Of a stretch of 64,000 bases of DNA, positions 1 to 64,000 are shown one piece after another. Every line of letters begins with the position of its first letter. Position 1 is the stretch's first letter. The notes under the pieces are model-generated. The model was not told the DNA's origin. It ran no database searches and saw only the letters and a list, made by a program, of their open reading frames with translations. Source of the stretch: Psychroflexus curvus (GTDB lineage: Bacteria; Bacteroidota; Bacteroidia; Flavobacteriales; Flavobacteriaceae); contig NZ_JAIQZF010000001.1 in NCBI RefSeq assembly GCF_020164585.1, positions 124,001-188,000 on the forward strand, in the 5' to 3' direction. The translations under genes were made by a program, and so were the position numbers.

Positions 1-185
1 TTTTAGCCGGATCTTTGAAATTTCAATATCTAGAGCATTTAGCCATAGACGAAAATGGTGTTCAAAAGAGAGAAAAATTATTGGATAAAATCGGGAGAAT
101 AAGAAGTGTTGAACAAAGTCCTGATGGATTTATTTACGTGGGTGTAGAAGGAGTTGGTGTAGTGAAAATGCTTCCAAAATCTTAA
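1..185 (+). CDS. PQQ-dependent sugar dehydrogenase, C-terminal end (partial)
   Basis: The open frame runs in from the left edge (first full codon at 3) and stops at 183-185, so only about 60 C-terminal residues are visible. They read GSLKFQYLEHL, then GRIRSVEQSPDGFIYV. This resembles the last beta-propeller blade of soluble aldose sugar dehydrogenases (GSDH/YliI family), which oxidise sugars with pyrroloquinoline quinone in the periplasm. The cytochrome c gene starts 2 bp after the stop, which fits an electron acceptor for a quinoprotein. The family call rests on this short tail alone. Confidence 0.6.
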   Translation, partial: LAGSLKFQYLEHLAIDENGVQKREKLLDKIGRIRSVEQSPDGFIYVGVEGVGVVKMLPKS

Positions 186-187
186 CT

Positions 188-631
188 ATGAAACTTTTTT
201 TTATTCCAGTTATTTTTTTCCTGAGTTTTATCCTGGAAAACAAACAAAACGAGACCTCTTTTGTATATGAACCAATTTCACAGGATAAAGAACTTCAGCA
301 AAGCATAAAAGATGGGAAGGCAATTTATTCTGATTTTTGTATGCGTTGCCATTTACCCCAGGGTGAAGGAGTTGAAGGAATTTACCCGCCATTGGAAGGA
401 TCCGACTGGCTTTCAGATAAGAGAACTGAAAGTATAAAAGCCGTAAAATATGGCTTAAATGGAGAAATTGAAGTCAATGGAATAACTTACAATAACAACA
501 TGACTTCGATGGGGTTAACAGACAGAGAAGTGGCCGATGTGATGAATTATATCCTGAATAGTTTTGGAAACGAAGACATCGACAACAAACAGGTTACTTT
601 AAAAGAAGTAGCTGGTCTTTCTGAAGAATAA
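188..631 (+). CDS. small monohaem cytochrome c
   Basis: A 147-residue protein with one haem-binding motif, CMRCH at residues 51-55, after a hydrophobic N-terminus (about residues 1-16) that should export or anchor it. Downstream, the stretch NNMTSMGLTDREVADVMNYI fits the Met axial ligand and final helix of class I cytochromes c. It lies 2 bp after the probable PQQ sugar dehydrogenase, so the likely role is to take electrons from that enzyme in the periplasm; the pairing is inferred from position. There is no lipobox Cys, so a cleaved or uncleaved signal anchor is likelier than a lipoprotein. Confidence 0.85.
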   Translation: MKLFFIPVIFFLSFILENKQNETSFVYEPISQDKELQQSIKDGKAIYSDFCMRCHLPQGEGVEGIYPPLEGSDWLSDKRTESIKAVKYGLNGEIEVNGITYNNNMTSMGLTDREVADVMNYILNSFGNEDIDNKQVTLKEVAGLSEE

Positions 632-710
632 TTGTTCCGGCTTAAGACGTCTCAGACATTCCGTTTAAACATTTAAGAACATTTAATACTAATTATAATA
701 TCAAACAAAC

Positions 711-1715
711 ATGAAAGCAGCACAAATTAAAGAAGCAGAAGGAGAGTTTCATATTGTAGATTTAGATATACCCACTCCAAAAGCCAGTGAAGTTTTAATC
801 AAAGTACAGGCTTGTGGTATTTGTCATTCAGATGCATTTGTTAAAGATGGTACTTTTCCAGGTTTGGAATATCCAAGGGTTCCCGGACATGAAGTTATAG
901 GTACTGTTGAGGCTCTTGGAGAAAATGTAAACATGTGGAGTAAAGATCAGCGAGTAGGTGTTGGCTGGCATGGTGGACATTGTTTTGAATGTGAGCCTTG
1001 TCGAAGAGGTGATTTTATTGCTTGTGAGAATGCCAAAGTAAGTGGTATATCTTACGATGGTGGTTACGCAGAATATATGTGTGCCCCTCAGGAAGCTTTG
1101 GTAGCTGTCCCTGATGACTTAAAATCTGAAGAGGCTGCACCGCTTTTATGTGCAGGTATTACTGTGTTTAATGCGATGAGAAACTCTGGTATTACAGCAG
1201 GTGACCTGGTTGCTGTTCAGGGTATTGGCGGGCTTGGACATTTAGCGATCCAATATGCTCACAAAATGGGTATGAAAACGGTTGCCATTTCCACAAGTGA
1301 CGATAAAAAAGACTTAGCAATAAAACTTGGCGCACATCATTTCATCAATGCGAAATCTGAAGATGCCGCAAAGAAACTTCAAGAATTGGGCGGAGCCAAA
1401 TTGATATTGGGAACTGCGCCAAGTGGCAAAGCGATGACATCGGTCGTGGGTGGCCTGGGTATAGACGGTAAATTGTTGATGGTAGGAGCAACACCAGAAC
1501 CTGTGGAAGTAAACCCTATGGAAATGCTGATGGGAAGAAAATCTGTGGCTGGCTGGCCAAGTGGAACTCCAACAGATTCTGAAGACACCTTAAATTTTAG
1601 TGCTTTATTTGATACCAGGCCTATGATTGAAGAATACAGCCTGGATGATGTAAAAGAAGCCTACGACAGAATGATCACTAATAAATCAAGGTTTAGAGTG
1701 GTTTTAAAACCATAA
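711..1715 (+). CDS. zinc-dependent alcohol dehydrogenase (MDR superfamily)
   Basis: A 334-residue medium-chain dehydrogenase of the AdhP/AdhA type, interconverting alcohols and aldehydes with NAD(H) in the cytoplasm. The catalytic zinc ligands C38 (in CGICHSD) and H60-E61 are visible. The structural zinc cluster is C91, C94, C97 and C105 (GHCFECEPC then IAC). The Rossmann motif GIGGLG lies near residue 173. Length is normal for the family. The gene has its own upstream gap of 79 bp and a strong hairpin terminator just after it, so it is probably monocistronic. Substrate cannot be told from sequence. Confidence 0.9.
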   Translation: MKAAQIKEAEGEFHIVDLDIPTPKASEVLIKVQACGICHSDAFVKDGTFPGLEYPRVPGHEVIGTVEALGENVNMWSKDQRVGVGWHGGHCFECEPCRRGDFIACENAKVSGISYDGGYAEYMCAPQEALVAVPDDLKSEEAAPLLCAGITVFNAMRNSGITAGDLVAVQGIGGLGHLAIQYAHKMGMKTVAISTSDDKKDLAIKLGAHHFINAKSEDAAKKLQELGGAKLILGTAPSGKAMTSVVGGLGIDGKLLMVGATPEPVEVNPMEMLMGRKSVAGWPSGTPTDSEDTLNFSALFDTRPMIEEYSLDDVKEAYDRMITNKSRFRVVLKP

Positions 1716-1742
1716 TAATAAATATACAGACCGTATAATTTC

Positions 1743-1775
1743 AACTCCCCATTAGAAAATAATGGGGAGTTTTCT
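1743..1775 (+). terminator. intrinsic terminator after alcohol dehydrogenase
   Basis: AACTCCCCATT (1743-1753) pairs perfectly with AATGGGGAGTT (1761-1771) across a 7-nt loop and is followed by T-rich sequence. It lies 28 bp after the stop codon at 1715. Confidence 0.85.
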
Positions 1776-2657
1776 ATTTGAACAAATTAACCCCTTACTG
1801 ATTTAACCTAACTCTAACCAAGAAAATGCGAGCTTTGATTTAAATCTTTTCTCTTAAAGTAAACATAGGCGTTTACCTTGCTCTTTTATAGGTTTGTTGA
1901 ATTTAATACGAACTTTCCTAAAAGGTGATATTCATCAAGTGTATCTGAAATTTTAAGGCAGATAAAAAACCTTCGAAATAATTTGATATCTCTTTCTGGG
2001 TTCAGCCTGTGTGTTCGATGAATACACAGGTAGGTTTTCTAAACACCTACTTAACTTAATACCAGTCAAATCTCAATCGCTAAAACCTTAAATTATAGAA
2101 TCAACATAAGACATTATGAGATTCATGATATGGAAAGGAGTATATCCTTTATATATGCATGTGGTCAAATTGTCATCAAAAAATTTAAGCTAAAACGATA
2201 TAGTTTTCGGAGAAATCATTTGTAAATATTATGCAAATAAATCTTGGATTGATGCTATTTCCTTAAGATAAATGAAGAAATAATGAGGTTTTTGAAGTGT
2301 TTTCTATTGGAAACGGGCTTGATGTTAACCCAGTTAATCCAAACCTTCATGCAAGTAAAGGTAGAAAGGAGCTTGATTTTAATAGTTATTTCAATCGTTT
2401 AGTAACCATAAAAATCAGAATCGACCTGGTGCTTTAAATGTTAAATAATGAAATCATAGATTACAAAAAAATAACTTATAATATGTATAATATTGAAAAT
2501 CAATTATTTACAAAATAAAAACTTGGTTTCACATGAATTTAAATTATATATTTACAAGTCTTAAAATAAAAAACAGAAGAAGAAACTTATATTCTTATTT
2601 TTTTAAAAAATTTTTTAACAAAAAAGGTGAAATTGAATTTTTAGTTGTGTAAAATCT

Positions 2658-2672
2658 AAAAAAAAAAAAAAA
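2658..2672. repeat. A15 homopolymer tract
   Basis: Fifteen A residues in a row about 220 bp before the susC start, inside an AT-rich stretch. Such tracts can slip in length and can bend DNA; neither effect can be shown here. Confidence 0.8.
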
Positions 2673-2706
2673 TAGATGTTTTAAGAAATTATCATAATGA
2701 AATAAA

Positions 2707-2714
2707 TATATTTG
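2707..2714 (+). promoter_or_regulatory. possible -7 promoter element (TAnnTTTG)
   Basis: TATATTTG matches the Bacteroidota -7 consensus TAnnTTTG. It would give a leader of about 175 nt for susC. No clear -33 TTG partner was found, and the match could be chance in such AT-rich DNA. Confidence 0.3.
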
Positions 2715-2892
2715 GATTTAATTAAGTTTTATAATTACGATATCGTTTTAGATTTTGGGTTTAATAATAATTTATACTAACAGGTTTTGATACATTATTA
2801 TTTAGAAGGTTCGTAAACATCGCTCAATGAAATTTTAAACCCAAAGCTAATTTTAATCTTATTAACAATAAACAACCTTAAATTTTAACACT

Positions 2893-5800
2893 ATGAAAAA
2901 AATGTTATTTAACTATCCCGTTTTAATACTCGCTATGATGTTGAGTTTTACGGGTTTTTCTCAAGTCACTGTTTCCGGTGTGGTGTCTGATGATCTTGGC
3001 CCTGTACCTGGAGTCAATATCATAGAAAAAGGCACATCAAATGGAACTGTTACAGGTTTTAACGGTGACTATACTATCCAAGTCCCTGAGGGCGCTACAT
3101 TAATTTTTAAATATGTTGGGTTCCAAACCAAAGAGGTAGTTGTTGACGGACAAACAACCATCAATGTAACTTTAGAAGAAGATACAGCTAAGCTTGAAGA
3201 AGTTGTTGTTATTGGGTATGGTACCACTACCGTAAAGGATGCCACAGGCTCGGTATCGTCTGTAACTTCTGATGAATTTAACAGCGGTGTTATTTCATCA
3301 CCAGAACAATTAATACAAGGTAAAACTGCTGGTGTACAGATTTCATTGTCCAGTGGTGAACCTGGAGCTGGTGCTGCTATAAGAATTAGAGGGTCAAATT
3401 CTATTAGATCCAATAACAATCCCTTGTTTGTAGTTGATGGTATACCGCTATCAGATGAATCTACAACCCCTTCTGCTGGAGGTATTGTAGACGGCGGTGA
3501 TTCTGCAAGGAATCCGTTAAGCTTTATTAATCCTAATGACATTGAAAGCATATCTGTTTTGAAAGATGCATCTGCAACTGCTATATACGGTTCCAGAGGA
3601 GCTAATGGTGTAGTGATTGTGACTACAAAAACCGGTAAATCAGGTAAAGGAGGAGTTTTTGGATTTTCATCTGATGTAAGTATTTCGAGTCCAGCAAGTG
3701 AATATGACTTGTTTAATGCTAATGAATATAAGACTAATTTTAATGAAGTAACTGGAAATCCAGTTCCAGGTTTTGATGATACTGGAGCTGATACAGATTG
3801 GCAAGATGTTATTACTAGAACTTCGGTCTCCACTAATAACAACTTAACTTATTCTAGAGCCTATAGCAGTGGGAATTTGAGAGCGAGTTTTTCTCACGCC
3901 AATCAAGAAGGTGTTTTAGAACAATCAGGGCAAGAGCGTATTGTAGGAAGAATTAACCTAACACAACGCTTTTTTGATGATAAACTTACAGTTAGAGTTC
4001 AGTCTTCCCTTTCAAGAGTAAATGACGAAGTACCACTTATAAGTAGTGAAGCTGGTGCTAGTGGTAATATTATAGGTGCTGCATATTCAGCTCCTCCTAC
4101 CTGGCCAAATGATTCTGAATTTTTTGTAGACGGGAATAGATTAAACCCTGCAAATATGTTAGCAAATTATAATGCTACTACAAATACAGATAGAGCGCTT
4201 CTTAATGGTTCTTTTGAGTATAAAATTACTAGTAATTTATCCGCTAAGGTAAACTTAGGTTATGATAAATCTGATTCAGAAGCTAATTCTGTTGTAACAG
4301 CTGACTATCAGAATAACGGTAGACTTACTGGAAATGGCCAAGCATCATTCAATACATTAGAGGCTACCAGTAAGCTTTTAGAAAGTACACTTAATTATAA
4401 AAAGCAATTTGATAATTCCAGTATTGATTTGATTGTTGGTTATTCTTTTCAGGATTTTAGACGTCAAGGTTTAAATTCCCAGGGATGGCAATTAGGCAAT
4501 AATTCAAACTTAAGTGAGAGTGTAAGAAATCTTCAGTCTTCGATTACTGGGTCCTACCAGCAATTTGGGTATGATCCAGATGGAAGTTTTGTCAATAGAT
4601 TATTTCCACTTAATGATACAGATGAACTTCCATCTTATTCAGAGCCTTTTGGTTCGTTATGGGTAGATACTTTCGATAATACAGATGAATTACAGTCGTT
4701 TTTTGGAAGAGCTAATTATTCGTTGAATAATAAATATTTATTTACGGCAACTGTAAGAGCAGATGGATCATCTCGTTTTGGTAGTGATAACAGATATGGT
4801 ATTTTCCCTTCTGCTGCTTTTGCATGGAAAATTTCTGAAGAAGATTTTATCGGAGAAAATATTTCAACTTTAAAATTAAGAACCAGTGCTGGTATTACAG
4901 GAAATCAGGCAGGATTGGGTTATGCTAATTATTTGAAAAGATCACGTTTTAGAGGACCAGGCATTCAGGATTCAGGAAATATCAATAGACCAGGTTTAGC
5001 GACTGTAGCAGTTCAGAATGAAGAATTAAAATGGGAATCAACACTAGATTTTAATATAGGTTTAGATTTCGGTTATGATTTTGATAGGCTAAGAGGTTCT
5101 TTAGATTTATACAAAAAAGAAACCAGTGATCTTTTGTTTAGACAAGCAGCTGCTGCTCCGGCATTTGATCCTTTTGTGTTTAAAAATTTAGATGATGGTA
5201 AAGTAATTAATAAAGGGGTTGAATTAAGTTTAGGATATGACTTTATTTATACTGAAAAATCTAAGTTTTCTATAGACTTCAATATCGCATACAACGATAA
5301 CACTGTAGAAGGCTTGAATGGTACTGTTGCTGATTTTGGTGCCGTAAACGGTCCAGGCTTAACAAATGCATTTGTACAGCGATTAGGAGAAGGACGTTCT
5401 TTATTCTCTTATTACATGGCAGAATATTCAGAAGACGCTAATGGAGTTCCTAATTTTTCATTAGATGATAAAGGGTTCGTCGATAAAGATGCTTTACCAG
5501 ACATAACTACAGGTCTTTCATTAAATTATTCTTTTGGTAATTTTGATGCTTCTGCGTTCTTTGCTGGTCAATTTGGTTTTTATGTATATAATAACACCGC
5601 AAATGCATTTTTAAATAGAACGGCATTTGAAACTTCTAGAAATGTTACACCTGAGGGCTTAGAGAATGTTTCTTCGGGAGTATCAACACTCTATTTAGAA
5701 AAAGGAGATTTTGTAAGGCTGCAAAATTTATCTCTTGGTTATAATGTCCCTATGAGTGAAGATAGTATTTTAAAATCTTTAAGATTTTCTTTGAATGGCC

Positions 5801-5955
5801 AGAATGTATTTTTGATAACAGGGTATAGTGGTTTAGACCCGGAAGTATCCTCTAGTACAGGGAGTTTAGGAAGCGGTATTCCAAGTGCAGGAATAGATTA
5901 TACTTCGTTCCCAAGACCTAGAACTGTGACTTTTGGTTTAAATGCAAAATTTTAA
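2893..5955 (+). CDS. SusC/RagA-type TonB-dependent outer-membrane receptor
   Basis: A 1020-residue TonB-linked outer-membrane protein that should import a nutrient together with the SusD lipoprotein encoded next. A signal peptide covers about residues 1-24 (ends GFSQ). Next comes a carboxypeptidase-D-like domain (GVVSDDLGPVPGVNI to LEEDTAKLEEV) and the SusC signature EEVVVIGYG. A plug domain with PLFVVDGIP and SATAIYGSRGANGVV precedes the 22-strand barrel. The last residues end in a Phe (GLNAKF), as expected for barrel insertion. Codon 1 is the only start in frame with the signal peptide. SusD follows within about 13 bp. The substrate is unknown; the linked trehalase suggests an alpha-glucoside, but this is inference. 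Confidence 0.96.
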   Translation: MKKMLFNYPVLILAMMLSFTGFSQVTVSGVVSDDLGPVPGVNIIEKGTSNGTVTGFNGDYTIQVPEGATLIFKYVGFQTKEVVVDGQTTINVTLEEDTAKLEEVVVIGYGTTTVKDATGSVSSVTSDEFNSGVISSPEQLIQGKTAGVQISLSSGEPGAGAAIRIRGSNSIRSNNNPLFVVDGIPLSDESTTPSAGGIVDGGDSARNPLSFINPNDIESISVLKDASATAIYGSRGANGVVIVTTKTGKSGKGGVFGFSSDVSISSPASEYDLFNANEYKTNFNEVTGNPVPGFDDTGADTDWQDVITRTSVSTNNNLTYSRAYSSGNLRASFSHANQEGVLEQSGQERIVGRINLTQRFFDDKLTVRVQSSLSRVNDEVPLISSEAGASGNIIGAAYSAPPTWPNDSEFFVDGNRLNPANMLANYNATTNTDRALLNGSFEYKITSNLSAKVNLGYDKSDSEANSVVTADYQNNGRLTGNGQASFNTLEATSKLLESTLNYKKQFDNSSIDLIVGYSFQDFRRQGLNSQGWQLGNNSNLSESVRNLQSSITGSYQQFGYDPDGSFVNRLFPLNDTDELPSYSEPFGSLWVDTFDNTDELQSFFGRANYSLNNKYLFTATVRADGSSRFGSDNRYGIFPSAAFAWKISEEDFIGENISTLKLRTSAGITGNQAGLGYANYLKRSRFRGPGIQDSGNINRPGLATVAVQNEELKWESTLDFNIGLDFGYDFDRLRGSLDLYKKETSDLLFRQAAAAPAFDPFVFKNLDDGKVINKGVELSLGYDFIYTEKSKFSIDFNIAYNDNTVEGLNGTVADFGAVNGPGLTNAFVQRLGEGRSLFSYYMAEYSEDANGVPNFSLDDKGFVDKDALPDITTGLSLNYSFGNFDASAFFAGQFGFYVYNNTANAFLNRTAFETSRNVTPEGLENVSSGVSTLYLEKGDFVRLQNLSLGYNVPMSEDSILKSLRFSLNGQNVFLITGYSGLDPEVSSSTGSLGSGIPSAGIDYTSFPRPRTVTFGLNAKF

Positions 5956-5968
5956 AAACAGAAAAATT

Positions 5969-7600
5969 ATGAATTATATGAAGAAAAAAATTAAATTCTC
6001 AGCAATCTTTTTAATGATGTTTGCTGTGCTATTTTCATGTACAGATTTGGAAATAGAAGAGACCGACTCAATTCTTACGTCTGGTTTTGACGGCCTATCT
6101 GCAGAAGAAGCAAGTAGTTCTTTAAATGATATGTATAATAGCTTAGTCGGTGCTATAAGCACACAAGAAAATTTATATTCATTAACTGAAGTGACTTCTG
6201 ATGCGTTGTTAATACCAACCAGAGGGTCTGACTGGGGTGATAACGGTCTTTGGAGACAGTTGCATCAGCACTCATGGACACCAGATCATCGATTTGTAAC
6301 TAACACGTGGAATCAGTGGAATCAGCTACAACTTTCAGCTAGTGAGGTTATAGATGAACGTTCATCATCTTCTCCCCAAGTAAAGGCACAAGCTCATTTC
6401 TTAAGGGCTCTTTCTATGTATATCATATTAGATAATTATGGTCAGGTTCCTTATAGAGATACTGAAGCTCTGCCTTCGGTAGATCCAGTAGTTCTTACGG
6501 AAATGGATGCTGTGAATTTTATCGTTGAGGATCTAAATGTGGCAATTTCCAATCTGGAAGATTCTCCAGCAGGGAACGATAATAGTACTGCTTCAAAAAC
6601 AGCTGCCAGGTTTCTGTTAGCTAAAGTGTTGCTCAATAAGCATATTTTCACTAATACATCTGTTGATAATGCAGATATGGGTAAAGTGATTGACTTAGTC
6701 GATCAAATTTCTGCAAGTGGTTACGAATTGCAGGATGGTTATTTTGACATTTTCAATTCTAGTGCAGATTCTGAAACTATTTGGTACATTCCAGCTAGTG
6801 TTGGACCAAAAATCTTCAGCACACTTCATTATAATTCAACCGAGTTAGGTGGAGGTGGATGGAACGGATTTTCTACCTTAGCAGAGTATTATGATTTATA
6901 TGAAGGTGATCCCACACAAAACAGATTAGATGCCGATGGAAACCCAATAGACGGGCAAGAAGAAAGAAGAGGGGGTGTTCCTCCAATGGGTATTCCTGTT
7001 GGTGAAGCTTCAGATCCGTTGCTCAATGGTGACGATAATGGTGATGGCTATGTGGATGGTTCAAATGTAGGTAACGGCTTCCTTATAGGACAACAGTATG
7101 CTACAGATGGGACTCCTCTTGAAGATAGAGGTGGTGCACCTTTAGCTTTTACAAGAGATTTTACAAATTCTGCAACCAACGCTCCTAGTTTAACCGATAA
7201 CAGTGAGGTTTCGGGAATTAGGCTTATAAAGTATAATCCTAGATATGGAGCTTTTAAAGAGCATCATATATTTTTCAGATATTCTGACGCTTACCTTATG
7301 AAAGCAGAAGCTATGTTAAGATCTGGTCAGGATATAACTGGAATGATAAATAATTTAAGAACTCTTCGAGATGCTTCACCGCTTGCTAATGTTACGGAGA
7401 AAGAGTTATTAGAAGAAAGAGGTAGAGAGTTATATACTGAATTCTGGAGAAGGAATGACTTGATTCGTTTTGGAGAATATACAAGAGATTGGGAGTTTAA
7501 AGATCCCGGTGCAATTGGTAATCCGGATCGTGAATTATTTCCAATACCTGCAACCCAAGTTATTTTGAATCCTAATTTAGTGCAAAATCCAGGCTATTAG
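5969..7600 (+). CDS. SusD/RagB-type nutrient-binding outer-membrane lipoprotein
   Basis: A protein of about 543 residues that pairs with SusC on the cell surface to capture substrate. A lipoprotein signal ends VLFSC (Cys 24 from this start), followed by acidic residues typical of surface-exported flavobacterial lipoproteins. SusD hallmarks are visible: AHFLRALSMYIILDNYGQVPY, RFLLAKVLLN, and the C-terminal LLEERGRELYTEFWRRNDLIRFG with PIPATQVILNPNLVQNPGY. The frame opens earlier at 5942, inside susC, but that adds a charged tail before the signal; ATG at 5969 or 5978 fits better. A strong hairpin terminator follows, separating it from the next genes at least partly. Confidence 0.95.
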   Translation: MNYMKKKIKFSAIFLMMFAVLFSCTDLEIEETDSILTSGFDGLSAEEASSSLNDMYNSLVGAISTQENLYSLTEVTSDALLIPTRGSDWGDNGLWRQLHQHSWTPDHRFVTNTWNQWNQLQLSASEVIDERSSSSPQVKAQAHFLRALSMYIILDNYGQVPYRDTEALPSVDPVVLTEMDAVNFIVEDLNVAISNLEDSPAGNDNSTASKTAARFLLAKVLLNKHIFTNTSVDNADMGKVIDLVDQISASGYELQDGYFDIFNSSADSETIWYIPASVGPKIFSTLHYNSTELGGGGWNGFSTLAEYYDLYEGDPTQNRLDADGNPIDGQEERRGGVPPMGIPVGEASDPLLNGDDNGDGYVDGSNVGNGFLIGQQYATDGTPLEDRGGAPLAFTRDFTNSATNAPSLTDNSEVSGIRLIKYNPRYGAFKEHHIFFRYSDAYLMKAEAMLRSGQDITGMINNLRTLRDASPLANVTEKELLEERGRELYTEFWRRNDLIRFGEYTRDWEFKDPGAIGNPDRELFPIPATQVILNPNLVQNPGY

Positions 7601-7630
7601 TAACTTGTAATATACTGATGCTATTTATAG

Positions 7631-7661
7631 AAAAGGGGTGTATATCTATACTCCCCTTTTT
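7631..7661 (+). terminator. intrinsic terminator after susD
   Basis: AAAAGGGG (7631-7638) pairs with CCCCTTTT (7653-7660), with an inner TATA/TATA extension broken by one mismatch, followed by T residues. It may limit read-through from susCD into the CRTAC1-like genes and set a higher susCD mRNA level. Confidence 0.8.
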
Positions 7662-7743
7662 GTATTGATAAAATTAGTTATTCGCTTGTTGTAGAATAAA
7701 TTTACATATATTGATTGGTATAATTATTATAAAGAAATATCAT

Positions 7744-10700
7744 ATGATTTTGAGGTTTTTTACTTTCCTGGCTATTGGTTTTTTGATGTCTTGTGACACA
7801 AAAGATAACTCTAAACTGCCAGGGGAAGTTGATGAAAATACGCTCTTTAAACTCTTAAATCCAGATAGTACAGGAGTAGATTTTTTCAATAAGGTAGTCA
7901 ATCAAAAAGACTTCAATATTTTTAAATACCGTAATTTTTATAATGGAGGGGGAGTAGCCATTGGAGATATTAATAATGATGGTTTACCAGATATTTATTT
8001 TACCGCCAATATGGGGGTTAACAAACTGTACTTAAATAAAGGGAATTTAAAGTTTGAGGATATTTCTTCATCTGCTGGTATTGAAGGCAACAAGCCATGG
8101 TCCACGGGAGTTACAATGGTTGATATTAATAACGATGGTTTACTTGATATATATGTGAGTAATGCAGGTAATATGCAAGGAAATAATCATGATAACGACT
8201 TGTATATCAACAATGGAGATCTCACTTTTACAGAACAAGCCGATAAATATAATCTAGCCAAAACTGGATTTTCTACACATGCAACATTTTTTGATTATGA
8301 TAAGGATGGAGATTTGGATGCGTACATATTAAATAATAGTAATATACCTGTTAGTAGTCTTGGATATGCTCACCAAAGAGATAAAAGAGCACAGGATTGG
8401 GAAAACGTACCTCATATTTTTAGGGGAGTAGGAGATATGCTGTTAAGAAATGATAATGGTAAATTTGTAGATGTAAGTGAAGAAGCCGGGATTTACGGTA
8501 GTCTGATAGGATTTGGATTGGGAGTGATGGTTACTGATATAAATAATGATTTATATCCGGACATTTATATATCCAACGATTTTTATGAGCGAGACTACTT
8601 GTATATTAATAATCAGGATGGAACCTTTACTGAAGACATAAAAAACTGGATGTCTCATCTTTCCTTATCTGCTATGGGTATAGATATTGCAGATATAAAT
8701 AATGACGGATATTCAGACATTTTCATTACAGACATGCTGCCGGAAGAAGACCAACGCATTAAATCTGTCATGGAATTTGAAGGCTATAATGTCTTTAAAC
8801 TGAAACAGAGTAAAGACTTCTATCAGCAATACATTCAAAATACTTTGCAACTTAATAATGGCAACAATACATTTTCAGAAATTGCCAATTATAGTGGAGT
8901 TTCCAAAACTGACTGGAGCTGGGCTGGATTGATGTTTGATATGGATAACGATGGTTATAAGGATATTTTCGTTACCAACGGAATTAATCACGACTTAACC
9001 GATTTAGATTTTGTAGACTTTTTCGCCAATGAAATTATTCAGAAAATGGCATTAACAGGAAAAAAACAGGCGATAGATTCTATTATTGACAAAATGCCAC
9101 AGCGTCCACAACCCAATTTTGCCTATCAGAATAATAAAGATCTCACCTTTAGCAATCAAGCTGATAAGTGGGGGCTTGGCAAACCAAGTTTTTCAAATGG
9201 TGCAGCTTACGCTGATTTAGATAACGATGGTGATTTAGATTTGGTGGTGAATAATGTAAACATGCCTTCTTTTATTTATGAAAACAGAACAGATTCTCTC
9301 ACTACAAATCATCATTTGCGCATCAAACTTCAGGGCGGAGAAAAAAACACTTTTGCCATAGGGGCTTCTGTCAAAATTTATGCAAAGGATTTGATATATA
9401 CACAAGACCAGATGCCATCCAGAGGTTTTCAATCTTCTATGGATTATATAATGACTATTGGTTTGGGAGAACTCAAAAGCATTGATTCACTTCGGGTGAT
9501 TTGGCCAAATGATAAAACGCAACTTTTGACCAATGTAGAAACCAACCAAGAGCTCAGTTTAAAACAGGCAGATGCCGTTCGGGATTACAAAATAAACACG
9601 ACAACAGCCAAGTCAACTTTTTTTGAAGAGGTTCCAAGTAATTTAACTTCACATATAGAAAACAATTATTCAGATTTTGATTATGAAGGACTTATTACTA
9701 AAAAAATATCTCAGGAAGGACCAGCCCTAGCCACTGCAGATGTTAATAACAATGGTTATGAGGATGTTTTTATAGGTGGAGGTAAAAATCAAAGAGCTGT
9801 CTTATATTTAAATAAAGGCAAGGGAGAATTGGTAAAATCGAATTCAGATTTATTTTTAAAAGATGCAGAATTAGAGGATACCGCCGCGGCTTTTTTTGAT
9901 GTAGATAATGATGGAGATTTAGATTTGATGGTCGGTAATAGTGGTAATGAAGTCGGTAAGCAGGAAGATTATAAGGTAAGATTATATCTAAATGACGGCA
10001 AGGGTCGTTTTACAAAATCGAGTATGGATTTACCTTTTACCAATGACAATATTTCAACTATAGCTCCATACGATTTTGATGGTGATGGGGATATGGACGT
10101 TTTTATAGGTTCAAGAAGTGTAGTAGGTACTTATGGCATCAATCCAAATCATTTATTTCTTGAAAACACAGGCGACGGGAAATTCGAAGATGTAACAGAG
10201 CGTTATGCTTTCGATGTAAAAGATGCTGGTATGATTACTCATGCCATCTGGGAAGATATGGATGGTGATCAAAAGAAAGACTTAATAACAGTTTCAGACT
10301 GGGGAGGGGTGAATATTTATAAAAACTCAGGTCGGGGCTTAACTAAATTAACTACAGATTTGGATGATTATCAAGGCTGGTGGAATACTGTTACAGCTAC
10401 AGATATTGACAATGACGGTGATATAGATTTGATTTTAGGTAACCAGGGCAGCAATACACTCTATAAAGCTAATGAAGACCAACCCATGAAAATGTGGGTA
10501 AATGATTTTGATAATAATGGCACTATAGAACAAATTCTTACAAGACATATTAATGGTGGAGATTATCCACTTCACATGAAAAAAGAACTGACCGGGCAGA
10601 TAGTGTCTTTAAAAAAGCAAAACATAAAAGCCTCAGAATATGCACAAAAAACTATCCAAGAGCTTTTTTCAGAAGAAACCATAAAAAATACATTGGTTAA

Positions 10701-11085
10701 AAAAGTAAATATTTCAGAATCTGCAGTAGCTATAAATAATGGAGACGGTAATTTTGACATTAAAGAAATGCCGCCAAGAGCTCAGTTTTCTTCTGTAAAT
10801 AGTATCATTACGTTAGACGTCAATAAAGATGGTTTTGAAGACATTCTAATGGGAGGTAATGATTTTGAATTTAAACCTCAATTTTCCAGGCTGGATGCTA
10901 ACTATGGGTCTTTGTTTTTAAATAAAAAAGAGAATAATTTTGAATGGCAAGATTATTCAACCTCTGGTTTTTTTGTAAAAAATGAAATAAAACACATTCA
11001 AAAAATTAAAGGGAAAGATGGTGAAACGTATATTATAGTTGTAATTAATAATGAAAAACCTAAAATATTTGAGCTCAAAAAATAA
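7744..11085 (+). CDS. CRTAC1-like VCBS/FG-GAP repeat lipoprotein with ASPIC/UnbV domain (copy 1)
   Basis: A lipoprotein of about 1113 residues (lipobox FLMSC, Cys 17). It contains many FG-GAP/VCBS repeats with calcium-binding-like loops such as GDINNDGLPDIYF, VDINNDGLLDIYV and YADLDNDGDLDLVV, forming one or two beta-propellers. An ASPIC/UnbV domain lies near residues 520-605 (FAIGASVKIYA, RGFQSSMDY, SLRVIWPN). The frame opens at 7711, but ATG 7744 starts directly at the signal peptide. It is a paralogue of the next gene, which overlaps it by 35 bp. Biochemical function of the family is not established; a surface location next to SusCD suggests binding or scaffolding of a ligand. Confidence 0.9.
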   Translation: MILRFFTFLAIGFLMSCDTKDNSKLPGEVDENTLFKLLNPDSTGVDFFNKVVNQKDFNIFKYRNFYNGGGVAIGDINNDGLPDIYFTANMGVNKLYLNKGNLKFEDISSSAGIEGNKPWSTGVTMVDINNDGLLDIYVSNAGNMQGNNHDNDLYINNGDLTFTEQADKYNLAKTGFSTHATFFDYDKDGDLDAYILNNSNIPVSSLGYAHQRDKRAQDWENVPHIFRGVGDMLLRNDNGKFVDVSEEAGIYGSLIGFGLGVMVTDINNDLYPDIYISNDFYERDYLYINNQDGTFTEDIKNWMSHLSLSAMGIDIADINNDGYSDIFITDMLPEEDQRIKSVMEFEGYNVFKLKQSKDFYQQYIQNTLQLNNGNNTFSEIANYSGVSKTDWSWAGLMFDMDNDGYKDIFVTNGINHDLTDLDFVDFFANEIIQKMALTGKKQAIDSIIDKMPQRPQPNFAYQNNKDLTFSNQADKWGLGKPSFSNGAAYADLDNDGDLDLVVNNVNMPSFIYENRTDSLTTNHHLRIKLQGGEKNTFAIGASVKIYAKDLIYTQDQMPSRGFQSSMDYIMTIGLGELKSIDSLRVIWPNDKTQLLTNVETNQELSLKQADAVRDYKINTTTAKSTFFEEVPSNLTSHIENNYSDFDYEGLITKKISQEGPALATADVNNNGYEDVFIGGGKNQRAVLYLNKGKGELVKSNSDLFLKDAELEDTAAAFFDVDNDGDLDLMVGNSGNEVGKQEDYKVRLYLNDGKGRFTKSSMDLPFTNDNISTIAPYDFDGDGDMDVFIGSRSVVGTYGINPNHLFLENTGDGKFEDVTERYAFDVKDAGMITHAIWEDMDGDQKKDLITVSDWGGVNIYKNSGRGLTKLTTDLDDYQGWWNTVTATDIDNDGDIDLILGNQGSNTLYKANEDQPMKMWVNDFDNNGTIEQILTRHINGGDYPLHMKKELTGQIVSLKKQNIKASEYAQKTIQELFSEETIKNTLVKKVNISESAVAINNGDGNFDIKEMPPRAQFSSVNSIITLDVNKDGFEDILMGGNDFEFKPQFSRLDANYGSLFLNKKENNFEWQDYSTSGFFVKNEIKHIQKIKGKDGETYIIVVINNEKPKIFELKK

Positions 11086-14000
11086 TTTCGGTCTGGTATT
11101 GGCTTTGTTTTTTCTCTTTTCTTGTCAGCAAAAAGAGGATTTTGTTTTTAAAAATGCCTCTTCTGAGAGAACAAACATTTCTTTTGTAAATCAAATTACT
11201 GAAACTCAGGACGTCAATATTCTTGACTATATGTACTTCTATAATGGAGGAGGTGTGGCTATTGGTGATATTAATAATGACGGGTTGCCTGATATTTTCT
11301 TTTCTGGAAACCAGGTAAAAAACAAATTATACCTCAATCAAGGAAATTTAAAATTCGAAGATATTTCCAAAACTGCAAATATTGAAGGGAATAGCTCTTG
11401 GAATACTGGTGTTGTAATGGCAGATGTCAATGGTGATGGCTTTCTCGATATTTACGTTTGTGCAGTGGTCGGAATCAATGGCTTTAGAGGGCATAACGAA
11501 TTGTTCATTAACAATGGAGATGGTACTTTTACGGAGTCAGCGTCAGAATTTGGTTTGGATTTTGATTCTTTTAGTTCTACTGCTGTTTTTTTTGATTATG
11601 ATTTAGACGGAGACTTGGATATGTACCTGCTCAATCATGCTGTTCATACTTCAGAATCATTTGGCAATTCAAATTTGAGAAACAAGCGCAATGATCAGAC
11701 CGGGGATAAACTTATGAGGAATGATAATGGTAAGTTTATAGATGTTAGTGAAGAAGCTGGAATTTATGGGGGAGCCAATGGTTACGGATTAGGAATTTCG
11801 GTTGCAGACTTTAATCAGGATGGATATCCGGATATTTATGTGGGGAATGATTTTCATGAAGATGATTACTACTATATAAATAATGGGGATGGTACATTTT
11901 CTAATGAATTGACCTCCTACTTCGGTCACACTTCTCGTTTTACAATGGGTATTGATGCAGCTGACATCAATCATGACGGCTTATCAGACTTGTTTACTCT
12001 GGATATGCTCGCAGAAGAGGAAGAAATTGTGAAATCATCTTTGGATGACGAGGATTATCAGGTTGAAAAAATACGCATCAAAAATTTTGGATATTACTAT
12101 CAATATTCTAGAAATATGCTGCAAATCAATCAAGCTGATAATAATTTTAAAGAAGTTGGACTGTTAAGTGGAGTGGCTTCTACAGACTGGAGCTGGAGTG
12201 CTTTATTTGCTGATTTTAATCAAGATGGAGAACAAGACCTTTTTATAACCAATGGAATTTTAAGACGTCCAAATGATTTGGATTATATAAATTTTGTATC
12301 AAACGAACAAATTAAAGAAAAAATAAGTAAAACAAATTTGGTAGACAATGAAGCCCTTTCTAAAATGCCATCTGGCAAAGCATCTAATTATATGTTTAAG
12401 GGTAAGGGAAATTTAAAGTTTGAGAATACTTCGGAGTCCTGGATTTCAGAAAATAAATTAACTGCTTCTACAGCTTCAGCTATGGGAGATTTGGATAATG
12501 ATGGCGATTTAGATCTTGTAGTGAGTAATTTAAATGAAGAAGTTACAGTTTTAGAGAACCAAACAAATTCGAAATCAAATTATCTAAAAATCAAACTTGA
12601 ATATTTAAACCCTAATTCATTTGCTATTGGAGCAAAAGTATATGCTTATTACAACAATCAACTCCAATTTAAGGAAAACTATACTTCAAGAGGCTTCCAA
12701 TCTTCATCAGAACCTATCATACACTTTGGATTTGATACTCTTAAAACTATTGATTCTTTAAAAATTGTTTGGCCAGACCAAAGCTTTCAAATCCAGAAAA
12801 ATGTTTCTACTAACCAAACTATAGTCGTAAAACCTACTGACACTCAACCTATAATTTATAAAAAATCAAAACAAAAGCTGTTTAAAAAAGTTGAGGATAA
12901 CTTAGGCATAGACTTTACTCATGAAGAAGATAATTATATCGATTTTATGAGGCAAAAATTAATACCGTATCAGGTTTCTAATAAAGGACCTGCTGTTGCA
13001 ATAGGAGATTTAGATGGCGATGGAAAAAGCGATGTTTTTTTTGGTGGTTCCAAATACAGAACTTCTAAAGTTTTCCTCCAAAAAGATTCCACTTACGAGC
13101 CTTACAGTTTTTTATCAATTTCTAAAGATTCCATCAAAGAAGACGTTTCTGCTGCCATAGCAGATTTTACTGGTAATGGCAAAAACGACCTGTTTGTAGG
13201 TACTGGAGGTGCAGATTTTTCCGGCACTTCAAGTCAGCTGGCAGACAGTTATTATGTGCAAAAAGAAGGAACATTTAAGTCTAAAGATTTGCCTGACTAT
13301 TTTCAAAATGCCTCAGTCATAAAGCCATTTGATTTTGATAATGACGGTGATTTGGACATCTTTGTAGGTAACTCCACGATCAGCAATGATTTTGGAAATA
13401 TACCGGCATCTTATGTATTGATAAATACCAAGGGTGAGTTTTCATTATTAGAACCAAATCCTTTTGAGAATGCAGGAATGATAACAGATGCTATTTGGAG
13501 CGATTTTGACGACGATGGTTTAACTGACTTAATCCTCGTTGGTGAATGGATGTCTCCAAAGTTCTTTAAAAATAGCGGAGATCATTTTGATGAAGTTGAT
13601 TTAGTCGAAAACTTAAATGGTTTATGGCAAGCTATACACCCTTTTGATATAGATAATGATGGGGATACAGATTATTTACTTGGAAATTGGGGAATAAATA
13701 CAAAATTTAAGGCCGCAGAAAAATACCCTATGAAACTGTATTATTCAGATTTTGATGATAATGGTACTACAGAAACAATAGTATGTATAGAGAAAGACAA
13801 ATCTTATTATCCTGTTTTGGGTCTAGATAATTTGGCAAGTCAATTGGTGTTTTTGAGGAAAAAATTCACATCTTACAAATCTTTTGCAGGACAGCCAATA
13901 GAAAATGTTTTAGATAAGGAAATGCTGGATAAGGCAAAAGTTTTGGAAGTAAATCAATTAAAATCTGGTTATTTAGAAAACACAGATGGAAATTTTAAAT

Positions 14001-14329
14001 TTATCCCTTTCAAAACTGATTTACAAGTTGCACCCATTACAACGTTTTTAAATTTCAAGTTTGAAAATAACGATAGAGAGGCCATACTGGCCGGAGGTAA
14101 TTATTTTGGATTAACTCCTTTTCATGGAAGATTAGATGCTTTTTCTGGAGCATTAATCATTGACGAAAAAACTATAAAATTGGGATCTGGCTTAGGTATA
14201 GATTTTGCTAAAAAAGAGATTAGAGATTTAAGCATAATTTACTTAAAAAATCAACCTTTTTTACTAGTTACTATACATAACGCCAGAAATGAGGTTTACG
14301 AAATTCAAATTAATGATGAAAACTACTAA
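11051..14329 (+). CDS. CRTAC1-like VCBS/FG-GAP repeat lipoprotein with ASPIC/UnbV domain (copy 2)
   Basis: A 1092-residue lipoprotein (lipobox LFSC, Cys 25) with the same layout as the preceding gene: FG-GAP/VCBS repeats (GGGVAIGDINNDGLPDIFF, ADVNGDGFLDIYV, GDLDNDGDLDLVV) and an ASPIC/UnbV domain at about residues 503-593 (FAIGAKVYAYY, RGFQSSSEP, SLKIVWPD). The start lies 35 bp inside the upstream gene in another frame, so translation is probably coupled. Alignable blocks across the whole length show a tandem duplication followed by clear divergence. The two may form a surface complex with SusCD; that is inferred from order only. Confidence 0.9.
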   Translation: MKNLKYLSSKNNFGLVLALFFLFSCQQKEDFVFKNASSERTNISFVNQITETQDVNILDYMYFYNGGGVAIGDINNDGLPDIFFSGNQVKNKLYLNQGNLKFEDISKTANIEGNSSWNTGVVMADVNGDGFLDIYVCAVVGINGFRGHNELFINNGDGTFTESASEFGLDFDSFSSTAVFFDYDLDGDLDMYLLNHAVHTSESFGNSNLRNKRNDQTGDKLMRNDNGKFIDVSEEAGIYGGANGYGLGISVADFNQDGYPDIYVGNDFHEDDYYYINNGDGTFSNELTSYFGHTSRFTMGIDAADINHDGLSDLFTLDMLAEEEEIVKSSLDDEDYQVEKIRIKNFGYYYQYSRNMLQINQADNNFKEVGLLSGVASTDWSWSALFADFNQDGEQDLFITNGILRRPNDLDYINFVSNEQIKEKISKTNLVDNEALSKMPSGKASNYMFKGKGNLKFENTSESWISENKLTASTASAMGDLDNDGDLDLVVSNLNEEVTVLENQTNSKSNYLKIKLEYLNPNSFAIGAKVYAYYNNQLQFKENYTSRGFQSSSEPIIHFGFDTLKTIDSLKIVWPDQSFQIQKNVSTNQTIVVKPTDTQPIIYKKSKQKLFKKVEDNLGIDFTHEEDNYIDFMRQKLIPYQVSNKGPAVAIGDLDGDGKSDVFFGGSKYRTSKVFLQKDSTYEPYSFLSISKDSIKEDVSAAIADFTGNGKNDLFVGTGGADFSGTSSQLADSYYVQKEGTFKSKDLPDYFQNASVIKPFDFDNDGDLDIFVGNSTISNDFGNIPASYVLINTKGEFSLLEPNPFENAGMITDAIWSDFDDDGLTDLILVGEWMSPKFFKNSGDHFDEVDLVENLNGLWQAIHPFDIDNDGDTDYLLGNWGINTKFKAAEKYPMKLYYSDFDDNGTTETIVCIEKDKSYYPVLGLDNLASQLVFLRKKFTSYKSFAGQPIENVLDKEMLDKAKVLEVNQLKSGYLENTDGNFKFIPFKTDLQVAPITTFLNFKFENNDREAILAGGNYFGLTPFHGRLDAFSGALIIDEKTIKLGSGLGIDFAKKEIRDLSIIYLKNQPFLLVTIHNARNEVYEIQINDENY

Positions 14330-14330
14330 A

Positions 14331-15656
14331 ATGATGAAAAGATGTATATATATAGCTGTTTTTGCATTGCTTAGTTCGTGTAAAAATGATGAGCCTATTG
14401 TTATAACACCAGACCATTTTCACAATTCAGTAGATAAAGTTGTTGGTATCATGATTCATGATATTTTTTCTCCACCTGTAGCAAGCCGGGTTTTTGCTTA
14501 TCCTAATATTGCAGCTTATGAAATTATTGCTTTAAGGGATGGTAAATACAACTCTTTAAGTGGCCAGGTTAGCCAACTAAAGGAAATACCCAGACCGAAA
14601 TCTGATAAAAACTTAAACTACGACTTAGCGGCGCTTATCACTCATATAGATTTAAGCAGAAAGTTGATTTTTTCTGAAGACAAGATGATCTCCTATAGAG
14701 ACAGTCTTTACCAGGTTTGGGAAAATAAAAATCCTGTTGTTTTTGATGCTTCCAAAGCTTATGCTTTAGAAGTCTCGGAGCATTTTAGCGAGTGGATGAG
14801 TAAAGATAACTACAAGCAAACCCGGACCATGTCTAAATATACCATAAACACAGAAGACATGTCTAAGTGGCAACCTACGCCTCCAGCCTATATGAATGGT
14901 ATAGAGCCCCATTGGAATAAAATTAGACCTTTCCTCCTCGATTCTGCAAGTCAGTTTAAACCTATTCCACCACCAAATTTTTCTATGAAAAAGGATAGTA
15001 AGTTTTATAAAGAATTGAAAGAAGTTTATGATGTGAGTAATGCGATTACGGAAAAAGGTGATACTTCTGAAGAAATAGCTATAGCTCAGTTTTGGGATTG
15101 CAATCCCTACGTTTCGGTTACAAGAGGCCATTTAATGTTTGCAACAAAAAAAATCACACCAGGTGCGCACTGGATTGGAATCACTAAAATTGCCAGTAAA
15201 AAAAGTGATTTTAACGTATCAGAAACCATTTTTGCTTACACGAAAACTTCCATAGCTATTTTTGACGCCTTCATAAGCTGCTGGGATGAAAAATATAGAA
15301 GTAAATTGGTACGTCCAGAAACGCTTATCAATAAGCATTTTAATGATAATTGGAAACCTATCCTTCAGACACCTCCTTTTCCTGAATATACAAGTGGACA
15401 CTCGGTTGTTTCAAATGCAGCTTCAACGGTATTAACTTCAATTTTCGGCAAAGACTTTCAGTTTGATGATAATACAGAGGTTGAATTTGGACTTCCAGTA
15501 AGAAGTTTTAAATCTTTTGAGGCAGCAGCACAAGAAGCCACCATAAGTAGATTGTATGGTGGTATTCATTTTCGTTCTGCCATAGAAGTGGGAGCAAAAC
15601 AAGGAAATGATTTAGGTGATTTTATGATTGATAAATTGAATATGTCTAATGAATAA
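14331..15656 (+). CDS. vanadium-dependent haloperoxidase / PAP2-superfamily lipoprotein
   Basis: A protein of about 441 residues with a lipoprotein signal (ALLSSC, Cys 17). The three PAP2 motifs are intact: KYRSKLVRP (about 321-329), TSGHS (355-357 region) and SRLYGGIHF (406-413), giving the Lys, Arg, His, Arg and His ligands for phosphate or vanadate. Members act as vanadium haloperoxidases or as acid phosphatases; sequence alone does not decide. The frame opens at 14289 inside the previous gene, but ATG 14331, 1 bp after that gene's stop, starts at the signal peptide. It overlaps the next gene by 8 bp, so it belongs to one transcript with the CRTAC1-like pair. Confidence 0.85.
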   Translation: MMKRCIYIAVFALLSSCKNDEPIVITPDHFHNSVDKVVGIMIHDIFSPPVASRVFAYPNIAAYEIIALRDGKYNSLSGQVSQLKEIPRPKSDKNLNYDLAALITHIDLSRKLIFSEDKMISYRDSLYQVWENKNPVVFDASKAYALEVSEHFSEWMSKDNYKQTRTMSKYTINTEDMSKWQPTPPAYMNGIEPHWNKIRPFLLDSASQFKPIPPPNFSMKKDSKFYKELKEVYDVSNAITEKGDTSEEIAIAQFWDCNPYVSVTRGHLMFATKKITPGAHWIGITKIASKKSDFNVSETIFAYTKTSIAIFDAFISCWDEKYRSKLVRPETLINKHFNDNWKPILQTPPFPEYTSGHSVVSNAASTVLTSIFGKDFQFDDNTEVEFGLPVRSFKSFEAAAQEATISRLYGGIHFRSAIEVGAKQGNDLGDFMIDKLNMSNE

Positions 15657-16557
15657 TAAGTTTTCAAAACTAATTTTATATGGTGTGGCAGCCGTTTTTA
15701 TTTTAAGTGCTTCCTGGTATTTTTTTAAGCCTTATGAGGATACAGTAACTTTTGATTATAAAACACTCCCAGGTACAATTAATCAAACTGTAAAAGCTTG
15801 GTCAATTAGCCTTAAAGATTCTGAGATTATAGAGAGTAAATCCATAAATTCAATTAAACAGCGCATTGATTTTGAGAACACATCTCATATCTATAATTGG
15901 AAGTTTTCACCCGTAAATGATTCGATAACAGAAGTAAGTATTGGAATTCTCGATACTAAAAGTAATTTTAAATCAAGATTTTTAGATTTATTTCAAACCA
16001 CAGACGTTAGCAAAAAATCAAAACTAAAGATTCAGAGTTTCATTAAAGTTTTAGAAGATCATTTAAAAGCTCATGATATAAAAATTGATGGTGAGAGCAA
16101 GTCACCATCTACCTATTGTGCTTATATTCCTGTAAAAGCAAAACAATTCCAAAAGGCGAAAGGCATGATGTCAAACTATGGTTTATTGAGTTCAGTTCTT
16201 CTTGAAAGTGGAATAAAACTGAATGGCAGCCCTATAATTGAAATAGTTGATTGGGACATTGAAACAGACAGTATTCACTATAATTTCTGCTTCCCAATAG
16301 TGAAGCAAGATTCATTGCCGGAACATCCTTCTGTTAAATTTAAAAATCTTGATGGTCAAAAATCAATCAAAGCTACTTATCACGGAAACTATATTTCTTC
16401 TGATAGGGCGTGGTATGCCTTGCTGAAATACGCTAAAGAAAACTCTATAGAAGTAGATAAAACACCTGTAGAAGTTTTTTATAATAACCCTATGCAGGGG
16501 GGAGATGACAGGTTATGGAAAACAGAAGTGTATATGCCGTTAAAAGAACTCAATTAA
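15649..16557 (+). CDS. membrane-anchored GyrI-like/AraC-effector-binding-domain protein
   Basis: A 302-residue protein with one N-terminal membrane helix (about residues 8-27), a middle section resembling a SRPBCC (START-like) fold (about 35-150) and a C-terminal GyrI-like small-molecule-binding domain (about 155-302, with TYHGNYISSDRAWYALLKYA and YNNPMQGGDDRLWKTEVYMPL). Such domains bind ligands in AraC or BmrR regulators, but here there is no DNA-binding domain. The protein would sit outside or at the inner membrane. The start overlaps the haloperoxidase-like gene by 8 bp and the trehalase starts 10 bp later. Function is unknown; ligand sensing or binding in the envelope is a guess. Confidence 0.7.
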   Translation: MNNKFSKLILYGVAAVFILSASWYFFKPYEDTVTFDYKTLPGTINQTVKAWSISLKDSEIIESKSINSIKQRIDFENTSHIYNWKFSPVNDSITEVSIGILDTKSNFKSRFLDLFQTTDVSKKSKLKIQSFIKVLEDHLKAHDIKIDGESKSPSTYCAYIPVKAKQFQKAKGMMSNYGLLSSVLLESGIKLNGSPIIEIVDWDIETDSIHYNFCFPIVKQDSLPEHPSVKFKNLDGQKSIKATYHGNYISSDRAWYALLKYAKENSIEVDKTPVEVFYNNPMQGGDDRLWKTEVYMPLKELN

Positions 16558-16567
16558 TTTTTGTGCC

Positions 16568-18496
16568 ATGAAAAAAATAAACCTTAATTATATAATCTTT
16601 ATCCTGGTCTTAGTTAGTTGCCAGAATAACAATGATCATGAAGTTTTAAACGTCAATGTTGAGCAAACCTTATCGGCTTTGGAAAACGATGAAGATACCG
16701 ATAATGATAAAAAAATCACAATAGAAGATACTGGTGATAAGTCGTTTGTTGTGCAAACAACAGATGGTGAAGAAGTCCTAATAGAGAGCACTTATTACTT
16801 GTCAAATTTGCTTCAAGAATTAGCCATAGCTAAGAACAAAGGTTTGTCTAAAATTCAGATTGATATTCAACGCGTTAAGGAACAACCAGCAGACCGTCTA
16901 TCCCGTTTGATTAAAACAAAATATTGGGATAATCTTACACGAAGAGTTGACCGAGAAGGGTTGGAAAATATATTGACAGACACAAAAGCTTCAGACAGTT
17001 TAATGAGAAGATTATACGTTCCTTCTACCGATTCTGTTGGGATTGCTTATTTTAAAAATTTGGAAACTGATTTTGAGAATTTTAAAGTCGTCATTTTACC
17101 TGAAAATATTTCACCAGAATATGTCAAATCGATTAACGACAAACCAGGTATTTTGAGTCTTAAAATTGAAGATGGCAAAGGTCTTCCATTTGTAGTACCT
17201 GGTGGTCGATTTAACGAAATGTACGGTTGGGATTCTTATTTTGAGGGAGTTGGGCTTAATATCGATGGAAGAGAAGACTTATCTAAAGCCATGGTAGAAA
17301 ACTTTGCTTATCAAATAGAACATTATGGAAAAATCTTAAATGCAAATCGGAGTTATTATCTTACGAGAAGTCAACCACCTTTCCTAACTTCTTTCATAAC
17401 TGAGACTTATGAAAGTTTAAATCAAAATAATAAGGCCTGGTTAAGAAAAATGATCAAAGCTGCCATGAAAGAATATTTCGAGGTCTGGATGGTAAAAGAT
17501 GAAAAATTGACAGAAAACGGTTTAAATAGATATTATGCTGAAGGCATTGGGATTCCGCCCGAAACTGAGCCTGGTCATTTTGATGAACAGCTTCAGCCTT
17601 TTGCAGATACATATGATATGCCTTTAGATGAGTTTATTAAAGCCTATCAAAATCAAAATATAAACAGCAAAGAATTAGACGAGTACTTTCTTCACGATAG
17701 AAGTCTTAGAGAGAGCGGTCATGATACTACATGGCGCTTAGATGGTGTTTGTGCTGATCTTAATACGGTTGCGCTGAACAGTCTTTTATATAAATATGAA
17801 AATGACTTTGCTTATCTTATCAGAACTTATTTTGACAATTCATTTGAATATAACAACCAAAGCTTTAATTCTGTGTATTGGCTTGATAAAGCTGATAGAA
17901 GAAAAGAATTGGTAAATAAATTCCTTTGGAATGAAGCTAATAATTCCTTTTACGATTATAATATTCAAACTCAAGAACCTTTAGTTTATGAATCGGCTAC
18001 AAATTATTACCCTCTTTGGGCAGAATTAGCTTCAGAAGAACAGGCAGAACACCTTAAAAATCGACTTCTTGAAACTTTAAAAGCTAAAGGAGGTGTATTA
18101 TCGTCTTCAAAAGCATCAGTTGAAAGATTTGCCACTAGCGATGTAGCGCGTCAGTGGGATTATCCAAACGGCTGGGCCCCTCACCAGATGTTGATCTGGA
18201 AAGGCCTTATGAATTACGGCTATGATGAAGTGGCTCAAGAATTTATTTACCGATGGTTATGGATGATTACCAAAAATGCGACTGAATATAATGGAACTAT
18301 TCCCGAGAAATATGATGTTGTAAATCGAACTCATAAAGTTTATGCAGAATATGGAAATGTAGGGACAGAATTTGATTACATCACCCCATCTGGTTTTGGG
18401 TGGATGAATGCGTCTTATCAATATGGGTTAAGTTTATTAGATAAAGATTTAAGAGAAAATTTAAATGATCTTGTAAATCCAGACCAACTATTCTAA
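16568..18496 (+). CDS. GH37 trehalase, lipoprotein
   Basis: A 642-residue lipoprotein (lipobox LVSC, Cys 18) hydrolysing alpha,alpha-trehalose to two glucose. Both trehalase signatures are present: PGGRFNEMYGWDSY at 211-224 and QWDYPNGWAP at 529-538. The probable catalytic acid is D386 in ESGHDTTWR and the probable base E580 in PEKYDV, by analogy with E. coli Tre37A. The first signature lies unusually far in, after about 190 residues that include an acidic segment (30-70) and a region of unclear fold. It ends the plus-strand run that starts with susC, and the lipid anchor puts it in the periplasm or on the surface. Close in function to SusCD by context only. Confidence 0.92.
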   Translation: MKKINLNYIIFILVLVSCQNNNDHEVLNVNVEQTLSALENDEDTDNDKKITIEDTGDKSFVVQTTDGEEVLIESTYYLSNLLQELAIAKNKGLSKIQIDIQRVKEQPADRLSRLIKTKYWDNLTRRVDREGLENILTDTKASDSLMRRLYVPSTDSVGIAYFKNLETDFENFKVVILPENISPEYVKSINDKPGILSLKIEDGKGLPFVVPGGRFNEMYGWDSYFEGVGLNIDGREDLSKAMVENFAYQIEHYGKILNANRSYYLTRSQPPFLTSFITETYESLNQNNKAWLRKMIKAAMKEYFEVWMVKDEKLTENGLNRYYAEGIGIPPETEPGHFDEQLQPFADTYDMPLDEFIKAYQNQNINSKELDEYFLHDRSLRESGHDTTWRLDGVCADLNTVALNSLLYKYENDFAYLIRTYFDNSFEYNNQSFNSVYWLDKADRRKELVNKFLWNEANNSFYDYNIQTQEPLVYESATNYYPLWAELASEEQAEHLKNRLLETLKAKGGVLSSSKASVERFATSDVARQWDYPNGWAPHQMLIWKGLMNYGYDEVAQEFIYRWLWMITKNATEYNGTIPEKYDVVNRTHKVYAEYGNVGTEFDYITPSGFGWMNASYQYGLSLLDKDLRENLNDLVNPDQLF

Positions 18497-18530
18497 AATA
18501 CAATACACTAAGTACTTGAATCCAGTTATT

Positions 18531-19130
18531 TTATAAGGAATATGAGATACCTCCTGTTAATTCCTGTAAATCACCGGTATAATATTTTGTGGGTATTGGG
18601 TCATAGACTAAAACATTCTCACCAATTTCTTCCGTTGTTAAGTAAGCAGTTATGCACATCCATTTGATATAATTTAAAAACTCAGATTTTGATGAGGTTG
18701 TTAGGGATGGATTTTCATCTTTTTCAGGATTAATTCCATCACTTAATACTAAATGCTTATCCAGTAATGCCTTATACTCATTGTCAGTAATATCGTTAAT
18801 AGAAATTTCTTCATTTGCTTTTAATATGTAAATGATTTTATCAAAAGCAATTTTCATGTTGTTTTGGCTTTCGTTATCTAGAACCTCATTCGCGTATCTA
18901 TCTATAAATTGTGGTACATTTAAATCTGTAGCGGAAGGTAGCTTTGTGGTTTTAGGTAAAATGACATCTGCTAATCTAGTTAAGACAACACCCTGTTCTA
19001 CTGTGAAGAAAATGGGCTTCCAATTTTTAATATCACTGTCACAGCTTTGTAGAATGCTAATAATTGTTGGTGTAACAACTAGAAAGCCTGTTGCAAAACC
19101 GATGTTTTTGAGGGCCTCTCGTCTTTTCAT
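18531..19130 (-). CDS. gluconate 2-dehydrogenase subunit 3-like protein
   Basis: A 199-residue protein of the Gluconate_2-dh3 family, the small partner subunit of membrane-linked GMC dehydrogenases. The N-terminus MKRREALKNIGF followed by a hydrophobic stretch resembles a twin-arginine signal, as expected for a partner that carries a folded flavoprotein across the membrane. The body has FTVEQGVVLTRLADVILP and VPQFIDRYANEVL, typical of the family. It starts 8 bp after the GMC oxidoreductase on the same strand, so the two form one operon and probably one enzyme complex. Confidence 0.85.
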   Translation of the reverse strand: MKRREALKNIGFATGFLVVTPTIISILQSCDSDIKNWKPIFFTVEQGVVLTRLADVILPKTTKLPSATDLNVPQFIDRYANEVLDNESQNNMKIAFDKIIYILKANEEISINDITDNEYKALLDKHLVLSDGINPEKDENPSLTTSSKSEFLNYIKWMCITAYLTTEEIGENVLVYDPIPTKYYTGDLQELTGGISYSL

Positions 19131-19138
19131 GTTTACAA

Positions 19139-20866
19139 TTATGGTGTGTTATTAGTTTTAAGTTGTGTAGCAGCGTGGTTGGCTGCCCTTGCAGTAAAAG
19201 CCATATAAGTTAAAGATGGGTTTTGGCAACCAGAGGAGGTCATAAATGCCCCATCAGTTACATAAACGTTTGTACAATCATGAATTTGATTATGTTTGTT
19301 AAGGACAGAAGTCTTAGGATCTTTACCCATCCTGGCTGTACCCATTTCATGTATTCCCAAGCCCAAGGCCTTCTTAGGTTTGATATCGTAACCTTCAACA
19401 TCTTTAAACCCAGCCGATTCTAACATTTTTACAGCTTGATTCTGCATATCCTTCCGCATGGCAAGTTCATTTTCTCCAAGGGCTGCATCGAAGGTTATTG
19501 TCGGCAAACCCCAATCATCTAATCTTTTATAATCAAGGTACATTTTATTGTCGTGATTTGGTAAGGTCTCACCAAAAGCCAGTAAATTAACGTTCCACTC
19601 TCCGGGCTTCAAAATAGCTTCTTTTAGTTCTGGACCATATTTCAATTCGGCTACCATTTCTGAAATGCTAGACCTTGATGCGCCACCCTGATAGCCATAG
19701 CCTCTTTTAAATTCCTTCATATCTGTTTTTCCACCAAGATTTCTAAACCTTGGTATATACAGACCATTTGCTCTTCTGCCTTTATTGATTTTATCTTCAA
19801 ATCCATCTGCTTTAGCCCTAGCACCAACATGAAAATGATGATCCATGATATTATGTCCTAATTCGCCACTATCGTTACCCAAACCATTGGGAAAACGCTT
19901 AGATTTAGATTGCAACAATATAGAGGCAGTAGCCATTGCAGAGGCACACAAAAAAATGACTTTTGCTTTATAAATATATTTTTTTTTGGTTTCAGCATCT
20001 ATGACTTTTACCCCTATTGCTTTCTTTGTAATTTCATCATAAAGGACTTCGTGGACAATGGAGTTTGGCCTTAAAGTCATGTTACCAGTAGCTTCAGCTG
20101 TTGGAAGAGTGGAAGAATTACTACTGAAGTATGCACCATAAGGGCAACCCCTAGCGCATCTGTCTCTATATTGACATGCAGCTCTACCCATGCCAGGTTT
20201 TGTGCCTTCCGTAATATGAGCTACTCTGCCAATGGTAAGCAACCTTCCATCATCAAAATTCTGAGCCATTTTTGATTTTAACTCTTCCTCAACACAATTT
20301 AAATTCATAGGCTTAAGGAGTTTTTGATCTGGTAATTGTTTCAGACCTAAATTTTCTCCAGAAATACCAATAAATTTTTCTACCTTATCATACCAGGGTT
20401 CAATGTCATTATACCTCACTGGCCAATCAACTCCAATGCCCTCTTTTTTATTGGCTTCAAAATCGATATCGCTTAGCCTGTAACTCTGTCTTCCCCATGT
20501 AATAGATCGTCCTCCAACATGGTAGCCTCTTATCCAGTCAAATCTTCTTTTTTCATTGTACGGGTGTTTTACATCATCAACAAAAAAATGCTCTATGGCA
20601 GGTTTTGTAACATAACCCGTTCGATGTTGTTTTGGTTTGCGTTCTATGATATCTCGTGTAGGGACATTACCATTTGGAAAATCCCATGGATCTTTAAAGG
20701 CAGTTGGATAATCTTCAATATGCTTAACCATTCGTCCCCTCTCAAGGACTAGAGTTTTTAAGCCATTTTCGCAAAGTTCTTTTGCAGCCCATCCACCAGA
20801 AATCCCAGTTCCTACAACGATTGAGTCATATTGACCTTCTATAGAATATATGTCATTTTCATTCAT
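19139..20866 (-). CDS. GMC-family FAD oxidoreductase (sugar dehydrogenase large subunit)
   Basis: A 575-residue flavoprotein. The FAD-binding motif is VVGTGISGGWAAKEL (G19, G21, G24). The C-terminal active-site pair is H506 in GIHEMGTARMG and N549 in CQNPSLTYMA. A cysteine-rich segment CQYRDRCARGCPYG lies in the middle, as in gluconate and glucoside 3-dehydrogenases. It has no signal of its own and probably crosses the membrane with the subunit encoded just downstream. Family members oxidise sugar hydroxyls, including C3 of glucosides. The nearby trehalase and TIM-barrel isomerase-like lipoprotein suggest a glucoside substrate; this is inference. Confidence 0.9.
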   Translation of the reverse strand: MNENDIYSIEGQYDSIVVGTGISGGWAAKELCENGLKTLVLERGRMVKHIEDYPTAFKDPWDFPNGNVPTRDIIERKPKQHRTGYVTKPAIEHFFVDDVKHPYNEKRRFDWIRGYHVGGRSITWGRQSYRLSDIDFEANKKEGIGVDWPVRYNDIEPWYDKVEKFIGISGENLGLKQLPDQKLLKPMNLNCVEEELKSKMAQNFDDGRLLTIGRVAHITEGTKPGMGRAACQYRDRCARGCPYGAYFSSNSSTLPTAEATGNMTLRPNSIVHEVLYDEITKKAIGVKVIDAETKKKYIYKAKVIFLCASAMATASILLQSKSKRFPNGLGNDSGELGHNIMDHHFHVGARAKADGFEDKINKGRRANGLYIPRFRNLGGKTDMKEFKRGYGYQGGASRSSISEMVAELKYGPELKEAILKPGEWNVNLLAFGETLPNHDNKMYLDYKRLDDWGLPTITFDAALGENELAMRKDMQNQAVKMLESAGFKDVEGYDIKPKKALGLGIHEMGTARMGKDPKTSVLNKHNQIHDCTNVYVTDGAFMTSSGCQNPSLTYMAFTARAANHAATQLKTNNTP

Positions 20867-21004
20867 TACATTTAAATCAAATTAAGCATGGGGATTCTTT
20901 AAAAAAGAACGTGAAAATACACTTTATTTGCTAAATTGATTAATTTGCGTTTTGAAAATGTTTGATTTTTTTCAAACTCAACTAACCCATAAAATTTATA
21001 GAAG

Positions 21005-21982
21005 ATGAAAATTAAAGTACCTAAGTCAATAAGCTACTTTTTAACAGTGTTGTTTTTAATTTCAAGCTATTCTTGCAAGAAAAATCAGGAAAAAGAGGCA
21101 CAAGCACAATCCAAAGAAATTAAAAAAGAAGATCCTTTTTTTAAATTGTCTTTAGCACAATGGTCATTACACAGAACGTTTAATGAGCAGGGTGTGAATC
21201 CATTTAAATTTGCTGAAATTGCTAAAGAAAATGGCTTTGAAGGTTTAGAATATGTAAATCAAATCTATTCTGATGAAATTGAAAAATTGGGTTTTGATGC
21301 GGTGATTGATAGCTTAAAAGTTGTAAGTGAAAATGCTGAAATGCAAAACGTTTTAATTATGGTAGATGGCGAGGGTGATCTCGCAGATCCTGATGAAGAA
21401 GCCAGGAATTTAGCAGTAGAAAATCATAAAAAGTGGGTAGATGCTGCTCAGGAATTAGGCTGTCATTCTATACGAGTAAATACTTTTGGTACAAATGATC
21501 CAGAACTTTGGATTCCTGCCGTTGTAGATGGATTAAAAAAACTATCTGACTATGCATCTACTAAAAACATCAATATATTGTGTGAGAATCATGGTTGGTT
21601 ATCATCTGATGTACCTGTTTTAATGGAAGCTGTTAAACAGGTTGATATGGAAAATTGCGGGACATTGCCAGATTTTGGTAATTGGTGTATTCAACGTGAA
21701 AATGGAGAAAGATGGGGGCAATGTATTGAAGAATATCCAAATAAATATGAAGGTATTGAAACGATGTTAACCAAAGCCAAAGCAGTAAGTGCCAAATCTT
21801 ATGATTTTGATGAAAATGGGAACGAGACTACTTTAGATTATCCGCGTATCGTAAAATTGATCAAGGATTCTGGTTATAAAGGCTATATTGGAGTTGAATA
21901 TGAAGGCGATCGTTTACCTGAAAAAGAGGGGATCAAGGCCACCAGAAATTTATTGTTGAAATCTGCTAAATCCCTGCAATAA
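21005..21982 (+). CDS. sugar phosphate isomerase/epimerase-type TIM-barrel lipoprotein
   Basis: A 325-residue protein with a lipoprotein signal (SSYSC, Cys 24) and an AP-endonuclease-2-like TIM barrel: LSLAQWSLHRTF, GFEGLEYVNQIY, NINILCENHGW, CGTLPDFGNW and GYIGVEYEGDR carry the usual Glu, Asp and His metal-site residues. Cytoplasmic relatives isomerise sugars. Exported relatives in Bacteroidota act on oxidised (3-keto) sugars in some studied loci. It is divergent from the GMC dehydrogenase genes across 138 bp, which fits that idea but does not prove it. Confidence 0.85.
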   Translation: MKIKVPKSISYFLTVLFLISSYSCKKNQEKEAQAQSKEIKKEDPFFKLSLAQWSLHRTFNEQGVNPFKFAEIAKENGFEGLEYVNQIYSDEIEKLGFDAVIDSLKVVSENAEMQNVLIMVDGEGDLADPDEEARNLAVENHKKWVDAAQELGCHSIRVNTFGTNDPELWIPAVVDGLKKLSDYASTKNINILCENHGWLSSDVPVLMEAVKQVDMENCGTLPDFGNWCIQRENGERWGQCIEEYPNKYEGIETMLTKAKAVSAKSYDFDENGNETTLDYPRIVKLIKDSGYKGYIGVEYEGDRLPEKEGIKATRNLLLKSAKSLQ

Positions 21983-21991
21983 CAAGAATTT

Positions 21992-22105
21992 ATGAAGAAA
22001 GGATCCATATGGATTTTTGAAGGATTATTTCCGGGAGGATTGATTTTATGTGATTTTGTGGATTATGTTTTTGATGGTTATAGTGATAAATTCCAGATGT
22101 TGTAG
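21992..22105 (+). CDS. possible 37-residue small ORF (doubtful)
   Basis: An ATG 10 bp after the isomerase-like gene opens a frame of 37 codons (begins MKKGSIWIFEGLF, ends DKFQML). It has no signal, no known motif and no recognisable start signal. Listed because the spacing would suit an operon tail; chance is at least as likely. Confidence 0.15.
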   Translation: MKKGSIWIFEGLFPGGLILCDFVDYVFDGYSDKFQML

Positions 22106-22260
22106 TACAATTTTAATCATCTAGTTAATTATGGCTTTGGTTCGCTTAGAAAGCTGTATATTTCATCATATCAAATAGTTAAGGTAATGCATGAAAACTT
22201 TAAGCATTTCCATTAGAATAGCTGTTAGTCATTATTTTAAAATAAAAAATCTAAACACAA

Positions 22261-23277
22261 ATGAAAAAAATCACACTCTTAGCTTTAGCAATAGCCTTAT
22301 CATTTGGTCTGATAGGTTTAAATAAAAATGATCCAACGATAAGTTTTTTGGAATCCTTGAACAATGAGCAATTAAGCATGCTTATGATGCCTCTGGATGA
22401 TACGTCAAGAAATTTCTGGCACTATTTGCCGGCGAAAATGTTACCGAGAACTGGGTTAATAATCGATGAATTAAATGGCAGTCAGAAAGAGAAATTTTCT
22501 CAAATGCTACAGTCATTTTTGAGTGAGTCAGGGTATGACAAGACTCGGGAAATTATTGATTTAGAAAATGTCTTGATAGAATTGGGAGGCGATCCTGAAT
22601 TCAGAGATGATGGGGCTTACTATATTGCTGTCTATGGCGACCCCAGGACAGATAGCCTTTGGGCTTGGTCCTTTGAAGGACACCATGTATCATTGAACTT
22701 TACAATTTCAAACGGGAAAATATCAACGACACCAAGATTCTTTGGAGCCAATCCGGCCACTATCACGGAGGGTAGCAGAAAAGGCGAAAGGGTACTGCAA
22801 AGAGAAGAAGACGGGGCCTTCGAATTGTTAAACTCACTTTCTAACCAGCAAAAGAAGGTCGCAATTTTTCAAAATGCTTCTTTTGAGGATATCGTCACAA
22901 CAAATGCGATCGAAGTGGGTCCCTTGAGACCTGTAGGCATTAAAGCAACTAAATTAAACGCTGAACAAAAAAACATATTAAAACAACTGATAAGCGAATA
23001 TTTAAGTTCGATTCCTCAGCCTCTTGCTTTAAAACGGGAGAAAAAGATCAATGATGAAGAATTTGATGAAATCAGATTTGGTTGGGCAGGCTCTTTAATA
23101 AAAGGAAAAGGACATTATTACAGAATTCAGGGAAAATCCTTTCTGATAGAGTTTGACAACACCCAGAACAATGCCAATCACATTCATACAGTCTGGCGAG
23201 ATTTTGACGGAGACTTTGGACGAGATATGATTAGAGAACATTATCTTAATTCAAATCATCATAACAAGAAAGAATAA
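22261..23277 (+). CDS. DUF3500 family exported protein
   Basis: A 338-residue protein with a signal-like N-terminus (MKKITLLALAIALSFGLIGL). The body has the DUF3500 hallmarks YYIAVYGDP, WAWSFEGHHVSLNFT, FFGANPA and HIHTVWRDFDGDFG. The family is common in Bacteroidota and Planctomycetes; its activity is not established. It has its own upstream gap of about 280 bp and no close partner gene, and it is followed by a 300-bp gap before thrA. Confidence 0.85.
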   Translation: MKKITLLALAIALSFGLIGLNKNDPTISFLESLNNEQLSMLMMPLDDTSRNFWHYLPAKMLPRTGLIIDELNGSQKEKFSQMLQSFLSESGYDKTREIIDLENVLIELGGDPEFRDDGAYYIAVYGDPRTDSLWAWSFEGHHVSLNFTISNGKISTTPRFFGANPATITEGSRKGERVLQREEDGAFELLNSLSNQQKKVAIFQNASFEDIVTTNAIEVGPLRPVGIKATKLNAEQKNILKQLISEYLSSIPQPLALKREKKINDEEFDEIRFGWAGSLIKGKGHYYRIQGKSFLIEFDNTQNNANHIHTVWRDFDGDFGRDMIREHYLNSNHHNKKE

Positions 23278-23586
23278 TGCTCAACAGCATCTAAGAAAAC
23301 ATGGTTAAGATGATTAGCAATAAAAAGACCAGGAAAGTGAATTAAATCAATAATCTTTCCTCTACGTATTAAGTCTTTAGGTCGATATGAGCATTAAAAG
23401 ATGTTCAGTCAAAACCTATAAAAATATGGATCCATTAACGAAATCAGATCTAAATTCATTTTAATTCAATCTTCGATAAAATGTATAAAGAGTCTTTTGT
23501 TTAAGAATAAATATGCCGTCATTTGTAAATTGTTTTAACTGTTTTTAACTAAATATCCTCAAAAAGGAATTTTAAAATTAAAAGTG
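23278..23586. other. intergenic region upstream of thrA
   Basis: About 310 bp with no gene seen. An inverted repeat AGGAAAG (23331-23337) and CTTTCCT (23355-23361) could fold but lacks a T run. I looked for a threonine-rich leader peptide and found none: the short ATG-initiated frames hold at most one Thr codon each. Confidence 0.4.
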
Positions 23587-26028
23587 ATGGAGGTACTAAA
23601 GTTTGGAGGTTCTTCTGTAGGAAGTTCAAAGCGAATACATCAAGTTGTAGATATACTTGATCGGTATTCAAAACATGGAAAAGTGGTTTGTGTAGTCTCA
23701 GCAGTTGGCGGAATTACGGATAAACTTCTTAAAGCTGGCCAGCTGGCCTTAGAAAAAAATGAGTCTTTTGCTGCTGAATTTGACGACATTAAAAAGATAC
23801 ATTTATCACTGGTTTCAGAGTTAATTCCAAAGGATAATGATTACGTTTTGGAGTACCTGGAAGAGGAACTGAGCTATTTAAAAAACCTATTAGATGGAAT
23901 CTATCTCATTAATGAGTTAACCCCAAAAACATCAGACAAACTTACGAGTTTTGGTGAATTGATGTCATCTTTTATCATTACTGAAGTAGCTAAACATAGA
24001 GGCATTGATGCTGTTCGCAAGAACAGTCAGGAGCTTATTGTGACAAATTCCAGTTTCACCAAAGCTGAAGTCAACTACCTGATCACTAATAAAAATATTA
24101 AAGACTATTTTAAAACCGCTCACCAACTTACCGTTTTACCAGGTTTTGTCGCTAAATCCAATCTTGGAGAAATCACTACCCTAGGTCGTGGTGGTTCTGA
24201 TTTTACGGCGTCCATCTTAGCAGCTGCACTTAAAGTAAAACGACTTGAAATCTGGACAGACGTGAGTGGCATGTACACTGCCAACCCAAAACTGGTAAAA
24301 CAGGCTACTCCTATCGAAGTTTTATCTTATCAGGAAGCTATGGAGCTTTCGCATTTTGGAGCTAAGGTATTATTTCCTCCAACCGTTCAGCCAGCCTTGG
24401 ACTCAGAAATTCCAATTCTGATTAAAAACACATTAAAGCCTGAAGATAAAGGGACTTTAATTAAAACACATTCCACTTCAACCTCAGGAAGTGTAAGTGG
24501 AATTACAAGTGTAGACAACATCGCGTTACTCACTTTACAAGGCAACGGAATGGTGGGTATTCCTGGTTTTTCGAAACGATTATTCGAGGTTTTAGCTTTA
24601 GAAAAAATCAATGTCATTTTTATAACGCAAGCTTCATCGGAACATTCGATTTGTTTTGGAATATCTGAATCGGATGCCGATTTGGCCGTGACTTCTGTCA
24701 ACCAATGTTTCGAATATGAAATTTCAACGCATAGAATTCGACCAGTAGATGTCGAAAAAAACTTGTCAATTGTCGCTTTAGTGGGGGATCGTATGAAAAA
24801 TCACCAGGGCATCAGCGGTAAAATGTTTAGTGCTTTAGGGAAAAATAATGTCAATGTAAGGGCTATTGCTCAGGGGGCTTCAGAAAAAAATATTTCAGCA
24901 GTCATCTTGCAAAACGATGTAAAAAAAGCCTTAAACGCATTGCATGAAACCTTTTTTGAAGTTAAAACCAAGCAACTCAATGTTTTTATAACTGGAGTAG
25001 GAAATGTCGGACATCGCTTAATTTCTCAAATTGAACAGCAGCGCAAATTCCTCAAAAATGAACTGAGAATCAATCTGAGAGTGATGGGAATTTCAAATTC
25101 CAAGAACATGTATTTCGATGAAGAAGGCATAGACTTAGGAAACTGGAAAGACCATTTAGAACGGGGAGAGACGTCTTCTTTGGATGGATTTTTGGAGAAA
25201 GCCACTCAACTCAACAAGCGGAACAGCATTTTTGTAGACATTACGGCAAGTGAAGCTGTATCTCAAATGTATGCGGACTATTTAAAAAGAAGTATTTCAG
25301 TGGTTGCCTGCAATAAAATAGCCTGTTCCAGTGAATTTCAGAATTACAAAACACTCAAAAATTTATCCAAAAAATACAATGCCTCTTTCTTGTTTGAAAC
25401 CAATGTGGGCGCAGGTTTGCCGATAATCGATACCTTAGGTAACCTCGTGGCCTCTGGAGATAAGGTAACCTCCATACAGGCGGTGCTTTCTGGGAGTTTA
25501 AATTTTGTGTTCAATAATTTCAACGGTTCTACCAAATTTCACGATGTGGTGAAAGAAGCTCAGAAAGAAGGCTTTACAGAACCAGACCCAAGAATAGACT
25601 TGAGTGGAGTAGATGTGGCTAGAAAAATTCTTATTCTTGCCAGAGAAAGCGGCTACGACATGAATCTTGAAGATATCGAAAACGACTCCTTTTTAACTAA
25701 AGCAAATTTGGAAAGCGATACAGTAGATGATTTTTTTGAAACCTTAATCGAGGATGAAGCGCATTTTCAGAAGTTATTCAGCTCTGCCGAAGCTAATAAT
25801 TCTCAATTGAAATATGTCGCCGAATTCAATGACGGAAAAGCAAAAGTAGGTCTTAAAGAAATTCCTCAGGGACACCCGTTTTATAATTTGGAAGGAAAAG
25901 ACAATATCGTGATGTTTTATTCTCACAGATACCCAGAACAACCCATCATTGTAAAAGGTGCTGGTGCTGGGGCAGATGTGACGGCTTCCGGATTATTTGC
26001 AGATATCATCAGAGTTAGCAATAAATAA
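23587..26028 (+). CDS. thrA: bifunctional aspartate kinase / homoserine dehydrogenase I
   Basis: A fused enzyme of about 813 residues carrying the first and third steps from aspartate to threonine. The N-terminal kinase begins EVLKFGGSSVGSSKRI and contains LTSFGELMSS and TLGRGGSDFTA. Two ACT repeats follow (about 310-450, including FITQASSEHSICFGI and GKNNVNVRAIAQG), the usual site of threonine feedback. The homoserine dehydrogenase part starts with NAD(P) motif FITGVGNVGHRL near residue 466 and includes ACNKIACSS and EPDPRIDLSGVDVARKI. A GTG lies one codon earlier (23584), but ATG 23587 is preferred. thrB and thrC follow closely, giving one operon. Confidence 0.97.
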   Translation: MEVLKFGGSSVGSSKRIHQVVDILDRYSKHGKVVCVVSAVGGITDKLLKAGQLALEKNESFAAEFDDIKKIHLSLVSELIPKDNDYVLEYLEEELSYLKNLLDGIYLINELTPKTSDKLTSFGELMSSFIITEVAKHRGIDAVRKNSQELIVTNSSFTKAEVNYLITNKNIKDYFKTAHQLTVLPGFVAKSNLGEITTLGRGGSDFTASILAAALKVKRLEIWTDVSGMYTANPKLVKQATPIEVLSYQEAMELSHFGAKVLFPPTVQPALDSEIPILIKNTLKPEDKGTLIKTHSTSTSGSVSGITSVDNIALLTLQGNGMVGIPGFSKRLFEVLALEKINVIFITQASSEHSICFGISESDADLAVTSVNQCFEYEISTHRIRPVDVEKNLSIVALVGDRMKNHQGISGKMFSALGKNNVNVRAIAQGASEKNISAVILQNDVKKALNALHETFFEVKTKQLNVFITGVGNVGHRLISQIEQQRKFLKNELRINLRVMGISNSKNMYFDEEGIDLGNWKDHLERGETSSLDGFLEKATQLNKRNSIFVDITASEAVSQMYADYLKRSISVVACNKIACSSEFQNYKTLKNLSKKYNASFLFETNVGAGLPIIDTLGNLVASGDKVTSIQAVLSGSLNFVFNNFNGSTKFHDVVKEAQKEGFTEPDPRIDLSGVDVARKILILARESGYDMNLEDIENDSFLTKANLESDTVDDFFETLIEDEAHFQKLFSSAEANNSQLKYVAEFNDGKAKVGLKEIPQGHPFYNLEGKDNIVMFYSHRYPEQPIIVKGAGAGADVTASGLFADIIRVSNK

Positions 26029-26042
26029 AATCAACTTCTATT

Positions 26043-26969
26043 TTGAATAAAGAAATTCGAATTTTTTCTCCGGGGACGGTGTCCAATGTCGCTTGTGGTT
26101 TCGATGTCTTAGGCTTTTGTCTGGACCATATTGGTGATGAAATGCTGGTGAGAACGACTCCCCAGCAAGGAATTTCCATCACCAAAATTGAAGGCTACGA
26201 CTTGCCTTACGAGACAGAAAAAAATGTGGCTGGGGTTTCTGCGATGGCATTAATCGACGACTTCCAGCCAGACTTTGGATTTGAAATTGAAATTTACAAG
26301 CGTATAAAGCCAGGGAGTGGTATTGGGAGTAGTGCTGCCAGTGCCGCAGGAAGTGTTTTTGCTATCAATGAGCTTTTGGGCAGACCTTACAACAAAACCC
26401 AACTCACAGCATTTGCCATGAAAGGTGAGGCTGTGGCTAGCCAAAGTGAGCATGCAGATAATCTGGCCCCGGCCATTTTTGGAGGTTTTGTCCTGGTAAA
26501 GAGTTTGAATCCATTAGAGATTTTGAATCTACCAACACCAGACGAGCTTTATGCGGTCATTATCCATCCTCAAATCGAAATCAAAACGGCAGAGGCAAGG
26601 GCTATTTTGCCAAAAGAGATTCCTATGCAAAAGGCAATCACGCAATGGGCCAATCTTGGCAGTCTTGTTCATGCCCTTCATACCAGTGATTATTCGCTGT
26701 TACAGCGCTCACTTCAGGATGTAGTGGTAGAACCCTTTAGAAGTCAGCTCATTCCTCATTTTGATGAGGTAAAAACAGCGGCCTTAAAGCAGGGTGCTTT
26801 AGGTTTTGGGATTTCCGGCTCTGGTCCGTCTATGTTCGCGGTTACAAAAGGTGAAAATTCAGCCAGAAGTGTAGAGGCTGCTATGCGAAAGGTCTACAAA
26901 AGTTCAAACCTTCAATTTGAAACTTATTCGTCCAAAATCAATAAAGAAGGCATTCAAACCATAAGTTAA
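26043..26969 (+). CDS. thrB: homoserine kinase
   Basis: A 308-residue GHMP kinase phosphorylating homoserine. The ATP loop is KPGSGIGSSAASAAGSVFA (about residues 90-108). The N-terminal IFSPGTVSNVACGFDVLG and the C-terminal GFGISGSGPSMFAV are typical. The family N-terminus requires a start at or near 26043, where the codon is TTG; no in-frame ATG exists between the upstream stop and residue 35. The gap to thrA is 14 bp. The weak start codon could lower its yield relative to thrA and thrC. Confidence 0.95.
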   Translation: MNKEIRIFSPGTVSNVACGFDVLGFCLDHIGDEMLVRTTPQQGISITKIEGYDLPYETEKNVAGVSAMALIDDFQPDFGFEIEIYKRIKPGSGIGSSAASAAGSVFAINELLGRPYNKTQLTAFAMKGEAVASQSEHADNLAPAIFGGFVLVKSLNPLEILNLPTPDELYAVIIHPQIEIKTAEARAILPKEIPMQKAITQWANLGSLVHALHTSDYSLLQRSLQDVVVEPFRSQLIPHFDEVKTAALKQGALGFGISGSGPSMFAVTKGENSARSVEAAMRKVYKSSNLQFETYSSKINKEGIQTIS

Positions 26970-26982
26970 TAAAGTCTAAGTC

Positions 26983-28308
26983 ATGGATTTTTACTCCCTC
27001 AATCACAACGCACCTAATACGTCTTTTAAAGAAGCTGTCATCAAAGGTCTGGCACCCGATAAAGGTTTGTATTTCCCGACCTCTATCCAGAAGCTGCCGG
27101 CCTCTTTCTATGCTTCCATCTCAGATCTATCTCACAATGCCATTGCTTTTGAAGTGATTAAGCAGTTTGTGAGTCCGGAAATACCAGAAGTCGAACTTAA
27201 AAAGATCATTAAAGAGACCTTGTGCTTTGATTTTCCTGTTGTGAATATCAACGACAGCATATCCTCGTTGGAGTTATTTCATGGTCCTACCATGGCGTTT
27301 AAGGACGTAGGTGCCAGATTCATGTCGCGATGTTTAAGTTACTTCAATCAGGCCAGCCTGCGTGATTCTTCAAGGCAGGATCAAAAGAAAGAAACCACTG
27401 TTTTGGTAGCCACCTCAGGAGATACCGGTGGTGCCGTTGCCAACGGGTTTTTAGGTGTCGAGGGTATCCATGTGGTGATTTTATATCCCAGCGGTAAAGT
27501 CAGTGAGGTTCAGGAAAAACAACTCACTACGCTGGGTCAGAATATCACCGCCCTGGAAGTTGACGGTGTTTTCGACGACTGCCAGGACATGGTTAAGCAG
27601 GCATTTTTAGACAGGTCCATCACCGATAAAGTTCAGATCACCTCCGCCAATTCCATCAATGTGGCGCGCTGGTTGCCTCAGATGTTTTATTTCTTTTTTG
27701 CCTACCAGCAACTTCATAAGCATCATAAAAACATTGTGTTTTCTGTGCCAAGTGGTAACTTTGGAAATATCTGTGCCGGTTTTATGGCCCAGCAACTCGG
27801 TCTGCCAGTTCATCATTTTATCGCCGCCAACAACAGCAATCAGGTCGTGACCGAGTATCTGGAATCAGAAGATTACACACCAAAGCCGACGATACAGACC
27901 CTCAGTAATGCTATGGACGTAGGCAACCCAAGCAATTTTGTAAGGATTCAGGAAATCTTTAAAAATGAATTTCAGGTTTTAAAATCGAACCTGACTTCCT
28001 TTAGTTTTTCAGATCAGCAAACTCTGGAGAGTATGAAAAGGCTTTATGAGTCTTACAATTACACTGCAGACCCTCACGGTGCCATTGGCTTTCTGGCAGC
28101 AGAAGCTTACCAAAAAGACCATCCCAATACCCACTGTGTTTTTTTGGAAACCGCTCACCCTACCAAGTTTCTGGACGTTGTGGAACAAGTGATTCCTGAA
28201 CAAATCGAACTTCCAGCACAAATCAAAGCGGTGATGAATCAGGAAAAAAAGTCCATTTCAATTTCCACTTACGAGGAGCTTAAAGCTGTTCTTCTCGGAG
28301 ATTTATAG
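26983..28308 (+). CDS. thrC: threonine synthase
   Basis: A 441-residue PLP enzyme making threonine from O-phosphohomoserine. The PLP lysine lies in HGPTMAFKDVGARFM (about residues 94-108), and the phosphate-binding loop in VATSGDTGGAVANGF. The segment SVPSGNFGNICAGFMA fits the fungal/E. coli-type threonine synthase. It starts 13 bp after thrB and ends the thr operon. Base composition is slightly richer in G+C here than in the envelope genes, as for the neighbouring biosynthetic genes. Confidence 0.96.
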   Translation: MDFYSLNHNAPNTSFKEAVIKGLAPDKGLYFPTSIQKLPASFYASISDLSHNAIAFEVIKQFVSPEIPEVELKKIIKETLCFDFPVVNINDSISSLELFHGPTMAFKDVGARFMSRCLSYFNQASLRDSSRQDQKKETTVLVATSGDTGGAVANGFLGVEGIHVVILYPSGKVSEVQEKQLTTLGQNITALEVDGVFDDCQDMVKQAFLDRSITDKVQITSANSINVARWLPQMFYFFFAYQQLHKHHKNIVFSVPSGNFGNICAGFMAQQLGLPVHHFIAANNSNQVVTEYLESEDYTPKPTIQTLSNAMDVGNPSNFVRIQEIFKNEFQVLKSNLTSFSFSDQQTLESMKRLYESYNYTADPHGAIGFLAAEAYQKDHPNTHCVFLETAHPTKFLDVVEQVIPEQIELPAQIKAVMNQEKKSISISTYEELKAVLLGDL

Positions 28309-28635
28309 AGGTTTTTATTTTGATTTTGCCACTGCAGAAATCTGAGTTTTTAGACATCCAGCTTTAGATAACAAGTTCATTTTATCAGCCGTCTTTACCT
28401 TTAGATACAACTGAAGGTGAGGAGGGAGTCTTGTGCTTTTAGACAAACAAAAACCTCAAACTTAAAAATGTCAATTATTTTGAGGAATTGAGTATTCCAA
28501 TCTTTAGTAGTTAACTTACTGTAATTAAGCTATTTATAAAGTAATATCAACTATTGGATTTAACAGCAGTCTTATAAGTCAGTGGGACGAAACTCTATCG
28601 AAAATATAATTTCGTTCTTTAATTAATTCAGTAGA
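28309..28635 (+). promoter_or_regulatory. ilv operon leader region with possible attenuation elements
   Basis: A 327-bp gap. An ATG at 28469 opens a 7-codon frame (MSIILRN, stop 28490-28492) rich in Ile/Leu codons, and a hairpin CCTCAAA/TTTGAGG (28454-28485) overlaps it. Just before ilvD, TTTCG(T) at 28610-28615 can pair either with ACGAAA (28587-28592) or with CGAAA (28599-28603), then comes TTCTTTAATT. This is compatible with attenuation by branched-chain amino acids, but the peptide is very short and the stems are weak. Confidence 0.3.
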
Positions 28636-30312
28636 ATGGAATTGAACAAGTATAGTAAAACCGTTACTCAAGATCCTACTCAACCTGCAGCCCAGGCGAT
28701 GCTTCATGCTATAGGTTTAACCAAAGAAGATTTCAATAAACCCATCATTGGTATTGCAAGCACTGGATATGAAGGTAATCCGTGTAATATGCATCTCAAT
28801 GACCTGGCCAAACTTGTGAAAGAAGGCACCAAAAATGTCGATGTCGTCGGATTGATTTTTAACACGATTGGCGTAAGTGATGGCATTTCCATGGGAACTC
28901 CAGGCATGCGTTATTCATTACCGTCCAGAGACATCATAGCCGATTCTATGGAAACGGTGGTACAAGCCATGAGTTATGACGGCCTTGTTACTGTCGTTGG
29001 CTGTGATAAAAATATGCCGGGCGCCTTAATGGCCATGATACGGCTTAACAGACCCAGTATATTGGTCTACGGAGGAACCATAGATTCAGGTTGTCATAAT
29101 GGAAAAAAACTAGATGTAGTCTCTGCTTTTGAAGCCTGGGGAGGCAAGGTTGCCGGAACTCTAGAAGAAAGTGAGTACCAAAGTATTATTGAGAAAGCCT
29201 GTCCGGGTGCTGGAGCCTGTGGAGGGATGTATACCGCCAATACCATGGCATCTGCTATCGAAGCTTTAGGCATGGCACTCCCTTATAATTCATCAAACCC
29301 AGCTTTAAGCAAGGCTAAAAAACAGGAAAGTATACAAGCCGGAGAAGCTTTACGACTTTTAATTGAAAAGGATATTAAGCCTTCAGATATCATCACCAGA
29401 AAATCTCTTGAAAACGCCATACGATTAATCACCATCCTGGGAGGTTCTACCAATGCCGTGCTTCATTTTTTAGCCATAGCAAGAGCAGCTCAAATCGATT
29501 TTAGCTTACATGATTTTCAAAAAATAAGCGATAATACGCCATTTCTAGCCGATTTAAAACCCAGCGGAAACTATTTGATGGAAGATTTACACGAAGTTGG
29601 TGGAATTCCGGGAGTTTTGAAATACCTGCTTAAAAAAGGCCTGTTGCATGGAGACTGTTTAACGGTCACCGGGAAAACTTTGGCCGAAAATTTAAAGGAT
29701 GTCGATGATCTAAAAGAAGGTCAGGACGTGATTCATACCTTGGAAACCCCTATCAAAATATCAGGACACCTAAGAATGCTTTACGGGAACCTGGCTGAAG
29801 AGGGGAGTGTGGCTAAAATTACCGGTAAAGAAGGACTTCAGTTTAGAGGAAAAGCCAAAGTATTTGAAGGGGAGTATGCCGCCAATGATGGGATCAAAAA
29901 CGGTCAAGTTAAAAAGGGCGACGTTGTTGTCATCCGATACGAAGGGCCCAAAGGCGGACCAGGTATGCCGGAAATGCTAAAACCAACGGCAGCCATCATG
30001 GGAGCAGGTTTAGGTAAAGAAGTAGCACTGATTACAGATGGTCGTTTTTCTGGAGGTACCCATGGTTTTGTTGTGGGCCATATTACTCCGGAAGCTCAGG
30101 AAGGAGGAACCATAGCTTTGGTGAACGATGGTGATTTTATCACCATAGACGCTGAAAGCAATACCATAAGCCTGGAAGTAAACGATGTGGAACTAGAAAA
30201 AAGAAGACAACACTGGAAGACACCGGCTTTAAAGTTCAAACGCGGGGTACTTTATAAATACGCAAGAAGCGTGAGTTCAGCTTCTCGAGGATGCGTGACT
30301 GACGAGTTTTAA
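28636..30312 (+). CDS. ilvD: dihydroxy-acid dehydratase
   Basis: A 558-residue iron-sulfur dehydratase acting late in isoleucine and valine synthesis. The cluster cysteines are seen in [25 protein letters not shown] and [19 protein letters not shown]. The C-terminal [10 protein letters not shown] and [17 protein letters not shown] are family signatures. Length is normal. It is the first gene of ilvDBNCA; ilvB begins 43 bp later. Confidence 0.97.
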
Positions 30313-30355
30313 AAAGATAGTGAAGTTGAGTGAATAGTACGTAATACAAGAACAC

Positions 30356-32089
30356 ATGAAAGAGCATTTTACATTAGACAAAGAGAATGATATCTTAACT
30401 GCCCAGAAAATGTCGGGAAGCGAGGCTATCATCAAATGTTTACTTGCAGAAGGAGTAAAAACCTTATATGGTTATCCGGGTGGTGCCATCATGCCAGTTT
30501 ATGATCAGCTGCACCAGTACCAGGATAAAATTCATCATGTTTTAGCCAGACATGAGCAGGGAGCTGTACATGCTGCCCAGGGATTTGCCAGAATTTCAGG
30601 TAAAGTAGGTGTTGTTATGGCCACTTCTGGTCCAGGCGCTACTAATCTTATCACCGGGATTGCAGATGCTCAGATAGATTCTACACCTTTGGTGTGTATC
30701 ACCGGTCAGGTGAACTCTCAGTTGTTGGGTAGTGATGCTTTTCAGGAAACCGATATTGTTGGGATTTCGACTCCCGTTACCAAATGGAATCATCAGATTA
30801 CCAAAGCTACAGACATACCTAAAGTCTTGGCCAAAGCTTTTTACATCGCCAAAAGCGGAAGACCTGGTCCTGTTTTGATTGATATCACCAAAGACGCTCA
30901 ATTTGAAGAATTTGATTTTTCTTATCAGAAATGTATAGGCATACGGAGCTACAAGCCTGTTCCCATGGTAGAAGAAAAGAAAGTTCAGGAAGCTGCGGCA
31001 CTTATCAATTCAGCTAAAAAGCCACTTATCGTTTGGGGTCAGGGGGTGATTTTAAGCGAAGCAGAATCAATTTTTAAAGGGGTTGTAGAAAAATCTGGTA
31101 TTCCAGCGGCCTGGACTATTTTAGGAGTTTCTGCTTTACCAACTTCACATCCGCTTAATGTGGGCATGGTGGGAATGCACGGTAATTACGCTCCCAATGT
31201 GCTTACCAATGAGTGCGATGTGCTGATTGCTATTGGAATGCGTTTTGACGATCGTGTGACCGGGAATTTAAACTTCTATGCCAAACAGGCTAAGGTGGTA
31301 CATTTTGAAATAGACCCTGCTGAGGTAGACAAAAATGTGAAAGCAGATGTTGCGGTGCTGGGGGATGCAAAAGAAAGCTTAACGCAGTTGTTGCCTTACC
31401 TGAAAGAAAAAGATTATACCGAATGGCATCAGCGTTTTAAAGATTTATATAAAATTGAGTATGAAAAAGTCATAAAAAATGATCTTCATCCCACCAAAGA
31501 AGGATTGACGATGGGAGAGGTGCTTAAAGAAATCAATAAGCAAAGTAAAGGAAATGCCGCTATTGTAAGCGATGTGGGTCAGCATCAAATGATTGCCTGC
31601 CGCTATGCGGATTTCAATATCACCAAAAGCAATATTACGTCTGGCGGTTTGGGAACCATGGGCTTTGCTTTACCAGCAGCCATTGGAGCCAAAATGGCAG
31701 CCCCGAATCGCGATGTAGTGGCTATCATTGGAGATGGCGGTTACCAAATGACTATTCAGGAACTTGGAACAGTTTTTCAGCAAAGAATTCCATTGAAAAT
31801 CGTAGTTCTCAATAATGAGTTTTTAGGAATGGTAAGGCAATGGCAACAGTTGTTTTTTGACAAGCGTTATGCCTCCACAGAAATGACCAATCCGGATTTT
31901 GTGGCGATAGCCAAGGGGTATTATATAGATGCTCAAAAGGTAACAGAAAGAGGAAAGCTTTCTGAAGCGGTTCAAGAAATGATGAGTACTGAAGGACCTT
32001 ATTTCCTGGAAGTTTGTGTGGAAAAAGAAGACAATGTATTTCCTATGATTCCGTCGGGAGCCAGTGTTTCGGATATAAGATTAGATTAA
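30356..32089 (+). CDS. ilvB: acetolactate synthase, large catalytic subunit
   Basis: A 577-residue thiamine-diphosphate enzyme condensing pyruvate with pyruvate or 2-oxobutyrate. The catalytic Glu is in LARHEQGAVHAAQGFARI, and the thiamine-binding motif is GDGGYQMTIQELGTV with VVLNNEFLGMVRQWQ. The first 18 residues precede the usual fold start (SGSEAIIKCLLAEGV). ilvN starts 1 bp after its stop, consistent with coupled translation of the two subunits. Confidence 0.97.
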   Translation: MKEHFTLDKENDILTAQKMSGSEAIIKCLLAEGVKTLYGYPGGAIMPVYDQLHQYQDKIHHVLARHEQGAVHAAQGFARISGKVGVVMATSGPGATNLITGIADAQIDSTPLVCITGQVNSQLLGSDAFQETDIVGISTPVTKWNHQITKATDIPKVLAKAFYIAKSGRPGPVLIDITKDAQFEEFDFSYQKCIGIRSYKPVPMVEEKKVQEAAALINSAKKPLIVWGQGVILSEAESIFKGVVEKSGIPAAWTILGVSALPTSHPLNVGMVGMHGNYAPNVLTNECDVLIAIGMRFDDRVTGNLNFYAKQAKVVHFEIDPAEVDKNVKADVAVLGDAKESLTQLLPYLKEKDYTEWHQRFKDLYKIEYEKVIKNDLHPTKEGLTMGEVLKEINKQSKGNAAIVSDVGQHQMIACRYADFNITKSNITSGGLGTMGFALPAAIGAKMAAPNRDVVAIIGDGGYQMTIQELGTVFQQRIPLKIVVLNNEFLGMVRQWQQLFFDKRYASTEMTNPDFVAIAKGYYIDAQKVTERGKLSEAVQEMMSTEGPYFLEVCVEKEDNVFPMIPSGASVSDIRLD

Positions 32090-32090
32090 T

Positions 32091-32618
32091 ATGGAAGAAA
32101 ATAAAACCTATACAGTTTCAATTTATACTGAAAACAATATCGGATTACTCAACCGTATTTCGGCTATTTTTCAACGCAGACACATCAATATTGAAAGCAT
32201 AAATTCATCGGTGTCTGAAATTGAAAATATTTCAAAATGGACCATTGTGGTTCAGTTGACGGAAGATCGTATGAAGAAAATTATCGGTCAGATTGAAAAG
32301 CAGGTAGAAGTTATTAAGGCTTACTATCACAAAGAAGATGAAATTATCTATCAGGAGTCATGTCTGTTCAAAATTAAATCAGAATTGCTTTTTGAAGAGC
32401 GTCAGATTCAGAACATAATAAAAGAAAGCAATGCCAATATTGTAACGGTCAACAAAGAGTTTTTTGTCCTTGAGAAATCAGGGAGAAGCGAAGAAATAAC
32501 ACTCTTATACAGAGAGTTAAAACCATTTGGTATAATGCAATTTACAAGATCGGGTCGTATCGCCGTCTCTAAAGATGAAATGAAAATAAGTAAAATGCTA
32601 GAAGCATTTTCAAATTAA
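32091..32618 (+). CDS. ilvN: acetolactate synthase, small regulatory subunit
   Basis: A 175-residue subunit with an N-terminal ACT domain ([20 protein letters not shown], residues 6-25) that binds valine and a C-terminal ALS_ss domain that activates the large subunit. Length matches the family (about 160-180). It starts 1 bp after ilvB and ilvC follows 11 bp later. Confidence 0.95.
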
Positions 32619-32629
32619 ACAATTATATC

Positions 32630-34126
32630 ATGTCAAATTATTTTAACACACTTTCCTTAAGACAACAATTAGAGCAATTGGGTAAATGCAGATTTATGCA
32701 CTCTTCAGAATTTGAAGAGGGGGTAAAAGCCTTAGAAGGTAAAAAAATAGTCATTATTGGTTGTGGTGCTCAGGGACTCAATCAGGGCTTAAACATGAGA
32801 GATTCTGGTTTGGATATTTCCTATGCTTTACGTCAGGCAGCAATTGATGAAAAAAGAGAGTCTTATAAAAACGCTAAAGGGAATCATTTCGAAGTAGGTA
32901 CCTATCAGGAATTAGTTCCAACGGCAGATTTAGTTCTGAATTTAACCCCCGATAAGCAACATTCTAACGTAATCAATTCTGTGATGCCACATATGAAAAC
33001 AGGATCGACCTTAAGTTATTCTCATGGCTTTAATATTGTGGAAGAAGGCATGAAAATTCGGGAAGATATCACTGTCATTATGGTAGCTCCGAAATGTCCA
33101 GGTACCGAAGTGCGCGAGGAATATAAAAGGGGCTTCGGTGTGCCAACACTTATCGCGGTTCATCCGGAAAACGATCCGGAAGGTAAAGGTCTGGAGCAGG
33201 CCAAAGCCTATGCTGTGGCAACAGGCGGACACAGAGCAGGAGTCCTGGAGTCTTCCTTTGTGGCTGAGGTGAAAAGTGATTTGATGGGCGAGCAAACCAT
33301 ACTTTGTGGCTTGTTACAGACAGGAGCCATTTTATCTTTTGATAAAATGGTAGACGAAGATATCGAGCCAGCTTATGCCGCAAAATTGATACAGTACGGC
33401 TGGGAAACCATTACAGAAGCTTTGAAACACGGTGGTATTACCAATATGATGGATAGATTGTCAAACCCGTCAAAAATTAAAGCTCATCAGCTTTCTGAAG
33501 ACTTGAAATCCATTATGCGTCCTTTGTTCGAGAAGCATATGGACGATATTATTTCCGGTCATTTTTCTGAAACCATGATGAAAGACTGGTCAAATGATGA
33601 TGCCGATTTACATAAATGGCGTGAGCAGACCGGAGAAACCGCTTTTGAGAAAACGGAATTAACTTCAGAAGACATTAGCGAACAGGAGTATTTTGATCAT
33701 GCTGTACTTCTAGTTGCTTTCGTTAAGTCTGGGGTTGAACTGGCTTTTGAAACCATGATAAGTGCTGGGATTATAGAAGATTCTGCTTACTACGAATCTT
33801 TGCATGAGCTTCCTTTAATTGCGAATACCATTGCCAGGAAGAAATTGTATGAAATGAACCGGGTGATTTCTGACACAGCAGAATATGGTTGCTACCTATT
33901 TGACCACGCCGCCAAACCTTTACTCAAGGATTTTATGGCAACAGTAGATACATCCGTTATAGGAAAAGCTTATTCAGAAGGAAATCAGGTGGATAATGTT
34001 GAGCTTATCGAAGTGAATGCACAGATTAGAAATCATCCCATCGAGCAGGTGGGTAAACGTTTGAGAACAGCCATGATCGCCATGAAAGCTGTGAAGTCTA
34101 AGGAGAATGAAAAGGTAACACTCTAA
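32630..34126 (+). CDS. ilvC: ketol-acid reductoisomerase (class II, long form)
   Basis: A 498-residue enzyme converting acetolactates to dihydroxy acids with NADPH. The nucleotide motif is [20 protein letters not shown], followed by SYALRQ. The length and the duplicated knotted C-terminal domain mark the class II form found in E. coli and plants rather than the 330-residue class I form. The catalytic segments [12 protein letters not shown] and [15 protein letters not shown] are present. It sits between ilvN and ilvA. Confidence 0.96.
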
Positions 34127-34127
34127 T

Positions 34128-35393
34128 ATGAAGGTAGAAACAACATACGTTCCAGAACTTGAAAATGTAAAAACTGCTGCTGATAAACTTAAAGGGGTCT
34201 CCATCGTAACTCCATTAAGTCTGAATTTGAGATATTCTAAGCAATATGACTCTAAAGTGTATTTCAAAAGAGAAGATTTACAGCAGGTAAGGTCCTATAA
34301 AATTCGGGGAGCTTATAACAAAATGTCTTCGCTTACTCAAGAAGAAGCGAATAAGGGAATTGTTTGTGCCAGTGCAGGAAACCATGCTCAGGGCGTTGCG
34401 ATTTCGTGTAAAATATTGAAGATTAAGGGAAGCATTTTTATGCCTTCGCCTACGCCAAATCAGAAAATTGAACAGGTAAAAATGTTTGGTGAAGAGTATA
34501 TCGATATTGTTTTGGTTGGCGATAGCTTTGATGATGCCTATTCTGCAGCGATGAAACAGTGTCTGGAGGAAAACAAGACGTTTATTCACCCCTTCAACGA
34601 CCCGAAAGTCATCGAAGGTCAGGCTACTGTTGGTTTGGAAATACTAGATCAAATAGGAGACGACTCTATTGATTATGTGTTTCTTCCCGTGGGAGGAGGG
34701 GGGCTGGCATCTGGATTGTCTCAAATGTTTAAAATCTTATCTCCAAAAACCAAAATCATAGGGGTAGAGCCTAAAGGCGCACCTTCCATGTCTAACTCTA
34801 TCAAAAACGATAGAAACATTGAGCTTGGAAAAATTGAAAATTTTGTGGATGGCGCAGCCGTGAAGCGGGTAGGGGACCTGACCTTCTCAATAGCTAAGGC
34901 AAATTTACACCATATGATTACGGTGGATGAGGGACATATATGTCAGACGATTTTAGATCTTTATAACAAAGAAGCTATCGTTGCTGAGCCTGCAGCAGCC
35001 TTAAGTATTGCTGCGCTTGAGCATTATGCTGAAGAAATCAAAGGGAAAACAGCGGTTTGCATCATCAGTGGGAGCAATAACGACATCACTAGAACCGCAG
35101 AGATCAAAGAAAGAGCCATGCTTTATGCGGATTTGAAGCACTATTTCATCGTGAAGTTTCCGCAGCGTGCAGGTGCGCTAAGACAATTTGTGGCTGAAAT
35201 TTTAGGACCCAAAGATGACATTACGTATTTCCAGTATACCAAAAAAACCAACAGAGAAAACGGTGCCGCTGTGGTTGGGTTAGAATTGAAATCCAAAGAG
35301 GATTTTGAACCCCTGGTCCAACGTATGAAGGACAATAATTTTTACGGAGATTACTTAAACAACAAGCCAGATTTATTTCAATTTTTAGTTTAA
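34128..35393 (+). CDS. ilvA: threonine deaminase (biosynthetic)
   Basis: A 421-residue PLP enzyme making 2-oxobutyrate from threonine for isoleucine synthesis. The PLP lysine is in KREDLQQVRSYKIRGAYNKM, and the phosphate loop GGGGLASG lies near residue 189. The C-terminal 90 residues (YFIVKFPQRAGALRQFV onward) form one ACT-like regulatory domain, where E. coli IlvA has two, so isoleucine control may differ. It begins 1 bp after ilvC, ends the operon, and links it to the thr operon that makes its substrate. Confidence 0.95.
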   Translation: MKVETTYVPELENVKTAADKLKGVSIVTPLSLNLRYSKQYDSKVYFKREDLQQVRSYKIRGAYNKMSSLTQEEANKGIVCASAGNHAQGVAISCKILKIKGSIFMPSPTPNQKIEQVKMFGEEYIDIVLVGDSFDDAYSAAMKQCLEENKTFIHPFNDPKVIEGQATVGLEILDQIGDDSIDYVFLPVGGGGLASGLSQMFKILSPKTKIIGVEPKGAPSMSNSIKNDRNIELGKIENFVDGAAVKRVGDLTFSIAKANLHHMITVDEGHICQTILDLYNKEAIVAEPAAALSIAALEHYAEEIKGKTAVCIISGSNNDITRTAEIKERAMLYADLKHYFIVKFPQRAGALRQFVAEILGPKDDITYFQYTKKTNRENGAAVVGLELKSKEDFEPLVQRMKDNNFYGDYLNNKPDLFQFLV

Positions 35394-35449
35394 AAGCTAA
35401 TCATCTAAATAAATGCTTGAAATTTAACAGGTTGTGAAATAAATTAATT

Positions 35450-35457
35450 TATATTTG
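35450..35457 (+). promoter_or_regulatory. possible -7 box before the arginine leader
   Basis: TATATTTG matches the Bacteroidota -7 consensus TAnnTTTG. A TTG at 35432-35434 could be the -33 element, but the 15-bp gap is shorter than usual. Initiation here would start RNA at or within a few bases of the leader ATG at 35462, making it nearly leaderless. Confidence 0.35.
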
Positions 35458-35461
35458 AATT

Positions 35462-35527
35462 ATGAATATACTTCTAAATAAAATTGTTTTAGGGATACCC
35501 GGCTTAGGGTTACTCCGCCGTCGCTAG
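35462..35527 (+). CDS. arginine attenuator leader peptide (21 codons)
   Basis: ATG at 35462 opens a 21-codon frame whose end reads GLGLLRRR and then stops (TAG 35525-35527). The three Arg codons CGC CGT CGC lie directly before the stop, in a genome region where Arg is usually AGA or AAG-rich stretches dominate. It sits 227 bp before the first gene of the arginine operon and is followed by several hairpins. This is the layout of a leader peptide for ribosome-mediated attenuation: scarce arginyl-tRNA would stall the ribosome at the Arg run and change folding downstream. Function is inferred from sequence layout only. Confidence 0.65.
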   Translation: MNILLNKIVLGIPGLGLLRRR

Positions 35528-35540
35528 TCTTTACCCTTAA
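35504..35540 (+). promoter_or_regulatory. hairpin enclosing the leader Arg codons
   Basis: TTAGGGT (35504-35510) can pair with ACCC-t-TAA (35533-35540, one bulged T), placing the three Arg codons and the stop in the loop. A ribosome stalled on the Arg codons would block this stem, as expected for the first hairpin of an attenuator. An alternative small stem CCTTA/TAAGG (35535-35550) shares bases with it. Confidence 0.45.
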
Positions 35541-35610
35541 AAGTCTAAGGTTTAACTACAATTTTATTTTATTTTGAAAACTCAAAGCTCACTTTACAAG
35601 AATTTAAACT

Positions 35611-35632
35611 TTATCAATCTTCAGATTGATAA
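35611..35632 (+). promoter_or_regulatory. stable 9-bp hairpin in arginine leader RNA
   Basis: TTATCAATC (35611-35619) pairs perfectly with GATTGATAA (35624-35632) across a TTCA loop. It lies between the leader peptide and the terminator-like structure. Confidence 0.65.
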
Positions 35633-35641
35633 CCATATCAT

Positions 35642-35677
35642 TAGGGCAATCTTCCGTCGCCCCTAGGGGCTTTCTAT
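35642..35677 (+). promoter_or_regulatory. terminator-like GC-rich structure of the arginine attenuator
   Basis: GCCC (35659-35662) and GGGC (35667-35670) form a short stem with loop CTAG, followed by TTTCTAT. The same GCCC(C)TA can instead pair with TAGGGC (35642-35647). The two folds exclude each other, so this may be the decision point between termination and read-through. The T run is short, so the termination call is tentative. Confidence 0.4.
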
Positions 35678-35753
35678 ACTACAGAACTTAGATGTGTTCG
35701 GTTCTACTTCCAGATTAAAATTTATATTCTTTTCAAACTAAAAATACAATACA

Positions 35754-36371
35754 ATGGAAATTGTAATTGCTGATTCATCACATGCTGGCTATGCAAATAT
35801 CATTTGTAATACCATTGAAGAAGCTTCACAAATAAGAGGGACCGGCATTGCTAAACGGGATCCTAATTATATCATTTCTAAACTCGAAAATGGGAATGCT
35901 GTGATAGCACTTGATGGTGAAAAATTTGCTGGTTTTTGTTATATCGAAGTTTGGAGTCACGAGAAATTTGTAGCTAACTCCGGCTTAATTGTGCATCCGG
36001 ATTACAGGTCTATGGGATTGGCAAAAAAAATAAAAGCCAAGGTATTTGCTCACTCCAGAAAGAAATATCCTGAGGCTAAGATTTTCAGTATTACTACAGG
36101 TTTGGCAGTGATGAAAATGAACAGTGAGTTAGGATATCATCCAGTGACCTTTTCAGAATTGACAGATGATGAATCGTTTTGGAATGGTTGCCAGTCCTGT
36201 AAGAATTATGATGTCTTGCAAAGCAAAAACCGTAAAATGTGTTTTTGCACCGGAATGATTTACGATCCTCACGCTAAACACACGCGTAAAAAACAAGCCT
36301 TTAATCCAAAGAACTGGGAGCGATTAAAAAAATTAAAACATTCTCTTTTTTTCAAAAAAAATAACAAATGA
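35754..36371 (+). CDS. GNAT acyltransferase, probable N-acyl-glutamate synthase
   Basis: A 205-residue GNAT protein. The acetyl-CoA site is VHPDYRSMGLAKKIK, and the core strands read FAGFCYIEVWSHEKFVANSGLIV. The C-terminus adds a Cys-bearing tail (NGCQSCKNYD, KMCFCTGMIYDP) and a basic end. As first gene of the arginine operon, with no classical argA or argJ in the window, it is the natural candidate for acylating glutamate, the first step. Whether it uses acetyl- or succinyl-CoA is open. It overlaps argG by 4 bp (ATGA). It is preceded by the attenuator-like leader. Confidence 0.75.
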   Translation: MEIVIADSSHAGYANIICNTIEEASQIRGTGIAKRDPNYIISKLENGNAVIALDGEKFAGFCYIEVWSHEKFVANSGLIVHPDYRSMGLAKKIKAKVFAHSRKKYPEAKIFSITTGLAVMKMNSELGYHPVTFSELTDDESFWNGCQSCKNYDVLQSKNRKMCFCTGMIYDPHAKHTRKKQAFNPKNWERLKKLKHSLFFKKNNK

Positions 36372-37552
36372 AAAAGTTAGTACTCGCCTATAGTGGTGGT
36401 TTGGACACGTCCTACTGCGCTACAAGTTTATCAAAGTCCGGATACGAAGTTCATGCTGTATGTGTGGATACTGGCGGATTTTCTAAGGATGAACTGATTA
36501 AAATTGAAAAAAATGCCTATCAAATGGGGGTTACTTCTTTTCATGCGATAAAAGCCACTGTAAACTATTATCAAAAAGTAATCAAATACCTCATTTTTGG
36601 TAACGTTTTAAAAAACAATACTTATCCTTTATCGGTGAGCGCCGAGCGGATTGTTCAGGCTATAGAACTGATTAAGTACGCTAAGGAAATCGATGCAGAA
36701 TTTATCGCACATGGAAGTACTGGCGCTGGAAACGACCAAGTGAGGTTTGATATGATTTTTCAGATTATGGCTCCTAAAATCAAAATCATAACTCCCATTC
36801 GAGATCAAAAACTGACTCGAAAGCAAGAAATTGACTATCTGAAGTCCAATGGCATTGATTTGTCTTGGGATAAAGCAAAATACTCGGTTAACAAAGGGCT
36901 TTGGGGAACAAGTGTCGGTGGTGATGAAACCCTGACGTCTCATCTGGCTTTACCTGAAGAAGCTTACCCTTCTCAACTTCAAAACACTAAAGAAGAAAAA
37001 CTAACATTGAGTTTTAAGATGGGTGAATTGGTTGCTGTCAATGGGCGAAAAAATGATGCAGTTGCCCTTATCAAACAAGTTACTGAATTAGCTTCCGCTT
37101 ATGCAATAGGCCGAGATATTCATGTAGGCGATACTGTTGTAGGCTTAAAGGGAAGAGTTGGTTTTGAAGCCAGTGCCGCTTTGATTCTTATCAAAGCGCA
37201 TCACCTGCTTGAGAAACATACTTTAACCAAATGGCAGCTTCAGCATAAAGATTTTCTTTCTAGTTATTACGGCATGCATCTGCATGAAGGTCAATATCTA
37301 GACCCTGTAATGAGAGATATGGAGGCTTTTTTTGAAAGCAGTCAGAAGAAGGTTTCTGGGGATGTGTTCATTACTTTGAAACCTTATCGGTTTGAACTAG
37401 AAGGAATTGAATCTAAAAATGATTTGATGAATTCTAAGTTTGGCAGTTATGGCGAATTCAATTCAGGCTGGACCTCAGAGGAAGCTAAAGGCTTTATTAA
37501 AATCCTAGCCAATTCTCAAAAGATTTATCAACAAACACATTCAGACTCATGA
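36368..37552 (+). CDS. argG: argininosuccinate synthase
   Basis: A 394-residue ATP-pyrophosphatase joining citrulline and aspartate. The PP-loop LAYSGGLDTSYCA lies at residues 4-16, and AHGSTGAGNDQVRFD is the citrulline/aspartate-binding segment. SVNKGLWGTSVGG is also typical. Start and stop overlap both neighbours by 4 bp, showing tight coupling. Confidence 0.96.
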   Translation: MKKLVLAYSGGLDTSYCATSLSKSGYEVHAVCVDTGGFSKDELIKIEKNAYQMGVTSFHAIKATVNYYQKVIKYLIFGNVLKNNTYPLSVSAERIVQAIELIKYAKEIDAEFIAHGSTGAGNDQVRFDMIFQIMAPKIKIITPIRDQKLTRKQEIDYLKSNGIDLSWDKAKYSVNKGLWGTSVGGDETLTSHLALPEEAYPSQLQNTKEEKLTLSFKMGELVAVNGRKNDAVALIKQVTELASAYAIGRDIHVGDTVVGLKGRVGFEASAALILIKAHHLLEKHTLTKWQLQHKDFLSSYYGMHLHEGQYLDPVMRDMEAFFESSQKKVSGDVFITLKPYRFELEGIESKNDLMNSKFGSYGEFNSGWTSEEAKGFIKILANSQKIYQQTHSDS

Positions 37553-38526
37553 TAAACGTAGGCATTATAGGAGGCGCTGGGTATACAGCCGGGGAATTGA
37601 TTCGACTTTTGCTGAATCATCCAAACGCACAAATTGATTTTGTCTATAGCACTTCACAAGCAGGAGCAAATGTGAGTGAGGTCCATAAGGATTTACTAGG
37701 GTCTACCGAGCTTAAATTTGCATCTGAAATCAACCCTGAAGTGGATGTGGTGTTCCTGTGTTTGGGGCATGGAAATTCAACCGCTTTTCTGGAAAAGCAT
37801 CATTTTTCTAAACAAACCAAAATCATTGACCTAAGCAATGATTTCAGATTAAAGGCTGATCGAGATTTTCAGGATAAGTATTTTGTTTATGGACTTCCAG
37901 AATTGAATAAGGAAGCTATCAAATCAGCTCAGCACATTGCCAATCCGGGATGTTTTGCCACGGCGATTCAGTTGTCGCTTTTACCATTGGCGAAAGAAAA
38001 CCTTTTAAAAGAGGACGTGCACGTCAATGCGGTTACGGGTGCTACAGGTGCAGGAACTTCACCTTCTGGTACAACTCATTTTGCCTGGAGGGACAATAAC
38101 TTTTCATCTTATAAAGTCTTTTCTCACCAGCATTTGGAGGAAATTATTCAAAGCCTTCGAGGCCTTCAAACCGATTTTGAGAAAGAGATTAATTTTATTC
38201 CAAACAGAGGAAATTTCTCTCGAGGTATTTTTGCATCAACCTACACTTTATTTGATGGAAGTATTGAAGAGGCTAAACGTTTATATGAGAACTATTACTC
38301 AGAGTCCTTGTTTACCCTGCTTTCAGAAGAGGAATTACATCTGAAGCAGGTGGTGAATACCAATCATTGTTTTCTTCATTTATCAAAATTCAACAACAAG
38401 CTCTTAATTACCTGTGTTCTGGATAACCTTCTGAAAGGAGCTTCGGGTCAGGCTGTTCATAACATGAATTTGATGTTTGGACTTGATGAAAGTGAAGGAC
38501 TTAAACTTAAGGCCAATTATTTCTAG
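37549..38526 (+). CDS. argC: N-acetyl-gamma-glutamyl-phosphate reductase
   Basis: A 325-residue NADPH enzyme reducing acylglutamyl phosphate to the semialdehyde. The nucleotide motif is VGIIGGAGYTAGELIRLL (3-20), and the catalytic Cys is in IANPGCFATAIQLSLLPL (about residue 131). GATGAGTSPSG and the C-terminal VLDNLLKGASGQAVHNMN fit the family. It overlaps argG by 4 bp; proC follows 30 bp later. Confidence 0.96.
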   Translation: MINVGIIGGAGYTAGELIRLLLNHPNAQIDFVYSTSQAGANVSEVHKDLLGSTELKFASEINPEVDVVFLCLGHGNSTAFLEKHHFSKQTKIIDLSNDFRLKADRDFQDKYFVYGLPELNKEAIKSAQHIANPGCFATAIQLSLLPLAKENLLKEDVHVNAVTGATGAGTSPSGTTHFAWRDNNFSSYKVFSHQHLEEIIQSLRGLQTDFEKEINFIPNRGNFSRGIFASTYTLFDGSIEEAKRLYENYYSESLFTLLSEEELHLKQVVNTNHCFLHLSKFNNKLLITCVLDNLLKGASGQAVHNMNLMFGLDESEGLKLKANYF

Positions 38527-38556
38527 TTTTAATTAACTCAACAAAAACGTTTCAAC

Positions 38557-39357
38557 ATGAATATAGCCATTATAGGAACTGGAAATCTAGGCAAGTCAAT
38601 CGCCAGAGGCTTATTAAGCACTAAGACTTTGAATGCTTTGTATTTGACTAAACGAAATTTGGATAGCATTCAAGAATTTGAAGGCATCGAAAATGTGAAG
38701 CTAACTTCAGACAATCTTGAAGCCACTAAAAACTCGGATATATTGATTTTTGCAGTCCAGCCTTCGCATTTAGAAGCAATTTTAGCTAAAATCAAGCCTG
38801 CTTTGAATGAAAAACACGTCATCATTTCAACTATAACAGGATTTGATATCGAAAAAATTGAAAACTGTATTGGGGAGCATCATCAAATTATTCGGGCTAT
38901 GCCGAATACAGCGATAGCAGTAGGCAAATCTATGACCTGCTTGTGTTGTAATGCTGAAGGGAAAAAGAGTATTGAAAATGCGAAATCCATATTCAATAGT
39001 TTAGGGCATTCTATGCTTATTCCAGAATTTCAGATGCAGGCAGCAACAGTGGTTTGTGCCAGTGGGATCGCTTTTTGGATGAGACTGGTGAGAGCGACAA
39101 CACAAGCTGCTATCCAGCTGGGTTTTGATGCAAAAGAAGCACAGGAGCTCGCGATGTACACCTGCGAGGGTGCTGCCAGTTTACTGATTACCAATGGTAA
39201 GCATCCGGAGCAGGAAATAGATCGTGTAACAACACCAAAAGGCTGCACGATTGAAGGACTAAATGAGATGGAACACAAAGGTTTGAGTTCATCTTTAATT
39301 CAAGGCATGGTGGCATCATTCAATAAAATTAAAAATATCAAAAAAGAACAGGTATGA
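38557..39357 (+). CDS. proC: pyrroline-5-carboxylate reductase
   Basis: A 266-residue NAD(P)H enzyme making proline from pyrroline-5-carboxylate. The N-terminal IAIIGTGNLGKSIARGLL is the nucleotide site; RAMPNTAIAVGKSMTCLC is the substrate-side motif. The C-terminal signature reads TTPKGCTIEGLNEME, where GGTT is commoner than KGCT. Its place inside the arginine operon ties proline to glutamate-semialdehyde chemistry. The stop overlaps the argD start by 4 bp. Confidence 0.93.
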   Translation: MNIAIIGTGNLGKSIARGLLSTKTLNALYLTKRNLDSIQEFEGIENVKLTSDNLEATKNSDILIFAVQPSHLEAILAKIKPALNEKHVIISTITGFDIEKIENCIGEHHQIIRAMPNTAIAVGKSMTCLCCNAEGKKSIENAKSIFNSLGHSMLIPEFQMQAATVVCASGIAFWMRLVRATTQAAIQLGFDAKEAQELAMYTCEGAASLLITNGKHPEQEIDRVTTPKGCTIEGLNEMEHKGLSSSLIQGMVASFNKIKNIKKEQV

Positions 39358-40502
39358 GTTTATTTGAGGTATATCCGTTATTCGATATTACACCAGTACA
39401 CGCCAATGACATGTATGTGTACGATGAAAATGAAACGGCCTATTTAGACCTATATGGCGGACATGCGGTCATCTCCATAGGGCATTCGCATCCTACATAC
39501 GTCAAAGCGATTTCCAGTCAAATTGAAAAGTTAGGATTTTACAGCAATGCGATTCAAAACCCCTTGCAGGTCAAACTAGCCGTTAAGCTGGGTCAACTGT
39601 CATCCTGTGAAGACTACCAGTTGTTTTTGTGCAGCTCTGGTGCCGAAGCCAATGAAAATGCATTGAAATTGGCGTCGTTTCATAATCAAAAATCTAGAAT
39701 TTTAGCTTTTCAAAATTCATTTCACGGGAGAACCTCAGCGGCAGTGGCTGCCACTGACAGTCCTAAAATCTGTTCAGCTTTAAACGCTCAGCAGCAAGTT
39801 GATTTTGTTGAGCTAGGCGACCTGGAAGGAGTTGAAAGGATGTTAGCCAAAAATGAAACCTGTGCAGTCATCATAGAATGCATTCAGGGTGTTGGAGGCT
39901 TAGATCAGAGCAGTACTGAATTTTATCAGGGTTTGGAAACACTTTGTAAAACCTATCATGTGGTTTTGATTGCCGATGAGGTGCAATCTGGTTTTGGTCG
40001 ATCTGGTGACTTTTTTGCCTTTCAAAAACACGGCATCACTCCAGATGTGATTTCCATAGCCAAGGGCATGGGAAATGGATTTCCTGTGGGAGGGATTTTA
40101 ATTCATCCCAGCATCAAAGCTTCTTACGGTCTGCTGGGAACCACTTTTGGTGGGAATCATTTAGCCTGTTCTGCTACTTTGGCCGTACTTGAAGTTTTAG
40201 AAAAAGAGCAGCTTATGCAAAATGTAAACGCCCGATATAAGGATTTTTTAAAGCATGCTGAATCTATTCCAGAATTAAAAAGAGTGAAAGGACGCGGACT
40301 TATGCTTGGTTTAGAGTTTGATTTTCCTGTGGCTGACTTAAGAAAAAACATGCTGTACAAGCAACACGTGTTCACAGGAAATTCTAAAAATCCTAACCTA
40401 ATAAGAATTTTACCTCCTTTAACGATTCAGGATAAACACTGGGAGGTGTTTTTTAAAGGGCTTAAAACAGAGTTGGAAAACATAAAACACGATAGCATTT
40501 AA
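39354..40502 (+). CDS. argD: acylornithine aminotransferase
   Basis: A 382-residue class III PLP aminotransferase. CSSGAEANENALKLA binds the cofactor phosphate, and the PLP lysine is in DVISIAKGMGNGFPVGG (about residue 236). IADEVQSGFGRSG is the conserved Asp region. It should transaminate N-acyl-glutamate semialdehyde to N-acylornithine. It overlaps proC by 4 bp and is followed by the transcarbamylase after 10 bp. Confidence 0.94.
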   Translation: MSLFEVYPLFDITPVHANDMYVYDENETAYLDLYGGHAVISIGHSHPTYVKAISSQIEKLGFYSNAIQNPLQVKLAVKLGQLSSCEDYQLFLCSSGAEANENALKLASFHNQKSRILAFQNSFHGRTSAAVAATDSPKICSALNAQQQVDFVELGDLEGVERMLAKNETCAVIIECIQGVGGLDQSSTEFYQGLETLCKTYHVVLIADEVQSGFGRSGDFFAFQKHGITPDVISIAKGMGNGFPVGGILIHPSIKASYGLLGTTFGGNHLACSATLAVLEVLEKEQLMQNVNARYKDFLKHAESIPELKRVKGRGLMLGLEFDFPVADLRKNMLYKQHVFTGNSKNPNLIRILPPLTIQDKHWEVFFKGLKTELENIKHDSI

Positions 40503-40512
40503 ATTTATTATT

Positions 40513-41457
40513 ATGAAAAATTATACCAGCATTTCAGTACTTTCAAATCTTGAGGAGATGATTCAATCCGCAATGCGTTTGAAGCAGAATCCGCTTCAGA
40601 ATTTAGAATTGGGAAGAGATAAAACCATGGTCATGTTGTTTTTCAATTCGAGTTTGAGGACAAGACTGAGTACAGAAAAAGCTGCCCGGCAATTGGGAAT
40701 GCATGTGAGTATCTTGAATGTTAATGAAGCCTGGCAACTGGAATTTGAAGAGGGGACGAAAATGAATATGAACACCTCAGAACACATCAAAGAAGCTGCC
40801 CGAATTCTTTCTTTATATGCAGACATCCTTGCTGTAAGAGCCTTTCCGAGCTTAAAAGACAAACAACTGGATGAGTCTGAACAGGTGTTGAAGAGTTTTG
40901 TCAAGTATGCAACTGTACCAATTATAAACATGGAAAGCGCTACCGGCCATCCTCTCCAGGCCCTGGCTGATGCCCTAACGATTACTGAACACAAATCAAC
41001 TAAAAAGCCAAAAGTAGTTTTGTCCTGGGCGCCGCATTCCAAAGCACTCCCGCAGTCAGTTCCAAACTCTTTTGTGGAAATGATGCAGCTCATGGAGGCT
41101 GATTTTAGCATTACCCATCCCAAAGGTTATGAACTCAACCCAAACATCACAAAGAATACGAAAATCAATTATAATCAGGATGAAGCTCTGGAACATGCAG
41201 ATTTTGTGTATGTCAAAAACTGGAGTAGCTACGAGCCTTATGGAAAGATTTTAAATAAGGATGAAACCTGGATGATGACCAAAGCCAAGCTAGGCAATGC
41301 TAAGTTTATGCATTGCTTACCTATAAGGCGAAATGTAGTGGCGACCGATGAAGTCATTGACCATGAAAATTCCCTGATCATTCAACAAGCCAATAACAGA
41401 ACCTTTGCAGCCCAGGCGATTCTTCAAGAGGTTTTATACGGCTTAACATCAAAATAA
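40513..41457 (+). CDS. argF': N-acylornithine transcarbamylase (ArgF' type)
   Basis: A 314-residue transcarbamylase of the acetyl/succinylornithine branch, not classical ornithine transcarbamylase. Carbamoyl-phosphate motif FFNSSLRTRLSTEKA lies at residues 43-57; ESATGHPLQALADALTI and HCLPIRRNVVATDEVI are typical of the branch. At the residue known to set specificity (Glu92 in X. campestris acetylornithine enzyme, Pro90 in B. fragilis succinylornithine enzyme) this protein has Ser89 in my by-eye alignment, which favours succinylornithine because a published E92S change had that effect. argB follows with no gap. Confidence 0.92.
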   Translation: MKNYTSISVLSNLEEMIQSAMRLKQNPLQNLELGRDKTMVMLFFNSSLRTRLSTEKAARQLGMHVSILNVNEAWQLEFEEGTKMNMNTSEHIKEAARILSLYADILAVRAFPSLKDKQLDESEQVLKSFVKYATVPIINMESATGHPLQALADALTITEHKSTKKPKVVLSWAPHSKALPQSVPNSFVEMMQLMEADFSITHPKGYELNPNITKNTKINYNQDEALEHADFVYVKNWSSYEPYGKILNKDETWMMTKAKLGNAKFMHCLPIRRNVVATDEVIDHENSLIIQQANNRTFAAQAILQEVLYGLTSK

Positions 41458-42234
41458 ATGCAAACACTCAAAATTTTTAAAATTGGCGGACAAGTCATAG
41501 ATGATGAAACGGCTTTAAGTGGTTTTCTCAAGGATTTTTCAGATATCAAAGGGCCAAAACTACTTATTCACGGCGGAGGACAGGAAGCTACAAAATTTTC
41601 TCGGCGGCTTGGGATTGAAGTCAATAAAATCGATGGCCGACGTGTTACCGATGCAGACACCTTAGATGTGATTCTGATGACGTATGCGGGATTGATCAAT
41701 ACAAAAATCGTCGCGCAACTTCAAAGCTTTAGCTGCAATGCACTTGGATTAACGGGTGCAGATGCCAACACAGTCACCTCCAAAAAAAGAGACACTTTTC
41801 CAATTGATTTTGGATTTGCAGGCGATATCGTTCAGGTCAATACAAAGGTTCTGGATGTACTGGTGAAAGAAAAGTTAACTCCTGTGTTTTGTGCCATTAC
41901 TCACGATACGCAGGGACAATTGCTGAATACCAATGCGGATACCCTGGCTTCAGAACTGGCCATAGCCTTTTCTGAAACCTACCAAACCGAATTGAATATC
42001 TGTTTTGAAAAGAGCGGTGTTTTGACAGACGTCACTGATGAAAATTCAGTTGTTGACGAATTGGATTACGACTCTTATCAGGAACTTTTGAAAGAAGGCA
42101 AAGTGGTGGAAGGCATGATTCCTAAATTGGACAATTGTTTTAGAGCTATACATCAGAAGGTTTCCAAAGTATGTATTGGTAAACCTGAAATGATTAAAAA
42201 TTCTTTATTACCACATACAAAAATTTTAAAATGA
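41458..42234 (+). CDS. argB: N-acylglutamate kinase
   Basis: A 258-residue amino-acid kinase phosphorylating N-acylglutamate. It shows IFKIGGQVIDD (residues 5-15), LLIHGGGQEATKFSRRLGI, and the substrate segment KIDGRRVTDADTLDVI. The C-terminal GKVVEGMIPKLDNCFRAI is typical. The third glycine is followed by Gln where many family members have Pro. It starts directly after the argF' stop and overlaps argE by 4 bp. Confidence 0.94.
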   Translation: MQTLKIFKIGGQVIDDETALSGFLKDFSDIKGPKLLIHGGGQEATKFSRRLGIEVNKIDGRRVTDADTLDVILMTYAGLINTKIVAQLQSFSCNALGLTGADANTVTSKKRDTFPIDFGFAGDIVQVNTKVLDVLVKEKLTPVFCAITHDTQGQLLNTNADTLASELAIAFSETYQTELNICFEKSGVLTDVTDENSVVDELDYDSYQELLKEGKVVEGMIPKLDNCFRAIHQKVSKVCIGKPEMIKNSLLPHTKILK

Positions 42235-43292
42235 TACATCAACTTCAAAAAGAGGCCATTTCATTACTGAAAGTACTGATAGAAACGCAGTCGTTTTCTT
42301 CAGAAGAAGACCAGACGGCGAAACACATTGAAAATTGGTTGAAGCAACAGCATATCCCTGTTAAACGTCAGAACAACAATGTCTGGGCTGTCAATAAATA
42401 TTTCGATGACAACAAGCCAACACTCTTGCTCAATTCACACCATGACACGGTACAGCCTAACCGGGGCTATACAAAGGAACCGTTGAGAGCTAGTGTTGAA
42501 GATAGCAAATTATTTGGCCTGGGGAGTAACGATGCCGGGGGGTGTCTGGTGTCTTTGATAGCGACCTTCACTTATTTTTATGCCAAGGAAAATCTGAATT
42601 ACAATCTGGTGTTAGTCGCATCTGCAGAAGAGGAGAGCAGCGGTCCAAACGGACTTAATAGCATGTTATCGGTTATTCCGAAAATTGATGTTGCCATTGT
42701 AGGTGAGCCTACTCAGATGCAGATGGCTGTGGCTGAAAAAGGATTATTGGTTTTTGATGGTATAGTCAAAGGAACGGCAAGTCATGCGGCGCATCCCAAC
42801 ACTGATAATCCTATTTATAAAACGGCTTCAGTATTAAAATGGTTTGAAGATTTTCAATTTGAAAAAGTATCAGATGTACTGGGACCTGTTAAAGTCACGG
42901 TAACGCAAATCAACGCAGGTATTCAGCATAATGCTGTTCCTTCAGAAGTGAAGTTGGTCGTTGATGTTCGGGTTAATGAATGCTACAGCAACGATGAAGT
43001 TGTGAAAATTCTTCAAAAGAAATCGCCTTGCGACAACCTGATACCAAGAAGTACAAGACTAAATCCGTCTAGTATTCCGGTAGAACATGACTTAGTGAAA
43101 GCAGGCTTAGCGATGGGGATGGCCACTTATGGTTCACCAACGCTTTCCGATCAGGCGTGTTTATCCTGTCCATCCCTGAAACTTGGTCCGGGGGATAGCC
43201 TCCGTTCACATTCTGCAGATGAATATATCTATGTAGAAGAGGTGGAAAAAGGAATTGAAACTTACATAAAACTTTTGGGAAAAGTTTTATAG
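42231..43292 (+). CDS. argE: M20-family deacylase, acylornithine/acylcitrulline deacetylase
   Basis: A 353-residue zinc peptidase-like amidohydrolase. Metal-site motifs are LLNSHHDTVQPNRGY, GLGSNDAGGCL and ASAEEESSGPNGL; VGEPTQMQMAVAEKG precedes the lid domain. Because the pathway uses an acylornithine transcarbamylase, the natural substrate is probably acylcitrulline rather than acylornithine. It overlaps argB by 4 bp. A 298-bp gap with an inverted repeat separates it from argH. Confidence 0.92.
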   Translation: MIHQLQKEAISLLKVLIETQSFSSEEDQTAKHIENWLKQQHIPVKRQNNNVWAVNKYFDDNKPTLLLNSHHDTVQPNRGYTKEPLRASVEDSKLFGLGSNDAGGCLVSLIATFTYFYAKENLNYNLVLVASAEEESSGPNGLNSMLSVIPKIDVAIVGEPTQMQMAVAEKGLLVFDGIVKGTASHAAHPNTDNPIYKTASVLKWFEDFQFEKVSDVLGPVKVTVTQINAGIQHNAVPSEVKLVVDVRVNECYSNDEVVKILQKKSPCDNLIPRSTRLNPSSIPVEHDLVKAGLAMGMATYGSPTLSDQACLSCPSLKLGPGDSLRSHSADEYIYVEEVEKGIETYIKLLGKVL

Positions 43293-43360
43293 AATAAAGG
43301 ATTAGAATTAAAAGAATGTAACTAATTAGTCTATTTTAAACATTGAAAATCAAAGTTTTA

Positions 43361-43470
43361 TTTCACGCGAAGTTCGCAAAGAAAAAACGCAAAGCCACGC
43401 AAATTATTGATAATCATCAATTTATAATTTTGCGTTCCTTTGCGGAAAGCTTAGCGGTCTTAGCGTGAAG
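43361..43470. repeat. 110-bp intergenic inverted-repeat element (argE-argH gap)
   Basis: TTCACGC (43362-43368) at one end pairs with GCGTGAA (43463-43469) at the other. The arms are rich in short GCAAAG/CTTTGC units (GTTCGCAAAG, AACGCAAAG, CACGCAAA against TTTTGCGTTCC, TTTGCGG, TTAGCGG, TTAGCG). The whole piece can fold into an imperfect long hairpin. I recall similar CGCAAAG-type intergenic repeats in flavobacterial genomes; only one copy is visible here. Confidence 0.7.
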
Positions 43471-43590
43471 ATATATGCAAAATGCTGATAATAAATTATT
43501 TTTACTATATGAACTTATCATATATATGCCTAAGTCAATAAATGGTAAACTAAAAACAGTAGGTAAATCTGCCTTCACAAAACAACAACT

Positions 43591-44865
43591 ATGAAACTCT
43601 GGGACAAAGGAATAGATATCGACCAAAAAATAGAACAATTTACAGTTGGTAATGATCGGGAAATCGATAGGCATATTGCTCAATACGATGTATTGGCCTC
43701 ACAGGCGCATGCAAAAATGCTTGAAAAGGTAGGCTTGATTACTTCTGATGAATTGAAACTTCTTCAAGAACAATTTGATATCATGACAAAGCAACTGGAG
43801 AACGATGCGTTTAAAATCGACGCGCAGTTTGAAGACGTGCACTCCAAAATAGAATTCGAACTTATTCAAAATCTGGGTGAGGTAGGAAAAAAGATTCATA
43901 CGGCCAGATCAAGGAACGACCAGGTTCTGGTCGCTCTGCATTTGTATTATAAAGAGCGACTTCAGGACATACGGTCAAAAGTCGGGCAGTTTTTTGACAC
44001 CTTACTTTCCTTAGCAGAAACGCATAAAGACAAAGTTTTACCTGGCTATACACACCTGCAGGTGGCCATGCCCTCTTCCTTTGGGTTGTGGTTTTCAGCA
44101 TACGCAGAACAATTGATAGATGATGTTTATCTTCTGGATGCCGCATTAAAAGTGGTGGATCAAAATCCGTTAGGGTCTGCTGCCGGCTATGGAAGTTCGT
44201 TCCCTATCGATAGAGAATTCACTACCCAAGCACTTGGCTTCTCCACCTTAAAATATAACGTGGTGGCTGCCCAGATGAGTCGAGGCAAAAGCGAGCGAAC
44301 TGTAGCCATGGCTTTGGGAAGTCTGAGCAATACCTTATCGCGCTTTGCTATGGACATTTGCTTGTATTCCAGTCAGAATTTTGATTTTATTGGCTTTCCA
44401 GATCAGCTCACCACCGGAAGCAGCATTATGCCACATAAAAAAAATCCTGATGTATTTGAGTTGATTCGAGGAAAATGCAACAGAATTCAGGCCTTGCCCT
44501 CCGAAATGATTTTGATAACCAACAACTTGCCCAGTGGTTACCACCGGGATTATCAGCTGCTTAAGGAAAATATGATTTCAGGGATTGAAACAATGACTTC
44601 TGTTTTAGAGATTTTCGATTATTCCATCACTCAAATCAAGGTCAAATCTGTTGATGTAGGTGATCCAAAATATAAGTTCATGTATTCTGTCGATAAAATC
44701 AACACACTTGTTGAGCAGGGCATTAGTTTTAGGGAAGCTTATCAGCAAATAGGAAAGCAAATTAACGAAGGTACCTACGAAGCTGGGAGTGTCAAAAACC
44801 ATTCGCACGAAGGCAGTATGGGGAATTTATGCCTGGATAAGATCAGAGAAAAATTCCCAAAATAA
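43591..44865 (+). CDS. argH: argininosuccinate lyase
   Basis: A 424-residue lyase of the fumarase/aspartase superfamily releasing arginine and fumarate. The signature GSSIMPHKKNPD contains the catalytic Ser region; HTARSRNDQVLVALHLYYKE and PGYTHLQVAMPSSFG are also conserved. The family is usually 455-470 residues, so this is a slightly short form. It completes the arginine set and is followed by a strong hairpin shared with leuB. Confidence 0.96.
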   Translation: MKLWDKGIDIDQKIEQFTVGNDREIDRHIAQYDVLASQAHAKMLEKVGLITSDELKLLQEQFDIMTKQLENDAFKIDAQFEDVHSKIEFELIQNLGEVGKKIHTARSRNDQVLVALHLYYKERLQDIRSKVGQFFDTLLSLAETHKDKVLPGYTHLQVAMPSSFGLWFSAYAEQLIDDVYLLDAALKVVDQNPLGSAAGYGSSFPIDREFTTQALGFSTLKYNVVAAQMSRGKSERTVAMALGSLSNTLSRFAMDICLYSSQNFDFIGFPDQLTTGSSIMPHKKNPDVFELIRGKCNRIQALPSEMILITNNLPSGYHRDYQLLKENMISGIETMTSVLEIFDYSITQIKVKSVDVGDPKYKFMYSVDKINTLVEQGISFREAYQQIGKQINEGTYEAGSVKNHSHEGSMGNLCLDKIREKFPK

Positions 44866-44899
44866 AACACCAGACTTGAAGGTTTCAAGCTGGTGTTTT
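44866..44899. terminator. bidirectional terminator between argH and leuB
   Basis: AACACCAG (44866-44873) pairs with CTGGTGTT (44890-44897), and inside it CTTGAA (44875-44880) pairs with TTCAAG (44884-44889) around a 3-nt loop. T residues flank it on the plus strand and AAAA before it gives a T run on the minus strand, so it can serve both convergent operons. Confidence 0.9.
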
Positions 44900-44923
44900 G
44901 TGTTAATAAATGTAAATCAAGTT

Positions 44924-46039
44924 CTAAATAATGGTCGATTGCCCGATATGAATATTAGAAAAATTATGATTGGAATCTGATGGATTACTTATAAAATCAG
45001 CGACGAAATCACCAACTTTAGAGGTGGTAATACGTTCATGTTTGACACCAAGATCTGGCGTGGTAATACCGAGTTTTAGCGATTTTTCAACACCTTCCTT
45101 AATCATTTCCGCTTCATCATATAATCCAAAATGTTCCATGAGCATAGCTGCAGAAAGAATAGCAGCAATTGGATTGGCAATCCCTTTGCCCGTCGCCTGG
45201 GGATACGATCCATGTATTGGCTCAAATAAGGCGTGTTTCGCTCCAACCGAAGCTGAAGGCAAAAGGCCAATGGAGCCACCAATTACACTGGCTTCATCAC
45301 TTATAATATCACCAAACATATTTTCGGTCAGGATCACATCAAATTGCTTAGGGTTTAAGATCATTTGCATCGCGGCATTATCCACATATAGAAAATCCAA
45401 AGTGACTTCAGGATAAGACTTAGCCAATTCAGTAACGGTTTTACGCCATAAACGAGACGTATCCAACACATTGGCCTTATCGATCAAGGTCACTTTTTTT
45501 CGTCTTCCTATCGCCGCTTTAAAAGCCAGATGAGCAATGCGCTCAATTTCAGGTGTTGAATACTCACAAAGGTCAGAAGCATAACTGCCATCCTCGGCAG
45601 TTTCCTTTTTTCCGAAATAAATTCCACCAGTCAGCTCTCTGTAAATGCTTATATCTACGCCTTTAATGATAGGTCTTTTCAAGGGTGAAAAATCCAGTAA
45701 AGCTTCAAAAGCCCTTATAGGTCTAATGTTAGCAAACAGGCTCAATTCTTTTCTCAGCTTTAGCAAGCCCTGTTCGGGACGTACATCGCCTTCCGCATTA
45801 TCGTATTTGGGATCGCCAATAGCGCCAAATAATATCGCATCACTGCTTTTACAAAGTTCCAACGTCTCGTCGGGCAGGGGAGACCCTGTTTTGTCTATGG
45901 CAATGGCTCCAACATCTGCCTGCTTGAAAGAAAATTGATGATCAAATTCAAAAGCTATTGCGTTCAGTGCCTTCATAGCTTGTTCTGTGACTTCCGGTCC
46001 AATCCCGTCTCCGGGCAATACTGCAATGTTTAATTTCAT
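44924..46039 (-). CDS. leuB: 3-isopropylmalate dehydrogenase
   Basis: A 371-residue NAD-dependent decarboxylating dehydrogenase for leucine synthesis. The N-terminal IAVLPGDGIGPEVTEQA is typical, and the substrate region LRKELSLFANIRPIRAF contains the Arg ligands. The metal-binding signature is NMFGDIISDEASVIGGSIGLLPSAS. It is the last gene of leuACDB; a 143-bp gap with a GC-rich inverted repeat separates it from leuD. Confidence 0.96.
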   Translation of the reverse strand: MKLNIAVLPGDGIGPEVTEQAMKALNAIAFEFDHQFSFKQADVGAIAIDKTGSPLPDETLELCKSSDAILFGAIGDPKYDNAEGDVRPEQGLLKLRKELSLFANIRPIRAFEALLDFSPLKRPIIKGVDISIYRELTGGIYFGKKETAEDGSYASDLCEYSTPEIERIAHLAFKAAIGRRKKVTLIDKANVLDTSRLWRKTVTELAKSYPEVTLDFLYVDNAAMQMILNPKQFDVILTENMFGDIISDEASVIGGSIGLLPSASVGAKHALFEPIHGSYPQATGKGIANPIAAILSAAMLMEHFGLYDEAEMIKEGVEKSLKLGITTPDLGVKHERITTSKVGDFVADFISNPSDSNHNFSNIHIGQSTII

Positions 46040-46079
46040 ATGTAAAGATGTATTAAATCTAAATTATTATTTGAGCGTT

Positions 46080-46119
46080 ACCCCTCCCCACCCCCAAAGC
46101 TTTGGGGATGGGGAGGGGT
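46080..46119. repeat. GC-rich 40-bp inverted repeat inside leu operon
   Basis: ACCCCTCCCCA (46080-46090) pairs with TGGGGAGGGGT (46109-46119), and the inner CCCCAAAG pairs with CTTTGGGG, with one mismatch. It is far more G+C-rich than its surroundings. It lies between leuD and leuB, so it would appear in the leu mRNA as a very stable hairpin. It looks like a dispersed intergenic repeat; only one copy is visible here. Confidence 0.8.
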
Positions 46120-46137
46120 CGCGCTTTCACTACTCGC

Positions 46138-46166
46138 TTTTTTTCTTCAGAAAAAGAAGAAAAAAG
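46138..46166. terminator. T-rich/A-rich hairpin after leuD
   Basis: TTTTTTCTTC (46139-46148) pairs with GAAGAAAAAA (46156-46165). It directly adjoins the GC-rich repeat. On the minus strand it follows leuD by about 17 bp and could act as a partial terminator between leuD and leuB, though a weak A-T stem cannot be trusted. Confidence 0.4.
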
Positions 46167-46182
46167 AGCTCAAACAAACCGT

Positions 46183-46788
46183 TCAATCGCTAACGCGTGC
46201 TAATTCTTGTTGTTTTTCGAACAGTTTAATTTCAGCCCTTTTACTCAATAAGAAATCAATGTCATCGTATCCATTCATAAGACAGGTTTTTTTGTAACTA
46301 TCTATTTCAAAATGTGCTTTATCACCTGAAGATTCAACTTTAATATACTGGTCTTCCAGGTTGACTTCAATTTTAGTTTCAGGCTGTTTTTGAACCGTGT
46401 TCAGTAAAGTGTCTAGAAATGCTGGACTGACTTGCACTGGTAACACACCATTGTTGAGGGCATTTCCTTTAAAAATATCAGCAAAAAAACTCGAGACAAT
46501 CACTTTAAAACCATAATCGCTTAGTGCCCAGGCGGCGTGTTCACGACTGGATCCACATCCGAAGTTGTGGCCAGCAATCAAAACCTCTCCGGCGTAGCGA
46601 TTATCATTTAAAACAAAATCTTCATTCAATCTACCGTCTTTATGGTACCTCCAGTCTCTAAAGAGGTTCTCTCCAAAACCCTCACGACTGGTAGCTTTTA
46701 AAAAACGCGCAGGAATAATCTGGTCTGTGTCTATATTTTCCTGTGGCAGTGGCACAGCTGTTGAGCTCAGGCTTATAAATTTCTCCAT
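46183..46788 (-). CDS. leuD: 3-isopropylmalate dehydratase, small subunit
   Basis: A 201-residue subunit that closes the aconitase-like active site. Motifs: [41 protein letters not shown] and [12 protein letters not shown]. Length is normal. It starts 1 bp after leuC, as expected for two subunits made together. Confidence 0.96.
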
Positions 46789-46789
46789 C

Positions 46790-48172
46790 TTAGTTCAAAT
46801 GTTTTGTTATGTCTACTATCTTTCCCTCTATTGCTGTCGCCGCTGCCAAAAGCGGACTGGCCAGTAATGTTCTGGAACCCTGTCCCTGTCTTCCCTCAAA
46901 ATTTCTGTTGGAGGTCGATACGCAGTATTCTCCGGCTGGAATTTTATCGTCATTCATGGCCAGGCAGGCACTGCATCCGGGCTGGCGTAATTCAAATCCG
47001 GCCTCCGTAAAGATGGCTTTCAAGCCTTCAGCTTCAATTTGTTGTTCAACCTGCTTGCTTCCTGGAACCAGCCAGGCTATAACGTTTTCAGCTTTTTTCT
47101 TGCCTTTAACAAATTCAGCTGCTACTCTAAAGTCTTCAATTCTGGAATTGGTGCAGCTTCCTATAAACACGTAATTTATCGGTTTGTGAATCAGGGATTC
47201 TCCTTTTTCAAAATCCATATACTTCAATGATTTTTCAAAGGAAGCATCATCCCGATTGGGAATGTATTCACTCACTTTTATACCCATACCTGGATTGGTG
47301 CCAAAGGTGATCATCGGTTCAATATCGTCAGCTTCAAAAACGTATTCTTTATCAAATTCAGCAGTTGCATCGGTTGTTAAACTCTTCCAGTACTCAAGTT
47401 TAGATTCCCATTCATCACCTTTAGGAGCAAACTTTCTTCCTTTTACATAATCAAAAGTAGTCTGGTCTGGTGCGATCATTCCGCCACGAGCTCCCATTTC
47501 AATACTCATATTGCAAACGGTCATTCGTCCTTCCATGGACATGTTTTCAAACACATCCCCGGCATACTCGCAGAAGTAACCTGTTCCAGCATTGGTGCCA
47601 ATTTTTGAAATGATATATAAGATCACGTCTTTAGGTAACACCCCTTTTCTTAATTTTCCATTGACGCTAATTCTCATGCTTTTAGGCTTTGTAAGCAGTA
47701 AACACTGACTTGCAAACACCTGCGCGACCTGACTTGTGCCTATTCCAAAAGCAATGGTTCCAAAAGCACCATGGGTAGAGGTGTGAGAATCGCCACAAAC
47801 AATAGACATTCCAGGCTGGGTGATGCCTAGCTCTGGAGCCATGACGTGCACGATACCATTGTATTTATGACCCAATTCATACAATTGAATCCCATTCTTC
47901 TCACAATTTTCTGAAAGCTGGGTCAGTTGCTTTCGAGATAATTCATCTTTAATAGGCAGATGCTGATTTTTCGTAGGGGTATTATGATCTGCTGTAGCCA
48001 CCACCTGCTCAGGTCTAAAGAGAGGAACCTCTCTTAGTTCCAGTTCTTTAAAGGCCTGCGGACTGGTCACCTCGTGTATCAGGTGCTTGTCTATATATAA
48101 GATTTGCGGACCATTTTCTATGGTATGAACCACATGGGCGTCCCAAACTTTATCAAATAAGGTTTTACTCAT
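46790..48172 (-). CDS. leuC: 3-isopropylmalate dehydratase, large subunit
   Basis: A 460-residue iron-sulfur aconitase-family subunit. The cluster cysteines lie in [17 protein letters not shown] and [34 protein letters not shown] is the upstream signature. It catalyses isomerisation of 2- to 3-isopropylmalate with LeuD. Spacing is 15 bp from leuA and 1 bp to leuD. Confidence 0.97.
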
Positions 48173-48187
48173 AAAACGTGTTTTGGC

Positions 48188-49363
48188 TTAAGCTGATTTT
48201 ATTTCTCGATAAACTCTGCTGGTTTCAATGATTTGATGAATGTCGTTGTCGTTTACTTCTTTGCGCTGATCTGCAAAATTTAAGAAGTTAAGATACACTT
48301 CATCCAATTGTAGTTTAGTTAAATTATAACCCACATTCTTGGCTTTATAGGCCAGTGCGGCACGTCCGCTTCTGGCCGTAAGTACAATAGCCGATTCAGT
48401 TACGCCAACATCTGCTGGGTCAATAATTTCGTAGGTATCTCGTCTTTTGATGACCCCGTCCTGATGTATGCCAGAACTATGAGCAAAAGCGTTAGCTCCT
48501 ACTATAGCCTTATTGGGTTGAGGATAAATTCCCATGTGTTGAGAAATCAATTGACTGATAGCAAACAGATGTTTTGTGTTGATATTGGTGTCAAAATTCA
48601 GATAAGGATGTTGTTTCAAAATCATCACCACCTCCTCCAAGGCGGTATTTCCGGCACGTTCTCCGATACCGTTGATGGTACATTCTACTTGTCTGGCACC
48701 ATTGATTATGGCTTCAATAGAATTGGCAGTTGCCAGACCCAGGTCATTGTGGCAATGACAAGAAATAACAGCTTTATCTATACCTTTTACATTTTCTTTT
48801 AGGTACTTTATTTTAGCACCGTACTCTGAAGGTAGGCAATACCCTGTTGTATCAGGAATATTCAACACAGTTGCACCTGCTTTTATAGCAGTTTCACAAA
48901 CTTTAGCAAGATAGGCGTTGTCTGTTCGGCCAGCATCTTCAGCATAAAATTCCACATCTTCTACAAAGCTTTTGGCGTATTTCACTGCGTCATACGCTCG
49001 TTCAATAATTTCCTCTCTGTTGGATTTGAATTTATATTTTATGTGTGAGTCTGAGGTGCCTATTCCGGTATGTATTCTCGGTTTTTTGGCATAAGTCAAT
49101 GCTTCAGCAGCAATTTTGATGTCATTCTTTACAGCTCGACTTAATCCACAAACAGAGGCATTCTTAACAAGTTTTGAAATTTCAACAACAGATTCGAAAT
49201 CTCCCGGACTTGACATAGGAAATCCAGCTTCTATAACGTCAACACCCAGATCATCAAGTCTTTTTGCAATTATGAGCTTTTGCTCAGTATTGAGTTTACA
49301 GCCAGGAACTTGTTCTCCGTCTCTTAGTGAAGTGTCAAAAATTTCAACTTTTTGGTGTGACAT
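48188..49363 (-). CDS. leuA: 2-isopropylmalate synthase, short form
   Basis: A TIM-barrel acyltransferase of about 391 residues condensing acetyl-CoA with 2-oxoisovalerate. Motifs: [43 protein letters not shown] and [13 protein letters not shown]. The frame opens upstream at a TTG (49426), but ATG 49363 starts at the conserved N-terminus. E. coli LeuA has about 520 residues; the C-terminal LeuA allosteric domain is absent here, so leucine feedback must act otherwise, if at all. First gene of leuACDB, divergent from a conserved unknown gene across about 145 bp. Confidence 0.92.
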
Positions 49364-49390
49364 AACAAATTTATTTATAAGTTTCAAATT

Positions 49391-49398
49391 CAAAACTA
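49391..49398 (-). promoter_or_regulatory. possible -7 box for leuACDB
   Basis: Read on the minus strand this is TAGTTTTG, matching TAnnTTTG, about 28 bp before the leuA ATG. No good -33 TTG was found at normal spacing. A second match (TAAATTTG) lies directly before the ATG and seems too close. Confidence 0.3.
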
Positions 49399-49508
49399 TA
49401 GACAGCTTAGGTGTTTGCATAATCAATTTTCCGAGATTTTACGATGTTCAATAGTTTTTAATTCAATTAAGTAACTAGAAATCAGTTGTATAAATAAATA
49501 ATTCATTG

Positions 49509-51053
49509 ATGATAAGAGATCAAAAAGACAACTTATTTTTGCTGATTAAGTCCTTAACTAAGTCAGAAAAACGTCAATTCAAGCTTTATGTAGGCAGAAT
49601 TGAAGGAAATGTAGATGCTAAATTTCTGAACTTGTTCAATTTTTTGGATAAAGCGTCAAAATATAATGAGAAAGAAATCCTAAGCACTGGCTTTGTTAAA
49701 AAACAACAATTGGCCAATGTCAAAGCTCACCTCTACAAGCAAATTTTAATCAGCTTAAAACTTAATCCATTACATCAAAACATCCGTTCTCAGGTTAAAG
49801 AACAAACTGAATTTGCTACTATTTTATACCATAAAGGACTTTACAAGCAAAGCCTGAAAATCCTGGATAAAGCCAAAGAATTAGCTTTTATTCACGAAGA
49901 AAAAAATCTTGTTTACGAAATTCTAGAATTAGAAAAGCTCATTGAGTCGCAATATATAACACGAAGTATTAAAACTCGTGCCGATGACCTCATCAAACAG
50001 TCAAACTCAGTAAGCGAACTCAATAGAATAGCAGGTGGGCTTTCCAATTTGTCACTTAAACTTTACAGCATCATATTAAAATCTGGTTATGTAAAAAGTG
50101 ATGAAGAGAAATCTGAAATTCTAAGTTATTTTAATGCCAATCTGCCAGAATTTGATTTCAAAGATTTAGGATTTAGAGAAAAGCTGTGGCTTTACAATTC
50201 TTATTTATGGTTAAGTTTTTTGGTTCAGGATTTTACTTCATGTTATAAATATTCAAAAAAATGGGTAGAATTATTTCAAGATTTTCCAAAAATGATTTCT
50301 CTCAATCCCGTTTGGTATCTTAAAGGGAACCAATATTTATTGGAGTCCTTGTTCTTTATTCAGGACCACAAAAGGTTTGAACTGGTAATGCAGGATTTGG
50401 AGGCGAATATTCAGGACAAATCTTTTCCAAAAGATGACAATATTGAGGGACTTGTGTTTTTATACCTGAATACCGATAAGTTGAACTTATGTTTTATGAA
50501 AGGGCTTTTTGATGACGGACTTGCTCTTGTGGATGGTATTTTGAAAGGTATCAAACGCTTCAAAAATAGAATCGATGAGCATCATGTCATGGTGTTTTAT
50601 TACAAAATAGCCAGTTTGTATTTTTGTGTAGGAAATAATAAGGAATGCATTCGGTTTTTAAATTATATCATCAACAACAAATCTTTAAGCATGCGAGAAG
50701 ATTTGATGTGTTTTTCAAGGATTTTAAGTCTTTTTGCTCACTATGATGCAGGTATGGATTATCATTTGGAAACCCAGTTGAGGAGTACATACAAGTTTCT
50801 GATGAAAATGAATGAGCTTAACGAAGTCCAAACGGAAATCATCACCTTTTTGAAACAATTACCAGACATCTATCCACACGATGTCAAAGAGGCTTTTGAA
50901 ACTGTGCTTATGAAGTTGAAAAAATATGAAAATGACCCTTATGAACGCAGGGCATTCTTATACCTGGATATCATTTCCTGGTTGGAAAGTAAAATTGCTA
51001 ACCTACCTGTAGATCAAATTATCCGAAACAAGTTTTTACAACGGAATGCCTAA
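49509..51053 (+). CDS. conserved helical (TPR-like) protein of unknown function
   Basis: A protein of about 514 residues, Lys- and Leu-rich, without signal peptide or membrane helix. It starts MIRDQKDNLFLLIKSLTKSEKRQF-like and continues with repeated amphipathic helices (YHKGLYKQSLKILDKAKELAF and CVGNNKECIRFLNYI) resembling tetratricopeptide repeats. I believe it is a Bacteroidota-specific family, but know no function. The first in-frame codon is a TTG at 49506; ATG 49509 follows directly and is preferred. Its 3' end overlaps the Lrp gene stop by 4 bp, converging on it. Confidence 0.75.
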   Translation: MIRDQKDNLFLLIKSLTKSEKRQFKLYVGRIEGNVDAKFLNLFNFLDKASKYNEKEILSTGFVKKQQLANVKAHLYKQILISLKLNPLHQNIRSQVKEQTEFATILYHKGLYKQSLKILDKAKELAFIHEEKNLVYEILELEKLIESQYITRSIKTRADDLIKQSNSVSELNRIAGGLSNLSLKLYSIILKSGYVKSDEEKSEILSYFNANLPEFDFKDLGFREKLWLYNSYLWLSFLVQDFTSCYKYSKKWVELFQDFPKMISLNPVWYLKGNQYLLESLFFIQDHKRFELVMQDLEANIQDKSFPKDDNIEGLVFLYLNTDKLNLCFMKGLFDDGLALVDGILKGIKRFKNRIDEHHVMVFYYKIASLYFCVGNNKECIRFLNYIINNKSLSMREDLMCFSRILSLFAHYDAGMDYHLETQLRSTYKFLMKMNELNEVQTEIITFLKQLPDIYPHDVKEAFETVLMKLKKYENDPYERRAFLYLDIISWLESKIANLPVDQIIRNKFLQRNA

Positions 51054-51496
51054 AATTCAATTTCTCTTGTAAAGGTTTGTTCCAGACAAATAAAGGTTTC
51101 CGTTCGTGCTACACCATCTATGGTTTGGATTTTATTACTTAAAACTTCCGTAAGATGCTTATTATCCCTGCAGACCACTTTGATCAGTAAGGAAAAATTA
51201 CCTGTTGTATAATTGCATTCCACAACTTCATCAATTTCAAGTAGGGCTTTACTTACCGTTCTGTAAATATTGGCTTTATTGAAATAGATTCCGATAAAAC
51301 TTTGGGTCTGATACCCCAGCTGGTAAGTATCGATTAAACTCTTGGATCCTGTAATGATTTTCTGGTCTTCAAGCTTTTTAAGCCGCAGGTGAACCGCTGT
51401 CGGGCTCATATTGCACTCACTTCCAAGTTGTTTCAAAGAGGCTTTGGCATCCTTACTTAAAATGTTTAAGATTTTCCTGTCAGTTTGGTCTATCAT
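51050..51496 (-). CDS. Lrp/AsnC-family transcriptional regulator
   Basis: A 148-residue regulator. An N-terminal helix-turn-helix (SLKQLGSECNMSPTAVHLRLKKLED, about residues 19-43) is followed by the RAM ligand-binding domain (FIGIYFNKANIYRTV, EVVECNYTTGNFSLLIKVVC, TIDGVARTETFICLE). It is divergent from asnB across 118 bp, the layout expected for an AsnC-like regulator of asparagine synthesis, possibly autoregulated. Direct control of asnB is inferred. Confidence 0.92.
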   Translation of the reverse strand: MIDQTDRKILNILSKDAKASLKQLGSECNMSPTAVHLRLKKLEDQKIITGSKSLIDTYQLGYQTQSFIGIYFNKANIYRTVSKALLEIDEVVECNYTTGNFSLLIKVVCRDNKHLTEVLSNKIQTIDGVARTETFICLEQTFTREIEF

Positions 51497-51564
51497 CTTT
51501 ATTATTTTTAGTAAATAGCTAATTTAAAACTTATTTTTAATATTTTGAGCTTAAGTATTGTTTT

Positions 51565-51578
51565 ATATTAAGTAATAT
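51565..51578. promoter_or_regulatory. possible regulator site between lrp-like gene and asnB
   Basis: ATATT-AAGT-AATAT is a symmetric 14-bp site in the divergent gap, 37 bp before the asnB ATG. Lrp/AsnC proteins bind AT-rich dyads, but such dyads also arise by chance in this AT-rich DNA. Confidence 0.25.
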
Positions 51579-51614
51579 GCCTTATTTGCTTCATATAATT
51601 AAAATCATAGTATC

Positions 51615-53189
51615 ATGTGTGGAATATTTGTAGCCATCGAAAGTGCAAAGTCAAGTCAGTTTTTAATTGATGAGTTCATGAAAATCAAACATCGTGGACC
51701 AGATGCCTCAGACTTTAAAAGTATTAAGGAAAACACCTATTTTGGTTTTCATCGTTTAGCCATTAATGGTTTAACACCAAAGGGTAATCAGCCTATGTAT
51801 AAAAATGGAGTCTGGTTGGTGGCTAATGCAGAAATATTCAACTATCAGGAACTTGCAGCAAAATACGACATCACTTTGGAAACGGGTTCTGACTGTGAAA
51901 TCCTTATCGATTTGTATAATTTAATAGGAGAAAAGCAAATGCTTCAGGAGATAGATGGTGAGTTTGCTTTTGTTCTTTATGATGAAGCTAAAGATTTATA
52001 CATCGCCGCCAGAGACCATCTTGGAGTCAGAGGCATGTATATGGGGTATGAAGACTCCGAAATTTATTTTGCTTCAGAAAGTAAAGCTATTGCTTTTACC
52101 AAACACCTTAATCAATTTCCTCCAGGACATCACTGGAACTCTTATACAGATCAAGTTGTTCCTTATTTTACTCACGATTACGAAACTACATCATATACAG
52201 AAGAAGAATATTGTCAAAAAATCAATACACTTCTTACTGAATCTGTAGAGAAGCGAATGATGAGTGAAAGACCTCTTGGATGCTTACTCAGTGGCGGATT
52301 GGACAGTAGTCTGGTCGCAGGAATTTTGGCGAGAAAACTCAAAGAAAAAGGAAAACAACTGGAGACCTTTTCGATTGGTATGGAAGGAAGTCCAGACATT
52401 ACAGCCGCTCAGAAAGTTGCAGACCATATTGGCAGCAAGCACCACAGCATCGTATGCACAGAACAGGATTTCCTGGATGAACTGGAACATACGGTTTATA
52501 TGTTGGGAAGCTTCGACGTGACGACGATAAGAGCTTCGGTTGGACATCAACTGGTTGCTAAATACGTGAGAGATCATTCAGACGTGAAAGTTCTATTTTC
52601 TGGAGAAACAGCAGATGAATTTGGTTCTTACCTATATTTTCAAAATGCACCAGATTCTGACAGCTTTCAGCAAGAGTCTATAAGATTATTAAAAGATATT
52701 CAGTTTTTTGACATGAAACGAGGCGACAGATCGATTTCCAATGCAGGTTTGGAAGCCAGAGTTCCTTTTGCCGATAAAGCTTTTGTGAAATTCTTTATGT
52801 CAATTCCTCCGGAACTGAGAATGTTTTCAGATCAAAAAATCGAAAAATACCTGATCAGAAAAGCTTTTGAAGGGGAAGATTTGATTCCAAGTGAAGTTTT
52901 ATGGAGACGTAAAAACGGATTTTCGGATAGTGTGAGCAGCAAGCAGAAGTCGTGGAGCCAGGTCATTAAAGACTACATCGAAACCTTGGTGACCGATGAA
53001 GCGTTTCAATCTGAAAAGTTCAAATACTCCCCGGAGCCACCTTCCAAAGAAGCTTTCTTTTACTTAAAGACCTTTGAAAAGACATACGGTTCCCATTTCC
53101 AATTGACGCCTTACCAGTGGTTGCCAAAATGGTGTGGAGACGTCAAAGATCCTTCTGCCAGAGTTTTAGAAATTTATCAGGCCGATTAA
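51615..53189 (+). CDS. asnB: asparagine synthase, glutamine-hydrolysing
   Basis: A 524-residue enzyme making asparagine from aspartate and glutamine. The mature N-terminus MCGIFVAI gives the glutaminase nucleophile Cys2; KHRGPDASDF and RLAINGL follow. The synthetase half has the PP-loop LLSGGLDSSLVAG near residue 226 and VLFSGETADEFGSYLYF. E. coli AsnB has 554 residues, so length is normal. A good hairpin terminator follows. Confidence 0.95.
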   Translation: MCGIFVAIESAKSSQFLIDEFMKIKHRGPDASDFKSIKENTYFGFHRLAINGLTPKGNQPMYKNGVWLVANAEIFNYQELAAKYDITLETGSDCEILIDLYNLIGEKQMLQEIDGEFAFVLYDEAKDLYIAARDHLGVRGMYMGYEDSEIYFASESKAIAFTKHLNQFPPGHHWNSYTDQVVPYFTHDYETTSYTEEEYCQKINTLLTESVEKRMMSERPLGCLLSGGLDSSLVAGILARKLKEKGKQLETFSIGMEGSPDITAAQKVADHIGSKHHSIVCTEQDFLDELEHTVYMLGSFDVTTIRASVGHQLVAKYVRDHSDVKVLFSGETADEFGSYLYFQNAPDSDSFQQESIRLLKDIQFFDMKRGDRSISNAGLEARVPFADKAFVKFFMSIPPELRMFSDQKIEKYLIRKAFEGEDLIPSEVLWRRKNGFSDSVSSKQKSWSQVIKDYIETLVTDEAFQSEKFKYSPEPPSKEAFFYLKTFEKTYGSHFQLTPYQWLPKWCGDVKDPSARVLEIYQAD

Positions 53190-53211
53190 TTAGCTGAATT
53201 TGAATTCTTGA

Positions 53212-53244
53212 AAACTGCCTGTCTTTCGACGGGCAGTTTTTTTA
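53212..53244 (+). terminator. intrinsic terminator after asnB
   Basis: AAAACTGCC (53212-53220) with TGTC pairs with GACG and GGGCAGTTTT (53232-53241) around a TTTC loop, then T residues. One G-T wobble. The A run before it could also serve the convergent flavoprotein gene on the minus strand. Confidence 0.88.
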
Positions 53245-53265
53245 TGATGATGTACGAGCCGGGGT

Positions 53266-54837
53266 TTAAGACAAAAGCTTTGCAACCGCTTCGGCGCAGC
53301 GCTCCCCATCGATGGCTGCAGAAACAATTCCCCCGGCATAACCAGCGCCTTCACCGCAGGGAAATAAACCTTTAAGCTCGGGATGTTCCAGGCTTTCTAC
53401 ATCTCTCGGAATTCTTACAGGAGAAGAGGTTCGAGACTCTGGAGCAAGGATAACGGCATCGGGATGATTAAAGCCTTTCATTTTTTGGGTGAATTTTTCA
53501 AAACCTTCACGAAGCCTTTTGGTCATCGCCCTAGGGAAAATCAAGTCCATTTCTACTGAAGTTGTTCCTGGCTGATACGAATTTTTGGGAATGGAAGTTG
53601 ACTTACGTTTGGAAATGAAATCCTGAAGTCGTTGCGCAGGAACTCTTTGCGTTTCCCCAGCGAGTTGCCAGCATTTTTTTTCGATAGCTTCCTGAAACTT
53701 CAAGCCCTTTAAGGCTCCGTAACTTTCAAAATCGGCCAATTCCTCATCATCGATGGTCACGACAATGCCTGAATTGGCGTAGGGGTTGTTCCGTTTGGAA
53801 GGCGACCAGCCATTGGTCACCACTTCTCCGGGCGTTGTCGCGCAGGGAGCTATAATTCCACCTGGACACATGCAAAAGGAATACACACCTTTGTTATCCA
53901 CTTGTTCCACAAGACTGTAAGCCGATGGCGGTAAATAGTCGCCGCGTTCAGGAGTCTTGTACTGTATTTCATCGATTAGGGACTGGGGATGCTCCACGCG
54001 AACGCCCATAGCAAACGTTTTAAACTCAATCTGAATTTTTTTCTCATGCAATAAATAAAAAATATCTCTTGCGGAATGTCCGGTGGCCAGAATACAGGCT
54101 TCAGCATAGATTTCTTTATCACCATTGACTTCAATACCAATGAGTTGATTTTCCTTACTTATGAAATCTGTGAGTTTGGTTTCAAAATGCAGTTCTCCTC
54201 CAAAGTCCAGGATGGTTTCCCTCATCTTGGTAATGATATCTGGTAGTTTATTGGTACCAATATGTGGATGTGCATCTACCAGTATATCTTCACTTGCTCC
54301 GTGTTCAACAAAAGTGTGAAGTATCTTTTTGATGGTCTTTTTGTTGCCAGAACGAGTGTAAAGCTTTCCATCAGAATAGGTGCCGGCACCGCCTTCGCCA
54401 AAACAGTAATTGGATTCTGAGTTGACCAGATGCTCTTTGTTGATTTTGGCCAAATCCCGTCGTCTGGCTCTTACGTCTTTGCCGCGTTCGATCACAATAG
54501 GTTTGAGGCCTTGTTCGAGGAGTTTCAGCGCTGCAAAAAGCCCGGCAGGACCACTGCCTATAACGAGGACCCTTGGGTTGTCTTCGTTGACGTTCTGGTA
54601 TTTTTTCTCTTCAAATTCTGGCCAGTTGACGGATTCATCCTTCAGGAAATAGGCGATTCTCAGCTGATATTTAATTTGTCTTGCCCGGGCATCGATAGAC
54701 CGCTTCACAATTTTAAATTCTGAAAGTTCTTTTGTTGAAATAGCTATGTGTTTGGCTAGAGCTAGTTTTAAATCCTCAGGTTGATGGGCAACTTCAGGAT
54801 TAACTCGTATATCTGTATAATGGGGTTGAGCGGACAT
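53266..54837 (-). CDS. COG2509-type FAD-dependent dehydrogenase
   Basis: A 523-residue flavoprotein. After an N-terminal ferredoxin-like domain of about 85 residues the FAD site reads RVLVIGSGPAGLFAALKLLEQG. CFGEGGAGTYSDGKLYTR and CMCPGGIIAPCATTPGEVVTNG are family signatures, and the end GLFPCGEGAGYAGGIVSAAIDG closes the FAD site. The family is widespread; the substrate is unknown to me. It has its own promoter-like box and stands alone between two convergent or tandem neighbours. Confidence 0.88.
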   Translation of the reverse strand: MSAQPHYTDIRVNPEVAHQPEDLKLALAKHIAISTKELSEFKIVKRSIDARARQIKYQLRIAYFLKDESVNWPEFEEKKYQNVNEDNPRVLVIGSGPAGLFAALKLLEQGLKPIVIERGKDVRARRRDLAKINKEHLVNSESNYCFGEGGAGTYSDGKLYTRSGNKKTIKKILHTFVEHGASEDILVDAHPHIGTNKLPDIITKMRETILDFGGELHFETKLTDFISKENQLIGIEVNGDKEIYAEACILATGHSARDIFYLLHEKKIQIEFKTFAMGVRVEHPQSLIDEIQYKTPERGDYLPPSAYSLVEQVDNKGVYSFCMCPGGIIAPCATTPGEVVTNGWSPSKRNNPYANSGIVVTIDDEELADFESYGALKGLKFQEAIEKKCWQLAGETQRVPAQRLQDFISKRKSTSIPKNSYQPGTTSVEMDLIFPRAMTKRLREGFEKFTQKMKGFNHPDAVILAPESRTSSPVRIPRDVESLEHPELKGLFPCGEGAGYAGGIVSAAIDGERCAEAVAKLLS

Positions 54838-54853
54838 AATTTAAAGTAAATAA

Positions 54854-54861
54854 CAAAGGTA
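54854..54861 (-). promoter_or_regulatory. -7 promoter box of the COG2509 gene
   Basis: On the minus strand TACCTTTG matches TAnnTTTG closely, about 17 bp before the ATG, giving a short leader. No clear -33 element was seen. Confidence 0.5.
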
Positions 54862-54901
54862 AGGAATATCCTAAGTTTGAAAGTGCTTATGAGTACTAAG
54901 A

Positions 54902-54932
54902 CACAAAAAAAAGCCTTCAACAAGAAGGCTTT
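54902..54932 (-). terminator. intrinsic terminator of the DJ-1/PfpI gene
   Basis: AAAGCCTTC (54910-54918) pairs with GAAGGCTTT (54924-54932) across a 5-nt loop. Read on the minus strand it is followed by a run of eight or nine T residues, 25 bp after the stop of the PfpI gene. Confidence 0.9.
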
Positions 54933-54956
54933 AGAGGACTAAAATTTGATTTGAAA

Positions 54957-55640
54957 TTATTGATTTAGCTGTTTGGCTAGTAAGTCAGCAACTTTTTCAG
55001 AGGAAGCTGGATTTTGACCGGTGATCAAATTACCATCTTTTACGGCGTAGGGATGCCAGTCCTGAATTTTAGTGTAAACTCCACCGTTTTTAATCAACAT
55101 ATCTTCCAGTAAAAACGGTACAACATTAGTCAATTGGACAGCATCTTCCTCTTGATTGGTGAAACCTGTTACTTTTTTACCTTCTACCAATGGTTTGCCA
55201 TCCGCGGTTTTAGGGTGTTTTAGGACTGCTGGAGCGTGACAAACAAATGCAATAGGCTTCTTATTGGCATTGAAATCTTCTATAAGTTTGATTGATGTTT
55301 TATCTTCTACAAGATCCCACAGCACGCCGTGGCCTCCCGGATAAAAAACAGCATCAAAATCAGATTCATGAACATCGCTTAGCTTATGTGTATTTGCCAA
55401 CAACGTCTGAGCTTCTTTATCCAGGTCAAAACGTTCGGTGGCTTTGGTTTGAGCATCTTCGGTTTCAGAATTTGGATCGATAGGTGGCTGACCACCTTTT
55501 GGAGATACTAAAGTGAGTTCAAAACCTGCATCTTTCAATTTGTAATAAGGAGCTGCAAATTCTTCAATCCAAAATCCTGTCTTATTTCCCGTGTCTCCAA
55601 GTTGATCGTTACTCGTGATGACAAAAAGTATTTTTTTCAT
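54957..55640 (-). CDS. DJ-1/PfpI-family protein (Hsp31-like)
   Basis: A protein of about 227 residues of the type 1 glutamine-amidotransferase-like fold. The nucleophile elbow AFVCHAPAVL has Cys134; Glu27 lies in TGFWIEEFAAPYYKL and the loop FYPGGHG at 99-105. These match the Hsp31-like branch, known as chaperones or glyoxalase III/deglycase-type enzymes acting on methylglyoxal. ATG 55640 gives the family N-terminus MKKILFVITSND; an ATG two codons earlier is also possible. Monocistronic, with its own terminator. Confidence 0.9.
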   Translation of the reverse strand: MKKILFVITSNDQLGDTGNKTGFWIEEFAAPYYKLKDAGFELTLVSPKGGQPPIDPNSETEDAQTKATERFDLDKEAQTLLANTHKLSDVHESDFDAVFYPGGHGVLWDLVEDKTSIKLIEDFNANKKPIAFVCHAPAVLKHPKTADGKPLVEGKKVTGFTNQEEDAVQLTNVVPFLLEDMLIKNGGVYTKIQDWHPYAVKDGNLITGQNPASSEKVADLLAKQLNQ

Positions 55641-55827
55641 GGTCATTATTTTTAAACAAATCTAAGGCTTTTGAGGCATCTCAAATTCGTTTTAAGTCAA
55701 GCTTAGTCTTAATAAATGTTAATCTAAATGTCAAAAAAATAAGAGCTTATAAATTAGTTTGTTATTTTTTAGAATTACCAGTTATTCTTCAGCTGGCTTC
55801 ATTATTTTTGAACTATAATTTTAAACC

Positions 55828-56289
55828 ATGACCAACAACGATGTTTTACGAAGACTCCGCTACACTTTTGAATATACCGATTCAAAAATGATGTCCTTTT
55901 TTAAACTGGCAGGGGTAGAGGTCACCAGAGCCGAGGTGAGCGACTGGTTAAAAAGCGATGAGGATGAGGCTTTTGTAGAGCTCGAAGATACCAAGTTAGC
56001 TGCTTTCCTGAATGGTCTAATCCTTGCTAACAGAGGAAAGCAAGATGGAAAAACTATAGAAAACGAAGCTTTCTTAAATAATAATGATGTTTTGAAAAAA
56101 CTCAAAATCGCTTATGAATTGAAATCTGAAGACATTATTGAGTTATTTCAACTGGCAGGAAAGAAGGTAAGTAAGCACGAATTAAGTTCCTTTATGCGTC
56201 GCCCCACACAACCTCAGTACAGAGAATTGATGGACCAGTATTTAAGAAATTTCCTTTACGGACTTCAATTGAAACAGAAATCGAAATAA
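55828..56289 (+). CDS. DUF1456 (YehS-like) protein
   Basis: A 153-residue protein made of two copies of one domain: NNDVLRRLRYTFEYTDSKM (residues 3-21) with FFKLAGVEVTRAEVSDWLK, and NNDVLKKLKIAYELKSEDI (about 88-106) with LFQLAGKKVSKHELSSFMRR. This duplication defines DUF1456, named from E. coli YehS. Function is not known. No partner gene; it converges with the DinB-like gene. Confidence 0.92.
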   Translation: MTNNDVLRRLRYTFEYTDSKMMSFFKLAGVEVTRAEVSDWLKSDEDEAFVELEDTKLAAFLNGLILANRGKQDGKTIENEAFLNNNDVLKKLKIAYELKSEDIIELFQLAGKKVSKHELSSFMRRPTQPQYRELMDQYLRNFLYGLQLKQKSK

Positions 56290-56335
56290 GTTCTTTTGAA
56301 TTTACCTTAGATAAAATTAAATTTTGAAGAATATT

Positions 56336-56842
56336 CTAGTTGTTTAAAGCACTTACTGTTACCATTAACTGACCACTATGCCGCTGACTATGTTCTGCGG
56401 CATGGAATAAAACACCAATCCATGTTGAGGGAAGTTTTTTTCTTCCAACCGGACGAAATTCGGTTAAATCTGCATCGTTTAAAGTTTCAAAATAGAGCAG
56501 GGCTTCATTGACTTTTGCATCCAGATTTATCAATAAAACCGCTAAAGTGACTTCATCATTAGCTTTTCCTTCCTTCTTTAAATATTTAAATTGAGTCTCA
56601 GAAAGTTGTTTTTGTTGAGCATAAGTTAGCATCCTGTCAATCACACCAGTGATGTGCTGTAAATGAAAGCCAATACTCGCTCTACCAAAAGGAGTTTTCC
56701 AAAGTTTGTTTTCATCAAAATTATTAGTGTATCGATGAGCTTCTAGCTTGGTTTGCAAAAAGGCATGAGCTGCAGGTTGCAGTAATGCAGGAATACCTTC
56801 AACAGGTCCTCTAAGCCAATGTTCTGCTGCTGAATTAGCCAT
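56336..56842 (-). CDS. DinB-like four-helix metalloprotein
   Basis: A 168-residue DinB/YfiT-like protein. The metal-binding histidines should be those in [15 protein letters not shown] and in [15 protein letters not shown] near the C-terminus. Members include thiol-dependent transferases and many of unknown role. Its start overlaps the VF530-like gene by 8 bp, so the two are co-translated, downstream of the DEAD-box helicase. Confidence 0.85.
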
Positions 56843-57062
56843 TAATTTCTCTTTGAAATCTGATATACAACTGTTCCACTTTAGTTCTGGCCCAGGGTGT
56901 TTTTCGCAAAAATTTTAAGCTTGATTTTATGGATGGATTTTCTTTGAAGCAACGGATATTAATTCGTTCTCCAAGGCCTTTCCATCCATAAAAAGCTTCA
57001 AGATCCACCAGGATTTGCTCCAAAGTGATGCCGTGTAAGGGGTTATTCTTTTGTGTTTCCAC
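56835..57062 (-). CDS. VF530-family (DUF2132) small DNA-binding protein
   Basis: A 75-residue protein with [47 protein letters not shown] and VEQLYI, which define the VF530/DUF2132 family, named from a Vibrio fischeri protein with a DNA-binding fold. It lies 11 bp after the DEAD-box helicase and overlaps the DinB-like gene by 8 bp. A nucleic-acid role next to a helicase is plausible but unproven. Confidence 0.9.
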
Positions 57063-57073
57063 AGCCTTTGGGT

Positions 57074-58336
57074 TTAGCGTCTTGAGTTGCTGGAATTTGT
57101 TCTCGTATTTCTTGATTTATTTCCAGAAGATGGTCTCGAATTCGAAGAATTTCGAGGTTTTTTACCTCTTTGCTGTGGATTGAAAGGCTTTGTCGATGCA
57201 TTTGGGTCTGGCTCAAAGCCTTCCAAAATGTCCATCGGAATTTTAGAACCAATCAGCTTCTCGATGTCTTTCAAAAACACAGTTTCATCTGCACTCACAA
57301 GAGAAATAGCAAGTCCGCTGGCACCGGCTCGTCCTGTTCTTCCAATTCGGTGAACATAATCTTCAGAAATATTTGGTAATTCGAAATTCACCACATAAGG
57401 CAGTAGAGGAATATCTAGTCCTCGCGAAGCAATGTCGGTGGCTACCAAAACTTTTACAGACCCGCTTTTAAATCCTGCAAGGGCTTTGGTTCTTGCGCCC
57501 TGACTTTTATTACCATGAATAGCCGCTGCTCCAATTTTTGCAGCTTCCAGTTTTTTAGCCAGTTTGTTAGCACCGTGTTTAGTTCTCGAAAATACCAATA
57601 CCTGTTCCCAGTTTCCTTCAGAAATAAGTTTGATAAGCAAATCTGTTTTTTTCTCCTTAGCCACACGATAGACTTGCTGTTCGATAGCTTCCACAGTCGT
57701 ATTTTCTGGAGTAGATTCTACTGAAACAGGATTCTTTAAAAACTCATTGGCTAATTTTCGGATATCTTTTGAAAAGGTTGCCGAAAACAATAGAGTTTGT
57801 CTTTGTTTTGGGATAAGTCCCATGATTTTTTTGATATCTCTCAAAAAGCCCATGTCCAGCATACGGTCGGCTTCATCGAGTACCAGAATTTCAACTTTGC
57901 TAAGTGAAAGTAGACCTTGATTGTTCAAATCGAGAAGTCGACCAGGTGTAGCAATTAGAATATCAACTCCGTTTCTGATGGTAGATACCTGGGATTTTTG
58001 ATTGACACCGCCAAAAATAACAGTGGATCTTAAATCCACAAATTTGCTATAATCTTTCACATTTTGATGAACCTGAGCCGCCAATTCCCGGGTGGGAGTT
58101 AGAATCAAAGCTCGGATTGGTCTATTGCGTAACGGAGGCGTCTGGGATAAAATATCGAGTAGAGGTAAAGTAAAACCAGCGGTTTTACCTGTTCCTGTTT
58201 GTGCCGAGGCAAGGACGTCCTTTCCTTCCAATACTGGAGGAATCGCTTTGGCTTGAATGGGTGTTGGGGTGTCGTAACCTTGTTCGCTTACCGCTTTTAC
58301 AAGGGATTCTGAGAGTCCTAATGACTTAAATGACAT
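57074..58336 (-). CDS. DEAD-box RNA helicase (RhlE-like)
   Basis: A 420-residue ATP-dependent RNA helicase. Motifs in order: Q motif [20 protein letters not shown], Ia [33 protein letters not shown] and [12 protein letters not shown]. The last 50 residues are a disordered Arg/Asn/Ser-rich tail typical of RhlE-type enzymes, which help ribosome assembly or cold growth. A good -7 box lies about 57 bp upstream. It leads the helicase, VF530 and DinB-like run. Confidence 0.93.
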
Positions 58337-58392
58337 AAAAAGTGTTTATGAAATGACACTAATTAGATTCAGGTCATTTCTTTATTAATTTG

Positions 58393-58400
58393 CAAAGGTA
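58393..58400 (-). promoter_or_regulatory. -7 promoter box of the DEAD-box helicase gene
   Basis: On the minus strand TACCTTTG, followed by CAAA, matches the strong Bacteroidota -7 form. It would give a 5' leader of about 50 nt. No obvious -33 TTG. Confidence 0.55.
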
Positions 58401-58523
58401 CGCTTTATAAGCTACACGGCATTTTTGAATTTTAAATTGACGGATAAATGCTTGATTTAAACTATAAACATGAACAGGTTTGGAAATTCCATCTGAATCA
58501 GATACATGTTAACGTCCTGTTTT

Positions 58524-59411
58524 CTACCAGTCTATAAAAGAAATGCCCAGGCCAAAAGTGGTTTGATAGTGATTGTAATCAATTAAAGTTTCGCCGTAGC
58601 CCGTAAAAGCTTGAAAATGAAATCTAAGGTTGGATTTTACAGAGTATAAATAATTGATTTCCAGGCTGCCTCTGTTTTTATCAAAATCTAAAGCGTTTTT
58701 GCCAATCACATAGAGGCTATGTTTGCCAAAATTATAAATAACATTAGCTTCCATTCGTCCAATATAATCACTTATAGCAGGATTATCATCTTTATCTGAA
58801 CTCTCAATTCTTATCCAGGGTTTTAAATACAGTTGAAAATTATCTTTCTCAAAAGCTGCATGAAACATAATCCTATTCCAGCTCCTCGATCTTGGTAAAT
58901 CCCTTCCATTGGATTGGTGATTCAAAGCTATTCCAGCCATTCTCAAATCAATTCCAAATAGATTCACTTTCATCGGAAAATTTACGATGACTTCCGGTTC
59001 GTAATTCAATTCACGAAAAGGCCTTGAAAGCGGGTCATTGTAGATTTGCCAATTGGCTAGTTGTGTAAATCCCAGCCAAATATCACCATGTCCAAATAAA
59101 AAAGACTGGACTAGCTTGGTTTTAATACTCAGTTGAAACTTGGTTTCAACATTGTTATAATTTTGAGCCTTCTCAAAACTATTGTCAGGATTTTCACTCT
59201 GAGGCAATTTATTGGGATTACTGGACCATCTTACAGGTAACACATAAATAGGTTTGTAAAAAGTAAGTTTAAAGGATCCATTTTTATCCTCATCGTCCAG
59301 TTCCCAGCGTTGAGACATGGTCTTCTCTATAACTTGGTCTTCATCAAACACAGACTGTGAATGAGAAATAAACGTAAATAGTAAAAATAGAGCCGAATAT
59401 TTAATTTTCAT
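58524..59411 (-). CDS. outer-membrane phospholipase A (PldA-like)
   Basis: A protein of about 295 residues with a signal peptide (MKIKYSALFLLFTFISHSQS). The catalytic segment ALNHQSNGRDLPRSRSWNR carries the His and Ser of outer-membrane phospholipase A, embedded in a 12-strand barrel pattern with a C-terminal aromatic (GISFIDW). The frame opens 14 codons earlier at 59453, but ATG 59411 starts at the signal peptide. The enzyme cleaves acyl chains from misplaced phospholipids in the outer membrane. Monocistronic and divergent from the SatD-family gene. Confidence 0.88.
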   Translation of the reverse strand: MKIKYSALFLLFTFISHSQSVFDEDQVIEKTMSQRWELDDEDKNGSFKLTFYKPIYVLPVRWSSNPNKLPQSENPDNSFEKAQNYNNVETKFQLSIKTKLVQSFLFGHGDIWLGFTQLANWQIYNDPLSRPFRELNYEPEVIVNFPMKVNLFGIDLRMAGIALNHQSNGRDLPRSRSWNRIMFHAAFEKDNFQLYLKPWIRIESSDKDDNPAISDYIGRMEANVIYNFGKHSLYVIGKNALDFDKNRGSLEINYLYSVKSNLRFHFQAFTGYGETLIDYNHYQTTFGLGISFIDW

Positions 59412-59501
59412 GGAAAAGGTATAAGTTGCGAAAATAGAGAGAGTTAACTTCATTTTGGCTATTTTTACATCACAATTCTTTGGTAATTGTTTCAGATTTT
59501 A

Positions 59502-59605
59502 ATTCGATGTAAACATCGAATACTTGATAATTCGATGTTAGAGTCGAATATTTAAAAATTCGGCTTTAGAGTCGAATATTACATGATTTGATACATTAGT
59601 CAAAT
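59502..59605. promoter_or_regulatory. array of four 20-bp palindromic sites at exact 28-bp spacing
   Basis: Sites start at 59502, 59530, 59558 and 59586, each 20 bp, form ATTCGA-n8-TCGAAT. Site 1 is a perfect dyad with 9-bp arms (ATTCGATGT-AA-ACATCGAAT). Sites 2 and 3 share TTAGAG in the centre (site 3 has one arm mismatch). Site 4 has the diverged arms ATTTGA/TCAAAT. The array ends 13 bp before the SatD-family ATG, in the gap to pldA. It looks like a multi-site operator for a dimeric regulator, perhaps the adjacent HTH-bearing protein itself. Confidence 0.85.
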
Positions 59606-59618
59606 ATTTAAAGTGAAC

Positions 59619-60224
59619 ATGGTTATAACAGCTATTATTACAGGAGACATCGTTAATTCCAGAGAAGGTTCAAATTCGGACTGGCTGGAATCTTTGAAAC
59701 TTGCCTTAAACCGATATGGAGATCATCTGAAAGACTGGGAGATTTACAGAGGCGATAGTTTTCAACTTAAAACAAATATTGAAAAGAGTTTAGAGGCTTG
59801 TTTTTATATAAAAGCCAGTATTAAAGAATACAATTCCCTTGACGTCAGAATGGCTATAGGGATAGGGGAATCTAATGGATCCACAGGAAAAATAACAGAA
59901 GAGCAAGGCGAGGCATTTTACAGATCCGGGCAATGTTTTGAAAACCTAAAAGCTACCAATTTAGCAATAGAAACAGGTAATAAAGAACACAATACTGTTT
60001 TAAATTTGATGCTGGAACTCGGGTTGTTAACTTTCAATTCATGGACAAGTGTAGACGCGGTCACCCTCAAAACAGCCTTAAAACATCCAGGTCATACCCA
60101 AAAAGAAATAGCTAAGAAGCTCAATAAATCGGCTAGTACAATAAGTTTTACGCTTCAAAAAACAGGCTATAAGGAAATTCTAAAGTTACTGAACTATTAT
60201 AACAACTTAATCGTGAAGCCATGA
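59619..60224 (+). CDS. SatD-family protein with C-terminal HTH
   Basis: A protein of about 201 residues. N-terminal domain: AIITGDIVNSRE (D10), EIYRGDSFQL (G45-D46), DVRMAIGIGES (75-85) and GEAFYRSGQCFENLK (97-111). This order of motifs resembles the class III nucleotidyl-cyclase fold, though I cannot show activity. C-terminal residues about 157-196 (HTQKEIAKKLNKSASTISFTLQ) form a helix-turn-helix. The frame opens at GTG 59613; ATG 59619 gives the family N-terminus. The family name comes from an acid-tolerance locus of Streptococcus mutans; the role here is unknown. It overlaps the DUF3307 gene by 4 bp. Confidence 0.8.
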   Translation: MVITAIITGDIVNSREGSNSDWLESLKLALNRYGDHLKDWEIYRGDSFQLKTNIEKSLEACFYIKASIKEYNSLDVRMAIGIGESNGSTGKITEEQGEAFYRSGQCFENLKATNLAIETGNKEHNTVLNLMLELGLLTFNSWTSVDAVTLKTALKHPGHTQKEIAKKLNKSASTISFTLQKTGYKEILKLLNYYNNLIVKP

Positions 60225-60937
60225 TAAGCACTCTGCTGAAACTATTACTTGCCCATTTTTTGGGTGATTTTGTTCTTCAGCCCTATAAATGGGTACTGAG
60301 TAAAGAACGAAAAGGAGCAGGGTCAGCATATTTTTGGTTCCACATTGGAATTCATTTCTCACTCATGTTTTTATTTACTGGCTTCAAGCTAAGTATAATG
60401 CCCGTAATTACAGGCATAGGCATTAGTCATCTTGTCATAGACCTTCTGAAAATAAAACTAAAAAATCAGGTCTCTTCCATTTATCTCTTTTTTGCAGATC
60501 AAGCTTTGCATCTGTTAGTTATTTTTATGGCTCTTGGATTTTATTTCAATATAGACTGGACTTATTCTTTAAAGTTTCAAGATAAGTGGCTGATTCTTGT
60601 TTTAGCCTTTGTGCTTATCACTTATGTTTCTGGGGTAATTATGAAAATAGTACTTTCAAAATGGGATCTTCTCGATTTTGAAGGTGAAGCTTTAGAAAAA
60701 GCCGGCTGGTATATTGGGATGTTAGAACGCTTATTTATTTTTGGATTTGTGTTTTTAGAGTATTGGGCTGGCATTGGTTTCCTGATAGCTGCTAAATCTA
60801 TTTTTCGATTTAGTGATTTATCTAAATCAAAAGACAGAAAACTTACAGAATACGTTCTTATTGGTACTCTGCTGAGTTATGGCCTTGCTTTGGTCATAGC
60901 TCTGGGGAGTCTTCAGTTATGGTTTTATTTTCATTAA
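60221..60937 (+). CDS. DUF3307 integral membrane protein
   Basis: A 238-residue protein with about six or seven membrane helices. Conserved polar residues sit in or near them: H12, D16 and Q20 (LLAHFLGDFVLQPYKW), H41 and H45 (WFHIGIHF), H70, D74 and K77 (GISHLVIDLLKIKL), and D93, Q94 and H97 (FFADQALHLLVIF). Such a His/Asp set suggests a metal-binding intramembrane site, as in the YdjM-type membrane hydrolase group; this is inference. The start overlaps the SatD-family stop by 4 bp, so both are one translational unit. Confidence 0.85.
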   Translation: MISTLLKLLLAHFLGDFVLQPYKWVLSKERKGAGSAYFWFHIGIHFSLMFLFTGFKLSIMPVITGIGISHLVIDLLKIKLKNQVSSIYLFFADQALHLLVIFMALGFYFNIDWTYSLKFQDKWLILVLAFVLITYVSGVIMKIVLSKWDLLDFEGEALEKAGWYIGMLERLFIFGFVFLEYWAGIGFLIAAKSIFRFSDLSKSKDRKLTEYVLIGTLLSYGLALVIALGSLQLWFYFH

Positions 60938-60993
60938 AGTGTTAATGCAAATAGAAAATGCAATACCTTTAGAGTATCCTAAATCTTATCCAA

Positions 60994-61776
60994 ATGAAAT
61001 CACTAATCACTCTGCTAATCTTCATGCTCACTGTTTCTGCTTTCTCACAAACCGATTTAGAAGTTCTAGAACAATCTCCCAGACATCACGAATGGGTGGA
61101 GCTAGAAAGCAATGGAAGAATTTTACACAACTTTGTTGTTTATCCTGAAGTGTCGGATAAAGCTAAAGTCTTGATCGTTATTCATGAAAACCGGGGCCTT
61201 AACGATTGGGCCAGACGTTTTGCTGACGAACTTGCAGAAAAAGGATTTATCGCTGTAGCTCCAGATTTGTTGTCAAATACTTCAGAGGAGATTTCAAAAA
61301 CAAGTGATTTTGAAAATTCGGATGCCGCACGAACAGCTATTTATAACTTAGATTCTCAACAGGTTATTTCAGATTTAGATACTGCTTTTGAGTATGCCAA
61401 ATCCATAGATGCTGGAACTGGAGAAGTTTCTGTCATTGGATTTTGCTGGGGTGGCTCCCAAAGTTTTAAGTATGCTACTCACAATCCAGATCTTAAGGAA
61501 GCCTTTGTATTTTATGGAACTGCACCAGCAGAAAAGGAGTTGGTCAAAATAGAGTTGCCTGTATACGGGTTTTATGGCGGAAATGATGCAAGGGTCAATT
61601 CGACAATTCCAGAAACCGAAAAACACATGAATACTCTGGGTAAATTCTATGCTTACAATATATACGAGGGTGGAGGTCATGGCTTTATGAGAAGTGGTGC
61701 CCAACCCAATGCCTCTTCAGAAAACAAATCAGCCAGACAAAAAGCCTGGGAGGATTTACTCGAGATCTTAAAATAA
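60994..61776 (+). CDS. dienelactone hydrolase family protein, exported
   Basis: A 260-residue alpha/beta hydrolase with a signal peptide (MKSLITLLIFMLTVSAFSQ). The nucleophile elbow GFCWGG has Cys as nucleophile; the Asp lies in GGNDARV and the His in GGGHGFMRS, which completes the dienelactone-hydrolase triad. KVLIVIHENRGLNDWARRFADELA is the oxyanion region. The exported form acts in the periplasm on unknown esters or lactones. It follows DUF3307 by 56 bp and may share its transcript. Confidence 0.9.
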   Translation: MKSLITLLIFMLTVSAFSQTDLEVLEQSPRHHEWVELESNGRILHNFVVYPEVSDKAKVLIVIHENRGLNDWARRFADELAEKGFIAVAPDLLSNTSEEISKTSDFENSDAARTAIYNLDSQQVISDLDTAFEYAKSIDAGTGEVSVIGFCWGGSQSFKYATHNPDLKEAFVFYGTAPAEKELVKIELPVYGFYGGNDARVNSTIPETEKHMNTLGKFYAYNIYEGGGHGFMRSGAQPNASSENKSARQKAWEDLLEILK

Positions 61777-62062
61777 ACTTTAAACTCAGCTCCTGAAAAT
61801 CATATGATTTGAGCTGGTTAACTTAGAGCTGAGACAGGTCATATAAGCAATAATTCATCTTCACAACACCTTTTATGTTTTAAATTGATTTTGCTTGCAG
61901 CAACTTTAAATTTTTACGATATCCAACTTGATAGTTTGCTTTCATTTTAACCAGCGTCCTGAGGGATAGCTCCTTTGAATAATTTTAATTTAATCATCAA
62001 TCCGAAAGACTGAAGGCTTTGTCATAACATAATCATCTGAAAACTGACTAGTTATCTTTAGC
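61777..62062. other. 286-bp gap with inverted repeats after the hydrolase gene
   Basis: CTCAGCTC (61785-61792) pairs with GAGCTGAG (61826-61833); inside it AGCTC can also pair with GAGCT (61811-61815) around the perfect palindrome AAATCATATGATTT (61797-61810). No T run follows, so a terminator role is uncertain. The rest shows no gene. Confidence 0.5.
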
Positions 62063-62449
62063 TTAATGTCTTTTCTTCCTGAAAAAATTTAGATAAACGG
62101 ATAGGATGAGAGCTGCCAGTGAACACCCTAAAGTAAGTCCAACGACCACATCATCGGCTAAATGTAAATCGAAAAGCCTTTGTAAAAGGTAGCTGATATA
62201 AGATTGAGGAAGGTCAGTAACTCCTAAGGCTTTCAAAATATTAAAATGCCAGTCTGTAACGGGACAATATCCAAGTCCGTACCAGATTCCTAAAATGCCC
62301 CAGGAAGCAAATGTCAAAGCTAAGACCGCAAGGTGCCATCTTAGCAGTGGTTTGTATAACCAGGCAAAAAGATTAAACAATATCAGAAGTGAATGAAAAA
62401 TCATAAAGAAATAGTCCCCCAGTTTCAATAAGAATTCATTTTCATCCAT
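62063..62449 (-). CDS. DUF2784-like small membrane protein
   Basis: A 128-residue protein with three or four membrane helices (FFMIFHSLLILFNLFAWL, LAVLALTFASWGILGIWYG, VVVGLTLGCSLAALILSVYL). The segment WGILGIWYGLGYCPVTDWH is the conserved core of DUF2784. Function is unknown. It stands alone on the minus strand and is divergent from the NTF2-like gene. Confidence 0.8.
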   Translation of the reverse strand: MDENEFLLKLGDYFFMIFHSLLILFNLFAWLYKPLLRWHLAVLALTFASWGILGIWYGLGYCPVTDWHFNILKALGVTDLPQSYISYLLQRLFDLHLADDVVVGLTLGCSLAALILSVYLNFFRKKRH

Positions 62450-62612
62450 GGTTTTTAGTATTGAGAGTAAATCATCAGGATTGTCTTTTCAATCTCTTTC
62501 TAAAACTATAATTTTCTTATTTAAGTTTAAAAAATTTAAGACCATATCAGCCATAGATATGACAATATAAATACCTTAGCTTAAAAATCGAATAACACTA
62601 AAACTAAAATTT

Positions 62613-63044
62613 ATGAAAAAAGCTACATTTATTGCTACTTTTCTATGTTTCTGCTTTTGGCCAATCAATGCTCAAACTTCAAACGACGTCGTCAATTCTT
62701 TTTTTGAGGCGTTGAATTCTAAAAATCCTGACCTATTGAATGATTTATGTCTAGAAGATATGAAACTTCATTCTTTATCTCTTGGTAAGGATATGGTGCT
62801 CACCTCCCAGAGCAAACAGGGTTTTATTGAAGGCATAAAATCCATTCCCAAAGAGACTACTATTTTTGAAAAGATAACATCAACAGAAGCCATAGTCAAA
62901 GAACATTTAGCTCAATATACCTTGCCCTACCTATTTTATGTCAATGATAAACTTTCACATTCAGGAACCAATGTCATCACCTTACTAAAAACTGATGATG
63001 GCTGGAAAATAAGTTATATCGCAGATACCCGGGAGAGACCCTGA
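62613..63044 (+). CDS. NTF2-like (SnoaL/DUF4440-type) secreted protein
   Basis: A 143-residue protein with a signal peptide (MKKATFIATFLCFCFWPINAQ). The rest has the cone-shaped NTF2-like pattern: VVNSFFEALNSKNPDLLNDL, EDMKLHSLSLG, and the last strands VITLLKTDDGWKISYIAD. Members bind small molecules or have lost activity. Role unknown. It shares a strong bidirectional hairpin with the convergent GH16 gene. Confidence 0.8.
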   Translation: MKKATFIATFLCFCFWPINAQTSNDVVNSFFEALNSKNPDLLNDLCLEDMKLHSLSLGKDMVLTSQSKQGFIEGIKSIPKETTIFEKITSTEAIVKEHLAQYTLPYLFYVNDKLSHSGTNVITLLKTDDGWKISYIADTRERP

Positions 63045-63055
63045 TTATTATTCTG

Positions 63056-63102
63056 AATTATAAAAGGGAGTTGAAACTCAGTTTCAACTCCCTTTTATAA
63101 TT
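63056..63102. terminator. perfect 22-bp-arm bidirectional terminator
   Basis: Bases 63056-63077 and 63081-63102 are exact reverse complements with a 3-nt loop (TCA); the core is GGGAGTTGAAAC/GTTTCAACTCCC flanked by AAAA and TTTT. It lies between the convergent NTF2-like and GH16 genes and can end both. Confidence 0.95.
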
Positions 63103-63121
63103 TAAATACTAAGATTAAAGC

Positions 63122-64000
63122 TTAGTGTTTAATGACTTTATAGGTCTGATTGTTATTAGCTCCTCTTTGTTTAAAGAGATAGACACCAGAAGACCAGCCT
63201 GACATGTCAATTTTTGTTTGTTGATTTTTCAGCTCATAAACTTCAATCAGTTGGCCCTGAATAGTATAGATTTCAAGGCGCTGATCTGAGCTCGCAATTG
63301 GTTTCATGACCGTTGTAAACTGGTTTACAGGATTTGGAGCAATATTAAGTTTAGATGCCGAAGACACATCATCGGTTCCCAGCGAACTTTCCTGGTAGAC
63401 TCTTACGTAATCTATTTCAAAAGTACTCTGATTGAAATCAGGATCTATATTAGGCTCTATTGCTGTATTCAATAAAATATACTGATTCTCCGTAAAAGGC
63501 CATGTTTCGTCATTTCTTACATTTGGCTCATAGGTATAATGAACGTCTCCATCAACTGCAAAAACCATACGGTCCTCGTACCAGTCCAAAGTATAGGTAT
63601 GAAATGCTGTTGAAGCAGTTGAAATGGTTTGGCCTCCGTGATTTATCGTTCCACCGTAACTTGATGGGGTATGCATGGCACTTTGTACAAAGTTTTGTTT
63701 GGTTCCCCAATGCTCCATAATGTCAACTTCCCCGCATTCTGGCCAGGGCGTATTCCCAAAACCTTGTTCATTCCAATACCCACCGTTTTCAGAAATGTTT
63801 TGTCCTAACATCCAGATGGCAGGCCAGGTGCCAGCACCTGTTGGTAGTTTAGCTCTGACTTCGACGCGACCGTAGGTAAAAGCAAATTTTGAATTCAATC
63901 TTGCTGAAGTATATTCTTTAGTGACGTCCTGATTATAATAGGTTTCTTTTTTAGCCACCAGATGCATGATGCCATCTTCAACATAAGTATTTTCTTGTCT
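63122..64000 (-). CDS. GH16 beta-glucanase (laminarinase-type), N-terminus missing
   Basis: The frame continues past the first internal Met (63967) to the window edge with RQENTYVEDGIMHLVAKK, so the gene is cut, not complete. The catalytic motif GEVDIMEHWG has both Glu and the Asp of family 16; YGRVEVRAKLPTGAGTWPAIWM and the C-terminal FEIDYVRVYQ fit laminarinases or similar glucanases. After the domain comes a type IX secretion tail (LNIAPNPVNQFTTV to GVYLFKQRG), so it is exported and probably surface-bound or released. Exact glucan specificity is not clear. Confidence 0.93.
   Translation of the reverse strand, partial: RQENTYVEDGIMHLVAKKETYYNQDVTKEYTSARLNSKFAFTYGRVEVRAKLPTGAGTWPAIWMLGQNISENGGYWNEQGFGNTPWPECGEVDIMEHWGTKQNFVQSAMHTPSSYGGTINHGGQTISTASTAFHTYTLDWYEDRMVFAVDGDVHYTYEPNVRNDETWPFTENQYILLNTAIEPNIDPDFNQSTFEIDYVRVYQESSLGTDDVSSASKLNIAPNPVNQFTTVMKPIASSDQRLEIYTIQGQLIEVYELKNQQTKIDMSGWSSGVYLFKQRGANNNQTYKVIKH

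What the first reader, a model, noticed from the sequence alone, without database searches (positions are those of the whole stretch)
59502..59613. Four palindromic operators in an exact 28-bp tandem array
Four 20-bp dyads (ATTCGA-n8-TCGAAT) start exactly every 28 bp, stopping 13 bp before the SatD-family start. Site quality decays from a perfect dyad (site 1) to ATTTGA/TCAAAT (site 4). Spacing of 28 bp is about 2.7 helical turns, so neighbouring dimers would be rotated by roughly a third of a turn, suggesting a spiral or titrating assembly rather than same-face stacking.
Basis: seen in the sequence. Interest (0 to 1): 0.8.

Follow-up and report, generated by a model that had tools for sequence, protein, structure and literature searches.

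The report
SatD's own fixed-pitch operator array
Just before a little-studied two-gene unit lie four evenly spaced landing sites whose spacing is kept in distant bacteria and some archaea while their letters change in step with the DNA-reading helix of the first gene's protein, which suggests that this protein controls its own gene through a chain of copies held at a fixed distance.

Summary
In detail: four 20-bp dyads at 59502-59605 repeat every 28 bp, ending 13 bp before satD. This is the only strong 28-bp periodicity in the window, and the motif is nearly confined to this spot in the 3.0-Mb genome. Upstream of SatD genes the best self-similarity lag is 28 or 29 bp in 161 of 182 loci and 66 of 80 further ones (control: 13 of 507 other upstream regions); beyond the phylum in 8 of 10 loci, haloarchaea included. 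The sequence changes freely; the pitch does not. The half-site's base triplet co-varies with residues 171/174/177/178, on or beside the predicted recognition helix of SatD itself. Two residues predict half-site positions 4, 5, 6 in 41, 37 and 38 of 45 unseen loci (nearest relative by N-domain: 24, 26, 30). So SatD very probably binds its own array. Its N-domain has a cyclase/GGDEF-like fold with two invariant aspartates; its partner is a DUF3307 membrane protein. Best reading: cooperative autoregulation by dimers held at fixed pitch. Repression, cooperativity and nucleotide control are inferred, not shown. Decay of site quality is not a general feature, and nothing supports titration.

The parts
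59502..59521 (.). operator site 1 (distal), 9+9 bp dyad
59530..59549 (.). operator site 2
59558..59577 (.). operator site 3
59586..59605 (.). operator site 4 (gene-proximal, the most degenerate; a close variant is the last site in 6 of 8 own-clade loci, this one included)
59619..60224 (+). satD: SatD-like protein (201 aa); a GTG 6 bases upstream (59613) is a possible alternative start
   Evidence: PF16264 28.1 bits, curated cut-off 29
59619..60020 (+). N-domain of SatD, class III cyclase/GGDEF-like fold, invariant D10 and D46
60048..60164 (+). helix-turn-helix of SatD (predicted helices 144-155, 161-168, 172-182)
   Evidence: HTH_24 hit at 20.5 bits, just under its cut-off of 21.9
60132..60164 (+). 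recognition helix 172-182; residues 174, 177, 178 (and 171 just before it) co-vary with the operator
60221..60937 (+). DUF3307 membrane protein, overlaps the end of satD by 4 bases
   Evidence: directly downstream of satD in 170 of 191 loci

Best explanation
The array is the operator region of satD itself. SatD dimers (cyclase-like N-domain, C-terminal HTH) sit on each 20-bp dyad; the recognition helix reads half-site positions 4-6. Neighbouring dimers touch each other at a fixed 28-29 bp pitch, about 120 (28 bp) or 86 (29 bp) degrees of rotation short of full turns, so binding is cooperative and winds round the DNA. The assembly shuts down (or tightly sets) transcription of satD and the membrane-protein gene; in many Bacteroidota the gene-proximal dyad fills the spacer between the -33 and -7 promoter boxes. 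A nucleotide bound or made by the N-domain probably tunes the assembly. Shown by computation: the array, its pitch conservation, its near confinement to this promoter in the own genome, and the helix-operator co-variation. Inferred: dimer on dyad, cooperativity, repression, nucleotide control.
For: Pitch: best lag 28 in 125 and 29 in 36 of 182 loci, against 4 and 9 of 507 control upstream regions; 46 and 20 of 80 further loci (81 fetched, L286 has too little upstream sequence). Self-binding: operator distance correlates with recognition-helix distance after removing N-domain distance (partial 0.243, 0 of 999 permutations, largest 0.137), whereas N-domain distance adds 0.009 once the helix is known; the columns with most excess mutual information are 177, 174, 178, then 171 tied with 183; 174, 177 and 178 lie on, 171 just before, predicted helix 172-182. 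Residue 177 E with C at position 4 in 59 of 60, Q with A at position 5 in 19 of 19. Independent pairs on the best tree: E177/C4 11 same, 0 opposite of 19; T,S174/G5 14.3 and 0 of 22; N174/T5 10.2 and 1.0 of 16; in a scan of 157 columns x 4 base tests the 13 best rows are residues 147-177. Held-out loci: 41, 37, 38 of 45 bases at positions 4, 5, 6 predicted from residues 174+177, against 24, 26, 30 by nearest N-domain relative. Near single target in the own genome. Promoter overlap: TAnnTTTG lies at one phase relative to the dyad in 63 of 88 hits, and a TTG lies 28 (31 loci) or 27 (5) bp before that of the box among 45 loci with an in-phase box; TTTG follows the site in 32 of 110, 19 of 107, 8 of 96 going away from the gene. 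Pitch kept in 8 of 10 loci outside the phylum, each with 0 of 300 shuffles reaching it.
Against: No binding, expression or experimental structure data were found for it. On well-supported branches only 1-5 independent pairs exist and no sign test reaches 0.05; two of the five pairings are weak even on the whole tree (Q177/A5 median p 0.12, K,R177/C6 0.07). The -7 box is not recognisable in the window's own clade (7 of its 8 loci have no TAnnTTTG within 75 bp, the eighth has none in phase). 13 of 182 and 11 of 80 loci show neither 28/29 nor a doubled lag; S. insulae and Fusobacterium keep a DUF3307 neighbour without a visible array. The operator was called in 66 of 81 new loci only. Repression rather than activation is not tested.
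Confidence: 0.75

Rival explanations
1. The pitch is set by the promoter, not by SatD-SatD contact: in Bacteroidota TTTG-N20-TAnnTTTG has a TTTG-to-TTTG distance of 28, so a dyad between the boxes repeats at 28 bp.
For: The -33/-7 geometry fits exactly; consensus -33/-7 elements TTTG/TANNTTTG given in PMC6847099 (passages seen; the N20 spacer is my recollection, and that paper finds the -33 element much less evident).
Against: The same pitch occurs in Vibrio, Pseudoalteromonas, Salinivibrio, Sphingomonas and haloarchaea, which use other promoters (recalled), and between distal sites where TTTG is rare (8 of 96 at the third site from the gene).
Confidence: 0.15
2. Another regulator binds the array; SatD only happens to lie next to it.
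For: No binding assay exists.
Against: The operator tracks SatD's own recognition-helix residues beyond the rest of SatD and out of sample; among 56 neighbouring proteins no Pfam family was matched by more than 2, so no other regulator travels with it in that sample.
Confidence: 0.04
3. Independent sites that titrate or grade the response without contacts between dimers.
For: Three or four sites are usual (66 and 26 of 110 arrays).
Against: Independent sites need no fixed distance; best lags other than 28/29 and their doubles at score 18 or more occur in 1 of 182 loci.
Confidence: 0.12
4. A repeat without regulatory role: relic satellite, RNA hairpins, iterons or a CRISPR-like repeat.
For: Short tandem palindromes look like such elements.
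Against: Sequence turnover at constant pitch, in step with a protein helix; where a -7 box is seen at the last dyad the dyads lie upstream of it and so outside the transcript.
Confidence: 0.02
5. Purpose: the pair is a toxin-antitoxin-like or defence unit, SatD being the repressor and safety catch of a harmful membrane protein.
For: Two-gene unit with a first gene that very probably binds its own operators; patchy distribution (45 of 100 relatives; 66 of 296 phylum genomes by PF16264; 135 of 395 of the order by profile); a Sphingomonas plasmid copy lies next to genes annotated as Pycsar effector and cyclase; S. pyogenes satD is reported as accessory yet essential where tested (PMC11323703, passages seen).
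Against: No PADLOC model fits either protein beyond weak HTH-region hits. Of 56 neighbour proteins the PADLOC families shown (25 of 175) are restriction-modification and methylase models matched by 1 or 2 proteins each, no clear defence island. No phage or viral copy found.
Confidence: 0.25

Closest known systems
SatD family (Pfam PF16264), with DUF3307 (PF11750)
   Same: Full-length alignment; DUF3307 partner directly downstream
   Different: Window protein scores 28.1 against a cut-off of 29; neither the operator array nor the cyclase-like fold of SatD appeared in the listings and passages seen
Class III nucleotidyl cyclases / GGDEF / Cas10 palm domains
   Same: Fold of the N-domain, two aspartate motifs
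Autoregulated toxin-antitoxin operons with multiple palindromic operators (recalled)
   Same: First gene's product binds several dyads before its own gene; small two-gene unit
   Different: Cyclase-like domain, membrane partner, toxicity untested; I recall no such long-range conservation of operator pitch with drifting sequence there
MerR-type regulators, whose operator lies in the promoter spacer (recalled)
   Same: The gene-proximal dyad fills the -33/-7 spacer in many Bacteroidota
   Different: HTH is C-terminal and there are several tandem sites; MerR membership itself was not tested

Membership tests
SatD (PF16264) | Profile score at or over the curated cut-off | tested here: inconclusive
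   28.1 bits against 29, alignment over 4-204 of 211; 23 of the 26 members of A1, window included, match at E up to 1
SatD (PF16264) | DUF3307 partner downstream (a feature chosen here, not Pfam's) | tested here: met
   Window; 170 of 191 loci
Class III nucleotidyl cyclase | Cyclase-type fold | tested here: met
Class III nucleotidyl cyclase | Two metal-binding aspartates | tested here: met
   D10 and D46 invariant in 24 diverse proteins, aligned with the aspartate motifs of Rv1900c and Ma1120 at E 0.007-0.08; that these are the metal ligands there is recalled
Class III nucleotidyl cyclase | Substrate-specifying and transition-state residues; activity | not tested
   No residue-level comparison beyond; no assay
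Toxin-antitoxin operon | First gene product binds operators before its own gene | tested here: inconclusive
   Strong co-variation, but no binding experiment
Toxin-antitoxin operon | Second gene toxic, first neutralises it | not testable with these tools
   No assay
Pycsar defence | Matches models of the system | tested here: inconclusive
   No Pycsar-named hit at E up to 0.1 in PADLOC for either protein

The most novel reading that the evidence does not exclude
SatD is a cyclase-fold transcription factor that winds round its own promoter as a nucleotide-gated spiral of dimers whose pitch (28-29 bp, three dimers per eight DNA turns at 28 bp) has been frozen across Bacteria and Archaea while the DNA letters and the reading helix drift together: geometry is the conserved code and sequence is the disposable one.
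Probability: 0.35. Interest if true: 0.87.

Novelty: new variant of a known kind. Interest (0 to 1): 0.78.

Why it matters
Operators usually change in sequence and spacing together (general expectation, recalled). Here spacing is held across a phylum, and into other phyla and haloarchaea, while sequence turns over, so the two constraints can be separated. The pairings of helix residues with bases give a ready DNA-recognition code that can be tested by residue swaps, and offer many candidate orthogonal repressor-operator pairs. It also gives a first mechanism for SatD/DUF3307, a widespread unit for which the library searched showed almost no literature (2 papers for four family terms), and links a cyclase-type nucleotide domain directly to a DNA-binding assembly.

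Tried and rejected
Loose dyad pattern as a test: uninformative. Viral and phage copies of SatD: none found. Site decay as a rule: rejected. Neighbourhood as a functional clue: 56 of 78 selected ORFs (out of 238 flanking ORFs of the 80 named loci) were scanned; no Pfam family was matched by more than 2 of 56; the PADLOC list showed 25 of 175 families and the Pfam list 25 of 71, so rarer neighbours were not seen. Strict supported-branch version of the independent-pairs test: too few pairs. BFVD fold search: no clear match (best E 0.075). Profile of the whole protein against solved structures: only HTH-region hits, best E 0.16. Cyclase-like proteins of PMC4886424 (abstract, outline and passages seen) are DUF2652, another family; SatD was not seen in the passages. 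Rows dropped before counts: for co-variation 182 loci gave 161 with an ORF found by the A1 profile, 138 with score over 150, 133 distinct proteins, 126 with a called operator (dropped: L030, L144, L146, L152, L171, L177, L182); in the held-out test nine of 90 loci from already-seen genomes, 15 without a called operator and 21 at 90% identity or more. The 182 loci include about five genomes present twice (L005/L031, L007/L032, L011/L057, L013/L070, L017/L087) and near relatives; for 21 of them the start was set at the profile match, not at a start codon. The operator caller failed on the ATTCGA clade, so its eight members were called with an explicit pattern.

Full report
Observation. The looser dyad pattern is common by chance in this AT-rich window (115 found, 110.7 expected), but the periodic array is not: lag-28 similarity 35, reached by none of 60 shuffles, and the only place in the window with a score of 18 or more at lags 27-30. 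In the 3.0-Mb genome the pattern has five places, three in the array; the other two are a lone site overlapping the start of an ORF by two bases and one inside an ORF.

Setting. The window belongs to a genome grouped with Psychroflexus: two same-genus genomes have contigs of exactly the length of records titled P. gondwanensis and P. lacisalsi. The array lies between a gene matching phospholipase A1 on the other strand and satD; satD overlaps by four bases a gene for a DUF3307 membrane protein. satD scores 28.1 bits against PF16264 (cut-off 29), so it is SatD-like by profile and just under the curated line.

Pitch. In 110 loci (30 from whole genomes including the own, 80 from named records) the best self-similarity lag upstream of satD was 28 in 102, 56 in 3 and something else in 5. 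With more distant loci, 182 in all, it was 28 in 125, 29 in 36, 56-58 in 8 and something else in 13; 138 of 182 reached score 18 against 8 of 507 control regions upstream of other ORFs in the same loci, where 28 was best in 4 and 29 in 9. Of a further 81 loci 80 could be read: 28 in 46, 29 in 20, 56-58 in 3, other in 11. The loci are not all independent; about five genomes occur twice among the 182. Motifs differ: ATTCGA..TCGAAT in this genus, TATCGG, TATCTG, TATTAG, TATAAG, TATTCC, TATATG and others elsewhere, AACCA..TGGTT or GTTTCA..TGAAAC in more distant Bacteroidota (by eye). Outside the phylum ten loci were read: eight have 28 or 29 bp as best lag (two Pseudoalteromonas, two Salinivibrio, Vibrio lentus, Sphingomonas parapaucimobilis at 28; two haloarchaea at 29), with scores 14-30 and 0 of 300 shuffles reaching them at any lag; two show nothing (Sphingomonas insulae, Fusobacterium vincentii). 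The eight are about five lineages, and six of the eight score 14-17, so the claim beyond Bacteroidota rests on few independent cases.

Who binds. Among 126 distinct proteins (of 133, seven dropped) the operator follows the recognition helix: Spearman 0.329 against 0.230 for the N-domain; partial 0.243 given the N-domain (0 of 999 permutations) and 0.009 the other way round. With weights (effective n 52) the columns with most excess mutual information are 177, 174 and 178, then 171 tied with 183. Residue 177 E goes with C at half-site position 4 in 59 of 60, Q with A at position 5 in 19 of 19, and F, the window's residue, with CGA at positions 4-6 in 8 of 8 (all one clade); T or S at 174 goes with G at position 5 in 50 of 58. 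Shared ancestry is dealt with in two ways. On the best N-domain tree, independent pairs give E177/C4 11 same, none opposite, of 19; T,S174/G5 14.3 same, none opposite, of 22; N174/T5 10.2 and 1.0 of 16; the two rarer pairings are weak (Q177/A5 4.1 and 0 of 5; K,R177/C6 6.7 and 1.1 of 11); a scan of 157 columns puts only residues 147-177 in the first thirteen rows. Restricted to well-supported branches there are only 1-5 pairs and nothing is significant. Second, a rule trained on those 126 was applied to 45 unseen loci under 90% identity: 41, 37 and 38 of 45 correct at positions 4, 5 and 6, against 24, 26 and 30 for the nearest relative by N-domain and 12, 9 and 23 for the commonest base; the 15 loci without a called operator could not be scored. 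The AlphaFold model (pLDDT 91.4) was made afterwards and places helix 172-182 as the third HTH helix. Six genomes with two SatD paralogues had both loci fetched (L131/L170, L118/L163, L129/L176, L117/L179, L120/L166, L159/L181): in five pairs the two arrays read by eye have unlike motifs, and in the sixth L120 shows no array.

Promoter. Of 110 loci 63 have TAnnTTTG within 75 bp of the start; 63 of 88 such hits lie at the same phase, the box beginning in the last two bases of a dyad unit; of 45 loci with an in-phase box a TTG lies 28 bp (31) or 27 bp (5) upstream of the box's TTG. The periodicity itself makes repeated TTTG likely, but TTTG is commonest after the gene-proximal site (32 of 110, then 19 of 107, 8 of 96). 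The -33/-7 consensus TTTG/TANNTTTG is from PMC6847099, which also finds the -33 element much less evident (passages seen); the -7 box is also in PMC9723704 (passages seen). The window's own clade has no clear box, so its transcription start is unknown.

Reading. Fixed pitch with drifting sequence, in organisms with unlike promoters, is best explained by contacts between neighbouring SatD dimers. Autorepression is the likeliest outcome given the overlap with promoter boxes in relatives. Whether a nucleotide gates it is open. The report of satD as an accessory yet essential gene in Streptococcus pyogenes (PMC11323703, passages seen) would fit a repressor whose loss unleashes its partner, but whether a DUF3307 gene stands beside it there was not checked.

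Novelty. Searches for SatD, DUF3307, PF16264 and related terms gave no paper on this array or on SatD as a DNA-binding protein in the listings seen; the lists were capped at 8-20 rows and the library holds open-licence papers only.

Noticed in passing
L192 (Sphingomonas insulae plasmid) 2832-4747: A satD-DUF3307 pair lies next to genes annotated as Pycsar effector, cysteine-rich protein and adenylate/guanylate cyclase; this copy has no visible array.
   Followed up: partly
L188, L189 (haloarchaeal plasmids): satD-DUF3307 pairs with GTTCGCC/GGCGAAC-type sites at 29-bp pitch in Archaea.
   Followed up: partly
L122-L140, L156-L160: Distant SatD subfamily without full DUF3307; the 10 examined carry a short downstream ORF resembling only the C-terminal part of the DUF3307 protein; many have 29-bp arrays.
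   Followed up: partly
161 loci: Arrays called at 29-bp pitch more often have odd-centred dyads (10 of 25) than those called at 28 bp (8 of 136).
   Followed up: no
L030, L149, L161, L162 and related loci: Loci reading TATAAG often use 29 bp although relatives use 28; a natural place to study a pitch change.
   Followed up: no
window 58524-59453 (-): A phospholipase A1-like gene diverges from the array; whether the array also affects it was not tested.
   Followed up: no
literature, PMC11323703: satD of Streptococcus pyogenes reported as accessory (178 of 249 genomes) yet essential in transposon screens (passages seen).
   Followed up: no
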